Shown: positions 1 through 64,000 of the stretch, in pieces
Position numbering within the stretch: position 1 is the first letter of the stretch
How the letters are laid out: each line of letters opens with the position of its first letter
Assembly (NCBI GenBank): GCA_900314525.1
Contig: OMVN01000006.1
Span: 1 to 64,000 of the forward strand
Direction of reading: 5' to 3'
Length of the DNA stretch: 64,000 nucleotides
DNA from: an uncultured Eubacteriales bacterium
Lineage (GTDB): Bacteria > Bacillota > Clostridia > Lachnospirales > Lachnospiraceae
Program-made: the position numbers and the translations under genes
The notes under the pieces: generated by a model
Seen by the model: the letters and a program-made list of their open reading frames with translations, nothing else
What the model was told of the DNA's origin: nothing
Databases searched by the model: none

Positions 1-118
1 TGTCCGCTTGAAATTCTTTTGAAATTTCAGGGATGGTTTATTTCAATCTATTGTTTGAAATTCTTTAAAACTGTTTAGTTATCAATGTTCATATGTTTTT
101 GTTCGCTCAGCAGCGAAC
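1..118 (-). other. Non-coding leader region, possible pre-rRNA 5' leader
   Basis: No ORF is supported here. The transcript from P2 would begin with the 101-118 hairpin and continue through AT-rich sequence containing repeated GAATTTCAAA-like motifs (around 10-30 and 55-65). The stretch resembles the spacer between rRNA promoters and the 16S gene in Firmicutes, but that gene is beyond the left edge. Confidence 0.4.
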
Positions 119-124
119 TTCTTA

Positions 125-153
125 ATGATATCACATCTTCAAGTGTTTGTCAA
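125..153 (-). promoter_or_regulatory. Promoter P2 of tandem pair, rRNA-like leader
   Basis: A second minus-strand promoter has TTGACA (148-153), a 17-nt spacer and TATCAT (125-130). Its predicted start near 118 is again the first base of a hairpin, GTTCGCT/AGCGAAC (101-118, 4-nt loop). Two consensus promoters about 94 nt apart, with a non-coding AT-rich leader that runs off the window, are typical of rRNA operons. The 16S gene itself is not in view, so this is inference. Confidence 0.65.
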
Positions 154-218
154 TAACTTTTTTTATTTTTTTTGTGATTTCATGTCGCTTTTTGTTTTCC
201 GCTTCAAGCGACCTATAT

Positions 219-247
219 ATAATAGCACTTTGATGTATGATTGTCAA
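219..247 (-). promoter_or_regulatory. Promoter P1 of tandem pair, reading off the left edge
   Basis: On the minus strand a perfect -35 TTGACA (242-247) is followed after 17 nt by TATTAT (219-224). The predicted start near 212 coincides with a hairpin, GTCGCTT (212-206) pairing with AAGCGAC (190-184). No coding sequence follows before the window edge. The radA gene ends at 305, so this promoter serves something to the left. Confidence 0.7.
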
Positions 248-304
248 CAGCTTTTTTCATTTTTTTAAATTATTTTTCTCTGTATTGTTATACCTACTTT
301 TTGA

Positions 305-1657
305 CTATATATATCTTATTACGTCTATGATATTACTTACTCCTATTAACTTCATCTCCGTTTTTTTCTTTATATTAGCTATTGAACTTTGAGGCATTAT
401 ACATGTCTTAAATCCTAATTTCTCGCATTCAGATATTCTCTGATCAATCATATTAACTGATCTAACTTCTCCCGATAAACCTACTTCTCCAAATGCAACT
501 GTATACTGATCTACAGGTCTGTTCTTATAGCTTGAGACAACCGCCATTATTATTCCCAAATCAAGTGCTGGTTCATTGACTTTAATTCCGCCTGTTATGT
601 TTATATATGCATCACAATCATTTATTTGCAGGGATGCCCTCTTCTCTAACACTGCCATAAGCAGATTTACCCTGTTATAGTCTGTTCCTGCTGATGTTCT
701 CCTTGGTATACCAAAATTTGTTTTACATACTAGTGCCTGTATTTCAAGTAAAATTGGTCTTGTACCCTCTACAGAACATGTTATTACTGATCCCGATGCA
801 TTTTCAGGTCTTCCCATAAGCATAAATTCTGATGGATTTTTAACTTCACACAGACCTGTTTCATTCATCTCAAATACACCTATTTCATTTGTTGAACCAA
901 ATCTGTTCTTTACGCCTCTAAGTACTCTGTATGATGCATGTCTGTCTCCTTCGAAATACAATACAGTGTCCACCATATGTTCTAACACTCTAGGTCCTGC
1001 AACCACACCTTCTTTTGTAACATGTCCAACTACAAAAACCGAAATGGACAGTCCCTTTGCAATTTGCATTAGCACATTTGTTGACTCCCTTACCTGACTT
1101 ACACTTCCTGGTGCAGAACTAATATCAGGCTTAAACATAGTCTGTATAGAGTCAATCACCACTATTTCAGGTTTATATTTTCTTATTATTTCTTCTATAA
1201 TATCCAGATTTGTTTCACACAGAAGACTCAGACTATCACCCATATTTCCAATTCTGTTAGCCCTTATTTTTATCTGTTTTAAAGATTCCTCTCCCGATAC
1301 ATACAAAACATTTTTTCCTTTTTCTGATAAATTCTTACATACCTGTAGCAGAAGTGTAGATTTTCCAATTCCTGGATCACCACCTACAAGTACAAGAGAA
1401 CCTGATACTATTCCTCCCCCAAGTACCCTGTCTAATTCATCTAATTCAGTTTTAGTCCTTTCTTCTGATTTAAGTGAAATCTCTGATAATTTAGAAGGTT
1501 TTAATTCACCTGTAGAAATCGACTTATGTGATGAGCCTTTTTTCATCACAGCTTCCTCAACAAACGTATTCCATTCTCTGCAGCCAGGACACTGTCCAAG
1601 CCATTTTGCAGATTCATATCCACATTCTTTACAATAAAATATATTATTTTTCCCCAT
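305..1657 (-). CDS. radA: DNA repair protein RadA (Sms)
   Basis: A RecA-like ATPase and branch-migration helicase that helps process recombination intermediates. The N-terminus carries the four-cysteine zinc ribbon (CKEC...CPGC). It is followed by Walker A GGDPGIGKST, the RadA-specific KNRFG motif and a C-terminal Lon-protease-like domain. Length, about 450 aa, is normal for the family. The start at 1657 (MGKNNIFYC) is preferred over the in-frame ATG at 1705, because family members start just before the zinc ribbon; upstream there is a weak GGTGG. It lies directly downstream of a small conserved gene and clpC, the same radA/clpC neighbourhood seen in many Firmicutes. A TATAAT on the minus strand at 1717-1722 could add a local promoter. 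Confidence 0.95.
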   Translation of the reverse strand: MGKNNIFYCKECGYESAKWLGQCPGCREWNTFVEEAVMKKGSSHKSISTGELKPSKLSEISLKSEERTKTELDELDRVLGGGIVSGSLVLVGGDPGIGKSTLLLQVCKNLSEKGKNVLYVSGEESLKQIKIRANRIGNMGDSLSLLCETNLDIIEEIIRKYKPEIVVIDSIQTMFKPDISSAPGSVSQVRESTNVLMQIAKGLSISVFVVGHVTKEGVVAGPRVLEHMVDTVLYFEGDRHASYRVLRGVKNRFGSTNEIGVFEMNETGLCEVKNPSEFMLMGRPENASGSVITCSVEGTRPILLEIQALVCKTNFGIPRRTSAGTDYNRVNLLMAVLEKRASLQINDCDAYINITGGIKVNEPALDLGIIMAVVSSYKNRPVDQYTVAFGEVGLSGEVRSVNMIDQRISECEKLGFKTCIMPQSSIANIKKKTEMKLIGVSNIIDVIRYI

Positions 1658-1734
1658 AAAACCACCATGCGGTAACCTCAAACAATTGAAGTTACCGCCT
1701 TTCATACAACTATACTATTATAAGCCTAAAAAAA

Positions 1735-2148
1735 TTATTCTTTTATGAGTTTTACCTCTGAAGCCTGTCCTTTATTAAGTTCAACAGATAAAACCAGTTT
1801 TCCTCCCATATTAGCAGTAACTGTTCCTACACTTACTCCATCCACGTACACTTTATATTCTGCACCATTCTCTGCTTCAACAGTAATAGAGGCATCATCT
1901 TCACCTTCAACACTAAATTTCATTTCCTTATCTGATTCATAAAAATTATTTACTGCTGTACCTGGTACAGATTCATATACAAATACACCATTTCTCTCAA
2001 GCTTTGTTATTTCGTTAAATGTTTTTACTTTGTAAATATCCCCATCATGCTCAAAATCCGATAATTTTGATTTTGTATCTAATGTGTAATTTCCAAAACT
2101 AAGTGTGCCATCCTCTTCTGCTCTTAATAATTCTGCTACAATTGCCAT
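1735..2148 (-). CDS. Conserved hypothetical protein, sometimes labelled endosialidase-like
   Basis: A 137-aa acidic protein with no signal peptide and no membrane segment. It begins MAIVAELLRAEEDGTLSFG and ends in a short beta-rich segment (residues about 78-137) with alternating hydrophobic residues. Similar small proteins from Clostridia carry the automatic label 'endosialidase', but I see no catalytic motif and would not infer that activity. A strong AGGAGG precedes the ATG. It sits 26 bp below clpC and 78 bp above the chosen radA start, so co-transcription with both is likely. The function is unknown; the neighbourhood suggests housekeeping or stress physiology. Confidence 0.75.
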   Translation of the reverse strand: MAIVAELLRAEEDGTLSFGNYTLDTKSKLSDFEHDGDIYKVKTFNEITKLERNGVFVYESVPGTAVNNFYESDKEMKFSVEGEDDASITVEAENGAEYKVYVDGVSVGTVTANMGGKLVLSVELNKGQASEVKLIKE

Positions 2149-2174
2149 TTCTTTTTCCTCCTAAATTTGTATTT

Positions 2175-4625
2175 TTATTTTTTCACTTTAAATTCAAGTT
2201 GTTTTTCCTTAAATACAACATTTACCGTATTTTCGTTTTTAATTTTACCTTCTAGTATCTGTTGTGCTAACTGGTCTTCTAACATTGTCTGTAACTTTCT
2301 TCTAAGCGGTCTTGCACCATACTTTTTATCAAAACTCTGATCAATTATATACTGTTTTGCCTGTGGTGTTACTTTTAAATTAATTCCTATCTTCTCTGCT
2401 CTAACAGTAATTTCCTTTATCATAATATTTACAATTTCAAGCATCTGCTCTTTTTGTAATGAATGGAATACTATTATTTCATCAATTCTGTTTAATAACT
2501 CAGGTTTAAAGAGCTGTTTGATTTCTTCCATTACATTATTTTTCATTGACTCATAATTTTTTTCTTCATTATTGTCAGCTATAAATCCTAAATGTTTTGG
2601 TTCTATAATACGTTGTGCTCCTACATTAGATGTCATTATTATTACTGTATTTTTAAAATCAATCTTTCTTCCAGTGTTATCTGTAATATTTCCCTCATCA
2701 AGAATCTGTAAAAGTATATTAAACACATCTGGGTGAGCCTTTTCTATTTCATCAAACAAGACAACCGAATACGGATTTCTTCGCACCCTTTCGCTAAGCT
2801 GTCCTCCGTCATCATATCCCACATATCCTGGAGGCGATCCTATTAATTTAGAGACGCTGTGTTTCTCCATATATTCTGACATATCTACACGTATCATTGA
2901 TTTTTCATTTCCAAAAACGGAATCAGCAATAGCTTTTGATAATTCTGTTTTTCCAACACCCGTTGGACCAAGGAAAAGAAATGATCCGATTGGTCTTTTA
3001 GGGTCCTTAAGTCCAACCCTACCTCTTCTAATGGCATTTGACACTGCCTTTATTGCTTCAGGCTGTCCTATAACACGTTTAGATAGAGTTGTTTCAAGTT
3101 TTCTTAATTTAGATTCTTCTTTTTCACTGAGTTTAGATACAGGAATATTAGTCCACATTGCAACGACATCCTCTACATCTTTTGCAGTTACAGTAAGACC
3201 TTTTATCTTCTTTTTATCTGATTTCTTTAATTCTTTTTCTAACTGTTTTTTAAGTTCTTCTTCACTATCTTTTAATTCTTTGACTAATTTGTAATCTCGA
3301 TTTTTTAAAGCTTCAATTTTTTCGTCTTGAATTTTTCTTAAATCTGACCTCAAAGTTGTAGCCTTTGACTGATTTTCAGTAGTCATTTTCTGTATTTTTA
3401 TTTTTGCGGATGCTTCATCCATTAAATCAATAGCCTTGTCTGGAAGGAATCTGTCATTTATATATCTATCTGACAACTCAACAGATGCTTTTATCGCTTC
3501 ATCAGATATAGTTACTCCATGATGCACCTCATATCTCTCTTTTAAGCCATTTAGTATACATATTGATTCTTCCGCAGATGGTGCTTCTACCTTTACTGGC
3601 TGAAATCTTCTCTCAAGTGCAGCATCTTTTTCAAAATATTTTCTGTATTCTTCAAGAGTTGTTGCTCCAATAATCTGTATTTCACCCCTGGATAATGCAG
3701 GTTTTAAAATATTCGCAGCATCCATTGAACCTTCTGCTCCGCCTGCTCCAATAATAGTGTGAATTTCATCTAAGAATAGAAGAATATTTTTATCCTCTTT
3801 AACTTCATTTATTATCCTTTTTATTCTTTCTTCAAATTCACCTCTATACTTAGATCCTGCTACCATAGATGCAACATCTAGTGTTAGGACTCTTTTATTT
3901 TTTACTGTATCAGGAACCATACCGTTTGCAATTCTCATTGCTATACCTTCAACAATTGCTGTTTTTCCAACCCCTGGTTCTCCTACAAGACAAGGATTAT
4001 TCTTGGTTCTTCTGCTTAAAATCTGAATTACCCTAAGAATTTCCTTTTCTCTGCCAATAACAGGGTCCATTTCTCCATTCATAGCCTTTCTTGTCAAATC
4101 CACACTGTACTGCGAAATAAAATCAGGCTTGGAATTTCCATTGTTATCACCAAAAATAGCGTTTATTTCATTCTTAAATTCTGATGGTGCTACCCCCATC
4201 ACTTCAAGTATATCAGAATATATTTTTCTAACATTAACCCCTATTGTATTCAGGAGTCGTGTAGCAACTCCCTCCTTTTCCCTCAATAAAGCAAGCAGTA
4301 TGTGGTTTGTTCCAACCTGTTTATCGCCAGTAATTCCTGTGTAATTTTTGGCATACTCTAACATTTCCTTTACTCTTGGAGTAAATATGTCTTTATCAAG
4401 CACCTCAATTCCTGCTGATGGGGCTACCAATTTCTCAATTAGATCTACTATATTGTCATATTCTACTTTATTATTTCTAAGAATAATGGACGCAGAGCAG
4501 TCTTCAACAGAAATTAGAGCTGCCAATATATGTTCAGTTCCAATGTAGCTGTGATTCAATTCACTTGCTATTTCTTCTGCATTTTTTAATACCTGTTTAG
4601 CTTTAGCGGTATATAAATTATCCAT
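2175..4625 (-). CDS. clpC: ATP-dependent Clp protease ATPase subunit ClpC
   Basis: A class I Hsp100 unfoldase that feeds substrates to ClpP. Two Clp-N repeats fill residues 1-145. The first AAA domain has Walker A GEPGVGKT at 215-222, followed by a middle domain with the coiled/UVR-like region rich in Lys and Glu (about 400-480). The second AAA domain has GPTGVGKT near 550, and a C-terminal D2-small domain follows. At 816 aa it is full length. The start has a GGAGG Shine-Dalgarno. In Bacillus the gene follows ctsR-mcsA-mcsB. Here none of these is present and a GntR regulator takes their place 24 bp upstream, so control of clpC probably differs. Confidence 0.96.
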
Positions 4626-4649
4626 TCTAGGCCTCCACTGTCTGATTAA

Positions 4650-5021
4650 TTAAGTTAAGAATTCATCATATATCTGATGAACTATTTCAATTGCCTCTTC
4701 TTCTGTTACGTTTTTACAAATTGCTTTTGCAAGAATAACTCTCATTTCATCCTTCATATCTTCCACTGCCTGCAACTTATCTACCGAAAATGCTATTATT
4801 GCCCCGTATCTCCTATCCAGTTTCAAAAAACCCTCATTTTTTAAAACTGAATATGCTTTATTAACAGTATGCATGTTTATTCCGATATCATCCGCCATTT
4901 GTCTAACTGAAGGCAGTGAATCACCCTCTTTAATTTCATCATTTGCAATGCCATAGATTATCTGATTTCTCAATTGCATATATAGGGCTTCATCACTATT
5001 AAAATCAATTGTCAATATCAT
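4650..5021 (-). CDS. GntR-family (YtrA-type) transcriptional regulator
   Basis: A 123-aa DNA-binding regulator. The N-terminal winged helix shows the GntR signature (QLRNQIIYGIANDEIKEGD, then SVRQMADDIGINMHTVNKAY). The short C-terminal helical tail is typical of the YtrA subgroup rather than FadR/HutC types. The start at 5021 (MILTIDFNS) is chosen because the family begins with this strand and the longer upstream extension has no family support; AAAGG lies upstream. YtrA-type regulators usually control ABC transporters, but the nearest downstream genes here are clpC, the 137-aa protein and radA. A promoter with a palindrome on its -10 lies just upstream, implying autoregulation of this four-gene unit. 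Confidence 0.85.
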   Translation of the reverse strand: MILTIDFNSDEALYMQLRNQIIYGIANDEIKEGDSLPSVRQMADDIGINMHTVNKAYSVLKNEGFLKLDRRYGAIIAFSVDKLQAVEDMKDEMRVILAKAICKNVTEEEAIEIVHQIYDEFLT

Positions 5022-5045
5022 AAATCCACAACCTTTCGTACCTTT

Positions 5046-5087
5046 ATTGTTATAGTGATTGTATAACAATAAAAATACCTTTGTCAA
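5046..5087 (-). promoter_or_regulatory. Promoter and palindromic operator of the gntR-clpC-radA unit
   Basis: The minus-strand -35 TTGACA (5082-5087) and -10 TATACA (5060-5065) are separated by 16 nt. A perfect 9-bp inverted repeat, ATTGTTATA (5046-5054) and TATAACAAT (5062-5070) with a 7-nt centre, covers the -10 box. Its position just before the GntR gene makes it the likely operator for that regulator; binding would block RNA polymerase. Confidence 0.75.
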
Positions 5088-5094
5088 GTTCAGT

Positions 5095-6819
5095 TTATTT
5101 ATCTTCTTCAAGATCTACAAATTCAATATCTCCATCTTTTAGATCTTTCTTTTCTTCCTTTTCTGCTTCCTTTATTTCGTCTTTTATTTCGTCTTTTATA
5201 ACATTTTCTGTTACTTTTTCTTCTATTATTAATTCTTCACCGTCTTTATCTTCATTAATTTTATTTGATGAATATACTATTTCTTTTTTTGCTCCTGACA
5301 ACTTTTTGATTACTAATACAAATACTATCATTAACACAATGATAACCGCAAGGAATACAATAATAATCATATTTTTCTCAGTTTTTAATTCGTTATGGCT
5401 ATCATTTAAGTTATTGTAATTTTTTCTAAGTTTAAGGTATTCCTTACTGTCTTCCTGAGGATTATCTGAAATATTCTCAGATTTTGCTCCATCTATAAAT
5501 CTCTGAATTGTTCCTTCTACAGAATCATAAAAATACAGATTTGCCTCGCCATTCCAGTTCATGGCATAAATTACATAAAACTGTGAATCAGCTGATTTAA
5601 TCCATGCTTTTACAACGTCTCCATTAATATCAAGTGTAGTCTGTGTATAACCTTCAGGTCCTGCATATGTATCATCTGTAGGAATTATTGTATATGTTTT
5701 CTGTGTGCTTACAAAATTTACCATCTTGTTAATCTGTCCAGATGTTTCATTGTAAATATAAAACGCTGCATTTGTACCCTGTGGATCATCTGCTATGCAT
5801 AAAAGTGTAAGATTTTTTGTCTGTCCTTTTAAATCTGCAACTGTTCTTCCATTATATGTAATTGTACTCTCTTCAAATCCATCTGGAATTGAAACAAGAG
5901 AAAAATCCTGAATTATGTATTTATTCATTGACTCAACTAGTACAGGCGATCTATCGAAATCCTGTGGCTGATTCTGACTTGCAGAGTCTGTAACCACCTG
6001 TCCCTGTGGAGAAGCCTGTGACTGCTGTTCTGATCCTTCTGGAAGTCGCTGAGTATAAATTGTATATACACTCTGGGAACCATCTTGAGCTGTTACTGTT
6101 ATTGTTGTCTTGTTATTACCAAGATCAATTCTTGATCCAGAAACACTTGCTGTTGAATGCGAATCTGAAAGTGTTGTGGCTACGATTATTCTATTTATAT
6201 TAGATCCAACATCTGCTGCATACTCAAATACATCTGGAGAAAATGATGGAGAGTATGAAAGATTCTTTGTTTCCCCATTCTGTGAAACTGATGATATTAT
6301 AAGTCCTGATAATTTACTGTCATTAGATATAGCTGTATTATCAATCACAGAAATATTTGCACTTGTCTTTACTACATTAAGTTCTGCATTTTCTGGATTT
6401 GTCTCATCACTTGTCTTTAACTGTGTATTGTCCGAAACGGTTACTTTTGTTGCACCTGCTTCTTTTAATGTAAAATTAAAATTGACTGTCCTTGGTGTAC
6501 CTGCTGCATATCCATTAACATTCCATATAGCAATTCCAGCAACACCACTACTCTGTTCTACCTGTGGATTGCCTGCTCCATCTGTATAAGTAACTGACAG
6601 AAAATCCATATATTTTGTGTCATATGCCAAAGCAACCTGTCCTGATGCATTTGTATCAGCATTTAAAGTCACGGGAACAGCAACAACTTCACCCTTTGTA
6701 CCATTTGCTGGTGTTACTGTTACTACGGCATTATCTGCAAATGCACAAATTGAAAACATTGTCATTGCAAATAAAAAAGTCATTATCGTCATTGTCATTT
6801 TACTTAATACAGATTTCAT
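5095..6819 (-). CDS. Membrane-anchored surface protein with cohesin-like and cadherin-like domains
   Basis: A 574-aa secreted protein. It has a signal peptide (residues 1-28, ending ICAFA) and a cohesin-like beta-sandwich (about 30-150: alternating VVTVTPANGTKGEVVAVPV, then LAYDTKYMDFLSVTY). A cadherin-like beta-sandwich (about 165-260) and a Ser/Gln linker follow, then an uncharacterised region, one membrane helix (about 484-506) and an acidic Lys/Glu-rich tail that would be cytoplasmic. The start at 6819 is chosen because GTGGAGG, the ribosome binding site, would otherwise be coded. The gene just upstream encodes a glucosaminidase with a C-terminal dockerin, so this protein is a plausible membrane receptor for it. 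The cohesin call rests on pattern only and needs a profile search. Confidence 0.7.
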   Translation of the reverse strand: MKSVLSKMTMTIMTFLFAMTMFSICAFADNAVVTVTPANGTKGEVVAVPVTLNADTNASGQVALAYDTKYMDFLSVTYTDGAGNPQVEQSSGVAGIAIWNVNGYAAGTPRTVNFNFTLKEAGATKVTVSDNTQLKTSDETNPENAELNVVKTSANISVIDNTAISNDSKLSGLIISSVSQNGETKNLSYSPSFSPDVFEYAADVGSNINRIIVATTLSDSHSTASVSGSRIDLGNNKTTITVTAQDGSQSVYTIYTQRLPEGSEQQSQASPQGQVVTDSASQNQPQDFDRSPVLVESMNKYIIQDFSLVSIPDGFEESTITYNGRTVADLKGQTKNLTLLCIADDPQGTNAAFYIYNETSGQINKMVNFVSTQKTYTIIPTDDTYAGPEGYTQTTLDINGDVVKAWIKSADSQFYVIYAMNWNGEANLYFYDSVEGTIQRFIDGAKSENISDNPQEDSKEYLKLRKNYNNLNDSHNELKTEKNMIIIVFLAVIIVLMIVFVLVIKKLSGAKKEIVYSSNKINEDKDGEELIIEEKVTENVIKDEIKDEIKEAEKEEKKDLKDGDIEFVDLEEDK

Positions 6820-6895
6820 TTTTTCCTCCACCTATATCCAATATTTTTATCTAATTATATCACAATATATTCTGTAATCTATTTATAATTATTTC

Positions 6896-8992
6896 CTATT
6901 TTGTTAATTTTTGCTTTAAATACAATAAATCAACTACATTAACATTTCCATTACAATCAATATCTGCAGCTAGCAAATCTTTTTCATCAAGCATTATTGC
7001 TCCTATCAAATAATTTTTTAGCAGATTGTAATCACTTACAGTGAGTATCCCGTCATTATCTGTATCTCCAAGTACAAGGCATATATATTCTTTCACAAGG
7101 TTTCCATTTGTATCAATAATATCAGCAATTGTACCTGTTGTAACATAGCCTGTCTGTTCCTGTCTATTTGCATTTAATAATTTTAATGTGCAATTTTTAA
7201 GCTTAAAACTTCTTCTTAAAGTATCAATGCTTGTCTGCGGAAGAATTTCTCTTATGTATCTATCTCCCGCCACAACATATGATGTGCTATAAGATGCAGG
7301 ATTTGGATTAGATGTTTCAGACTGTTTTGTTGTCTCCTGAGATGATGATGTTTCCTTTATTGTCTCAGTCTGAGGCTGTGTCTTGTTTTGTCTATTAATT
7401 GTAAGTGTATACACTCGTGCCCCTAATCCACCTACATTTACTGTTATATTTAATTTATTGCTTCCCACATTAAGTGAAACACTTCCTGTACCTGCAACCG
7501 TTGCCATAGAATATGGTGCATGAGCGCTTATGTTTACACTAGTCTGCTCGTATGGTACAGTTACGCTATATTCAAAAGTATTGCTGCTGAATGTTTTATC
7601 AAGTGTATACCCATCAACTGATAAACTATCCAGTGTTGTGCTTGGACTGCTATTATCTGTTGGACAAGCACTTACATTTACAGGCATATTTTTATATACA
7701 GGTATTTTAAATACTAATGACGTACTTACCTTCATGTCACTGCTATATGCTTTAGCCATCTTTAATGATTCTGACTTTGGTGCCTGAACATTTGTCATAT
7801 ACTGATGTGTATATGGTGTTCCTACAAAATCAAATTTCTCATAGTAAATTGTATCCTGACCTACATTAATGTATCCCTGGCCAATAAAAATTGCACCTCC
7901 AACCACAGCTTTATATTTTGTGTTCCATGGTCTAAGCAATGTACTGTCTGTACCAGAAGCATATATCAATCCATTTTCAATTGCTCCTCTGCCATTTGCT
8001 GTATACGCCTTAATGTTATAGAAATTATAAAGGTTTGTATAAACATTACCTGTGGATGGTGCATAATATCCTGTTACTCCACCACTAGTTCCGGCGCTTC
8101 CAACTTCCTGTATTACTCTTGATACAAGATGATATGGGCTGACTCCAGATTTTGCTGCAGCATCCATAAATGTATCTGAGAACAATTTTCCAGATATTGA
8201 ATATGCATTATCCATAAATGTACCTTTTAACAGGTTTGTCACATTGTTCTTTGTATGTATTGCCGAGTTATATGATAACATCTCGAACTGAAAGATATAA
8301 TTTTCATCAAGGAAATTCCTTGGATCCATACAATATGCTACAAACTCTTTTGATGCTGCACACCATGCTGTTCCATCAAATGTATTCCATGTATTTGTAC
8401 TCCAGTTATATGAACCACTGTCCATTGACTTCCATGAACTTATAGAGTTTTTACTTACAAGGCTCCTTCCGACAATACTTTCATTTGCAACAGCGTCCTC
8501 AAAAGTATAATTCAATTTGTCAGCTACAAATAACCATTTTGGATATTTCGCATGTAACTGTCTTAACTTCACCTTATAACTTTCAGGAAATCCCTGGTCT
8601 GACATATATTTTTCAAAATCAGATGTGTCTGTAACAGGTGTTTTAACCACATTAACATACTCAGCAAATATGTACCCTGACAAGTTCTCGCCAGTAGAAG
8701 GATATGTGAATTTTATGTTATACCATTTGTCACCACTAGCATCTTGTTTTTCTCCGGTTATTGTAACTGTATCTCCAGTATTTAGCTGTACGTTGTTTCC
8801 TTTACTACTTAAGAGCTTGCTGTAAGATGTGCCAGCACCTGTCCTGACATTGACAGACGATGCATTTACCGTTCCACTTTTCTGCTCATAGGCATTAATT
8901 TTAGAATAAGAAAACACTGCCATTAATATAAAAATTACTGAAATAGTAATTACAACATATGATTTTCTTCTTTTTTCTTCATATGAATGCAT
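6896..8992 (-). CDS. Dockerin-bearing N-acetylglucosaminidase (peptidoglycan hydrolase)
   Basis: A 698-aa exported cell-wall hydrolase. Order: N-terminal membrane anchor or signal (11-33), bacterial SH3 domain (38-116), glucosaminidase domain (about 215-385) with the probable catalytic Glu296 in VIQEVGS, cadherin-like beta-sandwich (about 453-535), Thr/Ser-rich linker (535-570), an unassigned region, and a C-terminal type I dockerin (about 640-698). The dockerin has two calcium-loop repeats, DTDNDGILTVSDYN and DIDCNGNVNVVD. The enzyme would cleave GlcNAc-MurNAc bonds in peptidoglycan. The dockerin is unusual for an autolysin and pairs logically with the cohesin-like protein encoded next. The gene starts 20 bp after purD with its own AGAGGTG site. 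Confidence 0.85.
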   Translation of the reverse strand: MHSYEEKRRKSYVVITISVIFILMAVFSYSKINAYEQKSGTVNASSVNVRTGAGTSYSKLLSSKGNNVQLNTGDTVTITGEKQDASGDKWYNIKFTYPSTGENLSGYIFAEYVNVVKTPVTDTSDFEKYMSDQGFPESYKVKLRQLHAKYPKWLFVADKLNYTFEDAVANESIVGRSLVSKNSISSWKSMDSGSYNWSTNTWNTFDGTAWCAASKEFVAYCMDPRNFLDENYIFQFEMLSYNSAIHTKNNVTNLLKGTFMDNAYSISGKLFSDTFMDAAAKSGVSPYHLVSRVIQEVGSAGTSGGVTGYYAPSTGNVYTNLYNFYNIKAYTANGRGAIENGLIYASGTDSTLLRPWNTKYKAVVGGAIFIGQGYINVGQDTIYYEKFDFVGTPYTHQYMTNVQAPKSESLKMAKAYSSDMKVSTSLVFKIPVYKNMPVNVSACPTDNSSPSTTLDSLSVDGYTLDKTFSSNTFEYSVTVPYEQTSVNISAHAPYSMATVAGTGSVSLNVGSNKLNITVNVGGLGARVYTLTINRQNKTQPQTETIKETSSSQETTKQSETSNPNPASYSTSYVVAGDRYIREILPQTSIDTLRRSFKLKNCTLKLLNANRQEQTGYVTTGTIADIIDTNGNLVKEYICLVLGDTDNDGILTVSDYNLLKNYLIGAIMLDEKDLLAADIDCNGNVNVVDLLYLKQKLTK

Positions 8993-9012
8993 TAAAACAC
9001 CTCTTCTATATC

Positions 9013-10284
9013 CTAGGCTTCGTCGATAGCTTTTCCTATATCATTTCTCATATATTTGTTATCAAACTCTACCCATTTTGTTGCTTCATAAGCATTTTTC
9101 CTTGCAGTTACAAGGTCTTTGCCTTTTGCTGTAATTCCAAGCACTCTTCCGCCATTTGTTACAAATTTGCCATCCTGTAACTTAGTTCCTGCATGAAAAG
9201 CAAAATACTCATCGCTACCTTCAAATTTATCAAGTCCGCTGATTTCAAGACCTTTTTCATATTTTACAGGATATCCCTCTGATGCAAGAACTACACATAC
9301 AGCTGCATTGTCTTCAAACTGAAGATCTATCTTATCAAGTGTTCCATCAACACATGCATTAAATACATCAATTATATCATTTTTCATTCTTGGCAATACA
9401 ACCTGTGCTTCAGGGTCTCCAAATCTTGCATTATACTCTAGTACCTTTGGTCCCTCGCTTGTAAGCATAAGTCCAAAGAAAATTACACCCTTAAATTCTC
9501 TTCCTTCCTTTGCCATGGCATCCACTGTAGCCTGATATACATATTTCTTACAGAACTCATCTACTTCTGCTGTATAGAAAGGACTTGGTGAAAATGTACC
9601 CATTCCTCCAGTATTTAATCCTTTGTCACCATCCATTGCTCTCTTATGATCCTGAGCTGATGTCATGATTTTTATATTTTTACCATCAACAAATGAAAGT
9701 ACAGATACTTCTCTACCTGTCATAAACTCTTCGACAACAATAGTATCTCCTGAACTTCCAAATTTCTTGTCAAGCATAAGCTCTTTTACACCTTCAAGTG
9801 CTTCTTCTTTTGTATTACATATAAGAACACCTTTTCCAAGTGCAAGACCATCCGCCTTCAGAACAATTGGGTATTTTGATGTCTCAAGATATTTAGATGC
9901 CTCTTCCGGAGAATTAAAAGTCTCATAGGATGCTGTTGGAATATTGTATTTTTTCATCAGGTCTTTTGAAAATGCCTTTGATCCCTCAAGTATGGCAGCA
10001 TTTTTTCTTGGTCCAAACACTCTGAGTCCTGCTTTTTCAAACTCATCAACTACTCCTCCTACAAGAGGATCATCCATTCCTATTATAGTTAAATCAATTT
10101 CTTTCTCTTTTGCGAATGCAACAAGCTTATCAAACTCCATTGCGCCTATATTAACACACTCTGCAATCTGTGAAATTCCTGCATTTCCTGGTGCACAGTA
10201 TATTTTATCAACTTTACTGCTTTTTGATACTTTCCATGCTATTACATGTTCTCTTCCGCCGCTTCCAACTATTAAGACTTTCAT
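9013..10284 (-). CDS. purD: Phosphoribosylamine-glycine ligase
   Basis: Joins glycine to 5-phosphoribosylamine with ATP, the second step of de novo purine synthesis (GAR formation). The protein is 423 aa, the usual length. It has the N-terminal GSGGREHVIAWK motif, an ATP-grasp domain (about 105-300) with the nucleotide-binding KADGLALGKGV, and the metal/substrate site LEYNARFGDPE. It is the last gene of the purE-M-N-D run, 36 bp below purN. Confidence 0.97.
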   Translation of the reverse strand: MKVLIVGSGGREHVIAWKVSKSSKVDKIYCAPGNAGISQIAECVNIGAMEFDKLVAFAKEKEIDLTIIGMDDPLVGGVVDEFEKAGLRVFGPRKNAAILEGSKAFSKDLMKKYNIPTASYETFNSPEEASKYLETSKYPIVLKADGLALGKGVLICNTKEEALEGVKELMLDKKFGSSGDTIVVEEFMTGREVSVLSFVDGKNIKIMTSAQDHKRAMDGDKGLNTGGMGTFSPSPFYTAEVDEFCKKYVYQATVDAMAKEGREFKGVIFFGLMLTSEGPKVLEYNARFGDPEAQVVLPRMKNDIIDVFNACVDGTLDKIDLQFEDNAAVCVVLASEGYPVKYEKGLEISGLDKFEGSDEYFAFHAGTKLQDGKFVTNGGRVLGITAKGKDLVTARKNAYEATKWVEFDNKYMRNDIGKAIDEA

Positions 10285-10320
10285 AGTATTCCTCCATCTA
10301 TAGAAATTTTTATGATTTAT

Positions 10321-10947
10321 TTACTGATTTATCTTTACTTTGCCGTCAATAACCTCAATCTTATTATTGGCAATAAGATTAATAGCGTATGGCATAATTT
10401 TCCATTCTGCTTCTTCCATAACCCTCTTCTGTAAAACTTCAGGTGTGTCACCCCATTTTACCTCAACTGCTTTCTGAGCAATTATAGGGCCAGTGTCAGT
10501 TCCTTCATCTACGAAGTGAACTGTTGCTCCAGTTATTTTCACTCCTCTTTTAAGTACTTCTTCATGTACATGTAATCCATAATATCCTTTTCCACAAAAA
10601 GAAGGTATTAAAGCTGGATGTATATTTATTATTCTATTTCTGTACTTTGCAATAAGAGCTGCAGGAAGCACAACCATGCATCCTGCAAGTACAATAAGAT
10701 CTAATTTTTTTTCATCTAATTTATTAATCAATGCCTCATTGAACTGTTCTCTGTTTTCAAACGTCTTTGGTGAAATACAGATATTTTCAATACCGTGATT
10801 CTGTGCTCTTGTAAGCGCATATGCATTAGGATTATTACTAATAACAATTTCAATCTCAGTATTTGTAATTATTCCAGAGTCTATTGCATCGATTATAGCT
10901 TGCAGATTAGTACCACCGCCTGATACTAAGACACCTACTCTTAACAT
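10321..10947 (-). CDS. purN: Phosphoribosylglycinamide formyltransferase
   Basis: Transfers a formyl group from 10-formyl-tetrahydrofolate to GAR, the third step of purine synthesis. It is 208 aa with the Rossmann N-terminus ([19 protein letters not shown]). The catalytic stretch [10 protein letters not shown] supplies His108-type chemistry, and the conserved Asp is in the TDTGPIIAQ segment. The ATG overlaps the 3' end of purM by 7 bp (ATGTTAA), a translational coupling typical of tightly packed operons. Confidence 0.97.
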
Positions 10948-11966
10948 AATGTTACTTCCTTCTTACCTGCAACTGCTTTACCTATTACATATCCCTTTTC
11001 GCCTGCTGCTGTTATTGCCTCTAATGTCTTATCAACATCTGCCTTATCTACAGCTATAACCATACCAATACCCATATTAAATGTGTTATACATCATCTGC
11101 TCTGAGATATCACCATCAGTTGAAAGCATCTTAAAGATTGGAGGTATATCATAGCTATCTTTTATAATTTCTGCACCGATTCCATCTGGAAGCATTCTTG
11201 GAATATTTTCATAGAATCCACCACCTGTAATGTGGCTGCATCCCTTTATAGTTGTGCCTGCATTTTTGATACTCTTTAATGTCTTTACATAAATCTTTGT
11301 AGGTGCAAGTAATGCTTCTCCAAGTGTTGTGCCAAGTGAATCATAATATGTATTTAAAGACTCTTCTGTCATATTGAATACACTTCTTACTAAAGAAAAT
11401 CCATTACTATGAACTCCAGAAGATGCAATACCTATAAGAACATCTCCATCTTTTATATCTTTTCCTGTTATAAGGTCTTTTCTATCAACAACACCTACTG
11501 CAAATCCTGCCAGGTCATATTCATCCTTAGGCATTAAACCTGGATGTTCTGCTGTTTCACCACCTACAAGTGCACACTCAGACTGTCTGCATCCTTCTGC
11601 AACGCCTTTAACAATAGTTGCAATCTTTTCAGGATAATTCTTTCCACATGCAATATAATCTAAGAAAAATAATGGTTCTCCACCTGCACATACTACATCA
11701 TTTACACACATAGCAACTGCATCGATACCGATTGTATCATGTTTGTCCATTATAAATGCCAATTTAACTTTTGTACCACATCCATCTGTTCCTGATAAAA
11801 GCACAGGGTCTTCCATGTCTTTAATCTTTCCAAGAGAGAATGCTCCCGAAAATCCTCCGATATCTGTGAGAACTTCTGGTCTCATTGTACTCTTAACGTA
11901 CTGCTTCATTAATTCTACTGATTTGTATCCTGCCTCAATATCTACTCCGGCTTTTTTGTAATCCAT
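10941..11966 (-). CDS. purM: Phosphoribosylformylglycinamidine cyclo-ligase (AIR synthetase)
   Basis: Closes the imidazole ring of FGAM to give AIR, using ATP. It is 341 aa and full length, with the family features [48 protein letters not shown] and [11 protein letters not shown]. It is encoded between purE (51 bp upstream) and purN (7-bp overlap). The other pathway genes (purF, purL, purC, purH) are not in this window. Confidence 0.97.
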
Positions 11967-12017
11967 GTTTTTACCTCACATATTATATTTTAATATGTTT
12001 CCTTTCATTATTTTTTA

Positions 12018-12530
12018 TTACATCTGGTTTAAGTATTCTTTATAACCTATTTTTTCTAATTTATCTGCTTTTGCAGCTACTTTATCTTTTAATCCTGCCT
12101 TATATTCTTTTAATTTTGCAAGAAGCTTATCATCTGACACTGCTAATATTTTAGCTGCCATAAGACCTGCATTTACTCCTCCATTAATCGCAACTGTTGC
12201 AACAGGTATTCCCTGTGGCATCTGGACAATTGAATACAATGAATCAACTCCGCCAAGTGATTTTGTGTGAATTGGAACTCCTACTACAGGAAGCTGGAAT
12301 ATTGCTGCTGCCATTCCTGGTAAATGTGCTGCTCCGCCTGCACCTGCAATAATAACTTTTACTCCTCTTTCTTCTGCATGGCTTGCATAATCATAGAATG
12401 TATCTGGCATTCTGTGTGCTGAAATGATAGTCATCTCGTAATCAATACCAAGCTGCTCTAAAATTTCTGCTGCCCCTTTCATTACATCTAAATCCGAATC
12501 GCTGCCCATTAAAATTCCTACTGTAGCCAT
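12018..12530 (-). CDS. purE: N5-carboxyaminoimidazole ribonucleotide mutase
   Basis: Moves the carboxyl group to C4 of the AIR ring to give CAIR. It is 170 aa with the class I PurE N-terminus GILMGSDSDLDVMKGAAEIL, the active-site ISAHRMPD (catalytic His) and the AGAAHLPGM loop. It is the first gene of the purE-M-N-D run, with a GGAGG site 6-7 nt before ATG. A good promoter lies just upstream. Confidence 0.97.
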   Translation of the reverse strand: MATVGILMGSDSDLDVMKGAAEILEQLGIDYEMTIISAHRMPDTFYDYASHAEERGVKVIIAGAGGAAHLPGMAAAIFQLPVVGVPIHTKSLGGVDSLYSIVQMPQGIPVATVAINGGVNAGLMAAKILAVSDDKLLAKLKEYKAGLKDKVAAKADKLEKIGYKEYLNQM

Positions 12531-12566
12531 AGTTATCCTCCATTTTTTTATCCAATAGTTAAGTTT

Positions 12567-12595
12567 ATTTTACTAGTTAACGCCTTTATAGTCAA
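12567..12595 (-). promoter_or_regulatory. Promoter of the purEMND operon
   Basis: On the minus strand, TTGACT (12590-12595), a 17-nt spacer and TAAAAT (12567-12572) lie 37 bp before the purE start. The 5' leader is too short for a purine riboswitch, and none of the conserved riboswitch core is present. Confidence 0.75.
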
Positions 12596-12602
12596 TAAAT
12601 TT

Positions 12603-12932
12603 CTAGAACATCATTATACCTTTAATGATAATCCCACACATTATAAGAAACATTACTCCATTTGTGATAACCCCTATCCACGAAAACAAATAGTAGCCAT
12701 CTCTGTCTTTAAAGCTTCTCAGTCCTGTAATTATCCCTGCCAGAGCTGATGCAAAAGCCATAGTTCCCATTATTCCAACAATTCCATTTGCATTGCCTGA
12801 TTTGTTAAAGGAAATCACAATTCCTATTAGAAGGAATATCAGTGAGGCAATCGAAATTGCAAAGGATGCTATTCCTCTCCTGGTATTGTACCTTCCAGAA
12901 AATCTCTTTCTTTTTCTTGTATTTATTACCAT
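12603..12932 (-). CDS. Small membrane protein (DUF6142-like)
   Basis: A 109-aa protein with a basic N-terminus (about 17 residues rich in Arg/Lys) and three hydrophobic helices (about 22-44, 50-70, 83-107). The overall layout matches small Clostridial membrane proteins placed in DUF6142, although that label is from memory. The gene starts one base after the VanZ-like gene ends, so both are translated from one mRNA. The function is unknown. Confidence 0.65.
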   Translation of the reverse strand: MVINTRKRKRFSGRYNTRRGIASFAISIASLIFLLIGIVISFNKSGNANGIVGIMGTMAFASALAGIITGLRSFKDRDGYYLFSWIGVITNGVMFLIMCGIIIKGIMMF

Positions 12933-12933
12933 T

Positions 12934-13389
12934 TTAATCTCTTTTTCTATAATATATTTTGATTATTACTGCCGCTATAAGCCCGCCAAACGTGTTTAAA
13001 ATAATATCATCAATATCAAATATGCCAATCTTAAAAGTAAGCTGTATTAATTCAATAAGAACACTAAATACAAAACATTCAAATGTCACTTTAAAAATAA
13101 GCATTCTTTTACTTTCTAATTTAAAAGCAATATAAAATGCCATCGGCATAAGTACTGCTATATTTCCGGCAAGATTAAGTGCCGCCTTGAATGTATGTCT
13201 TGTTCCCAAAAGTCCGGCAAATCTTTTTATTTCAACAAAGGGTGTCAGATTATATCTGAAATTTTGTGTTGTAGTCCTTCCAAATTTCTCTGAAACAAAT
13301 AATATATATATGGCAGCTGCCATATATATCACAAACAACAAACGGCTAAAATAAATTAGCCGTTTGTTGTGTTCACTATCTTCCCGCAT
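12934..13389 (-). CDS. VanZ-like membrane protein
   Basis: A 151-aa integral membrane protein with four predicted helices and the VanZ-family pattern: NLTPF near residue 45, GNIAVLMPMAFYI, and the conserved ELIQL...FDIDDIILNTFGG. VanZ homologues are implicated in low-level glycopeptide resistance in enterococci, but most chromosomal copies have no known role. Its ATG overlaps the stop of the preceding 49-aa ORF (TAATG), so the two are coupled. Confidence 0.85.
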   Translation of the reverse strand: MREDSEHNKRLIYFSRLLFVIYMAAAIYILFVSEKFGRTTTQNFRYNLTPFVEIKRFAGLLGTRHTFKAALNLAGNIAVLMPMAFYIAFKLESKRMLIFKVTFECFVFSVLIELIQLTFKIGIFDIDDIILNTFGGLIAAVIIKIYYRKRD

Positions 13390-13538
13390 TAAAATGTAAT
13401 ATCTGATTTATCTTTTAATAATTTTGCACCGTTAATGATTGTAAGTATTCCAACACACACTCCTGTAACAATCATTATAACTCCCAGCGCAATATTTCCG
13501 GCGCCAACATGTTTCATAGATTTATAAACCTTTTCCAT
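13389..13538 (-). CDS. Unannotated 49-aa single-span membrane peptide
   Basis: A small ORF between pyrE and the VanZ gene. It starts ATG at 13538 behind a strong TGGAGG, 7 nt spaced, and ends TAA at 13389-13391, overlapping the VanZ start by one base. The product begins MEKVYKSMKHVGAGN, has one hydrophobic helix (about residues 15-36, including VIMIVTGVCVGILTI) and a charged tail ending LLKDKSDITF. It has a good ribosome binding site, codon use like its neighbours, and tight packing on both sides (13 bp after pyrE, 1-bp overlap with VanZ). These make it very likely translated. No family recognised. Confidence 0.75.
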   Translation of the reverse strand: MEKVYKSMKHVGAGNIALGVIMIVTGVCVGILTIINGAKLLKDKSDITF

Positions 13539-13551
13539 AACTAAACCTCCA

Positions 13552-14226
13552 TTATTTCACACCATAAATATCATAGTATTCATCGATGGCTTTCTTTAAT
13601 TCATCATCAATTACAACTCTGCCTTTGTACTCTTTATTGTATAAATGTTCTACTACTTCTGCCATAGTTACAATTGCAGTTGTCTCTATTCCGTATTTCT
13701 CCTTAATCTCGTCAAGAGCACTCTTCTCGCCCTGTCCTCTTTCCATTCTGTCAACCGAAACAACAAGTCCTATTATATCAACATCACCCTGTGCTTTTAT
13801 AATTGGAAGTGTCTCATTAATTGATGTACCTGCTGTAGTAACATCCTCAATAATAAGAACCTTATTGCCATCAGCTATTGGACTTCCAAGAAGGATTCCC
13901 TTGTCGCCATGATCTTTTACTTCTTTTCTATTCGAACAGTAGTTTACGTCTTTGTCATATAAATTAGAGATTCCCATAGCTGTTGCCACAGATAATGGTA
14001 TTCCCTTATATGCAGGTCCAAATAAAACATCAAAATCAAGACCGTATTTTTCTTTAATAGCTTTTGCATAATACTCTCCAAGTTTAACAAGCTGTGAACC
14101 TGTTCTGTAGAAGCCTGTATTTACAAAGAAAGGAGTTTTTCTTCCGCTTTTTGTTACAAAATCTCCAAATTTAAGGACATTTGCATCTACCATAAATTCT
14201 ATAAATTCCTGTTTATACTGTTCCAT
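13552..14226 (-). CDS. pyrE: Orotate phosphoribosyltransferase
   Basis: Makes OMP from orotate and PRPP in pyrimidine synthesis. It is 224 aa with a type I phosphoribosyltransferase fold. The PRPP loop is VLIIEDVTTAGTS, the orotate-binding part includes KSGRKTPFFVNTG, and FGPAYKGIPLSVATA is conserved. It lies 68 bp below pyrD with an AGGAGG-type site and is the last pyrimidine gene of the run pyrK-pyrD-pyrE. Confidence 0.96.
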   Translation of the reverse strand: MEQYKQEFIEFMVDANVLKFGDFVTKSGRKTPFFVNTGFYRTGSQLVKLGEYYAKAIKEKYGLDFDVLFGPAYKGIPLSVATAMGISNLYDKDVNYCSNRKEVKDHGDKGILLGSPIADGNKVLIIEDVTTAGTSINETLPIIKAQGDVDIIGLVVSVDRMERGQGEKSALDEIKEKYGIETTAIVTMAEVVEHLYNKEYKGRVVIDDELKKAIDEYYDIYGVK

Positions 14227-14294
14227 TCCAAATTCCTCCTAACGAATAATCTGTCTGTTAATTTTAACATAGTGCTTTTAATTTAGCAATATAT

Positions 14295-15200
14295 TTACTT
14301 ATTTACAATTCCTATCAGTTTATTGATGTCATCACAGTTATGTCTCTTCAAATAATCTTCTATTCCAGTGACAATTTCCTCAGTTGCACGTGGATTAAAG
14401 AAATTAGCAGTTCCTACTGATACCGCAGTTGCACCAGCAAGAATAAATTCAATAGCATCCTCTGCGTTCGTTATTCCACCCATTCCTATTATAGGTATCT
14501 TAACGGTATTTGCTACTTCATTAACCATTCTGACTGCAACCGGTTTAACTGCTGGTCCTGATAAACCTCCAGTCCTGTTTGCAAGGGCAAATGTCTGTCT
14601 CTCTATATCAATTTTCATTCCTGTAATCGTATTTATCAGTGATACTGCATCAGCTCCGGCATCTTCTACTGCCTTTGCCATTTCTTTTATATCTGTGACA
14701 TTAGGACTTAATTTCATAATAATTGGATGACCTGTCACTTCTTTTACAGCTTTTGTTATTTCATATGCAGATTCCGGTCTCTGTCCAAATGCTATACCAC
14801 CTTCTTTAACATTAGGACAGGAAATATTTATTTCCAGTAAATCCACATCTTCATTTGCCAGTCTCTTTACGACATCTAAATATTCATCCTTAGAATGTCC
14901 ACATACATTTACAATAACTTTTGTGTCAAAATTCTTAAGGAATGGTAAGTCTCTCTTTAAGAAGACATCAATGCCCGGATTTTGAAGGCCTATGGCATTT
15001 AACATTCCTCCATATGTCTCAGCGATTCTAGGAGTAGGATTTCCAGGCCATGCAACATTTGCTACACCTTTTGTCACAACTGCTCCAAGCTTATTTAAAT
15101 CAACAAACTGAGAATACTCCATTCCTGATCCAAATGTTCCCGATGCAGTCATTACCGGATTTTTAAGTTCAACACCTGCAATATTTACTTTTGTATTCAT
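14295..15200 (-). CDS. pyrD: Dihydroorotate dehydrogenase, NAD-dependent catalytic subunit (class 1B)
   Basis: Oxidises dihydroorotate to orotate with FMN. It is a 301-aa TIM barrel with the class 1 catalytic cysteine in LLEINISCPNVKEGG, the FMN-binding GMGGI and the substrate motif GLQNPGIDVF. Class 1B enzymes work as a heterotetramer with PyrK, which is encoded 12 bp upstream. This supports 1B rather than the fumarate-linked 1A type. Confidence 0.96.
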   Translation of the reverse strand: MNTKVNIAGVELKNPVMTASGTFGSGMEYSQFVDLNKLGAVVTKGVANVAWPGNPTPRIAETYGGMLNAIGLQNPGIDVFLKRDLPFLKNFDTKVIVNVCGHSKDEYLDVVKRLANEDVDLLEINISCPNVKEGGIAFGQRPESAYEITKAVKEVTGHPIIMKLSPNVTDIKEMAKAVEDAGADAVSLINTITGMKIDIERQTFALANRTGGLSGPAVKPVAVRMVNEVANTVKIPIIGMGGITNAEDAIEFILAGATAVSVGTANFFNPRATEEIVTGIEDYLKRHNCDDINKLIGIVNK

Positions 15201-15212
15201 CTTTATCCTCCA

Positions 15213-16001
15213 TTATATTTCTACATCATCTGCATTAAATACAGGTCCGTCTGTACAGATTCGTGTATTATTAACATATGTATGGGCATCTGTATTCTTT
15301 GTCTTACATACACATCCAAGACAAGCTCCAATTCCACAAGCCATTCTCTCTTCCAGAGAAATCTGTGCCTCAATACCTTTATCCTGTGCAAATTTCTTCA
15401 CTGCACGAAGCATTGGCATTGGACCACATGAGTAAATAATATCTCCTTCAATATTATTTTCCTCTATGGCATTCATTATATTTCCTTTTGTTCCTGCAGA
15501 ACCATCTTCTGTAGAGAAATATACTTCTCCATATTTTTTGAGTTCATCCATCAGAAAGAGTTCATTGTCCCTGTATCCCACCACAATATTTATTTTGCAG
15601 TCAAATTTATCTTTTAACTCCTTGGCAAGTTCCACAATAGGAGGTATTCCAATTCCTCCAGCTGCCAGAATTGCCGTCTTGTCTTTCAAAGTGTATCCAT
15701 TTCCAAGAGGTCCTATTACTTTAAGGCTCTCTCCCTTATTCATCTGGGAGAATTCAGCTGTACCTTTTCCAACCACACGGTACACTACTCTGAGAGATTT
15801 TCTATCCTCACCAATCTCACATATACTAATCGGACGTGGTAAAATTCTTGAACCTTCATTTGTATAAATTGATATAAACTGGCCAGCTTTAGCACTTTTT
15901 GCAGTGGTTGTATCGAGCCACATACTGTATATACCAGCAGCAATTTTTTCCTGACTGATAATCACTGCATTGTCTATCTCTATTTTTCTATTTTCTGACA
16001 T
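15213..16001 (-). CDS. pyrK: Dihydroorotate dehydrogenase electron-transfer subunit
   Basis: An FAD and 2Fe-2S subunit that passes electrons from PyrD to NAD. It is 262 aa with an FAD-binding barrel (about 8-100, RPISI motif), an NAD-binding domain (IGPLGNGYTL, then AAGGIGIPPIV) and a C-terminal iron-sulfur cluster with four cysteines (CGIGACLGCVC and a later Cys near residue 247). It is first in the pyr run. I found no convincing promoter or PyrR-type attenuator in the 170-bp gap before the divergent gene. Confidence 0.95.
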   Translation of the reverse strand: MSENRKIEIDNAVIISQEKIAAGIYSMWLDTTTAKSAKAGQFISIYTNEGSRILPRPISICEIGEDRKSLRVVYRVVGKGTAEFSQMNKGESLKVIGPLGNGYTLKDKTAILAAGGIGIPPIVELAKELKDKFDCKINIVVGYRDNELFLMDELKKYGEVYFSTEDGSAGTKGNIMNAIEENNIEGDIIYSCGPMPMLRAVKKFAQDKGIEAQISLEERMACGIGACLGCVCKTKNTDAHTYVNNTRICTDGPVFNADDVEI

Positions 16002-16109
16002 TTATCCATCCTGCCTTTCATAAAATATCGTTTACTAAATAATACATTACAAACCATATTATCCCACTAGATTTTACCATAACTGACAGTAAAATGGAAG
16101 TATCATTGC

Positions 16110-16138
16110 TTTACTTTATTATTTTAAAATGATATACT
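16110..16138 (+). promoter_or_regulatory. Likely promoter of the 193-aa membrane protein gene
   Basis: TTTACT (16110-16115), a 17-nt spacer and TATACT (16133-16138) lie on the plus strand, followed by a GGAGG site at 16162-16167 and ATG at 16176. The -35 is only a 4/6 match. Confidence 0.5.
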
Positions 16139-16175
16139 TAACCAGAAAAAATAAAACAAAACGGAGGATTTTAAA

Positions 16176-16757
16176 ATGGATTTTAAAAAATTACTTCCAC
16201 TTATTTTAAGTGGTGTAGCAACATTTTTTGCTTTTTTAGGCATTATAATGTTAATCGTTTGTGATGGTGATGTCTGGGGATACATGGATAAGATTTTCAC
16301 ATTCATATCAATAGCAGGTCTTCTCACATTCACAATTCTTGAATTTGTTAATGTCTCATTTAACAAATACTTATATGCCATTGCTTTCTCAGGACTTGCA
16401 ATTGCAGAGCTACTCAGTGGAATACGCTCTTTAGTTGATATGGGTGATGGATATAGCAAATATCTTTATTTCACATCTTTTGTTTCTTCACTTATCAACA
16501 TCTTTGTTATGTTATTATTCCTCTATGGTTTATATAAGAAAAATACTATAATAAGCGTATTTTCTCTTACATACCTCGCTTCTGATTTACTTGTAAACGG
16601 ATTATCAGGATTTAACCAGATAATTTCTGCAATGTTTGGTGGCACTGGAATGTTCAAATGGGGATTTTCCGGATTCGTAAATGCCAATGCTTTACTTTTA
16701 TTCTACGTTGTTTTTGCAATTGTAGGATTAAAGTATATTAAAGAGAATCAGAACTAA
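16176..16757 (+). CDS. Polytopic membrane protein of unknown function
   Basis: A 193-aa protein with about six hydrophobic helices (roughly 7-30, 37-57, 65-82, 95-118, 123-142, 165-187) and almost no soluble part. The start has a GGAGG site. It is one of the few plus-strand genes, divergent from pyrK and convergent with the AEC transporter gene. The long structured palindrome at 16765-16902 follows its stop within 10 bp. I do not recognise a family; a DUF-type Lachnospiraceae membrane protein is likely. Confidence 0.7.
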   Translation: MDFKKLLPLILSGVATFFAFLGIIMLIVCDGDVWGYMDKIFTFISIAGLLTFTILEFVNVSFNKYLYAIAFSGLAIAELLSGIRSLVDMGDGYSKYLYFTSFVSSLINIFVMLLFLYGLYKKNTIISVFSLTYLASDLLVNGLSGFNQIISAMFGGTGMFKWGFSGFVNANALLLFYVVFAIVGLKYIKENQN

Positions 16758-16764
16758 AAGAACA

Positions 16765-16902
16765 AAAAACCAGCACTGTTCAGCTTGAAACCATTGTGAG
16801 TCCGCTGGTACTTAGCGACTGACTGCTTCGCAGGCAGAGCTTAGTATCCACTGCTGGGCTCACTGAGCGCAAGCGTGTTTCAGATGAACAGTGCTGGTTT
16901 TT
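16765..16902. repeat. 138-nt nested palindromic element between convergent genes
   Basis: The outer arms are a perfect 18-bp inverted repeat (16765-16782 and 16885-16902) with A5 and T5 ends, so each strand carries a terminator-like stem ending in U. Inside, further pairings nest: TGAAAC/GTTTCA, GTGAG/CTCAC, TACTTAGC with GCTTAGTA (7 of 8), and CTGACTGC with GCAGGCAG (7 of 8). Each side abuts a stop codon. It can act as a bidirectional terminator, but the roughly 100-nt structured centre is far larger than a terminator loop. It could be a palindromic intergenic repeat or a structured RNA. Confidence 0.8.
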
Positions 16903-16903
16903 C

Positions 16904-17860
16904 TTATATGATTCCAAACGTTCTCAGCACAAACACCCAGAACGTAATTGTAAATGCAGACAGAAGTGTGGTCAGAACTACTATACTGGCAGCAAGTACT
17001 CCTTCATGTCCCATGTTTTTTGACATTATGTAACTTGTAGCTGTAGTAGGTGCGCCAAGCATTATTAGGACTGCCACAATTTTTTCTGGCCCAAAATTCA
17101 GCCATACTGCGATTGGCAGAAATACTGCTGGCTGAATAATTAGTTTAATTGCTGTTGCTAAAACTGTAGGCTTTATTTTCTTTATGGCTTTTCTTCCCTC
17201 AAATCCACCACCTATACATAGCAAAGCAAGAGGGGTGGTAAGACTTCCAATACTCTTTATCGTCTTGTATGGTATCGTCATAAATTTAAAGTCAATTAGT
17301 GATAAAATCATTCCACCTAAAATTCCAAGAATTATAGGATTTTTACAAATTCCAATAAATGATTTCTTAATATTATCTTTTTTATCTCCTGAATTTTTAC
17401 TGTTATCCGGGGACTCAAATACAAGAACAATCACCGCAAAAATATTGTAAAGTGGAATCGATCCTAACATCATAAGAGGTGTCATTGATGTTTTTCCAAT
17501 AATATTATTCACAAGGGCTACACCCAGAATTGCTGCACTTCCTCTGTAGGATCCCTGTACAAACTCTCCAACAATCGTTTTATCCTTGAAAAATATCTTT
17601 GCAAGAACCCATATTACCAATATACACACAATTGTTACAACTGCACAGTACAGTACATATCCTGCATCAAATATTTTCTTAATATCACACTCCATCATGT
17701 CTAATAACAGCATACATGGTAATGTGATTTTAAAACATACCTTATTTGCTTCTTTTACAAAAATTTCATCTATCATGCCAATGCGTCTTAAGACGTATCC
17801 AACTACCATAACAAAGAAAATTGGCATTGTGGCATTTAAACTGTAAATTAAATTATCCAT
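16904..17860 (-). CDS. AEC-family (auxin efflux carrier-like) transporter
   Basis: A 318-aa membrane protein with about ten helices in two inverted halves, typical of the AEC/PIN-like and malate-permease group. Family-like segments include an N-terminal PIFFVMVVGYVLRR, a GSYRGSAAILGVALVN loop and a C-terminal MLGAPTTATSYIM. Bacterial members export or take up small organic anions; the substrate cannot be read from the sequence. The ATG follows the ABC transporter stop by 3 bp with no clear ribosome binding site, so translation is probably coupled. It is last in the cysE-ABC-ABC-AEC run, which ends at the 16765-16902 palindrome. Confidence 0.88.
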   Translation of the reverse strand: MDNLIYSLNATMPIFFVMVVGYVLRRIGMIDEIFVKEANKVCFKITLPCMLLLDMMECDIKKIFDAGYVLYCAVVTIVCILVIWVLAKIFFKDKTIVGEFVQGSYRGSAAILGVALVNNIIGKTSMTPLMMLGSIPLYNIFAVIVLVFESPDNSKNSGDKKDNIKKSFIGICKNPIILGILGGMILSLIDFKFMTIPYKTIKSIGSLTTPLALLCIGGGFEGRKAIKKIKPTVLATAIKLIIQPAVFLPIAVWLNFGPEKIVAVLIMLGAPTTATSYIMSKNMGHEGVLAASIVVLTTLLSAFTITFWVFVLRTFGII

Positions 17861-17863
17861 TTC

Positions 17864-19612
17864 TTACGCCTGTTCAAACTGACTATTATATAATTTGGCA
17901 TAGAATCCTTTCCTAGCCAATAATTCGTCATGCCTTCCCTGTTCTATAATATTTCCATCTTTCATTACAAGTATTACATCTGACTCTTTTATTGTTGAGA
18001 GCCTGTGGGCAACAATAAAACTTGTTCTGCCTTGCATCATCTTTGCAAATGCACTCTGTATCTTCAATTCAGTTCTTGTATCTATAGATGATGTTGCCTC
18101 ATCAAGAATTAACATTGGAGGCAGACAGAGCATTACTCTTGCTATACATAAGAGCTGTTTTTGTCCCTGTGACAAGCTTCCTCCATCCTCAGTAATATAT
18201 GTGTCATAACCTTTGCTTAATCTCTTGATAAAGCTATGTGCATGTGATGCCTTTGCTGCCTCAATCATTTCTTCATCTGTTGCATCTGGTTTACCCATTT
18301 TAAGATTTTCTCTTATAGTTCCTTCTTTCAGCCATGTTTCCTGTAATACCATTCCATAAGATGATCTTAGTGAGCTTCTTTTCACATCTCTAATGTCATC
18401 TCCATCTACCTTTATCGATCCCGAATTAACATCATAGAATCTCATAAGTAAATTTATTACTGTTGTCTTTCCGCAACCTGTTGGTCCAACAATTGCTACT
18501 CTCTGACCAGGCCTTACATGGAGACTGAAATTCTGAATAAGTTTTTTGTCTGGTACATATGAGAAAAATACTTTTTCAAGATCAACTTTTCCCTGTACAT
18601 CTTCCATTTCTATAACATCATAATCATCCTGTTTCTCAGGTTCTTCTTCAATTAATTCAAATATTCTTGCTGCACATGCAATTGCATTCTGAAGTTCTGT
18701 TACAACTCCTGATATTTCATTAAATGGTTTTGTGTACTGATTTGCATAACTGAGAAAGCATGATAACTGACCTACTGTAATTCCTCCCGATATTGCAATG
18801 AGTGCACCTGTTATTCCCACACCAGTATATACAAGACTGTTTACAAATCTTGTTGCTGGATTTGTTGTAGACGAAAAGAAAACTGCCTTCAGTGAACAGA
18901 TTCTCAGTCTCTCATTTATTTCATCGAAATTTTGAAGGGTATCATCTTCCATTCCAAACGCCTTAACAACCTTTTCATTTCCTATCATTTCATCTATTAA
19001 GGCTGTCTGTTCGCCCCTTGTTTCAGACTGCTGTCTAAACATCTTATATGTTTTTCTTGCAATAAAGCTGGCAACTACAAGTGAAATAGGTGTAATTAAA
19101 ACTACTACTAAAGTTATCTTTATGTTAATCGTTATCATAAAGAAAAGTGTAAGCATTATTGTCATTATTCCAGTAAATAACTGGGTAAATCCCATTAGCA
19201 GTCCATCTGCAAATGTGTCAACATCTGTGATTACTTTACTGACAATTTCTCCATGTGCATGAGAATCAATATATTTAAGTGGAAGAATCTCAAGTTTTGC
19301 AAATGCTTTTTCCCTGATATCCCTAACAATTCCATAAGTCATTTTATTGTTACAAAGATTCATCAGCCACTGTGCAATTGCTGTAATCAACACAATAATT
19401 GCAATCTTCTTTAAAATTGCAAATATACTGTCAAAGGAAACATTTCCTTTCCCAACAATTAAATCTATTGCACGTCCCGTTAAAATAGGAACATAAAGTG
19501 TAAGTGCAACTGTCACTGCTGCAAGTAAAATAGAGAAAATAAAATACAAAATATATTTTTTACCATACTTTAAAACTGTTTTTATGGTTTCTTTCTGTGA
19601 ATATTCTTTCAT
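17864..19612 (-). CDS. ABC exporter half-transporter (permease-ATPase), subunit B
   Basis: A 582-aa type IV ABC exporter half. Six helices occupy about residues 10-310, and the nucleotide-binding domain about 340-580. The latter has Walker A GPTGCGKT, signature LSQGQKQ, Walker B MLILDEATSS and the H-loop AHRLS. The start at 19612 (MKEYSQ) is preferred because it follows a GGAGG inside the upstream gene and lies one base past its stop. With the preceding gene it forms a heterodimer of the LmrCD/BmrCD type. The substrate is unknown; a drug or lipid is usual for the family. Confidence 0.93.
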   Translation of the reverse strand: MKEYSQKETIKTVLKYGKKYILYFIFSILLAAVTVALTLYVPILTGRAIDLIVGKGNVSFDSIFAILKKIAIIVLITAIAQWLMNLCNNKMTYGIVRDIREKAFAKLEILPLKYIDSHAHGEIVSKVITDVDTFADGLLMGFTQLFTGIMTIMLTLFFMITINIKITLVVVLITPISLVVASFIARKTYKMFRQQSETRGEQTALIDEMIGNEKVVKAFGMEDDTLQNFDEINERLRICSLKAVFFSSTTNPATRFVNSLVYTGVGITGALIAISGGITVGQLSCFLSYANQYTKPFNEISGVVTELQNAIACAARIFELIEEEPEKQDDYDVIEMEDVQGKVDLEKVFFSYVPDKKLIQNFSLHVRPGQRVAIVGPTGCGKTTVINLLMRFYDVNSGSIKVDGDDIRDVKRSSLRSSYGMVLQETWLKEGTIRENLKMGKPDATDEEMIEAAKASHAHSFIKRLSKGYDTYITEDGGSLSQGQKQLLCIARVMLCLPPMLILDEATSSIDTRTELKIQSAFAKMMQGRTSFIVAHRLSTIKESDVILVMKDGNIIEQGRHDELLARKGFYAKLYNSQFEQA

Positions 19613-19613
19613 T

Positions 19614-21350
19614 TTACTGTGCCTCCTTCTCTTCTTTTGATACCTGTGAATAATAAATTTCTTTATATTCTTCGCAAGAATTAAGAAGGTCATCATGTGT
19701 TCCTATATCTACAATCTTGCCATCGTCAAGTACAATAATCTTGTCTGCGTGTTGCATTGATGATGTTCTCTGCGAGACAATAAATACTGTTGTATTTTTA
19801 TCTAATTCCCTTAACGATTTTCTAAGTTTTGCATCTGTTGCAAAATCAAGGGCTGATGCACTGTCATCAAGTATGAGAATTGAAGGGTTCTTAACTACAG
19901 CTCTTGCAATAGTAAGTCTCTGTCTCTGTCCTCCTGAGAAGTTTCTTCCTTCCTGTTCGACCATTTCATCAAGTCCGTCTTCTTTACCATCTACAACTTC
20001 TCTGGCCTGGGCAATATCCAAAGCCCTGTATATCTCTTCATCTGTAGCATCTTTTTTGCCCCATCTCATATTGTCTCTGATAGTTCCTTTGAATAATACT
20101 GATTTTTGCAGGACAACACCAACTGTATTTCTAAGATTTTCAGTGTTCCAGTCTTTTACATTCATTCCATTTACCATTACAGAACCCTTTGTGGCATCAT
20201 AAAATCTAGGTATCATATTTACAATTGATGATTTACCACATCCTGTTCCTCCAATAATGCCCACTGTTTCTCCTGGTTCAACCTTGAAATTAATGTTTGT
20301 AAGAGAATTTTCACCAGCTCCCTTATATTTCAAGTCAACATGATTAAATTCAACTGAATATTTATATCTGCCTCTGGCTTTTCTGCCTGGTGCTGATTCA
20401 TCAATCGATGATTTTGTGCCAAATACCTCTTCAACTCTCTTTGCAGAAGCTAATGCTTTTGTGACTGTGATAATTAGATTTGCAAGCTTTATAACCTCAA
20501 TAAGTATCTGAGACATATAATTGACAAGAGCAACCACTTCACCCTGTGTTAAATGTCCCATATTTACTCTTATTGCCCCAACTGCTATAAGTGCAACAAT
20601 ACCTGCATTGATTACACAATATGTCACAGGATTTAAAACAGCAGAAATTCTTCCAACGAAAAGCTGTAATCCTGTGAGCGAATTGTTACTTTTATCAAAA
20701 GCCTTCTTTTCATTACTTTCTCTATTAAAAGCTCTGATTACTCTTACTCCAGTAAGATTTTCTCTTGTAATCTTTAATACTCTGTCTAATCTCTTCTGTA
20801 CCATCTTATACATCGGTACGCTCATAAACATAATGATAAATACAATTATGCATACGACCGGTATAACAACTGCAAATACAAAGGCTGCTTTAACATCTAT
20901 TGTAAAAGCCATAATCATTGCTCCTGCTACAACAAATGGTGATCTAAGAAGAAGTCTGAGAACCAGATTCACACCGTTCTGTACCTGATTAACATCAGAA
21001 GTCATCCTTGTAATAAGTGTTGATGTACCAAGTGTATCAATTTCCGTAAATGAAAGACTGCCTATATGTTTAAATAATGCATGTCTCAATTTTGCCGAAA
21101 ACGAAACTGCTGCTTTTGCTGCAAAAAATTGCGCTGTAATTGAACATACAAGTCCAATTATTCCAAGTCCTACTAACAACAAACACATTTTAAATATATG
21201 TGGTTTATCTGAATATCTAATTCCCTTGTCAATAATAGATGCCATTACAAGCGGAACAAACAATTCAAATGTAGCTTCCAACAACTTAAACAATGGTGCA
21301 AGAACACACTCTTTTTCATATCCCTTTAAATATTTTAATAATGATTTCAT
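19614..21350 (-). CDS. ABC exporter half-transporter (permease-ATPase), subunit A
   Basis: A 578-aa half-transporter partnering the next gene. The nucleotide-binding domain has Walker A GGTGCGKS and signature FSGGQRQ. The Walker B is ILILDDSASALD, where the catalytic Glu after the Asp is replaced by Asp. The switch histidine is replaced in VSQRTSS. Such a degenerate site paired with a consensus partner site is a known trait of heterodimeric exporters. The gene starts 19 bp after cysE and ends one base before its partner. Confidence 0.93.
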   Translation of the reverse strand: MKSLLKYLKGYEKECVLAPLFKLLEATFELFVPLVMASIIDKGIRYSDKPHIFKMCLLLVGLGIIGLVCSITAQFFAAKAAVSFSAKLRHALFKHIGSLSFTEIDTLGTSTLITRMTSDVNQVQNGVNLVLRLLLRSPFVVAGAMIMAFTIDVKAAFVFAVVIPVVCIIVFIIMFMSVPMYKMVQKRLDRVLKITRENLTGVRVIRAFNRESNEKKAFDKSNNSLTGLQLFVGRISAVLNPVTYCVINAGIVALIAVGAIRVNMGHLTQGEVVALVNYMSQILIEVIKLANLIITVTKALASAKRVEEVFGTKSSIDESAPGRKARGRYKYSVEFNHVDLKYKGAGENSLTNINFKVEPGETVGIIGGTGCGKSSIVNMIPRFYDATKGSVMVNGMNVKDWNTENLRNTVGVVLQKSVLFKGTIRDNMRWGKKDATDEEIYRALDIAQAREVVDGKEDGLDEMVEQEGRNFSGGQRQRLTIARAVVKNPSILILDDSASALDFATDAKLRKSLRELDKNTTVFIVSQRTSSMQHADKIIVLDDGKIVDIGTHDDLLNSCEEYKEIYYSQVSKEEKEAQ

Positions 21351-21369
21351 TTTTTTCTCCGTTTGGATA

Positions 21370-22329
21370 TTATATTTCCCAAGTTATAGTATCTTTACTC
21401 ATTTTCTGTGTCTCTTTTATTTTAAATTCAGGATTTTTAACTATTACTTTTGCATTTGCAGGAATTGACTCTGTAATAAAGGCATTTCCTCCTATTACCG
21501 TTCCTTCTCCAATCTTTGTTTCACCACCAAGAACTGACGCACCAGAGTAAATTGTTACTTTATTTCCAATTGTAGGATGTCTCTTTACATCTCTAAGTTT
21601 TTGTCCGCTTCTTGTTGAAAGAGCGCCAAGTGTAACACCCTGATATAATTTTACATAATCACCTATTTCAGTTGTCTCACCTATTACAACACCTGTTCCA
21701 TGATCTATAAAGAAATATTTTCCAATTGTTGCTCCAGGATTAATATCTATTCCCGTCTTATTATGTGCATATTCAGTCATAATTCTTGGTACAAATGGAA
21801 CATTTGATTTGTACAATTCATGAGCAAGTCTGTATACATAAATTGCAAAAAATCCAGGATAACAGCTTATTATCTCTTCTTTGCTCTTAGCTGCAGGATC
21901 CCCATCAAATCCAGCCTGAACATCCATCAGAAGCATTTCCTGAATTTCAGGAAGTTTCTTTATGAACTCCATTGTGATCTCGTCAGCTTTGTTAACCAAT
22001 TCTTCACTGTAATTATCCTCATCACTTTCATACTGAAAAGCAAGAAGCACCTGTCTAAACAGTCTCTCCTTTATGTTAACCATAATATTTCCAGCATAGT
22101 ATTCTGCATACGAAACACTTACACTGTATTCCTCAAAATATCCTGGAAACATCACTCCCCTTAAATCTTTTATTATTGAGATTACTTCTCCCCTGCTTGG
22201 AAGATGTTTTGTTTTCTTCAAACATAATATATCTGAATTTTCATAATTCTTTTTTACTTTTCTAATTGTATCAATTATTTCGAGTTCTTTTGATGTGACC
22301 TGAGTTTTGCATCCGCATTCTTTTCCCAT
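21370..22329 (-). CDS. cysE: Serine O-acetyltransferase (EpsC/CysE type)
   Basis: Acetylates serine with acetyl-CoA to give O-acetylserine, the cysteine precursor. It is 319 aa with an alpha-helical N-terminal domain (1-190) and a left-handed beta-helix of hexapeptide repeats (about 195-290) containing FIDHGTGVVIGETTEIG. The catalytic His is in DHGTG and RHPTIG. The N-terminal region with a Cys-rich start (MGKECGC) is longer than in E. coli, as in Clostridial EpsC-type enzymes. A good promoter precedes it. No cysteine T-box is present in the short leader. Confidence 0.92.
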   Translation of the reverse strand: MGKECGCKTQVTSKELEIIDTIRKVKKNYENSDILCLKKTKHLPSRGEVISIIKDLRGVMFPGYFEEYSVSVSYAEYYAGNIMVNIKERLFRQVLLAFQYESDEDNYSEELVNKADEITMEFIKKLPEIQEMLLMDVQAGFDGDPAAKSKEEIISCYPGFFAIYVYRLAHELYKSNVPFVPRIMTEYAHNKTGIDINPGATIGKYFFIDHGTGVVIGETTEIGDYVKLYQGVTLGALSTRSGQKLRDVKRHPTIGNKVTIYSGASVLGGETKIGEGTVIGGNAFITESIPANAKVIVKNPEFKIKETQKMSKDTITWEI

Positions 22330-22362
22330 CTTTGCTCCTTTCCATGATAAAACTGGTTTATT

Positions 22363-22390
22363 ATTATAAAAAATCTATGTATAGACTCAA
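22363..22390 (-). promoter_or_regulatory. Promoter of the cysE-ABC-AEC run
   Basis: On the minus strand, TTGAGT (22385-22390), a 16-nt spacer and TATAAT (22363-22368) begin just after the antiporter terminator. A GGAAAGGAG ribosome binding site follows before the cysE ATG. Confidence 0.7.
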
Positions 22391-22412
22391 GGTATTATAA
22401 CTCAAATACCAT

Positions 22413-22474
22413 AAAAAAAAAAGTCTGTACTATAAATCCTTTACATATTTAATGCAAGTTTTATAAATACAGAC
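22413..22474 (-). terminator. Rho-independent terminator of the antiporter gene
   Basis: The stem GTCTGTA (22474-22468) pairs with TACAGAC (22429-22423), extended by TATAAA/TTTATA pairing, and is followed on the minus strand by a run of ten T. Confidence 0.8.
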
Positions 22475-22514
22475 CATTAATTTCAAATCTTAATTCATAT
22501 TAAATTTGTAATTT

Positions 22515-23552
22515 TTATCTTATTAAATAAATAAAATATCCACAGTAGCTGAGTAACATTACAATACCTGCCATTCTGCCGAGCTGTTTTTTTCTCACAC
22601 ATGACAAAAACAAAAGTACAACTGCTGCAATTGCAATTATTCCATCAACAATAAATGCCTGAGCATAATATACAGCCTTAATTAAGCATGTAGTTCCAAG
22701 TACAAATAATATATTAAAAATGTTACTTCCCACAATATTTCCAATAGCAATATCTGCCTTCTTCTTAGAAGCTGCAATTATTGATGTCACAAGTTCCGGC
22801 AATGAAGTTCCAAATGCTACAATTGTAAGACCAATAAGTCTGTCACTCATTCCAAATTTATTGGCAATAACAGAAGCACTGTCTACAGTCACATCACTTC
22901 CGATTACAATTCCTACCAGACCAAAAATCACAAAGTTCAGTAATAATATGAATGGAAGACTCTTTTCTTCTGCAATCTCCTCTCCAAGTTCCTCATCATT
23001 ATTTCCGCTTTTCTTGGAAGTAATAATCAGGTATGCGAAGAAGATAATAAATAATGCCCAGAGGATACCTCCTGATACTTTACCTAAATTCACATTAAAC
23101 TTTCCAAGCAAAACAAGTACTATAGTTATTAAAATCACAAATGGCATCTCATAATACACAGTATTTTTTCCAACTTTAAGAGTTGTAATACAAGATGTAA
23201 TACCAAGAATCAGTAAAATATTTAAAATGTTGCTCCCTATTACATTACCAATTGCAAGTCCGGTACTGCCCTTAAGTGCTGAACTGATACTAACTGCTGC
23301 CTCTGGTGCTGATGTACCAAATGCTACTATAGTAAGTCCAATAACAATCTGCGGAATTCCAAATCTGTCTGCGATTCCTGCCGCACCATCTACAAAATAA
23401 TCTGCCCCTTTGATAAGGAGTACAAATCCAACAACCAGTAATAGCATATTAATTATAATATTCTCAGTGCCTGCTATTTTGGCAAAAACTCCTAGTGCTA
23501 CAAACACTAAAAACAATGCAAAAATAATAATTTTTTTATTTGCTTTTTTCAT
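22515..23552 (-). CDS. Calcium/sodium antiporter (CaCA family, YrbG-like)
   Basis: A 345-aa membrane exchanger with two homologous halves of about five helices. Each half carries the ion-binding alpha repeat: IVAFGTSAPEAAVS with GNVIGSNILNILLILG in the first, and IVAFGTSLPELVTS with GNIVGSNIFNILFVLG in the second. The acidic residues in the repeats bind Ca and Na. An acidic cytoplasmic loop (about 183-195) separates the halves. It stands alone, with its own terminator. Confidence 0.93.
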   Translation of the reverse strand: MKKANKKIIIFALFLVFVALGVFAKIAGTENIIINMLLLVVGFVLLIKGADYFVDGAAGIADRFGIPQIVIGLTIVAFGTSAPEAAVSISSALKGSTGLAIGNVIGSNILNILLILGITSCITTLKVGKNTVYYEMPFVILITIVLVLLGKFNVNLGKVSGGILWALFIIFFAYLIITSKKSGNNDEELGEEIAEEKSLPFILLLNFVIFGLVGIVIGSDVTVDSASVIANKFGMSDRLIGLTIVAFGTSLPELVTSIIAASKKKADIAIGNIVGSNIFNILFVLGTTCLIKAVYYAQAFIVDGIIAIAAVVLLFLSCVRKKQLGRMAGIVMLLSYCGYFIYLIR

Positions 23553-23682
23553 TTTTCCGCCTTCTAATCTTTATTTTTTATTTAAAGCTAATAATAACAA
23601 TATGTATTATTTCCTGTCAAGGGATAAATAATCTCGTTTATGTATAAACCCATATATTTCTTTATCAAATAATAAAAAATAC

Positions 23683-23712
23683 TTGATTAAATACCTTATT
23701 AATGTGTATAAT
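23683..23712 (+). promoter_or_regulatory. Promoter of lysC
   Basis: TTGATT (23683-23688), an 18-nt spacer and TATAAT (23707-23712) lie on the plus strand. They are followed by an AGAAAGGG ribosome binding site and ATG at 23757. Confidence 0.75.
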
Positions 23713-23756
23713 GCAATTGTTTAAATTTATACATATAGTAAGAAAGGGTATAGAAA

Positions 23757-25076
23757 ATGATCAAAGTAGTAAAGTTCGGTGGCAGTTCTTTAGCAAGTGC
23801 CGAGCAGTTCAAAAAAGTCGCAAGTATTATTCATGCAGAAAAAGAGAGACATTATGTTGTTCCTTCTGCTCCTGGCAAGAGATTTTCAGATGACATAAAA
23901 GTTACAGATATGTTATATGAGTGCTATGCTCTTGCATCTAAAGGCAAGGATTACAAACAGTCTCTTCAGAATATAAAGGACAGATACAACAGTATTATCG
24001 ATGAATTAGGTCTTGACCTTTCACTTGAAGACCAGTTCAAAATTATTGAAGCAGGATTTGTTGGCAGATCAGGTAGAGATTATGCAGCAAGCCGTGGAGA
24101 ATACTTAAACGGTATTGTCCTTGCAAAATATTTAGGATTTGAATTTATTGATTCTGCTGAAGTCATTTTCTTTGATGATTATGGCAATTTTGATGCCGAG
24201 AGAACAAACCAGGTATTATCTGAGAAATTAAGCACAATTGAATATGCAGTAATTCCTGGATTCTATGGTTCAATGCCAAATGATACAATTAAAACATTCT
24301 CTAGAGGTGGATCTGATATCACAGGTTCAATCGTATCTAGAGCTGTAAAAGCTGATTTATATGAAAACTGGACAGATGTTTCTGGTGTTTTAGTTGTTGA
24401 TCCTAGAATCATCAAAAATCCAGCTGTTATTCGTACAATTACTTATAAAGAACTTAGAGAAATGTCTTACATGGGTGCTTCTGTTCTTCACGAGGATGCT
24501 ATCTTCCCTGTAAGAAAAGAAGGTATTCCAATCAACATCAGAAATACAAACGCTCCAGAAGATGAAGGAACTATGATTGTTGAGAGCACTTCAAGAAAAT
24601 CTGAATATACTATTACTGGTATTGCTGGTAAACATGGTTTTACTGCAGTAAGTATTGAAAAAGATATGATGAACTCAGAACTTGGTTTCTGTAGAAAAGT
24701 TCTTGAAGAGTTTGAAAAGAACGGAATTTCAATTGAACATATGCCTTCAGGAATCGATACAATGAGTGTATTTGTAAATCAGGAAGAATTTGTTAACAAA
24801 GAGCAGGAAGTACTTGCAGGAATTCATAGAAATACTCATCCTGACGCAATTGATATTGAGCCTGATATTGCTCTTATTGCTGTCGTTGGACGAGGTATGA
24901 AATCTACTAGAGGTACTGCCGGAAGAATCTTCTCTGCACTTGCTCATGCTCATGTAAATGTAAGAATGATTGACCAGGGTTCAAGTGAGTTAAACATTAT
25001 TGTAGGTGTTGATGATTCTGATTTTGAAAAAGCTATTTCTGCTATTTACGATATCTTTGTAAATACGCAGTTATAA
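23757..25076 (+). CDS. lysC: Aspartate kinase
   Basis: Phosphorylates aspartate, opening lysine, threonine and methionine synthesis. It is 439 aa with the kinase domain first (KFGGSSLA at the N-terminus, GFYGSMPNDTIKTFSRGGSD in the middle) and two C-terminal ACT domains (about 290-439) for feedback control. It is a monofunctional kinase in this window, with no homoserine dehydrogenase fused. It has its own promoter and terminator and is not part of an operon. Confidence 0.95.
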   Translation: MIKVVKFGGSSLASAEQFKKVASIIHAEKERHYVVPSAPGKRFSDDIKVTDMLYECYALASKGKDYKQSLQNIKDRYNSIIDELGLDLSLEDQFKIIEAGFVGRSGRDYAASRGEYLNGIVLAKYLGFEFIDSAEVIFFDDYGNFDAERTNQVLSEKLSTIEYAVIPGFYGSMPNDTIKTFSRGGSDITGSIVSRAVKADLYENWTDVSGVLVVDPRIIKNPAVIRTITYKELREMSYMGASVLHEDAIFPVRKEGIPINIRNTNAPEDEGTMIVESTSRKSEYTITGIAGKHGFTAVSIEKDMMNSELGFCRKVLEEFEKNGISIEHMPSGIDTMSVFVNQEEFVNKEQEVLAGIHRNTHPDAIDIEPDIALIAVVGRGMKSTRGTAGRIFSALAHAHVNVRMIDQGSSELNIIVGVDDSDFEKAISAIYDIFVNTQL

Positions 25077-25108
25077 AATATCATCTGATTTTTAGACTCG
25101 ATAAATAT

Positions 25109-25168
25109 AAAGGGTATGACATTTTATTATATTTCGTTACTGTAATTTAATAAAATGCATGCCCTTTT
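25109..25168 (+). terminator. Terminator after lysC
   Basis: Long stem: AAAGGG (25109-25114) pairs with CCCTTT (25162-25167). Ten further pairs follow between CATTTTATTA and TAATAAAATG, with one bulge, and then T-rich sequence. Confidence 0.8.
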
Positions 25169-25213
25169 CTTAAATAATTATAAATAAATAGTAAACAATA
25201 TATAAATTTTATA

Positions 25214-25241
25214 TTGACATCAAAAAAAATAATGATATAAT
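25214..25241 (+). promoter_or_regulatory. Promoter of the T-box leader
   Basis: A consensus TTGACA (25214-25219), 16-nt spacer and TATAAT (25236-25241). Transcription would begin near 25249. Confidence 0.8.
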
Positions 25242-25248
25242 TCACTTA

Positions 25249-25513
25249 AAACCGAAGATGGAGAGTAAGTAACCTCTGTATCTCATTTCAGAGAGTCGCC
25301 GAAGGTGTGATGGCGATATGTAGTACAGTGTGAGAATGGGCTCCTGAGGACGAACGGAACGTATAGTATGTGAGTCGGAGTAAATCCTTCGTTATCAAAG
25401 ATCCGCATATGTTGGTATGCACGAGTGGGTATTATCATAATATCAAGCAGGGTGGCACCGCAGGAGTTTAACCTCTTGTCCCGGCAATCGCAGTCGGGAT
25501 AGGAGTTTTTTTA
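25249..25513 (+). ncRNA. T-box riboswitch, probably tRNA-Trp responsive
   Basis: A classical T-box leader. Stem I has the kink-turn AGTAAGTA, the CTGTA/TACAG stem and the apical AGAGAGTCGCC...GGCGA. The specifier candidate TGG lies in GAGAATGGGC (near 25335-25340). The T-box proper is GGTGGCACCGCAGG (about 25452-25465). The terminator stem CTCTTGTCCCG (25474-25484) pairs with CGGGATAGGAG (25496-25506) and ends in T7. The bulge reads TGGC, which expects a tRNA ending GCCA; tRNA-Trp has that discriminator G. Codon and bulge therefore agree on tryptophan. It would normally open when uncharged tRNA-Trp accumulates. Confidence 0.88.
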
Positions 25514-25539
25514 TACTCAAAATCAAGTTACAAAATGTA

Positions 25540-26382
25540 ATGCGCACTTACGGAGCAAATGTTACTCCTTCTCCTTCTATGGACACAGAAATTGGAAAGA
25601 AAATAAATGCAGAACATCCTGGTACAACAGGCTCTCTTGGATGTGCAATTTCAGAAGCTGTTGAAGTTGCAACTAAAACTCCTGGTTACCGCTATGTACT
25701 TGGAAGTGTTTTAAACCAGGTTCTCTTACATCAGTCTGTAATCGGTCTAGAAGCTAAAGCAGCATTAGATAAATATAATGTAACGCCTGACATAATTATT
25801 GGATGTGCTGGAGGCGGTTCGAACCTTGGAGGACTTATTTCACCATTTATGGGAGAAAAACTCAGGGGTGAAAAAGATTATCACTTCATAGCTGTTGAAC
25901 CAGCAAGCTGCCCTAGTCTTACAAGAGGTAAATTTGCATATGATTTCTGTGACACTGGAATGGTATGCCCACTTGCTAAAATGTTTACTCTTGGAAGTGA
26001 TTTTATCCCTTCTCCAAACCATGCAGGAGGTCTCAGATATCACGGAATGAGTCCTGTTCTTTCTCAGTTATACGCTGACGGATTAATGGAAGCACGTTCA
26101 GTTGAACAGACTTCTGTATTTGAAGCGGCAGAACAGTTTGCAAGAGTTGAAGGAATTCTTCCTGCCCCTGAGAGTTCACACGCAATTAGAGTAGCAATTG
26201 ATGAGGCAATGAAATGCAAGGAAACCGGTGAAGAAAAAACTATTCTCTTTGGACTTACTGGAACTGGATATTTTGATATGTTTGCATATGAGAAATTTAA
26301 CAATCATGAAATGTCAGATTATATCCCTACTGATGAGGACATCGCAAAGAGCCTTGCAAAGCTTCCTAATATTGATGCCTAA
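25540..26382 (+). pseudogene. TrpB2-type tryptophan synthase beta chain, missing its 5' third
   Basis: The 280-aa product matches only the C-terminal part of TrpB-like PLP enzymes (about 450 aa). Visible are YGANVTPSPS, SLGSVLNQVLLHQ-type sequence, the PLP-phosphate loop GCAGGGSN, FIPSPNHAGGLRYHG and GILPAPESSHAIR. The N-terminal domain with the PLP lysine (about 170 residues) is absent. Family-like sequence stops within a few codons of 25540, and the preceding 26 nt reach straight back to the T-box terminator. No ribosome binding site precedes ATG 25540. The most economical reading is an internal deletion of roughly 0.5 kb that joined the leader to mid-gene. An assembly collapse is the alternative. 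Confidence 0.85.
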
Positions 26383-26417
26383 TAAAAATTAGCAAACATT
26401 TATTACTAACAAAATAT

Positions 26418-26463
26418 CAGCCCACAGGCAACGTATATTTATTTGTACATTGACCGTGGGCTG
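26418..26463. terminator. Hairpin between convergent genes
   Basis: CAGCCCAC (26418-26425) pairs with GTGGGCTG (26456-26463), with additional weak pairing in the loop. It lies after the TrpB2 stop. Downstream is AT-rich but without a clean T tract, so the terminator role is probable rather than certain. Confidence 0.5.
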
Positions 26464-26505
26464 AACTTATTTATAAATTATTTTTAATTTTATTTCTAGT
26501 GATAA

Positions 26506-26528
26506 AGTGTAAAAACATATTTTACACT
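26506..26528 (-). terminator. Hairpin after the MarR-ABC operon
   Basis: A 9-bp perfect stem, AGTGTAAAA (26506-26514) with TTTTACACT (26520-26528) and a 5-nt loop, lies directly after the ABC gene stop. The following T run on the minus strand is weak. Confidence 0.5.
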
Positions 26529-26531
26529 ATC

Positions 26532-28367
26532 TTAACTGGCCTCTGACTCAAACTGTGAATTATAGAGTTCTGCATAGAAACCATTTTTATTTAACAAACT
26601 TTCATGATTTCCCTGCTCAATAATATCTCCATCTTTCATAACAAGAATAACATCTGCGTCCTTTATTGTTGATAATCTGTGAGCGATAACAAAACTTGTT
26701 CTGCCCTTCATCAGATTATCCATTGCTTTCTGAATTCTTATTTCAGTACGAGTATCTACCGAACTTGTGGCTTCGTCAAGAATGAGAATTTTTCTGTCTG
26801 CAAGTATTGCTCTTGCAATTGTAAGAAGCTGTTTCTGTCCCTGAGATACATTACTTGCATCTTCATTAATTTCCATGTTATATCCATCTGGAAGTGTCTT
26901 TATAAAATGATGGGCATGTGCTGCTTTCGCTGCCTCAATTACCTCTTCATCAGTAGCATCAATTCTTCCGTATCTGATATTTTCCATAATAGTACCTTTA
27001 AACAACCATGTGTCCTGTAATACCATTCCAAAGTTTTCTCTGAGATTATATCTGTTGAATTCCCTTAAATCATGACCATCAACCAAAATAGCACCTTGAT
27101 TTACATCATAAAATCTCATGAGAAGTTTTATCATTGTTGTCTTACCTGCACCAGTTGGTCCTACTATAGCAACTGTCTGACCAGGTTCCACCTTGCAGTT
27201 AAAATCATTTATTATTATTTTGTCCTCTGAATATCCAAAATGTACATGTTCAAAATCAACATTTCCCTTTATCTCTTCATGACTGATTTCTTTACCATTT
27301 GTAACGTCTTCTTCTTTTTCTTCAAGCACTTCAAATACTCGTTCTGCTGCTGCAACCATTGACTGGAACATATTTGAAATCTGAGCGAGCTGTGAAATAG
27401 GCTGTGTAAACTGTCTTACGTACTGGATAAATGACTGAATATCACCAATCTGTATCTGATTATTTATTACAAGGAATCCTCCAAGTACAGCTACTGCCAC
27501 ATATCCAAGGTTTCCAACGAACATCATCATTGGCATCATCATTCCTGATAAAAACTGAGATTTCCATGCAGATTTGTATAATTTTTCATTTGTCTCATCA
27601 AATGTCTCAGATATTATCTTTTCTTTGTTATATGCCTTGACAATGTTGTGTCCAGAATATACTTCTTCAATCTGTCCGTTAATTTCACCCAGATATTTTT
27701 GCTGTGCCACGAAATGTTTCTGAGAGAATTTTACGATTGAACCAACAAGCACTCCTGAAATCGGTAATATTACAATTGCTATCAATGTCATCAAAGGACT
27801 GATTGTGAGCATCATTATAAGTACACCTATAAGTGTAGTAACAGAAGTAATAAACTGAGTAATACACTGGTTAAGACTCATCTGCAATGTATCAATATCA
27901 TTTGTAACTCTTGATAATGTCTCGCCTACTGTTCTTGACTCATAGTATTTAATCGGAAGTCTGTTTAATTTTTCTGAGACATCCTTTCTGAGACCATAAC
28001 ACATTTTCTGAGACACACCAGTCATCATCCAACCCTGTATAAATTGCAATGTTGCACTTAATACGTAAAGTCCTAGAAGTATTATAAGTATTTGGCCTAT
28101 TTTATCAAAATCTATACCACCTTTACCTGTAATCATTCTCATTAGGCCTTTTGCCAGTTCTGTTGTTGCCTTTCCCAATATTTTAGGACCTGCAATATTA
28201 AACACTGTACTACCGATTGCAAAAATAAGCACAGCTATAACCTGAATTTTAAATGCCCCTATTTTCTTGATAAGCTTCTTAAATGTTCCCTTGAAATCTT
28301 TTGCCTTCTCTGCAGGTGCCATTCTTCCGCCATGTCCATGTCCTGCCGGTCTTTTATTTTCACTCAT
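26532..28367 (-). CDS. ABC multidrug-type exporter half, consensus ATPase
   Basis: A 611-aa half-transporter. The N-terminal cytoplasmic stretch is His/Gly-rich (GHGHGGR), followed by six helices (about 38-330) and an ATPase domain. That domain has Walker A GPTGAGKT, signature VSQGQKQ, Walker B ILILDEATSSVD and H-loop AHRLS, so it has the catalytic Glu. It overlaps the preceding half by one base (TAATG). With it, it forms a heterodimer under a MarR regulator. Efflux of a toxic compound is the family expectation; the substrate is unknown. Confidence 0.93.
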   Translation of the reverse strand: MSENKRPAGHGHGGRMAPAEKAKDFKGTFKKLIKKIGAFKIQVIAVLIFAIGSTVFNIAGPKILGKATTELAKGLMRMITGKGGIDFDKIGQILIILLGLYVLSATLQFIQGWMMTGVSQKMCYGLRKDVSEKLNRLPIKYYESRTVGETLSRVTNDIDTLQMSLNQCITQFITSVTTLIGVLIMMLTISPLMTLIAIVILPISGVLVGSIVKFSQKHFVAQQKYLGEINGQIEEVYSGHNIVKAYNKEKIISETFDETNEKLYKSAWKSQFLSGMMMPMMMFVGNLGYVAVAVLGGFLVINNQIQIGDIQSFIQYVRQFTQPISQLAQISNMFQSMVAAAERVFEVLEEKEEDVTNGKEISHEEIKGNVDFEHVHFGYSEDKIIINDFNCKVEPGQTVAIVGPTGAGKTTMIKLLMRFYDVNQGAILVDGHDLREFNRYNLRENFGMVLQDTWLFKGTIMENIRYGRIDATDEEVIEAAKAAHAHHFIKTLPDGYNMEINEDASNVSQGQKQLLTIARAILADRKILILDEATSSVDTRTEIRIQKAMDNLMKGRTSFVIAHRLSTIKDADVILVMKDGDIIEQGNHESLLNKNGFYAELYNSQFESEAS

Positions 28368-30526
28368 TATTTAACACCTCCAAGCTCACTTGCCGATAAC
28401 TGGGATTTAGCAATTTCTTTGTATGCTTCACATGAATTTAAAAGTTCCTCATGTGTTCCCATTCCTGCAATTTTTCCTTCATCTAAAACAATAATATTAT
28501 CTGCATGAAGAATTGTGCTAATTCTCTGCGCAACAATTATTATTGTAGAATTTCCAAGTTTGTCATTCAAAGCCTTTCTTAATGTCTTATCTGTTTTATA
28601 ATCTAGCGCTGAAAAACTGTCATCAAATAAGAATACCTGTGGTCTCTTGGCTATTGCCCTCGCAATTGAGAGTCTCTGCTTCTGTCCTCCAGATACATTT
28701 GTACCACCCTGTGCTATTGGAGCTTTAAACTCCTCTGATTTGCTCATAATAAATTCATTTGACTGGGAAATATCTGCTGCCATATACATGTCATCATCTG
28801 TAATATTATCTCCCCCGAACTTTATATTTGATTCTATGTCACCTGAGAATAATACTGCTTTCTGTGGAACAAATCCTAACATCTCTCTGAGTTTATTCTG
28901 AGATATACTTCTTACATCTCTGCCATCAACTGTAATTTTTCCCTTTGTAACATCATAGAATCTTGTAATCAGATGCATTATAGTTGATTTTCCTGAACCC
29001 GTACTACCTATTATTGCAGTAGTTGTTCCTGGCTTTGCCGTAAATGAAATATCTGATATTGCATCGTCACTTGCACCTGGATATGCAAAACATACATTAT
29101 TAAACTCTACAACACCTTCCACATTGCTGTAATTTTTGTCATTTTCTTCTGCATCATCAGGATCCATAATTGATGATGCTGTGTCTAACACTTCATTAAT
29201 TCGTTTTGATGAAACACTAGCTCTTGGAAGCATAATAGAAAGTACTGTAAGCATCAGGAATGCCATGATAATCTGCATTGTGTATGTAATAAATGCCATC
29301 ATATCACCAATCTGCATTTTACCTTTATCAATATTCTTTGCACCAAACCAAACAATAAGAACACTTACTCCATTCATTACAAGCATCATTATTGGCATCA
29401 TAAATGTCATAACTCTGTTTGTGAATAACTGTGTGCCAGTAAGATCTTTGTTAGCAGCTTCAAATCTCTTTTCTTCTTCTTTTTCTCTTCCAAAAGCTCT
29501 AATAACCAATACACCGGTTAATATTTCTCTGGAAATAAGATTTAATTTATCAATTAGGGACTGCATAATTTTGAACTTAGGCATTGCAATTCCCACTAAC
29601 ATCATTACAAGACTTATTAAAACTACAACTGCAAGTACAATTATCCAGTTTAGACCTGTATTTGTCTTTAACACCTTTGTTATTCCACCAATTGCAAGAA
29701 TAGGTGCATATAATACTATTCTTAAAAACAATACTGTAACCATCTGTATCTGCTGAATATCATTTGTACTTCTTGTTATTAGAGAAGATGTCTGGAATCT
29801 GTCTATCTCAGCACTTGAGAATGAAATAACTCTCTTAAATACCTGATTTCTTAAATCCCTTCCAATCTGTGCAGCAACTATAGAAGCAAGCAAACCAACC
29901 ATTATTGCAGCTGCCATAGAAAGTACCGCAAATGCTATCATTAATAAGCCTTCATGTATTAAATAACTCTTCTGGATACTGTCTGTATTAACTCCTAATT
30001 CCTTATATTGACTTTTTACAAATGCTATACCCTGACTCTTAGCTATACTATCGCCATACTCAGATATTTTCTTCTTTGATGTTTCTACAATTTTTAGTAT
30101 ATCCTTTTTTGATAACATACCAGAATTAACAGCCTGCTTAAGCTGGTCAAGTTTACTTACATCTTCACCTTTCGCAGTCATTCCTGCCTGCATTACAATA
30201 ATAGCTGGATACTCAAGTATTTTTTCCACTGCTTTCATTGTACCTGCATCATCTGATTTAAGTTTGTAAACCTTTCCATCTTTTTTATAGTAAGTGTCTA
30301 ACTTTTGTGTATCGTCATCATTTAGAAAAATTTTAATATTTTCGTATGTTTCACTACTCATTTTTATTGGTGCAACATACTCTATTCCACTGTTTGTAAT
30401 ACCAGTATCAACAATATCTGCTGTGTACGATGGAAGTGCTAAGTCACTGTATGCCTGCAACACTAACAACATTATTATCAAAAATATTATCCCTATATGG
30501 TTTTTCCAATATTTTACAATTCCCAT
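28367..30526 (-). CDS. ABC exporter half with a large extracytoplasmic insert
   Basis: A 719-aa half-transporter, about 140 residues longer than usual. The extra sequence lies between the first and second helices (about residues 32-190): a hydrophilic, Lys/Asp-rich, largely helical domain that would face outside. The ATPase has Walker A GSTGSGKS and signature VSGGQKQ. Its Walker B is VFLFDDSFSALD with Asp in place of the catalytic Glu, and Gln replaces the H-loop His (AQRIS). It is therefore the degenerate partner of the next gene. The gene starts one base after marR ends. Confidence 0.92.
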   Translation of the reverse strand: MGIVKYWKNHIGIIFLIIMLLVLQAYSDLALPSYTADIVDTGITNSGIEYVAPIKMSSETYENIKIFLNDDDTQKLDTYYKKDGKVYKLKSDDAGTMKAVEKILEYPAIIVMQAGMTAKGEDVSKLDQLKQAVNSGMLSKKDILKIVETSKKKISEYGDSIAKSQGIAFVKSQYKELGVNTDSIQKSYLIHEGLLMIAFAVLSMAAAIMVGLLASIVAAQIGRDLRNQVFKRVISFSSAEIDRFQTSSLITRSTNDIQQIQMVTVLFLRIVLYAPILAIGGITKVLKTNTGLNWIIVLAVVVLISLVMMLVGIAMPKFKIMQSLIDKLNLISREILTGVLVIRAFGREKEEEKRFEAANKDLTGTQLFTNRVMTFMMPIMMLVMNGVSVLIVWFGAKNIDKGKMQIGDMMAFITYTMQIIMAFLMLTVLSIMLPRASVSSKRINEVLDTASSIMDPDDAEENDKNYSNVEGVVEFNNVCFAYPGASDDAISDISFTAKPGTTTAIIGSTGSGKSTIMHLITRFYDVTKGKITVDGRDVRSISQNKLREMLGFVPQKAVLFSGDIESNIKFGGDNITDDDMYMAADISQSNEFIMSKSEEFKAPIAQGGTNVSGGQKQRLSIARAIAKRPQVFLFDDSFSALDYKTDKTLRKALNDKLGNSTIIIVAQRISTILHADNIIVLDEGKIAGMGTHEELLNSCEAYKEIAKSQLSASELGGVK

Positions 30527-30527
30527 A

Positions 30528-31001
30528 TCATGCTCCTTTCATTATTCCTGTTAATTTTCTTATTAACACTACCAGCTGTTCCATATCTTCTTCACCCATC
30601 TTTTCCTTGACAGTATTCATATATTGTTTACTCTCTGCATCTGCAGTATTTCTTGCATCAATACCCTTATCAGTAATATATATATATATATTTCTCCTGT
30701 CCTTGTTTCCTGTGACTCTTGTTATATAATTGTTTTCCTCTAAACTATTTATAAGCCTGGAAATCTGCGGCATAGATAAATGAAAAATATTAGCAATATC
30801 TGATGGCATAATATTTATTTTGTCCTGGTTGCTGTTCTTATTTGTATACAGCAATTCAAGTGTGACAAACTCTCTTATTGTAAGTCCCGCAAATTTTTTC
30901 TTTATATTAACCTGTTTAAGACTTATTAAAGCATTTATTACCGCCTGGTCATTGCAGTGTCTCTCACTTATATATTCAAACAATTCTTTTACATTTTCCA
31001 A
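30528..31001 (-). CDS. MarR-family transcriptional regulator
   Basis: A 157-aa winged-helix repressor. It has an N-terminal dimerisation helix, the DNA-recognition region (IMPSDIANIFHLSMPQISRLI), the wing (ITRVTGNKDRRNIYIYITDKG) and a C-terminal dimer helix. The start codon is TTG at 31001, supported by AAAGGAAG upstream; no in-frame ATG lies nearby. It heads the marR-ABC-ABC operon, with one base between genes, and probably represses it in response to a transported compound. Confidence 0.9.
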   Translation of the reverse strand: MENVKELFEYISERHCNDQAVINALISLKQVNIKKKFAGLTIREFVTLELLYTNKNSNQDKINIMPSDIANIFHLSMPQISRLINSLEENNYITRVTGNKDRRNIYIYITDKGIDARNTADAESKQYMNTVKEKMGEEDMEQLVVLIRKLTGIMKGA

Positions 31002-31036
31002 ATTTTCACTTCCTTTTCTATATTTAGTGTTTGCAT

Positions 31037-31083
31037 AAAAAAGCAGGTGTCAATACTTAACAATGTCAAATATTAACACCCGC
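31037..31083 (-). terminator. Terminator of the glyA-aroC unit
   Basis: A 13-bp stem with two wobble pairs (31071-31083 with 31043-31055) is followed by six T on the minus strand. It separates aroC from marR. Confidence 0.8.
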
Positions 31084-31133
31084 AATTATATTATCTGCTT
31101 TAGTGTAAGTCAATAGAATTTATGAATTCTTTA

Positions 31134-32237
31134 TTATTTACCTAATACTTTCTTTATTTTGTCTACTGAAGAGCTCATACTCAGCAATATCATATCAAGT
31201 ACAGTAATTGCTGTCATTGCTTCAACAACAACAACGGCTCTTGGTACTATTACTGGATCATGTCTTCCCTTTATATTAATGGAAATATTCTCACCATTTT
31301 TATTGACAGTCTGCTGCTCTTTAAAAATAGATGGGGTAGGTTTAAAATGTGCTCTGATTACTATATCGGAACCATCGCTTATTCCACCTAATGTACCTCC
31401 GGAATTATTTGTTTTCTTGTATATATGTCCATTTTCATCACATGCAAACGAATCATTATTACTTGATCCAGCGCTCTTAGATGCTTCTGTTCCATTACCT
31501 ATCTCAAAGGCTTTTACTGCACCAATAGATACAATTGCCTTTGCAAGATTTGCGTCAAGTTTATCAAAAACAGGCTCACCTGCACCAGTTATCATATTCT
31601 TTACTGTGCACTCAACAACTCCGCCTATACTGTCTAAATCGTTTCTCATATCATCAATAAGTTTTTCTGCTTTGACAGCCGCATCCTTATCAGGCATATA
31701 TATCATATTGTTAAAAATTTCATCTCTGTCAAAGTTGTCCATAGAGATTGACACATCTCCAATTGACTTTGTGTAAGCAAAAACCTCTATTCCAAGTTCA
31801 GATAGAACCTTTGCGGCAATTGCACCTGCAGCGACTCTTCCAATAGTTTCTCTGCCAGATGAACGACCACCACCTCTATAATCCCTGAATCCGTACTTTT
31901 CATCAAATGTGTAATCAGCATGTCCAGGTCTGTAATATGAGGCTATTTCTGAATAATCAGATGATCTCTGAGTATTATTTTCAACGACTAACGAAATAGG
32001 AGTTCCAGTTGTTCTGCCCTCAAACACACCAGATAAAATTCTGACCTTGTCATCTTCTATTCTAGGTGTTGAAAATCTAGACTGTCCAGGCTTTCTTCTG
32101 TTTAAATAAATCTGGATATCCTCATCAGTTAGAGAAACTCCAGCTGGGCACCCGTCAACTACTACACCAATACCTGCTCCATGAGATTCTCCCCATGTTG
32201 TTATTCTGAAAATTGTGCCAAAACTAGATCCTGCCAT
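31134..32237 (-). CDS. aroC: Chorismate synthase
   Basis: Converts EPSP to chorismate using reduced FMN, the last shikimate step. It is 367 aa with the three family signatures: GESHGAGIGVVVDGCPAG near the N-terminus, RGGGRSSGRETIGRVAAGA in the middle, and the C-terminal FKPTPSI and GRHDPVIVPRAVVVVEAM. It follows glyA by 3 bp and ends at the 31037-31083 terminator. Confidence 0.97.
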   Translation of the reverse strand: MAGSSFGTIFRITTWGESHGAGIGVVVDGCPAGVSLTDEDIQIYLNRRKPGQSRFSTPRIEDDKVRILSGVFEGRTTGTPISLVVENNTQRSSDYSEIASYYRPGHADYTFDEKYGFRDYRGGGRSSGRETIGRVAAGAIAAKVLSELGIEVFAYTKSIGDVSISMDNFDRDEIFNNMIYMPDKDAAVKAEKLIDDMRNDLDSIGGVVECTVKNMITGAGEPVFDKLDANLAKAIVSIGAVKAFEIGNGTEASKSAGSSNNDSFACDENGHIYKKTNNSGGTLGGISDGSDIVIRAHFKPTPSIFKEQQTVNKNGENISINIKGRHDPVIVPRAVVVVEAMTAITVLDMILLSMSSSVDKIKKVLGK

Positions 32238-32240
32238 GTA

Positions 32241-33491
32241 TTAGTCCTCGTATAATGGATATTTATCAGTAAGTGTCTTAACGAGTTTCATTGCCTCGTC
32301 TTTATTTGCTTCGTTATCCTTTACAAGTAAAGAAATTGCCTCTGCAATAACATCCATGTCCTCTGCAACCATACCTCTTGATGTAATTGCTGGAGTACCG
32401 ATACGAATACCACTTGTTACAAATGGTTTCTGAGGATCATTTGGTATTGCATTCTTATTACATGTAATATTAGCTGCATCTAATAATTTCTCACACTCTT
32501 TACCTGTTACGTTCATATTTCTTAAATCAACAAGCATTAAGTGATTATCTGTACCGTTAGAAATGAGATTAAAACCTCTGTTCATAAGACCATCTGCAAG
32601 TGCTTTTGCATTATCCTTTACATTCTGTGCATATACTTTAAAGCTATCATCTAATGCTTCTTTTAAACAAACTGCTTTACCAGCTATTACGTGCATTAAA
32701 GGTCCACCCTGAATTCCTGGGAACACAGCTTTGTTAAAGTTGAATTTATCAGCTGCTTCCTGATTACAGAGAATCATACCACCTCTTGGTCCTCTCAGTG
32801 TCTTGTGAGTTGTTGTTGTTACAACATCTGCATATGGAATTGGGCTCATATGAAGTCCTGCAGCTACAAGACCAGCGATATGTGCCATATCAACCATTAA
32901 GTATGCACCAACTTCATCTGCTATCTTTCTGAATTTGCTAAAATCAATTTCTCTTGGATATGCGCTTGCTCCACATACAATAAGCTTTGGTTTTGATTCT
33001 TTTGCTATTTTAAGTACTTCATCATAATCTATAAATCCATCATCATCTGTTCCATAGGATACAATGTTGAAATACTTTCCTGAAATATTAACAGGACTTC
33101 CATGTGTAAGATGTCCGCCATGTGCAAGACTCATACCCATTACTGTATCTCCTGGCTCTACCATAGCAAAGAATGCTGCGAGGTTTGCCTGTGCACCTGA
33201 ATGTGGCTGAACATTTACATAGTCACATCCAAATAATTTCTTTGCTCTCTCTATTGCAAGAGTTTCAACGATGTCTACATACTCGCATCCTCCGTAATAT
33301 CTCTTGCCAGGATATCCCTCTGCATATTTATTTGTAAGATGGCTTCCCATTGCTGCCATAACAGCCTTACTTACAAGGTTCTCTGAGGCAATAAGTTCAA
33401 TGTGAGTTCTCTGTCTCTCTAACTCCTGCTCCATTGCCTGTGCTACTTCGGGATCACTTAATTTTACTTCATCAAAAGAAAACATATCCAT
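32241..33491 (-). CDS. glyA: Serine hydroxymethyltransferase
   Basis: A PLP enzyme interconverting serine and glycine while loading one-carbon units on tetrahydrofolate. It is 416 aa with [11 protein letters not shown], the GGCEYVD loop, HVSHIAGL-like [12 protein letters not shown], and the PLP lysine in [14 protein letters not shown]. It heads a two-gene unit with aroC. One-carbon units and glycine also feed the purine operon in this window, but the two are not linked transcriptionally. Confidence 0.97.
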
Positions 33492-33528
33492 ACCTCCGTT
33501 TTATCGTTTTTAAAAAAATATTGCTCTT

Positions 33529-33557
33529 AGTATATCATAAATAAGTTCTTATATCAA
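33529..33557 (-). promoter_or_regulatory. Promoter of glyA-aroC
   Basis: Minus strand: TTGATA (33552-33557), 17-nt spacer, TATACT (33529-33534), then a CGGAGG ribosome binding site. No glycine riboswitch is present in the short leader. Confidence 0.75.
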
Positions 33558-33571
33558 TGAAAGTGACTAAA

Positions 33572-34465
33572 TTACCATGCTATTACTTCACATCCATCCT
33601 CTGTCACAAGAACCTGTATTTCCCACTGAGCTGATGGAAGCCCGTCTTTTGTTCTTACAATCCATCCATTACTCTCATCTACATAGTAATCACATTTACC
33701 CATGTTAACCATTGGTTCAATAGTAAACATGAGACCAGGAACTAAAAGCATATCTGTGCCCCTCTTTGTTACATAACTTACAAATGGATCCTCATGAAAT
33801 TCAAGACCAACGCCATGTCCTCCAATATCCTCTACAACAGAATAACCATTTTCTTTAATATAATCATTAACTGCCTGGCCCATATCTCCTAAATATCCCC
33901 AAGGTTTAACTTCTTTTAGTCCTAATTCCACAGCTTTCTTTGTGACTTCCACAAGTTTTTTATTTTCTTCACTAACATTTCCTATACAGAACATTCTTGA
34001 GGAATCTGAAAAATACCCATCAAGAATTGTAGAACAGTCAACATTGATTATATCCCCATCCTTAAGTATTTCATCAGGACTTGGTATTCCGTGACAAACT
34101 ACATCATTTATTGAAGTACAAACGCTCTTAGGAAATCCCTCATAATCAAGTGGTGCTGGTATTCCACCAAGTTCTACGGTTTTTGTATGCACTAACATGT
34201 TTATTTCTTCTGTAGACATTCCTGCAGAAATATTTTCTGCTACATAGTCAAGAACAGCAACATTTATTTTTGCGCTTGCTTTAATTTTTTCAATTTCAGC
34301 TGGCTTCTTTAATAGCTTTTTGCTTGGAACTATTGCTCCTTTTCTTCTGAATTCCATCATTTTCTGATCTATAGGCTGATGACAGAATTTATATTTCTTT
34401 CCACTTCCACATGGGCAAGGGTCATTTCTTCCTATTACTTTTACATTATTATTTAATATCATCAC
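33572..34465 (-). CDS. map: Methionine aminopeptidase with N-terminal SEC-C zinc motif
   Basis: Removes the initiator methionine from nascent proteins. It is 297 aa. An N-terminal SEC-C motif (about 13-30: RNDPCPCGSGKKYKFCH) is fused to the type I catalytic domain. The latter has the metal-binding Asp/His/Glu set in NVDCSTILDGYFSDSSRMF, GHGVGLEFHEDPFV and TIEPMVNMG. SEC-C fused MetAPs are common in Clostridia and may help ribosome association. Confidence 0.95.
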   Translation of the reverse strand: MMILNNNVKVIGRNDPCPCGSGKKYKFCHQPIDQKMMEFRRKGAIVPSKKLLKKPAEIEKIKASAKINVAVLDYVAENISAGMSTEEINMLVHTKTVELGGIPAPLDYEGFPKSVCTSINDVVCHGIPSPDEILKDGDIINVDCSTILDGYFSDSSRMFCIGNVSEENKKLVEVTKKAVELGLKEVKPWGYLGDMGQAVNDYIKENGYSVVEDIGGHGVGLEFHEDPFVSYVTKRGTDMLLVPGLMFTIEPMVNMGKCDYYVDESNGWIVRTKDGLPSAQWEIQVLVTEDGCEVIAW

Positions 34466-34510
34466 ATACCTCCGTATTACTTTTCACTGTAATAAATATA
34501 CTACCGACAT

Positions 34511-34550
34511 AAAAAAAATGCAATAAAAGTGATAATACCTTTATTGCATT
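34511..34550 (-). terminator. Terminator of the P-loop kinase gene
   Basis: AATGCAATAAA (34517-34527) pairs with TTTATTGCATT (34540-34550) and is followed on the minus strand by eight T. Confidence 0.8.
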
Positions 34551-34555
34551 ATTCC

Positions 34556-35143
34556 CTAATTATTCTCTATTTTTTCCTTAATATCTTTGAGACTTTCTTC
34601 AAACTCTTCATCAGATGAATTATTGAAAATATAAAGTGTTCCAGGCTCTTCTGGGTCTTCAAGATTAGTCGGAATATTGAAATTTACATTCTTTATGTAA
34701 TCATACCAATGAGTAAGCTTCCATGTATCTCTGTCAGATGCCCTGTCTATCATTCTCTGATGACAAACTTCTGGATCTGTCTTAACCCAAATTACAACTA
34801 ATTTTGCGCCTTTTTCCTTTAATTCTGCCTTAAGTCCAGCAATATATTCATCATCTCTGATTTCTGAAGTAAATGGTGCATTAATAAGTACCGTATCCTC
34901 ATATGTAAGTGCTTCCATAGCAACCGCCATAATTGCATCATATTCAAAATCTCTTATCTCTGCATTAAAGAAATCGCTACTTCTGTTGTATGGCTGATTT
35001 GCAACCTTAAAAATCTGTTTGCTAAGTACAATTAATGTATCCTTATCAAGATATACAACATGATCAAGAGCCTCTGCTAATTTTTTTGATATATGTGTTT
35101 TTCCACATGCAGGTGGACTTGTAACTAAAATCAATTTCTTCAC
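34556..35143 (-). CDS. P-loop NTPase, small-molecule kinase-like
   Basis: A 195-aa AAA_33/zeta-toxin-like P-loop protein with Walker A SPPACGKTH near residue 8, DKDTL shortly after (a possible acceptor or metal Asp), and an Arg-rich lid (CHQRMIDRASDRDTWK). Such proteins phosphorylate small molecules or nucleosides. It has no antitoxin partner nearby, so a toxin role is not supported. Translation starts at GTG (35143) behind GGAGG. It is a monocistronic unit between the tRNA-Gly terminator and its own. Confidence 0.75.
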   Translation of the reverse strand: MKKLILVTSPPACGKTHISKKLAEALDHVVYLDKDTLIVLSKQIFKVANQPYNRSSDFFNAEIRDFEYDAIMAVAMEALTYEDTVLINAPFTSEIRDDEYIAGLKAELKEKGAKLVVIWVKTDPEVCHQRMIDRASDRDTWKLTHWYDYIKNVNFNIPTNLEDPEEPGTLYIFNNSSDEEFEESLKDIKEKIENN

Positions 35144-35186
35144 TTATTAAACTTCCTCCGAATTCACTAACTTTCCTTTACTTAAC

Positions 35187-35215
35187 AAAAGAGGAAAACA
35201 TACAATGTTTTCCTC
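35187..35215 (-). terminator. Terminator of tRNA-Gly
   Basis: GAGGAAAACAT (35191-35201) and ATGTTTTCCTC (35205-35215) form an 11-bp stem with a 3-nt loop. On the minus strand TTTT follows at once. Confidence 0.85.
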
Positions 35216-35221
35216 TCGCAG

Positions 35222-35294
35222 AGCGCGAGACGGGACTCGAACCCGCGACCCCGACCTTGGCAAGGTCGTGCTCCACCAACTGAGCCACTCGCGC
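35222..35294 (-). tRNA. tRNA-Gly (anticodon GCC)
   Basis: The cloverleaf is complete. Acceptor GCGCGAG pairs with CTCGCGC, the D arm contains GCTCAGTTGG, and the anticodon stem CGACC/GGTCG encloses TTGCCAA. The T arm is GCGGG-TTCGAGT-CCCGT. The anticodon loop reads GCC, so glycine. CCA is not encoded. Own promoter and terminator flank it. Confidence 0.97.
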
Positions 35295-35324
35295 ATAACT
35301 TGTCTTTTTCTCAAAGACAAATGT

Positions 35325-35353
35325 ATTTTACATTATAATAAATAATTTGTCAA
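35325..35353 (-). promoter_or_regulatory. Promoter of tRNA-Gly
   Basis: Minus strand: TTGACA (35348-35353), 17-nt spacer, TAAAAT (35325-35330). The leader then forms an 8-bp hairpin, TTGTCTTT/AAAGACAA (35300-35320), just before the mature 5' end, perhaps a processing signal. Confidence 0.75.
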
Positions 35354-35430
35354 CAGAATTTTTATATTAATTTGCATAACGATTAATATTTTAAACAATA
35401 TAAGTAATAAATCAAGTGTTCTGTTAATTA

Positions 35431-35762
35431 TTATTTTAATCTTACATAAATTGTAGATTTGCCGCTTCCTTCCCTGCGAAGTTCTCCTTCTGCTAGCTTT
35501 TCTACTCTTACTTCTGATACAAATACTTTCTTTCCATCTTCTGTACTAACTACTGTAAAATATAGAATGGATGGAACATTGTAGTTTCTATGTCTCTTCC
35601 ATCATCTGTTACTACATGTACTAATATATCTGTTTTTGATACTGATACATTCTTTACTTCCTGTAACTCATTTTCACCAGTTTCAGTATTATATGACCAG
35701 ACTTTGTCACCTGGTTTGATTTCGTCAATTCTTCTATCGCCATCTTCTGTAATTCGAACATC
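35431..35762 (-). pseudogene. Detached 3' remnant of the RHS protein's Hint domain
   Basis: Downstream of the premature stop of the RHS gene, the minus strand continues the Hint fold in frame: RITEDGDRRIDEIKPGDKVW, then the Hint-like ETTMFHPFY near 35567-35595, then a stop. A second frame resumes TVVSTEDGKKVFVSEVRVEK and ends at 35431. No start codon with a ribosome binding site precedes it. It is thus a decayed tail, cut from its parent at 35824 by a palindromic insertion and carrying at least one more frameshift. No toxin domain follows. Confidence 0.8.
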
Positions 35763-35827
35763 GCCCCATTAAAATATGCCTTCGGCATGGGGGCGATGCT
35801 ACATGTAAAGTTTTTTCAAAACTTTAC
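35759..35827. repeat. Double palindrome inserted in the Hint coding sequence
   Basis: Two back-to-back inverted repeats. CATCGCCCC/GGGGCGATG (35759-35767, 35790-35798) encloses ATGCC-TTC-GGCAT. GTAAAGTTTT/AAAACTTTAC (35805-35814, 35818-35827) has a 3-nt loop. The second contains the stop codon that ends the RHS ORF. The Hint reading continues on both sides, so this 70-80 nt block looks inserted. It is not flanked by a clear target duplication beyond GTT. Confidence 0.65.
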
Positions 35828-38800
35828 ACAAATTTAACTATTGTGTCGCCTGTAAAGCAATTACAACCAAGTGTTAAAATTCCGATGGCAAGTCTGACTG
35901 TTGCTACTGCAATCTTTTCTGGATCCTTACTTTCTATTGCTTCAATTAATCCAAATGTATCTTGACCTATATTAACTAATTTTAATATAAATGCTGCTGA
36001 TTCTCCAAAAACTGCAGTTACTACACATGAAATCAATGACTGTACAATTAGACCTCTTACAATACACATTGCAACATCAAGAACAGTAGCTTCACCACAG
36101 AATACCATTCGCATTGTTGTAGCAACATCATATGCTGTCACTGCAAGATTTGCAAGTGTAAGCATTTTCTGAAGACTAAATCCAGGTGTAATTATTGTAT
36201 TAATTGTTGCCTGGATTCCCTGTGCAACGCTTGTTTCCATTAACGAGAAATTACCAGTTGGGTCTGTGTACATTACAGGATTTCCATTTGCATATAAATA
36301 TTTATGAAGACTTACCGGATTATCTAATGTTCCTGCGTAAGTATCCATCGTTGTAAATGTACCTGTTTCAGGTGATAAATAACGAGCTCTTAAATAATAC
36401 AAGCCTGTTGATTCATTGTACTGTTCACCTGTGTAGAGATAATCATTGTCTGTATCTCCATTTTTCTTTAATAGTATACCATATGAATCGTATGTATAGG
36501 TATCTGTTATTTTTGAATTTTCTACAAGGGCTGTTACTGAACCATGTCCGTCCTGGATGTAGGTTTTGTGATTATTTACTTCACCTATAATATCAGCACT
36601 TATTAATTCAAGTCCTCTTGTGTAATACTTATTAACTTTGTATGTGTTATCTGTATTCTTTGAAAGTTCTAAGGCAACCTGTGTAAGCCCCCCGTATGTA
36701 TCGTTAAGATAGAATACTTTTTCTTCTTCATTTACCTGCTTGCTTATTCTGTTTCCTTCGAAATCATATGAATAACTTTCTATTGTTACAGAATTTCCAC
36801 TGCTTATTGTTGCAGTTAATAACTTATTTTCTGCATCGTATGTGTATGTCTTATCTTTTGTTCCATGCTCTGATGTAAGATTTCCATTGTCATCATATGT
36901 GTAACTGATTGTGGAAATGTCTGCATCTGTTGTTTCTGGATTTACAAATCCTTCTATTTCAGGAATCTTTGTTGTTTCAGATTTCGTAAGCTGGTTAAGT
37001 TCATTGTAGGTGTAGATTGTATTTCCTTCTTCTACATCTTCTGTGTAATCATTTACATCACCTGTAACCTTAGTTGTTTTTCCTGTTCTGTTGCTTACAT
37101 TATCAAAGGCATATTTATTTTCAATAGTTCCCTGATATGTTAAGGTAGCTGCCTTTAATGTTACATTTTCTGAATCAAGATTTACAACATCTAAAAAGTT
37201 AACATTGTCATTAATGCTAATCTTTTCTTCTGTAAGTCTTAATAGTTCATCATAAGTATATTCGTTAGTGATGATTCTCGCTGTAGTGTTTTCTGAGGAT
37301 TCTCGTGTAATTTCAACTGCTCTTGTTTTTTCTCCTGCCTTGCCATAGCTGTAATCGTAGAACATTAAGACATTTGAATCTTTGTCAGTTACTATTTCAT
37401 TTATAAGTCTTGAACATACATCATATTTATATGAAACTGTAAGTCCACCTTCGTGCTTAACTTTTGTTCTGTTTCCTAAGGAATCATATTCATAAACGGT
37501 TGCTACTCCATTATGATCAATAACTTTTACAAGTCTGTCCATTAAGTCATAGCTGTATGATGTTGCTGCAACATCTTCGCCATTTACATTATATGTAATC
37601 GAACTTATTTTTTCATTGTCTGCATATGTGTACTTAATTGTTCCAAGGTCATATGTTGTCTTTGATGCAAGTCTTCCTAGCTCATCATATGAGTAGCTTA
37701 CATCTCCCTTAGAATCAGTAACTTTACTTAATCTTCCAAGAGAATCATATGTGATATTTACAACACCATCTTTATTAGTTTTCTTAATGAGTCTGCCTAA
37801 GCTGTCGTATGAATATGTCACTTCATTTCCAGCATAGTCAACAAATGAAGTCTGATAACCATTTTTATCATATTTGAATTCTGCTGATTTTCCTGCAGCA
37901 TTTGTTGTTTTTATTAATCTTCCTTCTTCATCATATGTATAACAAGTTGCATTTCCATTTGCGTCTTCTACCTTTGTTAGTTCATATGTTTCATCATATG
38001 TGTATGTATATTTATTACCTAATGCATCTTCCACTGATATTAAGTTATCTGCACCATCATACTCATATTTTGTTGCATTTCCATTTCTATCTATCTCTTT
38101 AGAAATTCTTCCTCGCTTGTCATATTCTGTCTGTTCCTTTGTTCCATCAGGATAGATTTCTGCAACCTGATTGTCATTGTCATCATATTCATATTCAAAT
38201 GTATTACCATTTGCATCCTCAGTCTTAATTAACTGTGAGCGGTTATTGTATGTAAATCTTGTTACATTTCCGTATGCATCTTTTATTGATGTATTTCTAT
38301 TCATATTGTCATATGTGTATTCTGTTACTCCACCTGTGACACTTGTAAATGTTAATACATTTCCATTTGCATCGTATGTATAATTTTCCTTTGTTCCGTC
38401 GGCATATGTTTTACTTGTAAGTCTGTTAAGTACATCATATTCCATGGAAACAGTAATTCCGTATCTGTCAGTTGCTTTGATGTTATTTCCGTTTTTATCA
38501 TATACAAATGTTTCATTTGTTCCATCTGGATATGCCACATATGTTAAGTTATCTTCGCTATCATATGTGTATTCTGTTCTAAGTCCATCTGATGAAATTG
38601 TTGCAGTTACATTATTCTTATAATCATATTCATAGCTTGTAACCATTCCTGTATTGCTAATTTTTGATGTAATATTTCCTGCCTTGTCATATACATATCT
38701 TGATGTATATTCTTTCTTTTCACCATTTTCTGTTCTTGTTACAGTAACACCTGTACATCTGTTTTTCTCATCGTATTCATATGTAGTTGAATTCTGATTG

Positions 38801-41800
38801 CCATCTCCTAATGAAATTAAATTTCCATCCTCATCATACTGAAGTTTTTTGACCATGCCTATTTCATCTGAAATCGAAGAAAGTTTTCCATCTTTTTCAT
38901 ATGTTAAGTCTGTTTTATTTCCAAGGGCATCGCTCATTTCAGTTAAATTTCCCTTCGAATCATAATCCATACTTACTAAAAGCTTGTCATCTACTTTTAT
39001 GCTGTTTACAATATTTAAATCACTGTATTCTAGCGCTTCTTTTGTTCCATCTGCTGCTATAAGAGTTTTAAGATTACCATCATTATCTCTCTCATACTTT
39101 GTAGTATTTCCATTTGCATCTGTTGATTCTACAAGTTCATTATCAGCATCATATTTATTAGTAGTTGCATTTCCAAGCGCATCAATTGTCTTAATCACAT
39201 TTCCATTATCATCATAGTAGAATACTGTCGGATTACCATTTCTATCTCTGACAACTTCCATTTTTGCATCAAGGTCGTGCTCATACTCTATTCTATTTCC
39301 GTTAGAATCTACAGTTGCTTTTAGTCTGCCATTTTCATCATATTCATTTCTTGCAACTGGCTTTCCTGATGGATCAAGAATTTCTACAAGATTATGATCA
39401 TTGTCGTATGAGTAAATAATATTTCTTCCTGCATAGTCAGTTGTTAATACAAGATCACCATTGTCATCATAACCGTATTTTATAGAATTAATTATATTAT
39501 TTTTGCTGTCTGTTTCAGTTGCACTAATTACTCTGCCTTTGTTATCTCTTGTAAATTTGATTCCATATCCATCTGAATGTGTGAATCCATTTTTACTGTA
39601 ACTTACTGTATTTCCATTAGAATCTTCTCCCTTTGTTATTCCCTTATCCGGTGAAAGATACATCTTTGTTCCATCTTCCGTGGTAAGAATAAAGTTCTGG
39701 CTCGCTAACAGGTCTGTATCTTCAAATATAAGAGTATTTCCTTCTAATAAAGCTGTATTATCTCCATCTATAGTCAGTTTTTTTGTTTTATCTGTATCAC
39801 ATACAAAATTCACCTCTACCGTACTTACTGGAATAAATACACTTCTCTCTGGACTTAACTTAAGACTGAATTTATCACTTGTTCCATCTCCATAAGTTAC
39901 TGTGATATCATGATTTATAGTCTGTTCAATGTAATATGTTGTTGATAGTCTGTTACCCAGCTGTACTTGATTATAACCTTCATGTAATGGATTACTAAGT
40001 GTCAGTTTTACACTCTGCATTCCAAGACTCCATCCATAACCAAAATCACCAGATGATTTATTTCTGCTGTCATAATTTCTGTTTACCTGCAATGGGATGC
40101 CTGCAACATTTGAACTAATGTCTGTAAATCCTAAAGACATATTTCCTACTTTAAGATTTCCTACTACATTAACTGTTCTTTCTGTCGTAGTTCTGTTTCC
40201 ACCATTATCAACTGCAATAAGTCTTAATGTATAACTTCCATTCATAAGCATTGTAGTGTCAAGTTCACCTAGCTTTCCATTTTCAATGCTTTCATATCCT
40301 TTTGCTATCTCTTTATAATCATCTGTGCCATTTAATTTATATTCTAAAGTATAGTAGGCGAGACCTGTTTCATCTTTGACCGTACCAATAATATCTGTTT
40401 TAGCTTTTACATCAACGTCTGATTGAGGTGAAATAAAATCCGCTGTTGGATATGCTTCATCACTTCTATCAAAGAATCTAATCTTTTTTGTAACTGATTT
40501 TAAATCTCCATCCACTATTGCTGTAAATGTGATATTAGCAATGCCTGCATCATTTTTTGTAACGGATACTTTTTTGTCATCTAATATTACATCTGCTTCA
40601 CCTGAAGTTACGCTGATATCTTTTGCATTTTTAGGGTATGCGATATAACCAGTTACCGTATCTCCTACATCTGCAACAGTATTTTGGAATACAAGTGCCA
40701 GTTCTTTGTTATCTGCCTCACCATTATTTATTGTACCATCTTCATTGACTGTAAATGTGTAAATTGTAGTTCTTGTGTTCCCTGACTCATCGTTTGCAGT
40801 TACCTCAACTACATAATCTCCTGTGCTGTATTCTGTAAATTCATATGTGGCAATATCCGCATTATCTACGTTTGCACTACCAGTAGTAATAATTACTTTG
40901 TCACTACTACCTTTTCTTCCTGTTGTTATCTTATACTCTTTTAAATGTTCATCTGTAATTGAACCTGTAAGTTTGATTTTTAAAATTTTATTTTCAATTG
41001 CTGCATCCAAATCAGCAAAAATATCAGGTGCTGTTTTATCTTCATTCTCATCAACCTGACCTGCCTTATACGTGAACTCAGCTTTTGAGATGCTTGTATT
41101 TTCTGCCGAGTCTTTTGCTGATAATTCTACTTCATAAGTTCCATCAGATAAATTTTCTAAATTAATATTTCCAAGTTCGGCAGAATCTTCATTTTCATTG
41201 CCTTTTGCAATAATAATCTTTACTGATTCATTTGATTTATTAAAATAGGTCAATGTGTATTCTGAAAGCTTTGTTTCATCTGATACAGAACCTATCACCG
41301 TTAACGTATTTCTATCATTATCAATTGCTATATTTTCAATTGCTGTAACTGGTGGAATACTGTCAGTTTCTTCTTTACTCACTGTAATAGTAAGACTTTC
41401 TTCTGAAGTTAATCCCGCCTCATCTTCTGCTGTGATTTTGTAGCAATAAACACCTTCTTCAAGTTCATCTGTATTAATCACACCAATAAATCCATCTTTA
41501 ATAGCTTCTATGCCTTCAGTAATGAGAACTTCTTTGTTGTCATCCTCACCTGATTTTGTTCTTGTCACTTTATAACTCTTTAGTTTTCTATCATCTGTAA
41601 TCGAACCTTTGATTTCCACAACTCCAGATATTTTACCATCTTTTGGTGATGTAATATTAATTTGAGGTGGTGTTATGTCTCTGTTATCTATTACCGTTAT
41701 TGTCTTGTATTGTGTTGTTACATTTCCTGCAATATCTGTAGCTACAACAGATATCGTTATAGTCCCAGGCTCTGATGGTGTGAGTTCATATCTGTCATAA

Positions 41801-44073
41801 CCATCTCCAATTAGCTGGTCGTTACACTTAATTTGAAAATTTGCTACTCCGTAATTATCCTTTGCAAAACCTTCAACATATACGGTTTCACCAAGCTTAA
41901 TTTCACTTTTACTTACATTTAATGTCACTACTGGAGCTTCTTTATCATCAGGCTTGGTATATACTCTTGCATCATCTGTATTTATGCTGATAACTGCTGG
42001 TCTGCTATATGTTCCCTCTAAATCTTTTACGACATATTTAACAAGATAGGTTTTCCCCATATGTACCTCAGCTGGAAATCTTCCTTCCGTCCATTCTGTG
42101 TCACTTATCTCCTTGTAATAAAAATATTCCTCCCTGATTCCTTTTCTCTCATCCTGTGGATGGTCAGAATCATATGCAGAATATGTTACATTTGCAATAC
42201 ATCTGTTAGAATCCTTATTTGACTGCATTATATCAGACCTAATCTCAGCGACTGGCCTTGTCTGTGCAACAATAAGTTTTTCCACTTCATCTGTATCTGA
42301 CCATTTGGCATATCCTGCCAATGCAGAATTACCTTTTGTAGGATTGTCACTGATTCTATGAGTTATTGCATAGGCTCCTACATTTTCAAACATTGTCATT
42401 GGTTCAGACTGTACAATATTTTTTATTTCTCCACTGTTATCGAACAATGATGGATCATATGTATATATCCATTCATCAGATCCTTTGTCATCATTTTCAA
42501 GATCACTGTATGTGCCAATGTAATCAAGCTTTTCATCTGTGGTAACTGTTGCTTCTATTGAATAATTCTTTTCCAGAATATCCGTTTGGATACTTGAAAT
42601 AATATGATTCACAGCCTCTGTGACAAGCTTATCCTGTAATATTTTACTGTCTTTATCTACTGAAATATTTGTATTCTCACCATTATTCTCTATTATGTTT
42701 AATAAGTTATTATATGAACTTATGGACGTGTCATTCCCAATCCCATAGAATTTAACGTCTTTTGACATTAATGCAGAAGCTACATCAGCACTTCTTTTAT
42801 TATCGGATAATTCTGGAATTACTGCATCACTTAAGTTGATAACATAATGGTTAGTTCCAGGTGTCCACACATGATTCTTGACAACATCAGAGAGACTCTC
42901 CCCTGTAATATTCTGCATTACAATATTTTTAAATGTGAAATATGACTGCTGTTCACAACAATGCCATTCGTGACTTATTATTGGTCCATATCCATAAGCA
43001 TCTACTCCATCATCTGGAAGAACATACTGGTTAATAATAATCTTATCACCGTCATATACAGTAATTACATTGCCTTCTATAATTATCTTAAAATGGTGAT
43101 TTGCATACACATTAGAAATATCAAATGTCTGAAGTAAATTTCCTGCATTCTGAACATATTCATATGAACCATTTCTAAAATTGTTTAAATCTGTTTTATT
43201 TATTTTAATCAATTTAAGACCGTATACAGTAACTAAAATGCAATATCCCTGAATATAGTTTTCTTCTTCGGAAACAACTGTATTAAACAGGAACCCGCCA
43301 CCTTCCATACTGTGCCAGTCTGTATTATCTCTCTGAAGATCAAAGTCAAAGACTTTTCTTGTAGCATCAGAATCTTCAACATATAAAAAATCTTTTAGTG
43401 GATAACAAGAATATCCTAACATTTTTATATCCTTACCATCGTACACAATGTGCTTAGGCAATGTAGGAAGATAGTTATCATCATAGTTATAATGGTCATA
43501 TTCCTTCCATGCAAATGTGTCTGTTGCTGTCAATGCCGAAGTACTAACAGTTGTAACATTGGCATCAATACCTTTTTCCTTTAGCTTGTCAGAAACCAGT
43601 TTACTTGCCTCTGAATAAGCATTCATTACATCTTTATCAGCGCTTCCCACTGTAAAAATAATATCTGCATTTTTACTTTTTTCTACAGTCACCTTTGAAT
43701 TTGGTGCCTGGTTTGTGATCTCAAATATTTTTTCTGTACTTCCTGATAAATAAAATGAATCATCAATTAATTCAGGAATTGTATCTGTAAATGTTTCTTT
43801 TACATCAAGTATAATTTTATATTTACCTACATTTTCTAATGCATAATTAATCGAGTTTCCGTCTCCATCTCTTTCGTCGATAACTTCTGCATCATCATAC
43901 GTTCCATCATTGTTTGAATCATAAAATAATTTATAGTGCCTTGAAATAATTTCATCACCAATTTCAGCCATTGATTCATCACTAACAGTAATATTTGTCT
44001 TTCCACTGCTGTTTCTTATAAATATATCCTTAGTATCTGTATTTTCCCCTTCGCCTGCTGAAAGATTTATCAC
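35824..44073 (-). pseudogene. Giant Ig/RHS (YD-repeat) surface protein, main part, interrupted at both ends
   Basis: A 2749-residue ORF. It contains several bacterial Ig-like domains (about 690-1300, with repeated TPPQINITSP, DTAPDIFADL-like borders), an RHS N-terminal region (about 1330-1530) and YD repeats (about 1530-2550, dozens of YDxxGN motifs). The RHS core LYYLRARYLSPETG (near 2557) and the start of a Hint domain, CFTGDTIV, follow before a premature stop. Upstream, its frame stays open past the listed ATG to about 44265, where it meets the signal-peptide ORF in another frame. The intact gene would encode about 3,100 aa. RHS proteins usually form a shell delivering a C-terminal toxin; here the toxin is gone. 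It may still be made as a truncated surface protein. Confidence 0.85.
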
Positions 44074-44233
44074 AGCAACAGGTGCTTTATCTTCTACTAC
44101 TGTAATAATTTTTTCTGCATTTACTGTATCGTAACCATCTGTAACACTTGCACTTATTTTGTATGTTCCTGCTTCTTTAAAAATAAGTTCTCTGTGGTTC
44201 CATGCATTCTTGTTATTATCAAAAAGACAAACA

Positions 44234-45226
44234 TTATTTGATCCTGTAATAACATTTCCTTTCCATTTTAATATCTACGCCATAAACATTAAGTATATGC
44301 CTTCTAGGTGCATAAGGACATACATATCCATTATCATCCCAGCCCTTAACCTTTGCACAGTTGTTACCCTGTTTATAATCACTGTATCTTAATAAAACTG
44401 ATTCATTCCAGAGATTATCATCATCACCTCTGAAGAATCTAAGTTCTGTTGCTCCCTCATCTTCTTTGGTTACAACATATCTAAACACTTCTGTTTCAGG
44501 TGAATCCGATAATTTAATTGGTGACAGAACATCTTTATTAGTTGTACTGATTTTTATATCTTTTCCACCATTGTTCGATTTTGAATATTCCTTAAAGTTA
44601 ATATAAAACTGTGCATTTGATTGCTCCCAATTATATATAACATTGTTATCTTTATTTTCTGTAAATTCATAGAAATCAAGATATACCACGTCACCTTCAT
44701 GGAAGTAGTCATAATCTATAACCATATTCCCATCCCAGTATCCGTGTTCTGGAACTGTAACATGATATGTTCTATGCCATGTACTGTAATCATCACGATT
44801 ACCTCCTCGACCACCTGCACTCCATGAATTCCACTGAATATAATTGTCTGACTTATTGCTTTTTAAGCCATTTCCGACCTGTGTCATATCACATACTGCT
44901 TTACCGTCTTTTGTCTTAGGACTTAATCTGTTAAATGTTACATTATAAGTCTTTGCAGGAACTCTGCAACTCCAGGTATTATCATCCACCTGTTTCATAA
45001 TGTAATAGTCATGTCCATCTGTGTTGTCAACCAGCTGAATAATAGCTCCATCATTGCCAATCCAGCTTTCCTTTGTGTCATCTTTAAAATAGATTGTTGT
45101 ATAACCCTCGGGTACACTTGCATAAGCCCTTTTTGCTCTTTCTATCGTAATAGTAGTACTAATTGTTGTAATCACTAAAACAACAGATAATATGCGTTTA
45201 AACAACCTGTTTTTGAAAAAATTCAT
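44234..45226 (-). pseudogene. 5' part of the RHS surface protein gene (signal peptide), frameshifted
   Basis: A 330-aa ORF with a signal peptide (residues 1-36, ending AYA) and aromatic, Gly-rich beta domains (WIGNDGAIIQL, NNVIYNWEQSNAQFY) that look like carbohydrate-binding or cell-surface modules. The last 12 residues are out of frame. The true continuation (KGNVITGSNNVCLFDNN) is one base away and runs into the giant ORF. The shift lies at an A4 run, 44266-44269; removing one A restores one protein. The start has GAGGAGAC upstream. Either a real mutation, a sequencing error, or, less likely, a programmed +1 shift. Confidence 0.8.
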
Positions 45227-45283
45227 TTTCTCTTGTCTCCTCTATAATGTATTTTATTTCATTTGTGCTTACGAAATTTTGGG

Positions 45284-45318
45284 CAAAAAAATCACCGGAG
45301 TTTATCCGGTGAAAAAAT
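45284..45318 (-). terminator. Terminator in the RHS leader (attenuator or asnB terminator)
   Basis: TCACCGGA (45292-45299) pairs with TCCGGTGA (45305-45312); seven T follow on the minus strand, and A/T flanks make it usable on both strands. It lies between the predicted RHS promoter and the RHS start codon. Confidence 0.8.
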
Positions 45319-45386
45319 ACACATGTTGAATAATATATATCCCCTAACATTTTTATCCCCATAACTCCCAACTGCTCAGTGAAACG
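45319..45386 (-). ncRNA. Candidate leader RNA upstream of the RHS gene
   Basis: About 70 nt between the predicted start site (near 45386) and the terminator. The transcript carries three G-rich boxes (TTGGGAG, TGGGGAT, AGGGGAT) in an otherwise AT-rich background, but I recognise no known riboswitch. It may be an attenuated leader or merely untranslated sequence. Confidence 0.35.
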
Positions 45387-45392
45387 TCTGCT

Positions 45393-45421
45393 ATTATACA
45401 GGATAATAATTAATTATTCAA
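45393..45421 (-). promoter_or_regulatory. Promoter of the RHS gene
   Basis: Minus strand: TTGAAT (45416-45421), 17-nt spacer, TATAAT (45393-45398). It lies 28 bp past the asnB-like stop. Confidence 0.7.
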
Positions 45422-45448
45422 TCGTTTTTTTTATTTTACTGTTAAAAT

Positions 45449-46975
45449 TTAGCCAAAATAAATATCATACCATACAAGGAATGTATATAAAGTCCAAATT
45501 TTTCTCCAATTATCTGAATTTCCGCCTACATAATCATCAAATATTTCTTTTACTTTATCCTGATTAAAGAATTTTTTAGATGATTCTCCAAATAATTTTT
45601 CTCTTACGTCTTTATTATATCTCTCATCAGCCATCCATATTCTTATTGGAACTATGAATCCAAGTTTCTTTCTGAATGCTATCTCATCAGGTAATACCTT
45701 TGCTGCTGCAGTTCTGAAAGCTACCTTGTTCTGTGTCTCATTTACTTTAAATTCAGATGGCATTCTTGATGCAATATCAAAAATTCTTCTGTCTGTAAGC
45801 GGCATTCTGATTTCAAGTCCTGCTGCTGTGCTCATCTTATCTACATTCAAGTAAATGTCCCCTTCAAGCCATATCTGAATGTCTACATCTGACATCTTGC
45901 TTAATGGATCAAGTCCCTCTGTTCTGTCATAAATGTCCTTTACAAGATTAATAGGAAGAACATCTTCTTTATAATTGTTTAAAAGTTCCTTCTTTTCATC
46001 TTCTTTCATAATATTTGTATTTCCAACATAGAATGTCTTTAAGTTATCTCCATATCTCTCAGCATTTCTATACATATTGTATCCACCGAAGAATTCGTCT
46101 GAACCTTCACCTGAATAACATAACTTTGTATGTTCAGCTGTAGCCTTGCAAGCAATTGAGAATACTATTGCTGAAGCATCACCAAGTGGCTGCTCCATAT
46201 ATTCCATTACATATGGTACTTCTTCAAAGTACATCTCTGGTGTAATAAGACATCTTGAATTTTCTCTTCCAAGTAAATCTGCTGTCTGTTTTGCAAGACC
46301 TGACTCATCAAATCTCTCATCATCATATCCACAAGAATCGGACATTTTTGCATCTGAAACCGCAAAAACGTATGAAGAATCCACACCACCTGATAAAAAT
46401 GATTCTGCAACCTCGTCATCATCCTTAACCTCAGGCATTACTTTTAATAATGTGCTATGTATTTCATCTGCCCACTCTGTAAGTGTTTTAGATTCATCTG
46501 GAATAAACTGTGGTTCAAAGTATCTCGTTATTTCTAATTTACCATCTTTCCATACAAGATAACGTCCTGGCATAAGCTTCTTTAATCCCTTAAAGAATGT
46601 ATCTTCACCAGCAACATATGTTAGGCTCAGATAAATCTGAAGCATATCCTCATTTAATTCTTTTTTAAAGCCTTTGTCGCTTATAATATCTTTAATAAAT
46701 GTTCCATGCAAAAGCCTGTTATCCTCAGTTACATAGTAATAATATGGCTTAGTTCCAAACTGATCTCTGGCACAGTAAACTTCATCTCCATCTTCTACAG
46801 CAAATGCGAACATTCCATATAAATGATTTGGAAGTTCATACTTCCACTTATCGTATCCTGCAACAATTATCTGATTTTCTCTCTCTTCTCTGCTTAAATT
46901 CTTATCTAATCCCAATTCTTCACAGAGTTCCCTATAGTTTCTTATATGTCCTCTGTATTCCAATAACTTTGTCAT
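45449..46975 (-). CDS. Asparagine synthase-like protein without the glutaminase cysteine
   Basis: A 508-aa protein. The synthetase half is intact: PP-loop FLSGGVDSS (about 190-200) and GEGSDEFFGGY (about 290). The N-terminal glutaminase half is truncated. It starts at MTKLLEYRGHIRNYREL, equivalent to the NGEIYNYREL region of AsnB, so Cys2 and some 65 residues are missing while GMFAFAVED and ARDQFGTKPYYY remain. GGAGG at 7 nt before ATG 46975 supports this start. The sequence between the promoter and ATG has no in-frame Cys start. It should use free ammonia, or a different nitrogen donor, to amidate aspartate or a related acid. Confidence 0.85.
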   Translation of the reverse strand: MTKLLEYRGHIRNYRELCEELGLDKNLSREERENQIIVAGYDKWKYELPNHLYGMFAFAVEDGDEVYCARDQFGTKPYYYYVTEDNRLLHGTFIKDIISDKGFKKELNEDMLQIYLSLTYVAGEDTFFKGLKKLMPGRYLVWKDGKLEITRYFEPQFIPDESKTLTEWADEIHSTLLKVMPEVKDDDEVAESFLSGGVDSSYVFAVSDAKMSDSCGYDDERFDESGLAKQTADLLGRENSRCLITPEMYFEEVPYVMEYMEQPLGDASAIVFSIACKATAEHTKLCYSGEGSDEFFGGYNMYRNAERYGDNLKTFYVGNTNIMKEDEKKELLNNYKEDVLPINLVKDIYDRTEGLDPLSKMSDVDIQIWLEGDIYLNVDKMSTAAGLEIRMPLTDRRIFDIASRMPSEFKVNETQNKVAFRTAAAKVLPDEIAFRKKLGFIVPIRIWMADERYNKDVREKLFGESSKKFFNQDKVKEIFDDYVGGNSDNWRKIWTLYTFLVWYDIYFG

Positions 46976-47012
46976 TTTGTTCCTCCATTCCAGGCTTCGC
47001 CTACTAATTCTG

Positions 47013-47041
47013 AGTATATCACAATCCTTTTTAACTAACAA
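47013..47041 (-). promoter_or_regulatory. Promoter of the AsnB-like gene
   Basis: Minus strand: TTGTTA (47036-47041), 17-nt spacer, TATACT (47013-47018). It lies directly after the pepF stop, so the leader is short and the coding start cannot be far upstream of 46975. Confidence 0.7.
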
Positions 47042-47052
47042 TCCGTAAATAA

Positions 47053-48852
47053 TTATTTATTTATTAATTTCTCAAACTGATTTACAAGATTTTCAAACAT
47101 CTTCATAGCCATTTCTACTGGCTCCTTGCTGCTCATATCAACCCCTGCAATTTTTAATAATTCAATAGGATAATCACTGCATCCTGATTTCAGGAATTTC
47201 TTGTAATCATTAACAGCAGATTCTCCCTCTTCTAAGATTTTCTTCGACAGAGCAACTGCTGCTGAAAATCCTGTGGCATACTGATAAACATAAAATGCTG
47301 TATAGAAATGAGGAATTCTAGCCCATTCCATCTCTATTTCTTTATCAATACACATATTCTCACCATAATATTTCTTATTCAATTCATAATATATGTCACA
47401 CATTATTTCTGCATTTAATGGCTCACCCTCATCAGACATTTTGTGAACTATATTCTCAAACTCAGCAAACATAGTCTGTCTAAATAGAGTTGTTCTGAAC
47501 TGCTCTAGAAAATAATTTATAAGATATGCTTTTTCCCTGTCATCTTCACTCTTATTTATTAGGTGATTTATAAGCAGCGACTCATTACATGTGGATGCCA
47601 CCTCTGCTACAAATATCTTGTACTCCGAATTGATATATGAGTTATTTTTATTAGAATAATACGAATGTAATGCATGACCCATTTCATGAGCTATTGTAAA
47701 TACACTATTTAACTGTGGCTGGTAATTTAATAATACATAAGGATGTGTGTCATAAACGCTCCATGAATACGCTCCACTTCTCTTTCCTTCATTCTCATAG
47801 ACATCAATCCATCTGTTATTAAATCCCTCTTTTAATAGGTCAGTATACTCTGTTCCCATTACCTTAAGGCCATCTAATACCATTTCCTTGGCCTTATCAT
47901 AATCTATCTCTTTGTTATCAACGTCAACTATTGGAACATAAATATCATACATATGAAGTTCATCTAGATTTAGGGCTTTCTTTCTGATTTCAAGATATTT
48001 GTGCATTATTGGAAGGTTTTCATTCACTGTTTTGATAAGATTGTCATACACACTTCCATCTATATTTGAATCGTCAAGAAACATCTCTCTGCTGGAATCA
48101 TATTTTCTCACATCTGCATAAAATGAATCCTTATTAAGGCTTGTTTGGTACACCATTGAAAGTGTATTTTTATATTTTGCAAAGGTATGATACATAGCCA
48201 TAAATGCATCTTTTCTTACTTCTCTGTTCTTGCTTGTTAGAAATGTATTATAATTTCCATGTGTAAGCTTAACCATATTACCATTTCCATCATTAATCTC
48301 TGGAAAATCAATATCTACATTGTTAAATACAGAAAATATATTTGATGCACCCTGTGAGAATTTATTTGTTTTTGCAACTATTGCTTCTTCTGCCTCAGAT
48401 AAAATATGCTTCTTTTGTCTAAATACATCATTTAAGTACATCTTATATTGTACAAGTTCATTGTCTACTAAATAACCAGCTATTTTTTCTTGTGAACACG
48501 CAAGAATAGCTGGTACCACAAAGGATGTTGCAAGGCCAAACGCTGTAATTAATTCATCTGTCTGATTGGACATTTTCTGATACTTAGAATTACCAAGGTT
48601 TTCATGATATTTCTGATTTGCGTAAAAATATACTCTCTCCACCATTAACTGTGTACTATAAATAATATCCATACCTGACTTAAATATTTCTTTGCTGTCA
48701 CAGAGATTTTTACTGTACTTCTCAATCTCCCCTATATTTTCATATGCCTTTACTCTGTCTTGTTCCCAAAGATCCTCATCCTTGTAGACATCGGTCATAT
48801 CCCATTTAAATTTATCTTCTATATCTTCTCTTTTATTTAAAACTTGATTCAT
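47053..48852 (-). CDS. pepF: Oligoendopeptidase F
   Basis: An M3B zinc metallopeptidase that degrades 7-17 residue peptides in the cytoplasm. It is 599 aa with the zinc motif HEMGH in FTIAHEMGHALHSYYS (about residue 385) and the third ligand Glu in the following EVAST segment. The start at 48852 follows AGGAGAG; the upstream in-frame ATG at 48903 is rejected because it lies within the promoter region. The promoter shares its -35 with the divergent GNAT gene. Confidence 0.93.
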   Translation of the reverse strand: MNQVLNKREDIEDKFKWDMTDVYKDEDLWEQDRVKAYENIGEIEKYSKNLCDSKEIFKSGMDIIYSTQLMVERVYFYANQKYHENLGNSKYQKMSNQTDELITAFGLATSFVVPAILACSQEKIAGYLVDNELVQYKMYLNDVFRQKKHILSEAEEAIVAKTNKFSQGASNIFSVFNNVDIDFPEINDGNGNMVKLTHGNYNTFLTSKNREVRKDAFMAMYHTFAKYKNTLSMVYQTSLNKDSFYADVRKYDSSREMFLDDSNIDGSVYDNLIKTVNENLPIMHKYLEIRKKALNLDELHMYDIYVPIVDVDNKEIDYDKAKEMVLDGLKVMGTEYTDLLKEGFNNRWIDVYENEGKRSGAYSWSVYDTHPYVLLNYQPQLNSVFTIAHEMGHALHSYYSNKNNSYINSEYKIFVAEVASTCNESLLINHLINKSEDDREKAYLINYFLEQFRTTLFRQTMFAEFENIVHKMSDEGEPLNAEIMCDIYYELNKKYYGENMCIDKEIEMEWARIPHFYTAFYVYQYATGFSAAVALSKKILEEGESAVNDYKKFLKSGCSDYPIELLKIAGVDMSSKEPVEMAMKMFENLVNQFEKLINK

Positions 48853-48888
48853 GTCATTCTCTCCTGTCAAACTTATTTCATGGAAATA

Positions 48889-48940
48889 ATTATAAACCCT
48901 CATGTTTCATTTTGCAATTTTAGTTTCACTGAATTATAAT
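48889..48940. promoter_or_regulatory. Divergent promoters of pepF and the GNAT gene sharing one -35 box
   Basis: The palindrome TTGCAA (48912-48917) serves both directions. On the plus strand it is followed by 17 nt and TATAAT (48935-48940). On the minus strand it is followed by 17 nt and TATAAT (48889-48894). RNA polymerase cannot occupy both at once. Confidence 0.75.
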
Positions 48941-48977
48941 ACACTTTATAAATATATCCATAGAAAGGCATACAAAA

Positions 48978-49766
48978 ATGTGTTATCAGTTTAACAAATA
49001 TAAAGTATTACCACCAACCTTAATTTCTAAGCTTAATAATTTTGTGTTATCACAGCAGAAATCAGATAACCATGCTTATTTCTTTGAAACAGATGACCTC
49101 ATAAATTCAGAGAATTATGATGGCGGATGTTATTATATCTGTACAGACAATTCCGATAATATTATTGGTGTAATAACTGCATTTATTATTCCTGAATCTG
49201 TTACAATTTATCCAGTTATAAATCAGTTTCACAGAAAAAAACATATCTTTTGCAAACTTCTTTCTCTTGTCATCAACGATCTTAGAAGGAATAATTATAC
49301 ATCACTTTACGTAAGTATTCCAAGAGAATCATCAGAATATTTATCACCTGTTATTTCTTCAACTGGTTTTAAATATTATGACAGTGAATATCTGATGAGC
49401 TATTCATTTCTCAATTACCATAAAGTTGATGATGAACTTGAAATTTTCTTTAACGAGGATAATAATGAAATTGAAATATGGCTTGATGAAGATTACATTG
49501 GGGGTGCATTTCTAGATTTTGATGAAGATGACAATTCAGCTAATAGATGCGTTACATTTTATGGTTTTGAAATTCTCGATACATTCAGACATAAAGGATA
49601 TGGAAAAAAATCTTTTAAATCAATTCTTAATATGCTGTCTGATATGGGATTTGATAAAATGATTCTTCATGTTTCCGGCAAAAATAAAATAGCCCACAAT
49701 CTATATTTAAATTGTGAACTATCTGTTGACTCTTCTATTGATGTATATGAATTAAACATAAAATAA
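48978..49766 (+). CDS. GNAT-family N-acetyltransferase
   Basis: A 262-aa protein with two GNAT-like halves. The N-terminal one (about 50-140) is degenerate. The C-terminal one (about 150-255) has the acetyl-CoA binding pattern DTFRHKGYGKKSFKSIL (R/QxxGxG/A) followed by ILHVSGKNKIAHNLYLNC. The substrate is unknown. It is transcribed away from pepF and converges with lepB, with an 11-bp gap. Confidence 0.8.
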   Translation: MCYQFNKYKVLPPTLISKLNNFVLSQQKSDNHAYFFETDDLINSENYDGGCYYICTDNSDNIIGVITAFIIPESVTIYPVINQFHRKKHIFCKLLSLVINDLRRNNYTSLYVSIPRESSEYLSPVISSTGFKYYDSEYLMSYSFLNYHKVDDELEIFFNEDNNEIEIWLDEDYIGGAFLDFDEDDNSANRCVTFYGFEILDTFRHKGYGKKSFKSILNMLSDMGFDKMILHVSGKNKIAHNLYLNCELSVDSSIDVYELNIK

Positions 49767-49777
49767 ATCAGCAAAAT

Positions 49778-50428
49778 CTATTTTAACATATAAACTGATG
49801 GGTAATAACTAAATATTGCTTTTCCAAGAATCTGACTCTCCTTTACAAAGTGGGTTGTTACCCAGAATCTCGAATCTTTGGAGTTATTTCTGTTATCTCC
49901 CAGAACAAAATAGCATCCTTTTGGAACCTTAGTTTTTGGAAAATCCCCATCTGCATCAGGTGTACCATCATCATAATATACATATGGTTCATTTATTACC
50001 TTGCCATTAACATATACCACACCATTATTTATTTCTACTACGTCTTTTGGAGTGGCAATTACCCTCTTAACAAAATTCTGACTCTCATCTTCAGGGTATT
50101 TAAATATGATAATATCCCCAGATTTAGGCTTAGAAAACACATATGAAAGCCTGAATCCTACCATTCTGCTATGTTTCTTTATTGTTTTCTCCATGGAACC
50201 ACTTGGGACTTCTGCATTTATTATTACAAGATTATTTATCGCAAACGCAATTACAACAGCAATTGCAATAATCTTAAGAAATCCCATCGCCTCTTTTTTC
50301 CAGTCATAGTCATCCTTTTTTTTGCGATGTTTCTTAATCTTATCTGAATTAACTGTGTTATTTTCTTCCTCATTGCCCCAGTATATAATCTCTATATCAT
50401 CATCATTTGAGATATTATTGTAATACAT
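49778..50428 (-). CDS. lepB: Signal peptidase I
   Basis: Cleaves signal peptides of exported proteins at the outer face of the membrane. It is 216 aa: a 45-residue charged cytoplasmic N-terminus, one helix (about 49-71), then the catalytic boxes with Ser78 (PSGSMEKTI) and Lys121 (NFVKRVIATP), and the GDNRNNSKDSR box. The single-span type is usual for Gram-positives. Its likely clients include the secreted proteins encoded nearby. It follows rpoD, with a hairpin in between. Confidence 0.95.
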   Translation of the reverse strand: MYYNNISNDDDIEIIYWGNEEENNTVNSDKIKKHRKKKDDYDWKKEAMGFLKIIAIAVVIAFAINNLVIINAEVPSGSMEKTIKKHSRMVGFRLSYVFSKPKSGDIIIFKYPEDESQNFVKRVIATPKDVVEINNGVVYVNGKVINEPYVYYDDGTPDADGDFPKTKVPKGCYFVLGDNRNNSKDSRFWVTTHFVKESQILGKAIFSYYPSVYMLK

Positions 50429-50450
50429 ATTATTCTCTCCTAAAGCCTGT

Positions 50451-50487
50451 GTTATTTGTCTCCGCTCATCCCTGCGGAGCTTATAAC
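50451..50487. other. Hairpin between rpoD and lepB
   Basis: GTTAT/ATAAC and CTCCGC/GCGGAG stack into an 11-bp interrupted stem (50451-50465 with 50474-50487). No T tract follows, so it is more likely an mRNA processing or stability element than a terminator. Confidence 0.5.
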
Positions 50488-50494
50488 ACTAGTC

Positions 50495-51649
50495 CTAGCT
50501 CTTAAGGAAGTCTTTAATCTTTTTGCTTCTAACTGGATTACGTAGTTTTCTCAAAGCTTTCGCTTCAATCTGTCGTATTCTCTCTCTTGTAACATTAAAT
50601 TCTTTTCCAACTTCCTCAAGTGTACGAGGATGTCCGTCTTCAAGACCAAATCTGAGAACAATTACCTGTCTTTCCCTTTCTTTTAAGTCTCCTAAAAGCT
50701 GATCAATATGTTCTCTCAACATAACCTGCTCAACATTAGCCTCTGGTGTAACAGTATTGTTATCAGCAACAAAATCTCCAAGATTTGAATCGTCCTCTTC
50801 ACCAATAGGTGTTTCTAAGGATGCAGGTTCCCTTGCAATCTGCATAATCTCTAATACCTTATTCTCACTCATATCAAGTGCCTGGGCTAATTCAGCTGCT
50901 GAAGGTTCATATCCAAGTTCAAGCGTAAGCTTTCTCTGCATTTTTGACATTCTGTTAATTGTCTCTACCATATGCACAGGAACTCTGATTGTTCTAGCCT
51001 GATCTGCAAGTGCTCTGGTTACTGACTGTCTTATCCACCATGTAGCATATGTGCTCAATTTAAATCCCTTATCATAATTAAATTTCTCAACACCTTTAAT
51101 AAGACCTAAATTTCCCTCCTGAACAAGGTCAAGAAAGCTCATTCCCCTACCTGTATATCTCTTAGCAATACTTACAACAAGTCTTAAGTTTGCCTCAATA
51201 AGTCTGTCTTTTGCTCTCTGGTCACCTTCAGATTTTCTCTTGGCAAGTCTGAGTTCTTCTTCAGCACTTAAAAGTGGCACTGTTCCAATCTCTTTTAAAT
51301 ACATTCTTACAGGATCTTCAGTTCCAACACCATCTAATAAATCAATGGCATCTAAATCTATCTTATCTTCCTCTTCCTCTTCAAGTTCTTCATCTGTAGG
51401 TTCTAAAACAAGTTCTCCATCAGCTGCTGAGCCATCCTTGCCAGCACTGACATCAGAATCAACTTCTGTTGATGCTGCTACCTCTATCTTATTATCTTCA
51501 AAATACTGGTAAACCAAATCCATTTGTTCACCTGTAAGTTTCTGCTCTTTGCAGAATGCATCAAGTTTTTTGAAATCAATAAGATTATTCTTTTCCTTTG
51601 CTTCTTCGACTAATTTAGCCAATTTGCCTAAAAATTCCTCTTCAATCAC
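50495..51649 (-). CDS. rpoD: RNA polymerase primary sigma factor (RpoD/SigA)
   Basis: The housekeeping sigma factor. It is 384 aa: an acidic N-terminal region (Asp/Glu runs about 75-100), region 1.2 ([11 protein letters not shown]), region 2 ([30 protein letters not shown] and YATWWIRQ), region 3, and region 4 ([40 protein letters not shown]). The start is GTG at 51649 behind AGAAAGGA. The usual dnaG partner is not adjacent; a lipid kinase gene lies upstream instead. Its -10/-35 specificity matches the TATAAT-type promoters found throughout this window. Confidence 0.97.
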
Positions 51650-51726
51650 TAAAATCGGTCCTTTCTCTATACCTGGTTACATTGTCTCTTGTCTTATGCA
51701 AATACCGGATTATCCCGCCAATCATT

Positions 51727-52629
51727 CTAGTTATTTTTAGAAATTCCCGACATTATCCTGATTGCTTTTTTATTATTTGTAATTTTAACTTTCCTTGGTG
51801 ATCCACCATACTCTCCATCTAATACCCATGGAACCTTCTGCTCAGCCTCAAAAATAATCTCTGATGCTTTAAAAGAAACCACACTGTCCGTTTTAAAATC
51901 CATACCAATCATTGAACCAAGTACAAGGTTTAAATCAATAGGATTCTTAGGACGTTTTATTAAAGTCACCTCAAACAATCCATCATCTAACGCAACATTT
52001 TTACCAGTAATACCTTTAAATCCTCCAACAGAAATTGAATTCGTAATCATACCGTATAAATAATCGCCCTCAACCTCATTATTACCATCATATGTTACTT
52101 TCATATGATATGTTCTCAGCGTAGTGAGCTTTGTTACAGCGTCGAGTAAATATGCAGAATGACCCAGAACATTCTTCATTTCCTGTGGTGTCATATAAGA
52201 TACATCAGTAAATGCTCCAAATCCAGCAATATATACAAATTTTCTCTTTCTAAAACTTCCTATATCGACTGAAATAGGAGTACCGCTTACTGCAACTTTG
52301 GCTGCATCAATCATCGTCTTTGGAAGTTTTATGCTCTGTCCAAAATCATTTGTAGATCCTGCTGGTATATATCCAAGAACAGGTTTATCTGGAAGTTCCA
52401 TAAGTCCACTGATTACCTCGTTCAGTGTACCATCACCTCCACTGCAAACAACCATATCATACAGACTAGCCATATGAATAACCTGATCCTTTGCATCCAT
52501 CCTGCCCTGTGTTGGATAAACACTTACCTGATATCCATTTTTTACAAAACAGTCTATTATATCTGATAAATTTTCTTTAACCATACCTTTTCCAGAATAT
52601 GGATTATAAATAAACAGAAGATTTTTCAT
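51727..52629 (-). CDS. Diacylglycerol kinase-family lipid kinase (YegS/DgkB-like)
   Basis: A 300-aa kinase with the nucleotide-binding NPYSGKG near the N-terminus, the catalytic-domain signature CSGGDGTLNEVISGL (about 60-75), GSTNDFGQSI and a C-terminal beta-sandwich (DDGLFEVTLI). It probably phosphorylates diacylglycerol for recycling into phospholipid, although related enzymes act on other lipids. Its stop is 77 bp from rpoD, and read-through into rpoD is possible. Confidence 0.9.
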   Translation of the reverse strand: MKNLLFIYNPYSGKGMVKENLSDIIDCFVKNGYQVSVYPTQGRMDAKDQVIHMASLYDMVVCSGGDGTLNEVISGLMELPDKPVLGYIPAGSTNDFGQSIKLPKTMIDAAKVAVSGTPISVDIGSFRKRKFVYIAGFGAFTDVSYMTPQEMKNVLGHSAYLLDAVTKLTTLRTYHMKVTYDGNNEVEGDYLYGMITNSISVGGFKGITGKNVALDDGLFEVTLIKRPKNPIDLNLVLGSMIGMDFKTDSVVSFKASEIIFEAEQKVPWVLDGEYGGSPRKVKITNNKKAIRIMSGISKNN

Positions 52630-52716
52630 TAATAAACGTTTCCTTTCAAAAAAATTGGTATATTACAAATCTGTCCCTAGTGATATTATCAAATTTACTA
52701 CCATCACGTCAAGTGC

Positions 52717-52746
52717 AAAAAGAGAAGTCGTATTACGACTTCTCTT
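52717..52746 (-). terminator. Terminator of the CBM26 protein gene
   Basis: AAGAGAAGTCGTA (52720-52732) pairs with TACGACTTCTCTT (52734-52746); TTTT follows on the minus strand. Confidence 0.85.
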
Positions 52747-52773
52747 AATATTGCTATTAATTAATCAATAAGA

Positions 52774-53649
52774 TTAAGCGTTAACTTTCTTTTTAGAAGC
52801 TACTACTGCGATAGCTGCGATTGCTGCAAGTGCAAGTGTAGAAACTGCTACTGCATCACCAGTCTTAGGTGAGTTTGTATTAGATTTAACTCCTGTACCA
52901 GCTGCTGCTGTTGTTCCTGCTGCTGTTGTTCCTGCTGCTGTTGTTCCTGCTGGAGTTGTTGTTCCTGCTGCTGGATCTTCGTAGTGCGGATTTAAGTGGT
53001 GCAAACCTGTTGTTCCTGCTGGAGTTGTTGTTCCTGCTGCTGGATCTGCTGTTCCATCTGCTGCTGGAGCTGCTGATGAAGGGTAGTTAGCTGGAGGTGT
53101 TGTTGTAACCATATCGCTCTTTCCGATAACGATTAAGCTTCCTGATTCATTTCCATCATAGTTGATATAGTAATCAGAAGCTGCTTCTGATCCTTTCTTA
53201 ATCATGATGTTAGGTGTCTGATGTTTTCCATTAGAATCTGTAGTGATTCCAGCTGCCTGAATCTTAGCGATATCAGCATCTGATGTTGTATCTGTTGCAA
53301 CGCTATCACCAACATAGTTGTTGAAGATCATCATTGATCCCTTGCTGAAGTCTGTGTATGTACATGTTACTTTGTACCAGTCATTTCCTTCTGCTTCCAT
53401 TGTAGCACCTGGCCAGATTGGCTCATGAGGAGCTGTTCCGTCTATTGTGTCTTTAAGTACACATTTGTCAAGTGGAAGACAATCATCTTTCCAATCGATA
53501 CTCTGTTTTACCCAAGCGCCAACTTTATCCCATTTGCTTGCGTTATAGAAATGATATGTAACTGTTGTATCAGCGAATGCTGAAACACCCATAGCTAATG
53601 TCATAGCTGTTGTTGCTGAAACTGCAAAAATTTTCTGTAATTTTCTCAT
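52774..53649 (-). CDS. Sortase-anchored starch-binding protein (CBM26-like)
   Basis: A 291-aa secreted protein. A signal peptide (about 1-26, ending SAFA) is followed by a starch-binding module of the CBM26 type (about 28-110). Its pattern is VTYHFYNASKWDKVGAWV, then WPGATM, then WYKV and MMIFNNY, with the aromatic residues that stack on alpha-glucans. A Pro/Ala/Thr linker follows, then NSPKTG, a hydrophobic helix and KKK, a sortase signal with an LPXTG variant. The start at 53649 (MRKLQK) sits 10 nt after GGAG. The linker contains a DNA duplication with an odd insert (see findings). It has no catalytic domain, so its role is capture, not hydrolysis. Confidence 0.85.
   Translation of the reverse strand: MRKLQKIFAVSATTAMTLAMGVSAFADTTVTYHFYNASKWDKVGAWVKQSIDWKDDCLPLDKCVLKDTIDGTAPHEPIWPGATMEAEGNDWYKVTCTYTDFSKGSMMIFNNYVGDSVATDTTSDADIAKIQAAGITTDSNGKHQTPNIMIKKGSEAASDYYINYDGNESGSLIVIGKSDMVTTTPPANYPSSAAPAADGTADPAAGTTTPAGTTGLHHLNPHYEDPAAGTTTPAGTTAAGTTAAGTTAAAGTGVKSNTNSPKTGDAVAVSTLALAAIAAIAVVASKKKVNA
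52915..53048. repeat. Direct repeat in the linker-coding region
   Basis: About 40 bp of GTTGTTCCTGCTGG-type sequence recurs near 52940-52980 and 53010-53048. The two copies are separated by about 30 bp of unrelated composition encoding GLHHLNPHYE. Shorter GTTGTTCCTGCTGCT units flank the left copy. Confidence 0.7.
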
Positions 53650-53713
53650 TTTATTCATTCTCCTTTTATATTTGGTTTTTGTAAAAGTGTACACACTCTT
53701 ACCGATTGGTTTA

Positions 53714-53742
53714 ATTATATAACATCACAGTATAATTTGCAA
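53714..53742 (-). promoter_or_regulatory. Promoter of the CBM26 protein gene (TTGCAW class)
   Basis: TTGCAA (53737-53742), 17-nt spacer ending TGATGTTA, TATAAT (53714-53719). Confidence 0.8.
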
Positions 53743-53817
53743 TACCTTTTTAATATTATTTTATTTAATATTTGCACAATGTCCAAATATTAATAGTATT
53801 TTTTATGCAATATTAAC

Positions 53818-53853
53818 AAAAAAACTGACAGATTGTTAATCAACCTGCCAGTT
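53818..53853 (-). terminator. Terminator of the first paralogue gene
   Basis: AACTGACAG (53823-53831) pairs with CTGCCAGTT (53845-53853) with one mismatch; a T run follows on the minus strand. Confidence 0.75.
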
Positions 53854-53870
53854 AATAATATTTCTAATTA

Positions 53871-54740
53871 TTAGTTAGATTTTTTGCTTTTAGAAACAAC
53901 TACAGCGATTACTGCGATAACAACTACAGCTACAACTACTAATACGATTGGCATTGTGTTATTGCTATCTTTCTTGTCATCTTTGTTATCTTTCTTTGCT
54001 TCTGTTGTTTTCTCATCTGCTTTTGTTTCTTTTTTATCATCTGAAACCTTTGCATCATCTGATGAACCACCAGCTAAAGCTGTTATTTTCTCTCCGCCTT
54101 CTAATTCAAGACACTGATTAACGAATTCTAAGTATGCTTTGTCATCAAAGTAAACTGTACTCTCTTCATATCCATCACCAACGATAGCTTTCTTAGAAAG
54201 TGCTACGAAATTCCATGACTCTTCATCTTTTGAATGATATCTTACATTTAATTCAACGTTCTTCTTATTCTGGATAAGACAAACAAAACCTTTTGTTGGG
54301 TTCATGTATACTTTATATTCTGCTGGCTGTAAGTCACCTACAACTTTGAACTGTGACTGGTTATCTGCCCATGCTGATTCTGGAATACCAAGACACATCT
54401 GATAGTTCCATGCAAACTCCTGTCCATCTGCAAGTACTTTGAACTGTCTGCTGAGTTCCATTGGATCTTTCTTAGGATCTTCATTTGGTGTCTGATCTGA
54501 TGGTAATGCATATGTGCTTGTGAATGAATATAAATCATCCTGTCCATCAACTGCTGTAAAGTTCTGTGTATCTAATGTTGTAACCCAACCAATCTTGTCA
54601 TTTCCCTGATCTGCATCTCCGAAAAGATTTGGATTACCTACAAACTGATAAAAATCAGCTGCGAATGCTGAAACGCTCATTGCTGCTGCCATAGAAACAG
54701 CTGCTGCTACTGTAGCAACTTTTTTAATTACTTTTTTCAT
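53871..54740 (-). CDS. Secreted surface protein, membrane-anchored paralogue
   Basis: A 289-aa protein. It has a signal peptide (about 1-26, SAFAA), an ectodomain of about 205 residues beginning DFYQFVGNPNLFGDADQG, an Asp/Lys linker (about 225-258) and a C-terminal membrane helix (VLVVVAVVVIAVIAVVV) with KSKKSN, lacking any sortase motif. The ectodomain is almost the same as that of the next gene, with few substitutions. It is beta-rich (FKVLADG, AWNYQMCLGIP, VELNVRYHSKDEESWNFV) and may be a carbohydrate-binding fold, but I cannot assign a family. Own promoter and terminator. Confidence 0.75.
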   Translation of the reverse strand: MKKVIKKVATVAAAVSMAAAMSVSAFAADFYQFVGNPNLFGDADQGNDKIGWVTTLDTQNFTAVDGQDDLYSFTSTYALPSDQTPNEDPKKDPMELSRQFKVLADGQEFAWNYQMCLGIPESAWADNQSQFKVVGDLQPAEYKVYMNPTKGFVCLIQNKKNVELNVRYHSKDEESWNFVALSKKAIVGDGYEESTVYFDDKAYLEFVNQCLELEGGEKITALAGGSSDDAKVSDDKKETKADEKTTEAKKDNKDDKKDSNNTMPIVLVVVAVVVIAVIAVVVSKSKKSN

Positions 54741-54794
54741 TATTAAATTTTCTCCTTTCAAATTGTTGCAAATTCTGCAACTAACTACTTGCCT

Positions 54795-54823
54795 ATTATA
54801 TATCATCAGATAGTTTTATGCAA
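54795..54823 (-). promoter_or_regulatory. Promoter of the first paralogue (TTGCAW class)
   Basis: TTGCAT (54818-54823), 17-nt spacer ending GATGATA, TATAAT (54795-54800). Confidence 0.8.
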
Positions 54824-54856
54824 TATAAAATTGCCAATGTTTTGTATAAAATGCAT

Positions 54857-54885
54857 AAAAAACGGGGGAATGTTTTCACATTCCC
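54857..54885 (-). terminator. Terminator of the second paralogue gene
   Basis: GGGAATG (54866-54872) pairs with CATTCCC (54879-54885); T6 follows on the minus strand. Confidence 0.75.
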
Positions 54886-54915
54886 ACAAAAATTGACTAA
54901 TTATGTCAAACTATA

Positions 54916-55773
54916 TTAAGCTTCTTTTCTTTTTGCTGCTACTGTAACTGCTACTGCTGCAGCTAATACTGCTAACATAGCAACTGGAGCAACATCACCA
55001 GTCTTAGGTGAGTTTGTATTAGACTTAACTCCTGTACCTGCTGTTGTAGCTGGCTGTGTCTCTACTGGAGCTGCTGTTGTAGCTGCCTCTGTTACTGCTG
55101 GAGCTGCTGTTGCTGCTGGAGCTGCTGCACTTCCAAGACCTAAACATTTGTCAACAAATGCTTTATATTCATCATCTTTGAAGTAAACTGAGCTATCTGC
55201 ATAACCATCACCAATAATTGCTTTTCTTGTTAATGCTACAAAGTTCCAAGATTCTTCGTCTTTTGAATGATATCTTACATTTAATTCTACACTCTTGTTG
55301 TTCTGTATAATACATACAAAACCTTTCTTAGGATCCATGTATACTTTGAATTCACCTGGCTGGAAATCTCCAACTACTTTAAACTGTGACTGGTTATCTG
55401 CCCATGCAGATTCTGGAATACCAAGGCACATCTGATAGTTCCATGCAAAATCCTGTCCATCTGCAAGTACCTTAAACTGTGTACTTAAGTTCATTGGATC
55501 TTTCTTAGGATCCTCGTTAGGAGTCTGATCAGAAGGAAGGGCATATGTACTTGTATAAACATATAAATCATCCTGACCATCTACTGCTGTAAAATTCTGT
55601 GTATCAACTGTTGGAACCCATCCAATCTTATCATTTCCCTGGTCAGCGTCACCAAAAAGGTTTGGGTTACCTACGAACTGATAAAAGTCAGCTGCAAATG
55701 CTGACACACTCATAGCTGCAGTCATTGAAGCAGCTAAAGCTACTGTTGCAATCTTCTTTACTAATTTTCTCAT
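54916..55773 (-). CDS. Secreted surface protein, sortase-anchored paralogue
   Basis: A 285-aa protein. The signal peptide and ectodomain are near-identical to the previous gene (both share ADNQSQFKVVGD, VELNVRYHSKDEESW, QTPNEDPKKDP). The C-terminus differs: an Ala/Pro/Thr linker, then the same GTGVKSNTNSPKTG sortase region as the CBM26 protein, a hydrophobic helix and KRKEA. The same ectodomain is thus presented either on the membrane or attached to the wall. Start at 55773 (MRKLVKK) behind GGAG with an 11-nt spacer. Function unknown; the neighbours (CBM26 protein, amylase) point to starch binding. Confidence 0.75.
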   Translation of the reverse strand: MRKLVKKIATVALAASMTAAMSVSAFAADFYQFVGNPNLFGDADQGNDKIGWVPTVDTQNFTAVDGQDDLYVYTSTYALPSDQTPNEDPKKDPMNLSTQFKVLADGQDFAWNYQMCLGIPESAWADNQSQFKVVGDFQPGEFKVYMDPKKGFVCIIQNNKSVELNVRYHSKDEESWNFVALTRKAIIGDGYADSSVYFKDDEYKAFVDKCLGLGSAAAPAATAAPAVTEAATTAAPVETQPATTAGTGVKSNTNSPKTGDVAPVAMLAVLAAAVAVTVAAKRKEA

Positions 55774-55828
55774 TTTTCTTTTTTCTCCTTTCATACTCAT
55801 TGCTTTCGCAACTCTCCGTTTGATAATA

Positions 55829-55857
55829 ATTATATATCACTTATTACCAATATGCAA
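55829..55857 (-). promoter_or_regulatory. Promoter of the second paralogue (TTGCAW class)
   Basis: TTGCAT (55852-55857), 17-nt spacer ending GTGATA, TATAAT (55829-55834). The rest of the 55,860-55,999 gap holds nothing I can support. Confidence 0.8.
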
Positions 55858-55999
55858 CCAGATTTTTACAATTTTATGTACGTAATATACAATAGACTAC
55901 TTCTAAAATCATGTAATCTCTTCTAGTGTGGTCTCATATATCTTTTGATTGATGTCCACTGAGTTGAATATTATTTTCCATTTTACTCATTCTACATAT

Positions 56000-56031
56000 A
56001 AAAAAGGGAAATGCATAATGCATTTCCCTTT
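56000..56031 (-). terminator. Terminator of the fourth surface gene
   Basis: AAAGGGAAATGCAT (56003-56016) pairs with ATGCATTTCCCTTT (56018-56031); T-rich sequence follows. Confidence 0.85.
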
Positions 56032-56059
56032 AAGTATCTTATTTAGATTCAGTTTCTAA

Positions 56060-57061
56060 TTAAGCTTCTTTTTTCTTAGCTGCTACTGTAACTACTGCTA
56101 CTGCTGCTACTAAAACTGCGAATAAAGCAACTGGTGCAACATCACCTGTCTTTGTTGACTGGTTAGCTGCTGTTGTAGCTGTTGCAGCCTTAGCTGCTGG
56201 AGCTGCTGTTGTTGCTGCTGGAGCTGCTGTTGTTGCTGCTGGAGCTGCTACTGTTGTCTCTTCTGCTGCAGCTGCTGTTGTTTCATCTGCTACTGTTGTT
56301 GTCTCTTCTGCAACTGTTGTCTCTTCTGTTGTAGGCTCAACATATTTTCCGTCGATCTTATCGCTAAGAGCTGAGTTGATTGCTGCAAAATCAGGAATTG
56401 CTGTAATTCCTAATGCTTCAACATCACCTTTTCTATCTGTTTCATTAAGACCTGCTACGAAATCATCTAATGACATAGCTGATAATTCTTCTAATGAGTA
56501 ATATGTTTCATTATCGTCATTTGTAATCCATCCAACTTTATAAGGAATATCATTGTTATCTTTATCACGGATAACTACTGCGTTTGTTGTGCTATCAAAG
56601 TATACTGTAACAGGTGTCTCTTCAGCTGTTTCTACTCTGATGTTTGTTAAACATGTTTTTCCTAAGCTTTCTAATACGTTCTTCTTTGTTGCTGCTGTGT
56701 CACCAAGAACGATTCTCTGCCAAGCAACGTTTGCTCCATCAACTTCGTCGTCATTTGCATATGCACAGATTGCAAATCTTGAAGCCCACTGGCTTTCTTC
56801 ATCATATGCTGGCATTGTGATATCCATAGAATAAACACCTGCGATGTCATTTCCATTAACATCTTTTGCCTGCTGCATAACATTTGCATCATCCATTGAT
56901 TCCCAACTTGGATCTGTCATGTTTCCTGTAAGTGTGTAAACAAATGTTCCAGCTGGAATTGAAGCTGTGTCAAGATCAGCTGCGAAAGCTGTTGTTCCAA
57001 GACCCATTACCATTGTTGCAGCGAGCATAGCAGCTGCCATTTTTTTAATAGATTTTCTCAT
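56060..57061 (-). CDS. Sortase-anchored surface protein with Ala/Thr-rich stalk
   Basis: A 333-aa secreted protein. It has a signal peptide (about 1-27, TAFAA) and a beta-rich domain (about 30-180: FVYTLTGNMTDPSWESMDD, then YSMDITMPAYDEESQWASRF). A short helical domain (about 185-240) and a low-complexity stalk of ETTV, AAPAATT repeats (about 242-300) follow, then QSTKTG, a hydrophobic helix and KKKEA. STKTG is a sortase signal variant. Unrelated in ectodomain to the two paralogues. The start at 57061 (MRKSIKK) follows AAAGGGTGG. Unknown function; likely part of the same surface layer. Confidence 0.75.
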   Translation of the reverse strand: MRKSIKKMAAAMLAATMVMGLGTTAFAADLDTASIPAGTFVYTLTGNMTDPSWESMDDANVMQQAKDVNGNDIAGVYSMDITMPAYDEESQWASRFAICAYANDDEVDGANVAWQRIVLGDTAATKKNVLESLGKTCLTNIRVETAEETPVTVYFDSTTNAVVIRDKDNNDIPYKVGWITNDDNETYYSLEELSAMSLDDFVAGLNETDRKGDVEALGITAIPDFAAINSALSDKIDGKYVEPTTEETTVAEETTTVADETTAAAAEETTVAAPAATTAAPAATTAAPAAKAATATTAANQSTKTGDVAPVALFAVLVAAVAVVTVAAKKKEA

Positions 57062-57125
57062 AATAAAATCCACCCTTTCTTTTTTCTCTTTTCTTTTTGT
57101 TTTTGACATTCTAGTCAGTAAACTT

Positions 57126-57154
57126 ATTATATATTAATCACTATTATATTGCAA
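57126..57154 (-). promoter_or_regulatory. Promoter of the fourth surface gene (TTGCAW class)
   Basis: TTGCAA (57149-57154), 17-nt spacer ending TGATTAATA, TATAAT (57126-57131). Confidence 0.8.
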
Positions 57155-57316
57155 GAAGTTTTTGTGATATTTTTTAATTTCTATTAACATAATGTTCATT
57201 TTTTATGCAATTTTACCTTTATTTGATAAATTTTCCATAAATTATCTACTGATTTTGTTAAGATTTTCATTTATACTAGCATTTTTAATGACTTATTCTA
57301 CATTTTAAATATTCCT

Positions 57317-57348
57317 AAAAAATGCCGGCAGTATTATCCCTGCCGGCA
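57317..57348 (-). terminator. Terminator of the amylase gene
   Basis: TGCCGGCAG (57323-57331) pairs with CTGCCGGCA (57340-57348); T6 follows on the minus strand. Confidence 0.9.
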
Positions 57349-57361
57349 AAGTTTTCTATAA

Positions 57362-59080
57362 TTATTTTAATATTACAATAGCATTTGGAGGAAGCACAAT
57401 AGTGTCATCTACCTGATATGGTTCCTCTTCTGTTACGCTTAACTCACCCTGAATACATGTATATCCATTTTCAGTTCTTGATAATTTAACCTGCTTTGTC
57501 TCATCATTGTTGCAGTTTGCAAGTATTATTATCTTACTTCCATTATATGTTTTAGAAACTGACATGATGTCCTCATCACCAGTCTCAATCTCTGCAAGCT
57601 GTCCTCTGGCAATTTCAGGGAAAATGTTTCTAAGTTTAAGTGCCTGTTTAACATATGAAAGAACTGAATTCTTGTCCTTTTCCTGGTTATCTACGGCCTC
57701 AAAACTGTTTATTACATAATCCTTAGTCATATTGACAGGACCTCTTGTCTGTCCTTTTGTATCTTTAGCTGACCAAATCATTGGTGAACGTTTATTCTCA
57801 TCTGCTCCTGAACCACCAAGTCCTATTTCATCTCCGTAATATATGAACGATGCACCATTTATCATCATCTGAAGTCCCTGTGCAAATTTGATTCTGTTTT
57901 CTTTATATGCAAGGTATGCTGCTGGTCTGTCAATATCATGGTTGCTTAAAAATGATGCCTGTATAGCGTTTGGATTTGCTGCCTGCACCTCATTCTGTGA
58001 CTGAACTAGACAATCTGCAAAATATTTTCCGTTATATGCAGGATCTGTTCCATGAGTAATATGTGATAATTCTCCATCCGATCCTGAATAGCTAAAATCA
58101 AAAGCACTGTCTATTCCACTTGTGAGATATGTTGCATAATCAGAAGTCCATGTTTCTGCAACTATATATGCGTTTGGATTTACGCTCTTTACATAATTAT
58201 TGAACCATGTAAGCACTTCAACATTTTTCTGTGTTTCTCCAGAGAAATATTCTTTTGCAGCATCAAGTCTGAATCCATCAACACCCATATCCAGCCAGTA
58301 TTTTGAAATCTGCTCAAATTCTGCCCTTACATCTGGATTTGCAAGATTAAGATCTGGCATCTGCTGTGAGAACTGTCCAAGATAGTAATATGGTGTTGAT
58401 CCCACTGGGTAATAAATGCTTCCCTTCTTTTCTTTTGTAAATGTGTAATAATCTACATATTTACAATCTGCAGGATTTGGTTCCTGGTCTGCAGGGAGAC
58501 TCTGTAAATACTGTTTTGCCTGTTTAAACCATTCATTTGCTATAGATGAATGATTCATTACAAGATCCATTATTACTGTAATTCCACGTTTGTGGCATTC
58601 ATTAATTAAATTTTTGAAATCATCTAATGTTCCATATGCCTTATCAATTTCGCGATAATCTAATACATCATATTTGTGATATGATGGCGAAGGATTTACT
58701 GGCATAAACCAAATTGCATTACAACCTAAATCAGTATCTGTTTCTGGATTTCCATCATTAATGTAGTCCAGTTTCTGTATAACTCCGTTAATATCCCCCA
58801 TTCCATCCCCGTCGCTGTCATAAAATGAACCGACAAAAATTTCATAAACATTTCTGTTATTGTCTTCAATAACATTTAATTTTGTCTGAAGCTGTGGTTT
58901 AACTTCTGTTCCCTCAACTTCAAGTTTTCTGGTTGTCTCAGCTTCTTTAGCTGACTCAGTCTGAGCTTTTCCACCACTAGTTTTCTTGTTTGACTTGCCA
59001 CATCCTGTAAATACAGATACAGAAAGTGTTAACGCCAGGGCAAATGCTGCCGACTTTTTAACGAATTGATTTCTTCTCAC
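57362..59080 (-). CDS. Alpha-amylase family (GH13) lipoprotein
   Basis: A 572-aa extracellular lipoprotein. The signal peptide ends in lipobox VFTGC (Cys27), so it should be lipid-anchored outside the membrane. The GH13 regions are present: DLVMNHSS (172-179), GFRLDAA with nucleophile Asp273, VAETW with acid/base Glu309, and NHDID with Asp382. A calcium-type loop, DSDGDGMGD, lies near 89-97, and a C-terminal beta domain closes the protein. It probably hydrolyses alpha-1,4-glucans (starch, maltodextrins) bound by the sortase-anchored proteins encoded downstream. The start is GTG at 59080 behind AGGAG. It follows the BI-1 gene by 20 bp, so it may be co-transcribed with it. Confidence 0.95.
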   Translation of the reverse strand: MRRNQFVKKSAAFALALTLSVSVFTGCGKSNKKTSGGKAQTESAKEAETTRKLEVEGTEVKPQLQTKLNVIEDNNRNVYEIFVGSFYDSDGDGMGDINGVIQKLDYINDGNPETDTDLGCNAIWFMPVNPSPSYHKYDVLDYREIDKAYGTLDDFKNLINECHKRGITVIMDLVMNHSSIANEWFKQAKQYLQSLPADQEPNPADCKYVDYYTFTKEKKGSIYYPVGSTPYYYLGQFSQQMPDLNLANPDVRAEFEQISKYWLDMGVDGFRLDAAKEYFSGETQKNVEVLTWFNNYVKSVNPNAYIVAETWTSDYATYLTSGIDSAFDFSYSGSDGELSHITHGTDPAYNGKYFADCLVQSQNEVQAANPNAIQASFLSNHDIDRPAAYLAYKENRIKFAQGLQMMINGASFIYYGDEIGLGGSGADENKRSPMIWSAKDTKGQTRGPVNMTKDYVINSFEAVDNQEKDKNSVLSYVKQALKLRNIFPEIARGQLAEIETGDEDIMSVSKTYNGSKIIILANCNNDETKQVKLSRTENGYTCIQGELSVTEEEPYQVDDTIVLPPNAIVILK

Positions 59081-59100
59081 TGATTTTCTCCTGTTTTTAT

Positions 59101-59916
59101 TTATTTTCTTTTTCCCATGATTGCAAGTAATCTGATAAATATATTAATAAAATCAAGATATAACTGCATTCCTGAGTATAAAGCTAAAACATTAATGTCG
59201 CTTTCTGATGCTGTATTGGCATATACCTTTACTTTCTGTGCATCATAAGCTGTAAGACCTACAAATATAAATACTACTATATAATTGATTGCCATATCCA
59301 TTCCTGTATATCCAAAAATACCAGCAAATATAGATACGATTATTACTCCAATAAGTGCCATTGAAAGCAGTGAGCCAAGGCTTGTTAAATCCTTTTTAGT
59401 AACTGCACCGATACCAGCCATAACTCCAAATAAAATAGCGGTTGTTAAAAACACTTGCTGAATTGAACTGAGATCAAAAGCATAAAAAATCACTGACATT
59501 GTAACACCATTCATAATGGTATATGCAAGGTACATTACTGCTGCGGCTGCTACATTTTTCTTTCCGATGAAGTATGAAGCACCAATTGCCACAAGTACTT
59601 CAATTATAATTAGTGGCTTAAACGCATAATTTAACATTGAGTAGAATGTTGCTGCATCCATAGCTGTTGCAGTTGCTGCAAATGCTGTGATAAGAAGTGA
59701 AACAAGCATTACAATATATGATCTTGTTATTATTTTTGACTTTATCTCATCTCTGTTCGTTGCTGTTTCAAATGAATTTACCTGGTCATAATATGTATTG
59801 CCATTCTGAGGATATCCGTTTGGCTGATATCCATTCTGCTGATATCCATTCTGCTGATATCCATTATCATATGAATGATATCCGTTGTCGTTGTTGTTTC
59901 CATAATAATTTTCCAT
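59101..59916 (-). CDS. Bax inhibitor-1 (YccA/YetJ-like) membrane protein
   Basis: A 271-aa protein with a hydrophilic Asn/Tyr/Gln/Gly-rich N-terminus (residues 1-45, tandem NGYQQ units) followed by seven helices. The family signature region is near AYDAQKVKVYA. Bacterial homologues conduct or leak calcium in a pH-dependent way. The N-terminal repeat is coded by 15-bp DNA repeats (about 59810-59872). Upstream is the palindrome at 59958-59971. Confidence 0.88.
   Translation of the reverse strand: MENYYGNNNDNGYHSYDNGYQQNGYQQNGYQPNGYPQNGNTYYDQVNSFETATNRDEIKSKIITRSYIVMLVSLLITAFAATATAMDAATFYSMLNYAFKPLIIIEVLVAIGASYFIGKKNVAAAAVMYLAYTIMNGVTMSVIFYAFDLSSIQQVFLTTAILFGVMAGIGAVTKKDLTSLGSLLSMALIGVIIVSIFAGIFGYTGMDMAINYIVVFIFVGLTAYDAQKVKVYANTASESDINVLALYSGMQLYLDFINIFIRLLAIMGKRK
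59810..59872. repeat. 15-bp tandem repeat coding the NGYQQ units
   Basis: The unit CTGATATCCATTCTG and close variants occur about four times on the plus strand, coding Asn-Gly-Tyr-Gln/Pro-Gln/Asn on the minus strand. Such repeats change copy number readily by slippage. Confidence 0.65.
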
Positions 59917-59948
59917 AATACAATCCTCTCCTTTTTGCTTATATAAGT

Positions 59949-59971
59949 ATTATAATATCACAAGATTGTGA
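59949..59971 (-). promoter_or_regulatory. -10 box with adjacent inverted repeat before the BI-1 gene
   Basis: TATAAT (59949-59954) on the minus strand lies 3 bp from the palindrome TCACAA-GA-TTGTGA (59958-59971), in the spacer where a regulator could act. No good -35 is seen, which suits an activator or repressor site. Confidence 0.5.
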
Positions 59972-59980
59972 ATATTAAAA

Positions 59981-61267
59981 CTAATTAATATCTTTAAAAT
60001 TATAGTTTCTTTTTCCTGTCTCATAATCATCTACAATGTTTCCATTTCCAAACATCTTATATTTATATGTACAGAGTCCGTCAAGTCCTACAGGGCCTCT
60101 TGCATGTAATTTTCCTGTACTTATTCCAACCTCTGCGCCGAAACCATATCTGTATCCATCGGCAAATCTTGTAGAGCAGTTATTATAAACCCCTGCCGAA
60201 TCAACATTCTGCATAAAATATCCACATGCATCCCTATCTTCTGTAATAATACAGTCTGTGTGATGAGATCCGTATTTATTTATATGCATTACTGCTTCTT
60301 CAATATCATCTACGATTTTTACAGAAATTGTAAGATCCAGATATTCTGTGGCAAAATCTTCCTCTGTTGCTTCCTCACAGTCAATTATCTCACGAACATC
60401 ACAAGTTCCTCTGACTTCAACATTTTTTGCTTTAAGACCAGCATTTAATGCTGGAAGGAGTTCTTTTGCTATATCCTTATGTACAAGTAATGTTTCTGTT
60501 GCATTACATACAGCAGGATACTGAGTTTTTGAATCAATGATAATTCTTACTGCCTTATCTATATCCAGGTTCTTATCTGCATATATATGACATATACCAT
60601 CAGCATGTCCCATAACTGGAATTTTTGTATTGCTCATTATATACTGAACAAACTGGTTAGAACCTCTTGGAATTAATAGATCTACAGATTCATGACATTT
60701 TAATATTTCATTTATGTCACTTCTTGCCTCAATCTGGAACATGCAGTTTTCTGGCAAACCTGCAGAAAGTGCCGCCTGATAAATGAGATTAAATACAACT
60801 CTATTTGTATTCATCGCCTCACTTCCACCCTTTAATATTGCACAGTTTCCGCTTTTTATACATAATGATGCGATCTGTACCATTGCATCTGGACGTGATT
60901 CAAAAATCACCCCAATTACACCAATAGGGCATGTCTCTTTAATAAGAAGTAAGTCCGAATCCAATTCTCTTTTCATAAGTTCTTTTGAAAGTGGATCCTC
61001 TAGTTTTATCAGGTCATTAATCCCTTTTACTACCCCATTTATTTTATCTTCGTTAAATTTAAGTCTTTTGAAAATCGATGATTTCAAGCCATCTTCTTCA
61101 GCCTTTTTAAGATCTGCTTCATTTGCACGTACTATTTCATCCATATTTGCAATCAGGCTGTCTGCAACTGCTCGTAATGCATTATTTCTTGTTTCCAGGG
61201 AAAGAGAAGCCATCTTATAGCTTGATAATTTCATAGAGGCTGCCTTATCCTTAATATTTACATCCAT
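59981..61267 (-). CDS. proA: Gamma-glutamyl phosphate reductase
   Basis: Reduces gamma-glutamyl phosphate to the semialdehyde in proline synthesis, with NADPH. It is 428 aa, an aldehyde-dehydrogenase fold with CPIGVIGVIFESRPDA, the nucleotide loop GGSEAMNTN, LIPRGSNQFV and the catalytic Cys in YPAVCNATETLL. The start at 61267 (MDVNIKD) follows GGAAGG; the TTG at 61288 would include the ribosome binding site. The proB partner is not in this window. Confidence 0.96.
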   Translation of the reverse strand: MDVNIKDKAASMKLSSYKMASLSLETRNNALRAVADSLIANMDEIVRANEADLKKAEEDGLKSSIFKRLKFNEDKINGVVKGINDLIKLEDPLSKELMKRELDSDLLLIKETCPIGVIGVIFESRPDAMVQIASLCIKSGNCAILKGGSEAMNTNRVVFNLIYQAALSAGLPENCMFQIEARSDINEILKCHESVDLLIPRGSNQFVQYIMSNTKIPVMGHADGICHIYADKNLDIDKAVRIIIDSKTQYPAVCNATETLLVHKDIAKELLPALNAGLKAKNVEVRGTCDVREIIDCEEATEEDFATEYLDLTISVKIVDDIEEAVMHINKYGSHHTDCIITEDRDACGYFMQNVDSAGVYNNCSTRFADGYRYGFGAEVGISTGKLHARGPVGLDGLCTYKYKMFGNGNIVDDYETGKRNYNFKDIN

Positions 61268-61324
61268 TTTCCATAACCTTCCTTTCAAATAATTACACTA
61301 TTACCGTATGATAATATTCCATTT

Positions 61325-61353
61325 AATATAGCATACCTATTAATAAGTGTCAA
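61325..61353 (-). promoter_or_regulatory. Promoter of proA
   Basis: TTGACA (61348-61353), 17-nt spacer, TATATT (61325-61330) on the minus strand, just after the bioY terminator. Confidence 0.8.
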
Positions 61354-61361
61354 AAGAAAAA

Positions 61362-61398
61362 GTGCCTCCAAATTGCAAAATCTGCTCATTTGGAGGCA
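61362..61398 (-). terminator. Terminator of bioY
   Basis: TGCCTCCAAAT (61373-61383) and ATTTGGAGGCA (61388-61398) form an 11-bp stem; TTTTTCTTTT follows on the minus strand. Confidence 0.85.
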
Positions 61399-61422
61399 TT
61401 AGTTAATTTTACTTATATTTAT

Positions 61423-61980
61423 TTAATTTACACTTCTGCTTAACTCAGATAACTCAGGCATTAACTTCTTCAATCTGTTTCCTGTCACAGCAGCAAGGAC
61501 TATTTTTATTGCATCTCCTGGTAAAAATGGAACTACACATAATGAAATTGCCTTGGCTACTGACATTTTTGTGAGTATTATAAACCACACTGTACCGAGA
61601 ATATAACAAACAGCCATTCCTACAACACAGGCGATAATCATCATATAAATTTTATCGTTTGTAATTCTAACAACAAATCCTGTAACCAATGCGGCAAATA
61701 TATATCCAACAATATATCCGCCTGTATGTCCTGTTATTGCTCCAAGTCCGCCCTTAAATCCAGCAAATACTGGTACTCCAGCAACTCCAAGAAGAACAAA
61801 CACACTAACTGATGACGCTCCTGCCCATGGTCCCAAAATAATTCCTGCAAGATAAACCGCAAAAAGTGCAAGGTTTATAGGAATAAATTCTAATGGTATC
61901 TGAATCTGCGAACACACTGCCAGCAGTGCTGCAAACAATGCACACATAGTAATTAATATTGTTTTGTTTTTATTTATCAT
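61423..61980 (-). CDS. bioY: BioY biotin transporter S-component
   Basis: A 185-aa membrane protein with six helices and the BioY pattern GHTGGYIVGYIFAAL and LFAVYLAGIILGPWAGASSV. It binds biotin and works with the shared ECF energy-coupling module, which is not in this window. The start at 61980 (MINKNK) follows AGGAGGTG. Orphan location suggests it is a group II ECF S-component. I saw no clear BirA palindrome at its promoter. Confidence 0.92.
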   Translation of the reverse strand: MINKNKTILITMCALFAALLAVCSQIQIPLEFIPINLALFAVYLAGIILGPWAGASSVSVFVLLGVAGVPVFAGFKGGLGAITGHTGGYIVGYIFAALVTGFVVRITNDKIYMMIIACVVGMAVCYILGTVWFIILTKMSVAKAISLCVVPFLPGDAIKIVLAAVTGNRLKKLMPELSELSRSVN

Positions 61981-62005
61981 AACACACCTCCTGTATTTCA
62001 ACAGA

Positions 62006-62034
62006 AGTATATTACCTTTTTCAGTATATGTCAA
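62006..62034 (-). promoter_or_regulatory. Promoter of bioY
   Basis: TTGACA (62029-62034), 17-nt spacer, TATACT (62006-62011) on the minus strand. Confidence 0.75.
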
Positions 62035-62039
62035 CTATT

Positions 62040-63252
62040 TTATTTGTTATGGTTAACATTTTTTAAGTAAATGATTAACAATACAATTGCCTTAAATATA
62101 TTATCAGCAATCATACAATACCATACAGCACTAAGTGACATATGCCATACCTGTGTACACAGAAATGTACTGAATATTCTAATACCCCACATACTAAATG
62201 TTTCCACATAGAATATCTCCTTAGTTTTACCCATACCGTAATATATTCCTTCTAGCGCTATCATGAGCCCAAAAAAAGGTTCTGTAAAAGCTACCAGTTT
62301 TAATACAGATGACCCTGTTTGTGCCACTCTTATACTATTAGTAAATATCCGCATCAGAGGATACGAAACGAAGTACAAAATAATTCCATTGATAATCATC
62401 ATCAATACTGTAATTAATATACAGAGTTTTTCTGTGACAATTGTTTTCTTCCTATCTTTTTCTCCTATTGCATTACCTATTAGAGATGAGGATGCAGTTC
62501 TCAATCCATAACCTGGTATGTAAAACAATATTTTCCAAAGCCGGAATCGTAATCTTCATACATTTTGAAAGAATTCTCTTATCTGGCCTTATTGTCCCTA
62601 TATTAAATTTAAGTCTGTCATCCCTGAACGAGAATGCAAACATAAGAACTCCGCCTATCAGATAAGATATTGCAGATGCAATTGCTGCACCCTTTACTCC
62701 CAGTCCTGCACCATAAATAAATACTGTATTTAAAATTATATTTAATAAATTAGATAAAAGATTTATCCTCATAGGGGTTCTGGTATTCTTAATTGCCCTC
62801 AGTGCTGAACCATAAATAATTGTAAATGACCTGAAAAGCATAACTGTACTTATTATAAGAAAATACTCAGACGCGTCTTTTCTAATATCTTTTGCAGCAT
62901 TCATCCAAACCGGAATAAAAGGACTTAACGCCACGCACAAGATAGTCATAATAATTCCACAGATTATGGTAACAATAAATGCGTTTGCAGATAACTTTGA
63001 CGTATTTTCATAATTCTTAGACCCGGATTCCTTTGCCATTAATGCAAGTATGGCTATTCCAAACGCATAGGGTACACTGTTAACAAGCCAGGTTATTGTT
63101 GTTGTAGTGGACACAGCAGCTGTGGCATTTTCACCTAAATGTCCCACCATTGCCGTATCCACATACTGGAGAAGCGTACTCATTACATGTTCTATGATTG
63201 TTGGTATTGAAAGGAATATTAGTGATTTTAAAATATTTCTTTTATAACTCAT
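62040..63252 (-). pseudogene. MATE-family efflux pump, broken by an internal deletion and frameshift
   Basis: The first ORF (from 63252) has the MATE N-terminal half: IPTIIEHVMSTLLQYVDTAMVGHLG, six helices, and DKRILSKCMKITIPALENIV. It then goes out of frame near 62528. The second frame continues at FYIPGYGLRTASSSLIGNAIG, the conserved segment that normally follows some 40 residues later, and runs to 62040. About 100-130 nt appear lost at the junction, which is why the two ORFs cannot be joined by a single-base change. The remaining parts give about 420 aa versus the usual 450. The start has AAAGGAG. Function is lost unless the sequence is wrong here. Confidence 0.85.
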
Positions 63253-63329
63253 TAAATCTCCTTTAGACCCGAATTAAAGTTTAACTTCTCCATTTTATTA
63301 TATAATTGTTATTTTTGCATCAATTAATT

Positions 63330-63773
63330 TTACATTTTTTGATGAATGTGATTTTCCTCATTGCTATTTTTATATTCTTCTGCATCCGAATCCGCCTTTG
63401 TCCTGTGTACTGTTCCTGGTTTATGCTGTGGTGGTGCGTAAACCGAAGATAATTTAAGTGGTGTTCTTCCACAATTCACAATATTGTGATAAGTTCCTGC
63501 TGGAATAAACACTCCACATCCTGGATATATTTGCTGTTTCTCCATTCCTCGGCACATTTTAATCACAGCCATTCCTGTACCCTGTTCAACTCTTATATAC
63601 TGATCTGTATTTTTATGAATCTCCATGCCAACCTCTCCACCTGGTGGTATAGACATCACTGTCAATTGCAGATGCTTTCCTGTCCACAAAGTAGTTCTAA
63701 AATTTCTGTTTACAGATGCAATTTTATATACATCTAAAGCTTCTGGTTCTGGTCCATTATCAATTACATGCAT
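63330..63773 (-). CDS. Cupin-domain protein
   Basis: A 147-aa single-domain cupin. The first motif, GMEIHKNTDQYIRVEQGTG, and second, PGCGVFIPAGTYHNIVN, give the metal ligands (His, Glu, His). The domain resembles the small mannose-6-phosphate isomerase-like cupins. A charged tail (about 118-147) may be disordered. The start has CGGAG. The substrate is unknown. Confidence 0.85.
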   Translation of the reverse strand: MHVIDNGPEPEALDVYKIASVNRNFRTTLWTGKHLQLTVMSIPPGGEVGMEIHKNTDQYIRVEQGTGMAVIKMCRGMEKQQIYPGCGVFIPAGTYHNIVNCGRTPLKLSSVYAPPQHKPGTVHRTKADSDAEEYKNSNEENHIHQKM

Positions 63774-63813
63774 ATAGTTATACTCCGTTTTTTATATCAT
63801 TGTATGCATGGAT

Positions 63814-64000
63814 TTATCCCCTGTTACTATTCTTTATTGTTTCATGTCCATACTCATCATTTGCCACCTTAAGATTATTTACATCAAAAAACACCATGCT
63901 ATAATCTTGTTTTATATCTATTTTATTAAATATTTTTTTTGCACCGGTTCGGTTATACACACCTGTCATTCCATCTAGATATGCAACTTCCTCTAAGTGT
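63814..64000 (-). pseudogene. Truncated GGDEF (diguanylate cyclase) fragment at the right edge
   Basis: In one minus-strand frame, open from the window edge to a TAA at 63814-63816, the product reads VAYLDGMTGVYNRTGAKKIF, later SMVFFDVNNLKVANDEYGHE, then KNSNRG. That is the start of a GGDEF domain (DxLTGxxNR and DxNxLKxxND..GH). It stops before the catalytic GGDEF loop, so the C-terminal half is missing. The 5' part lies outside the window. A short ORF, but the motif spacing is convincing. Confidence 0.8.

Follow-up and report, generated by a model that had tools for sequence, protein, structure and literature searches.

The analysed window is a contiguous stretch of 64,000 nucleotides from an uncultured Lachnospiraceae bacterium, in which a block on the minus strand comprises a gene for a GH13 lipoprotein and four genes for small secreted surface proteins. 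The sequence-only reading had already placed these five genes in one block, and its coordinates for them were reproduced. The surface proteins are designated here as T (the 56060 protein), X_B (54916), X_A (53871), and C26 (52774). The block is flanked by proA and Bax1-I genes on one side and by diacylglycerol kinase and rpoD genes on the other. A transporter gene is absent from the five block genes, as had been noted before, and no SusC/SusD-like transporter pair was found among them. A literature search found no paper on this locus, with most subscription papers lying beyond the reach of the search.

The GH13 alpha-amylase-family lipoprotein (57362..59080, minus strand) has 572 amino acids. 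Its catalytic domain matches the Pfam Alpha-amylase model (2.7e-75, 254.7 bits), and the Asp/Glu/Asp motifs GFRLD, VAE, and NHD as well as a lipobox-like SVFTGC were found by eye in the translation, which bears out its earlier description as an amylase lipoprotein. The best solved relative, to which the protein was aligned, is 7jjn_A (E 2.2e-126), which we take to be E. rectale Amy13B, and the subfamily is presumably GH13_36. The lipoprotein is probably a membrane-tethered enzyme that trims maltooligosaccharides. Amy13B is reported to act on the smaller products without binding larger substrates (PMC8288039). A Bax1-I family membrane protein is encoded upstream on the same strand (59101..59916; Pfam Bax1-I, 3.5e-39). 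Because only 20 nt separate it from the GH13 gene and the latter lacks the promoter shared by the surface genes, the GH13 gene is probably the second gene of a transcript led by Bax1-I. The proposed co-regulation of the amylase with the surface genes is thus unsupported.

The shared promoter has the form TTGCAW-N17-TATAAT. All four surface genes have it on the minus strand, 83-93 nt before the start codon, as TTGCAA-N17-TATAAT for T (57126..57154) and C26 (53714..53742) and as TTGCAT-N17-TATAAT for X_B (55829..55857) and X_A (54795..54823). The pattern was picked after the four upstream regions had been read; its enrichment within the window is therefore post hoc, and independent evidence comes from its reappearance in relatives. 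For general sigma-70-like sites, the region shows no enrichment (32 versus 25.2 expected, sd 4.7). Terminator-like hairpin-plus-T sites in the region number 17 against 2.9 expected, and the terminator scan places one on the minus strand after each of GH13 (57323..57348), T (56003..56031), X_B (54866..54885), and X_A (53823..53853). The C26 gene is followed by a perfect 12-bp inverted repeat with a short T tract (52720..52746, minus strand), a possible terminator that was read from the sequence and stands outside the scan's list. The description of the four surface genes as single-gene units agrees with these signals. The idea that the shared promoter marks a regulon specific to starch was rejected, since the whole genome contains the pattern 24 times and, as judged by eye from the first ORFs, most of the other sites stand before genes with no apparent link to starch. 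One of the genome sites is without an ORF.

T, X_B, and X_A each carry one small unit. The T protein (56060..57061, minus strand) consists of a signal peptide, one unit with both platform tryptophans (56510..56944; alignment A9), a Thr/Ala-rich linker, and an STKTGD sorting-like motif. The X_B protein (54916..55773, minus strand) has a signal peptide, the unit (55243..55686), a linker, and an SPKTGD sorting-like motif; an alternative upstream start at 55800 is possible. The X_A protein (53871..54740, minus strand; unit at 54210..54653) has an ectodomain 90% identical to that of X_B, in accordance with the earlier view of the two as paralogues; this near-identity could stem from an old duplication followed by gene conversion or from repeated duplication. 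That view had left the 56060 protein as unrelated to them, which proved wrong: the T unit is homologous to the X unit (hhalign 99.4%, E 2.7e-21), and by this profile comparison the X and T units are one domain family. Compared with five X25 domains, each of which scored above the Pfam cut-off when its protein or genome was scanned, the combined X/T units gave an hhalign probability of 96.7% (E 3.3e-10, the E-values here referring to a single pair rather than a database) over 93 columns with both tryptophans aligned. The T unit alone gave 95.6% over 92 columns, and the X unit alone was weaker (90.0%, 44 columns). When X25 or X was set against CBM26 profiles, the three comparisons reached just 1.3-2.1%. 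The first platform position is Trp in all 28 units, and the second is Trp in 26 and Tyr in two. The Pfam X25 model (PF22058) has no match in the three proteins of the window or elsewhere in its genome, and in two relatives it scores 23.1 and 24.7 bits, below the curated cut-off of 27. The units are called X25-like rather than X25 members because no profile match exceeds that cut-off; they are most likely divergent X25 starch-binding modules. Structure prediction, which the sequence-only reading had suggested as a check, yielded two AF2 models of too low quality to judge a beta-sandwich fold (mean pLDDT 67.2 and 58.5), and the fold search with them gave no significant fold match, while a PDB sequence search with the single 52774 and 54916 proteins and the profiles A4, A6, and A9 returned nothing relevant. 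None of eight relatives' proteins scanned has a GH13 domain, and therefore the X25-like units are not placed on a starch enzyme.

The C26 protein (52774..53649, minus strand) has a signal peptide, a divergent CBM26 with an insertion (domain region 53113..53571; alignment A11), a linker, and an SPKTGD sorting-like motif; an alternative GTG start at 53694 is less likely. Its match to Pfam CBM26 (PF16738) is marginal and partial, at 28.4 bits (cut-off 28.1) and over profile positions 27-60 of 70. All 11 C26-family members match CBM26 at E up to 1, and hhalign gave 96.3% (E 2e-9, 71 of 86 columns) against nine CBM26-type domains encoded in this genome, of which seven are over the Pfam cut-off. By its sequence, the 52774 protein counts as a divergent form of CBM26, and the earlier label of CBM26-like was sound. 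If general background on the family and Y60/W72 of Sas20d1 are taken to indicate which residues bind, all 12 sequences have Trp at two platform positions, and Gly takes the place of one canonical Tyr in the CBM26 alignment.

Sorting-like motifs were seen by eye in three of the four surface proteins, with all model scores below the cut-offs: the NPXTG model gives 18.3 and 16.5 bits for the 52774 and 54916 proteins (cut-off 23.5), and the srtB_target model gives 13.8 bits for the 56060 protein (cut-off 18.15). The genome has eight sortase matches, all over the cut-off. For T, X_B, and C26, attachment to the wall by sortase is probable. The sortase anchoring first supposed for all four does not extend to X_A, which lacks a sorting motif and ends in a plain membrane anchor, a transmembrane stretch followed by the basic tail SKSKKSN.

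The block is conserved across relatives. In nine of 13 genomes from three genera, 210-2302 bp separate the GH13 gene from the closest surface gene. A matching block in another genus (G189) contains GH13, an anchored protein of 585 aa that weakly matches the C26 profile, and a wall-anchored X25 protein with a clear X25 match (55.1 bits). In addition, X25-like units and C26 are fused in a single polypeptide in four ORFs. In two more distant genomes (G083 and G033), the GH13 homologue stands beside genes that look transporter-like by eye, not beside binders. Elsewhere in the window's own genome, five of six proteins scanned carry both GH13 and CBM26, on contigs C62, C67, and C43, and a solute-binding protein gene is followed by two ORFs that look permease-like by eye.

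We consider, with a probability of roughly 0.68, that the block forms a capture layer for alpha-glucans (starch or maltodextrin) on the Gram-positive surface, most likely comparable by analogy with SusE/F. Four small non-catalytic proteins would be secreted, three with one divergent X25-type module bearing two aromatic platform residues and one with a CBM26-type module. Three of them would be fixed to the wall by sortase and X_A held in the membrane, so that near-identical X modules might be displayed at two heights. Large secreted CBM26 amylases encoded elsewhere could make the first cuts, the surface binders would keep starch or the chains released from it at the cell, the GH13 lipoprotein in the membrane would trim maltooligosaccharides, and an ABC importer encoded elsewhere would take up the products. 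The sequence-only reading had proposed such a starch-capture layer. The X25 resemblance and the conservation of the block strengthen that proposal, while its unrelated third protein, uniform sortase anchoring, and amylase co-regulation fall away.

It is also conceivable, though unlikely, that the modules bind alpha-glucan within a mere neighbourhood, in which the amylase and the surface proteins form no functional unit and the latter serve general adhesion to granules or glycogen-rich particles. The shared promoter precedes none of nine GH13 genes, and the GH13 gene of the block probably rides with Bax1-I; GH13 does not adjoin the surface genes in three of the 13 genomes (G001, G002, and G005), where it is on another contig or at another place; and in relatives the same modules also occur outside this locus, on choline-binding, LRR, ChW, and dockerin proteins. 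The close spacing in nine genomes of three genera argues against this explanation. Somewhat less probable still, the four proteins could be abundant structural or adhesive proteins that have kept a carbohydrate-binding fold for another ligand, for example a polysaccharide of the cell itself or a glycan of the host. The divergence of the domains, seen in their marginal Pfam scores, and the strong-looking promoters and terminators, which would suggest high expression, fit this explanation, but aromatic platform positions are retained in nearly every unit, and neighbours and fusion partners point to alpha-glucans. Binding of host amylase, as by the streptococcal adhesin AbpA, was considered but dropped, since the modules resemble starch binders. 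Membership in a cohesin-dockerin amylosome, as in Ruminococcus bromii, is highly improbable and was rejected: dockerins follow C26 or unit domains in G004 and G009 and cohesin-like matches occur in 12 of 13 genomes searched (10 over the cut-off), but the window's own genome (G000, 72 contigs) is the sole one without a cohesin match at E 0.001, and the C-termini of the surface proteins are sorting-like or membrane anchors; Pfam shows no dockerin at E up to 1 in any of the five block proteins.

The capture-layer reading can be compared with known systems. Like SusE/SusF and SusG of B. thetaiotaomicron, the block combines putative non-enzymatic surface binders with a surface amylase, and the SusE and SusF modules are given as X25 in the available text of PMC9112005, the family which the X/T units most resemble. 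The block differs from Sus in having no SusC/SusD, one unit per protein, single-gene transcripts, and Gram-positive wall or membrane anchors. The analogy to Sus had been drawn in logic, and given the X25 resemblance it may reach to the module itself. R. bromii likewise has non-catalytic surface X25 and CBM26-like starch-binding modules in Sas20, Sca5 X25, and RBR_09240. The last is described in the same source as a predicted sortase-anchored, CBM26-like protein resembling Sas20d1 (PMC9112005), and its platform Tyr is replaced by Trp, as in the C26 family. Unlike R. bromii, the block has no dockerin and its genome no cohesin match, its X25-like units are single rather than tandem, and an amylase is a neighbour. 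The E. rectale pathway (Amy13K, Amy13B, and ABC solute-binding proteins) is similar in its GH13 lipoprotein, to which that of the block is closest through 7jjn_A, and in its separate CBM26 amylases and importer, whereas the block adds stand-alone candidate binders; the available text describes starch binding in E. rectale on the amylase Amy13K itself (PMC8288039). The CBM26 amylases of the window's own genome share the CBM26 fold with C26, but theirs is fused to a GH13 catalytic domain, whereas C26 carries CBM26 alone with an insertion and an anchor.

As a more tentative extension, which we regard as possible but rather doubtful, the X/T unit would be a new X25-derived starch-binding family with its centre in two related genera. 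The block would then be the Gram-positive equivalent of SusE/F plus SusG, and repeated homogenisation of the ectodomains would keep near-identical domains both membrane- and wall-anchored while the anchors stay different. The small set of proteins is open to direct granule-binding tests. In Gram-positive gut bacteria, starch capture has mostly been described as modules fused to amylases or in amylosomes. If our reading is correct, a conserved set of stand-alone binders, each with its own anchor and next to a membrane amylase, would represent a third layout, and the X/T unit would add one more candidate carbohydrate-binding family.

All six genes of the block lie on the minus strand and, in transcription order, encode a Bax1-I protein (59101-59916), the GH13 amylase-family lipoprotein (57362-59080) and the four small secreted surface proteins T (56060-57061), X_B (54916-55773), X_A (53871-54740) and C26 (52774-53649). 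The flanking genes, named by eye from their translations, are proA upstream and a diacylglycerol kinase-like gene and rpoD downstream. The window sits in contig C42 of a genome of 2.36 Mb in 72 contigs. Elsewhere it contains an RHS-repeat protein of 2749 aa in which Pfam marks PKD and Ig-like domains (35824-44073), an adjoining 330-aa protein without a Pfam match (44234-45226), and, at 62040-63252, two overlapping ORFs in different frames (62473-63252 and 62040-62528) that by eye resemble the halves of a MATE-type membrane protein.

The sequence-only reading had taken the T protein to be unrelated to the paralogues X_A and X_B, whose ectodomains are 90% identical. This is contradicted by pairwise profile-profile comparison (hhalign probabilities here and below), in which the X profile (13 units) matches the T profile (15 units) at 99.4% (E = 2.7e-21), and by BLAST among relatives' sequences, leaving aside the window's two X sequences, which ties X relatives straight to T relatives down to 1.6e-16, some short matches being signal peptides only. 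In the alignment of 28 units, the first tryptophan is invariant, and the second position is Trp in 26 units and Tyr in the remaining two. Against five X25 domains, each individually above the Pfam cut-off, the X and T units together give 96.7% (E = 3.3e-10) over 93 columns with both tryptophans aligned, the T units alone 95.6% over 92 columns, and the X units alone 90.0% over 44 columns. With Pfam X25 (cut-off 27 bits; E up to 1), one of the 13 X members and two of the 11 T members give matches, all sub-threshold, of 23.1, 24.7 and 15.5 bits; the window's proteins and the rest of its genome give none. One fused relative shows a sub-threshold CBM20 match over a unit (20.6 bits; cut-off 23.3). 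Since the profile comparison is supportive but the Pfam matches are sub-threshold or absent, the unit is termed X25-like on this comparative basis and is not filed as an X25 member.

The C26 protein matches Pfam CBM26 at 28.4 bits (cut-off 28.1) across profile positions 27-60 of 70, a short match because the domain carries an insertion. For comparison with the C26 profile (12 sequences), nine CBM26-type domains were taken from the same genome, two of them scoring below the Pfam cut-off and seven above it; the match is 96.3% (E = 2e-9) over 71 columns, within which the insertion falls. CBM26 was matched in all 11 C26 members scanned with Pfam (E up to 1; best 3.1e-9). According to PMC9112005, Y60 and W72 are the platform residues of Sas20d1 of R. 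bromii, and its wall-anchored homologue RBR_09240 has Trp at the Y60 position; the corresponding C26 positions, as read from the alignment, are Trp in 12/12 sequences. One further canonical Tyr position of CBM26 is Gly in the C26 alignment. Cross-comparisons of profiles remained at 2.1% (CBM26 with X), 1.7% (X25 with C26) and 1.3% (X25 with CBM26).

By eye, X proteins end in a sorting-like motif in 4 of 14 cases (the window's X_B and proteins of G008, G009 and G001) and in a membrane stretch in the other ten. In the three two-copy genomes, ectodomains are 90, 80 and 86% identical within pairs and 49-57% between genomes; identity among the sorting-like tails of different genomes is 58-69%, but 20-33% between such a tail and that of its partner copy. 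These values are compatible with homogenisation of the ectodomains under retention of two anchor types, or with repeated duplication.

Full-length members of the X family occur in nine of the genus's ten genomes and also in G023, which belongs to another genus. C26 is found in 11 of 145 relatives: all ten genus members (in G004 only within fused proteins) and G023; GH13 (E up to 1e-80) occurs in 31 of 145, these eleven included. The unit profile (E up to 0.01) matches 8 of 348 family genomes, four strongly, in two genera, and four weakly, two of the weak matches (G189, G404) being X25 proteins. The gene order T-X-C26-kinase-rpoD recurs in G002, G003, G005, G006, G007 and G009, with an additional gene separating T from X in G002 and G003, L,D-transpeptidase-like by eye (L050:7547-9523 and L002:8365-9831, respectively). 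In G008, T follows GH13 on a different contig; the G001 contig stops after C26; and G023 and G402 show the arrangement T-C-T-C-X. Among 13 genomes (ten of the genus, G023, G402 and G189), nine have GH13 at 210-2302 bp from the closest surface gene and three have it elsewhere (G001, G002, G005), G004 being assigned to neither group. A reversed membrane-protein ORF, its ectodomain binding-protein-like by eye, separates GH13 from the surface genes in five relatives' loci (L002:6127-6882, L053:7481-8302, L058:4744-5601, L105:12549-13310 and L115:14559-15335) and is absent from the window, L054 and L057.

An X25 protein itself appears in the matching block of G189, from another genus. After GH13, this block has an ORF in reverse orientation, an anchored protein of 585 aa that gives weak matches to the C26 profile, an anchored protein of 221 aa whose X25 domain scores 55.1 bits, then a peptidase, the kinase and rpoD; two further ORFs are interspersed, and names apart from X25 were assigned by eye. 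G026 and G404 each have a small X25 protein, its tail anchor-like, next to a large lipoprotein-like ORF. Four ORFs join units and C26 in a single polypeptide: L095 (three units and C26), L096 (two units and two C26), L051 (one unit and C26) and L098 (five units and C26). A Pfam scan of eight proteins from relatives finds choline-binding, ChW, LRR or dockerin modules in them and GH13 in none. From these fusions and module contents, units and C26 are seen to travel together and with surface anchors, in proteins lacking GH13 among the eight. A dockerin follows C26 in G004 and G009 (L051:3689-5548, L096:197-4954 and L101:3797-4738, the first two also with units), and cohesin matches occur in 12 of 13 genomes searched, the window's genome being the exception; relatives' binders may be assembled via cohesin-dockerin pairing.

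The pattern TTGCAW-N17-TATAAT has six sites in the window versus 0.24 expected, four of them preceding the four surface genes, a post hoc enrichment in that the pattern was derived from inspecting these very genes. Genome-wide, it has 24 sites and its reversed control none. Across 12 genomes, a slightly looser pattern stands upstream of 32 of 42 surface genes (28 of 38 if the window is left out), versus 0/9 GH13, 0/11 kinase and 0/3 other genes; relaxing it adds four surface and two kinase genes. This promoter type suggests that the four surface genes are expressed at similar, perhaps high, levels, and the amylase gene lacks it. A starch regulon behind this promoter was rejected, as the remaining genomic sites mostly precede genes seemingly unconnected with starch. 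One divergent pair of such promoters lies between pepF-like and GNAT-like genes (48889-48940). The 5' leaders of X_A (54740-54823) and X_B (55773-55857) contain small inverted repeats by eye, possibly mRNA-stabilising.

Five other proteins of the genome, of six scanned, join GH13 with CBM26. In this genome, too, two ORFs that look permease-like by eye follow the gene of a solute-binding protein, which has 27% identity to a counterpart encoded next to a distant GH13 homologue. The closest match of the window's GH13 is 7jjn_A, presumably E. rectale Amy13B. According to a review (PMC8288039), larger substrates are not bound by Amy13B, and products are taken in through ABC transporters. The block parallels the Sus system in its logic and, should the relation to X25 hold, in its module as well: according to PMC9112005, SusE and SusF contain X25 modules. 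We infer starch binding, the location of the proteins and their coupling to the amylase; the best account of the sequences is a predicted surface layer of wall- and membrane-anchored starch-binding-type modules, near which the membrane amylase would complete degradation started by larger amylases.
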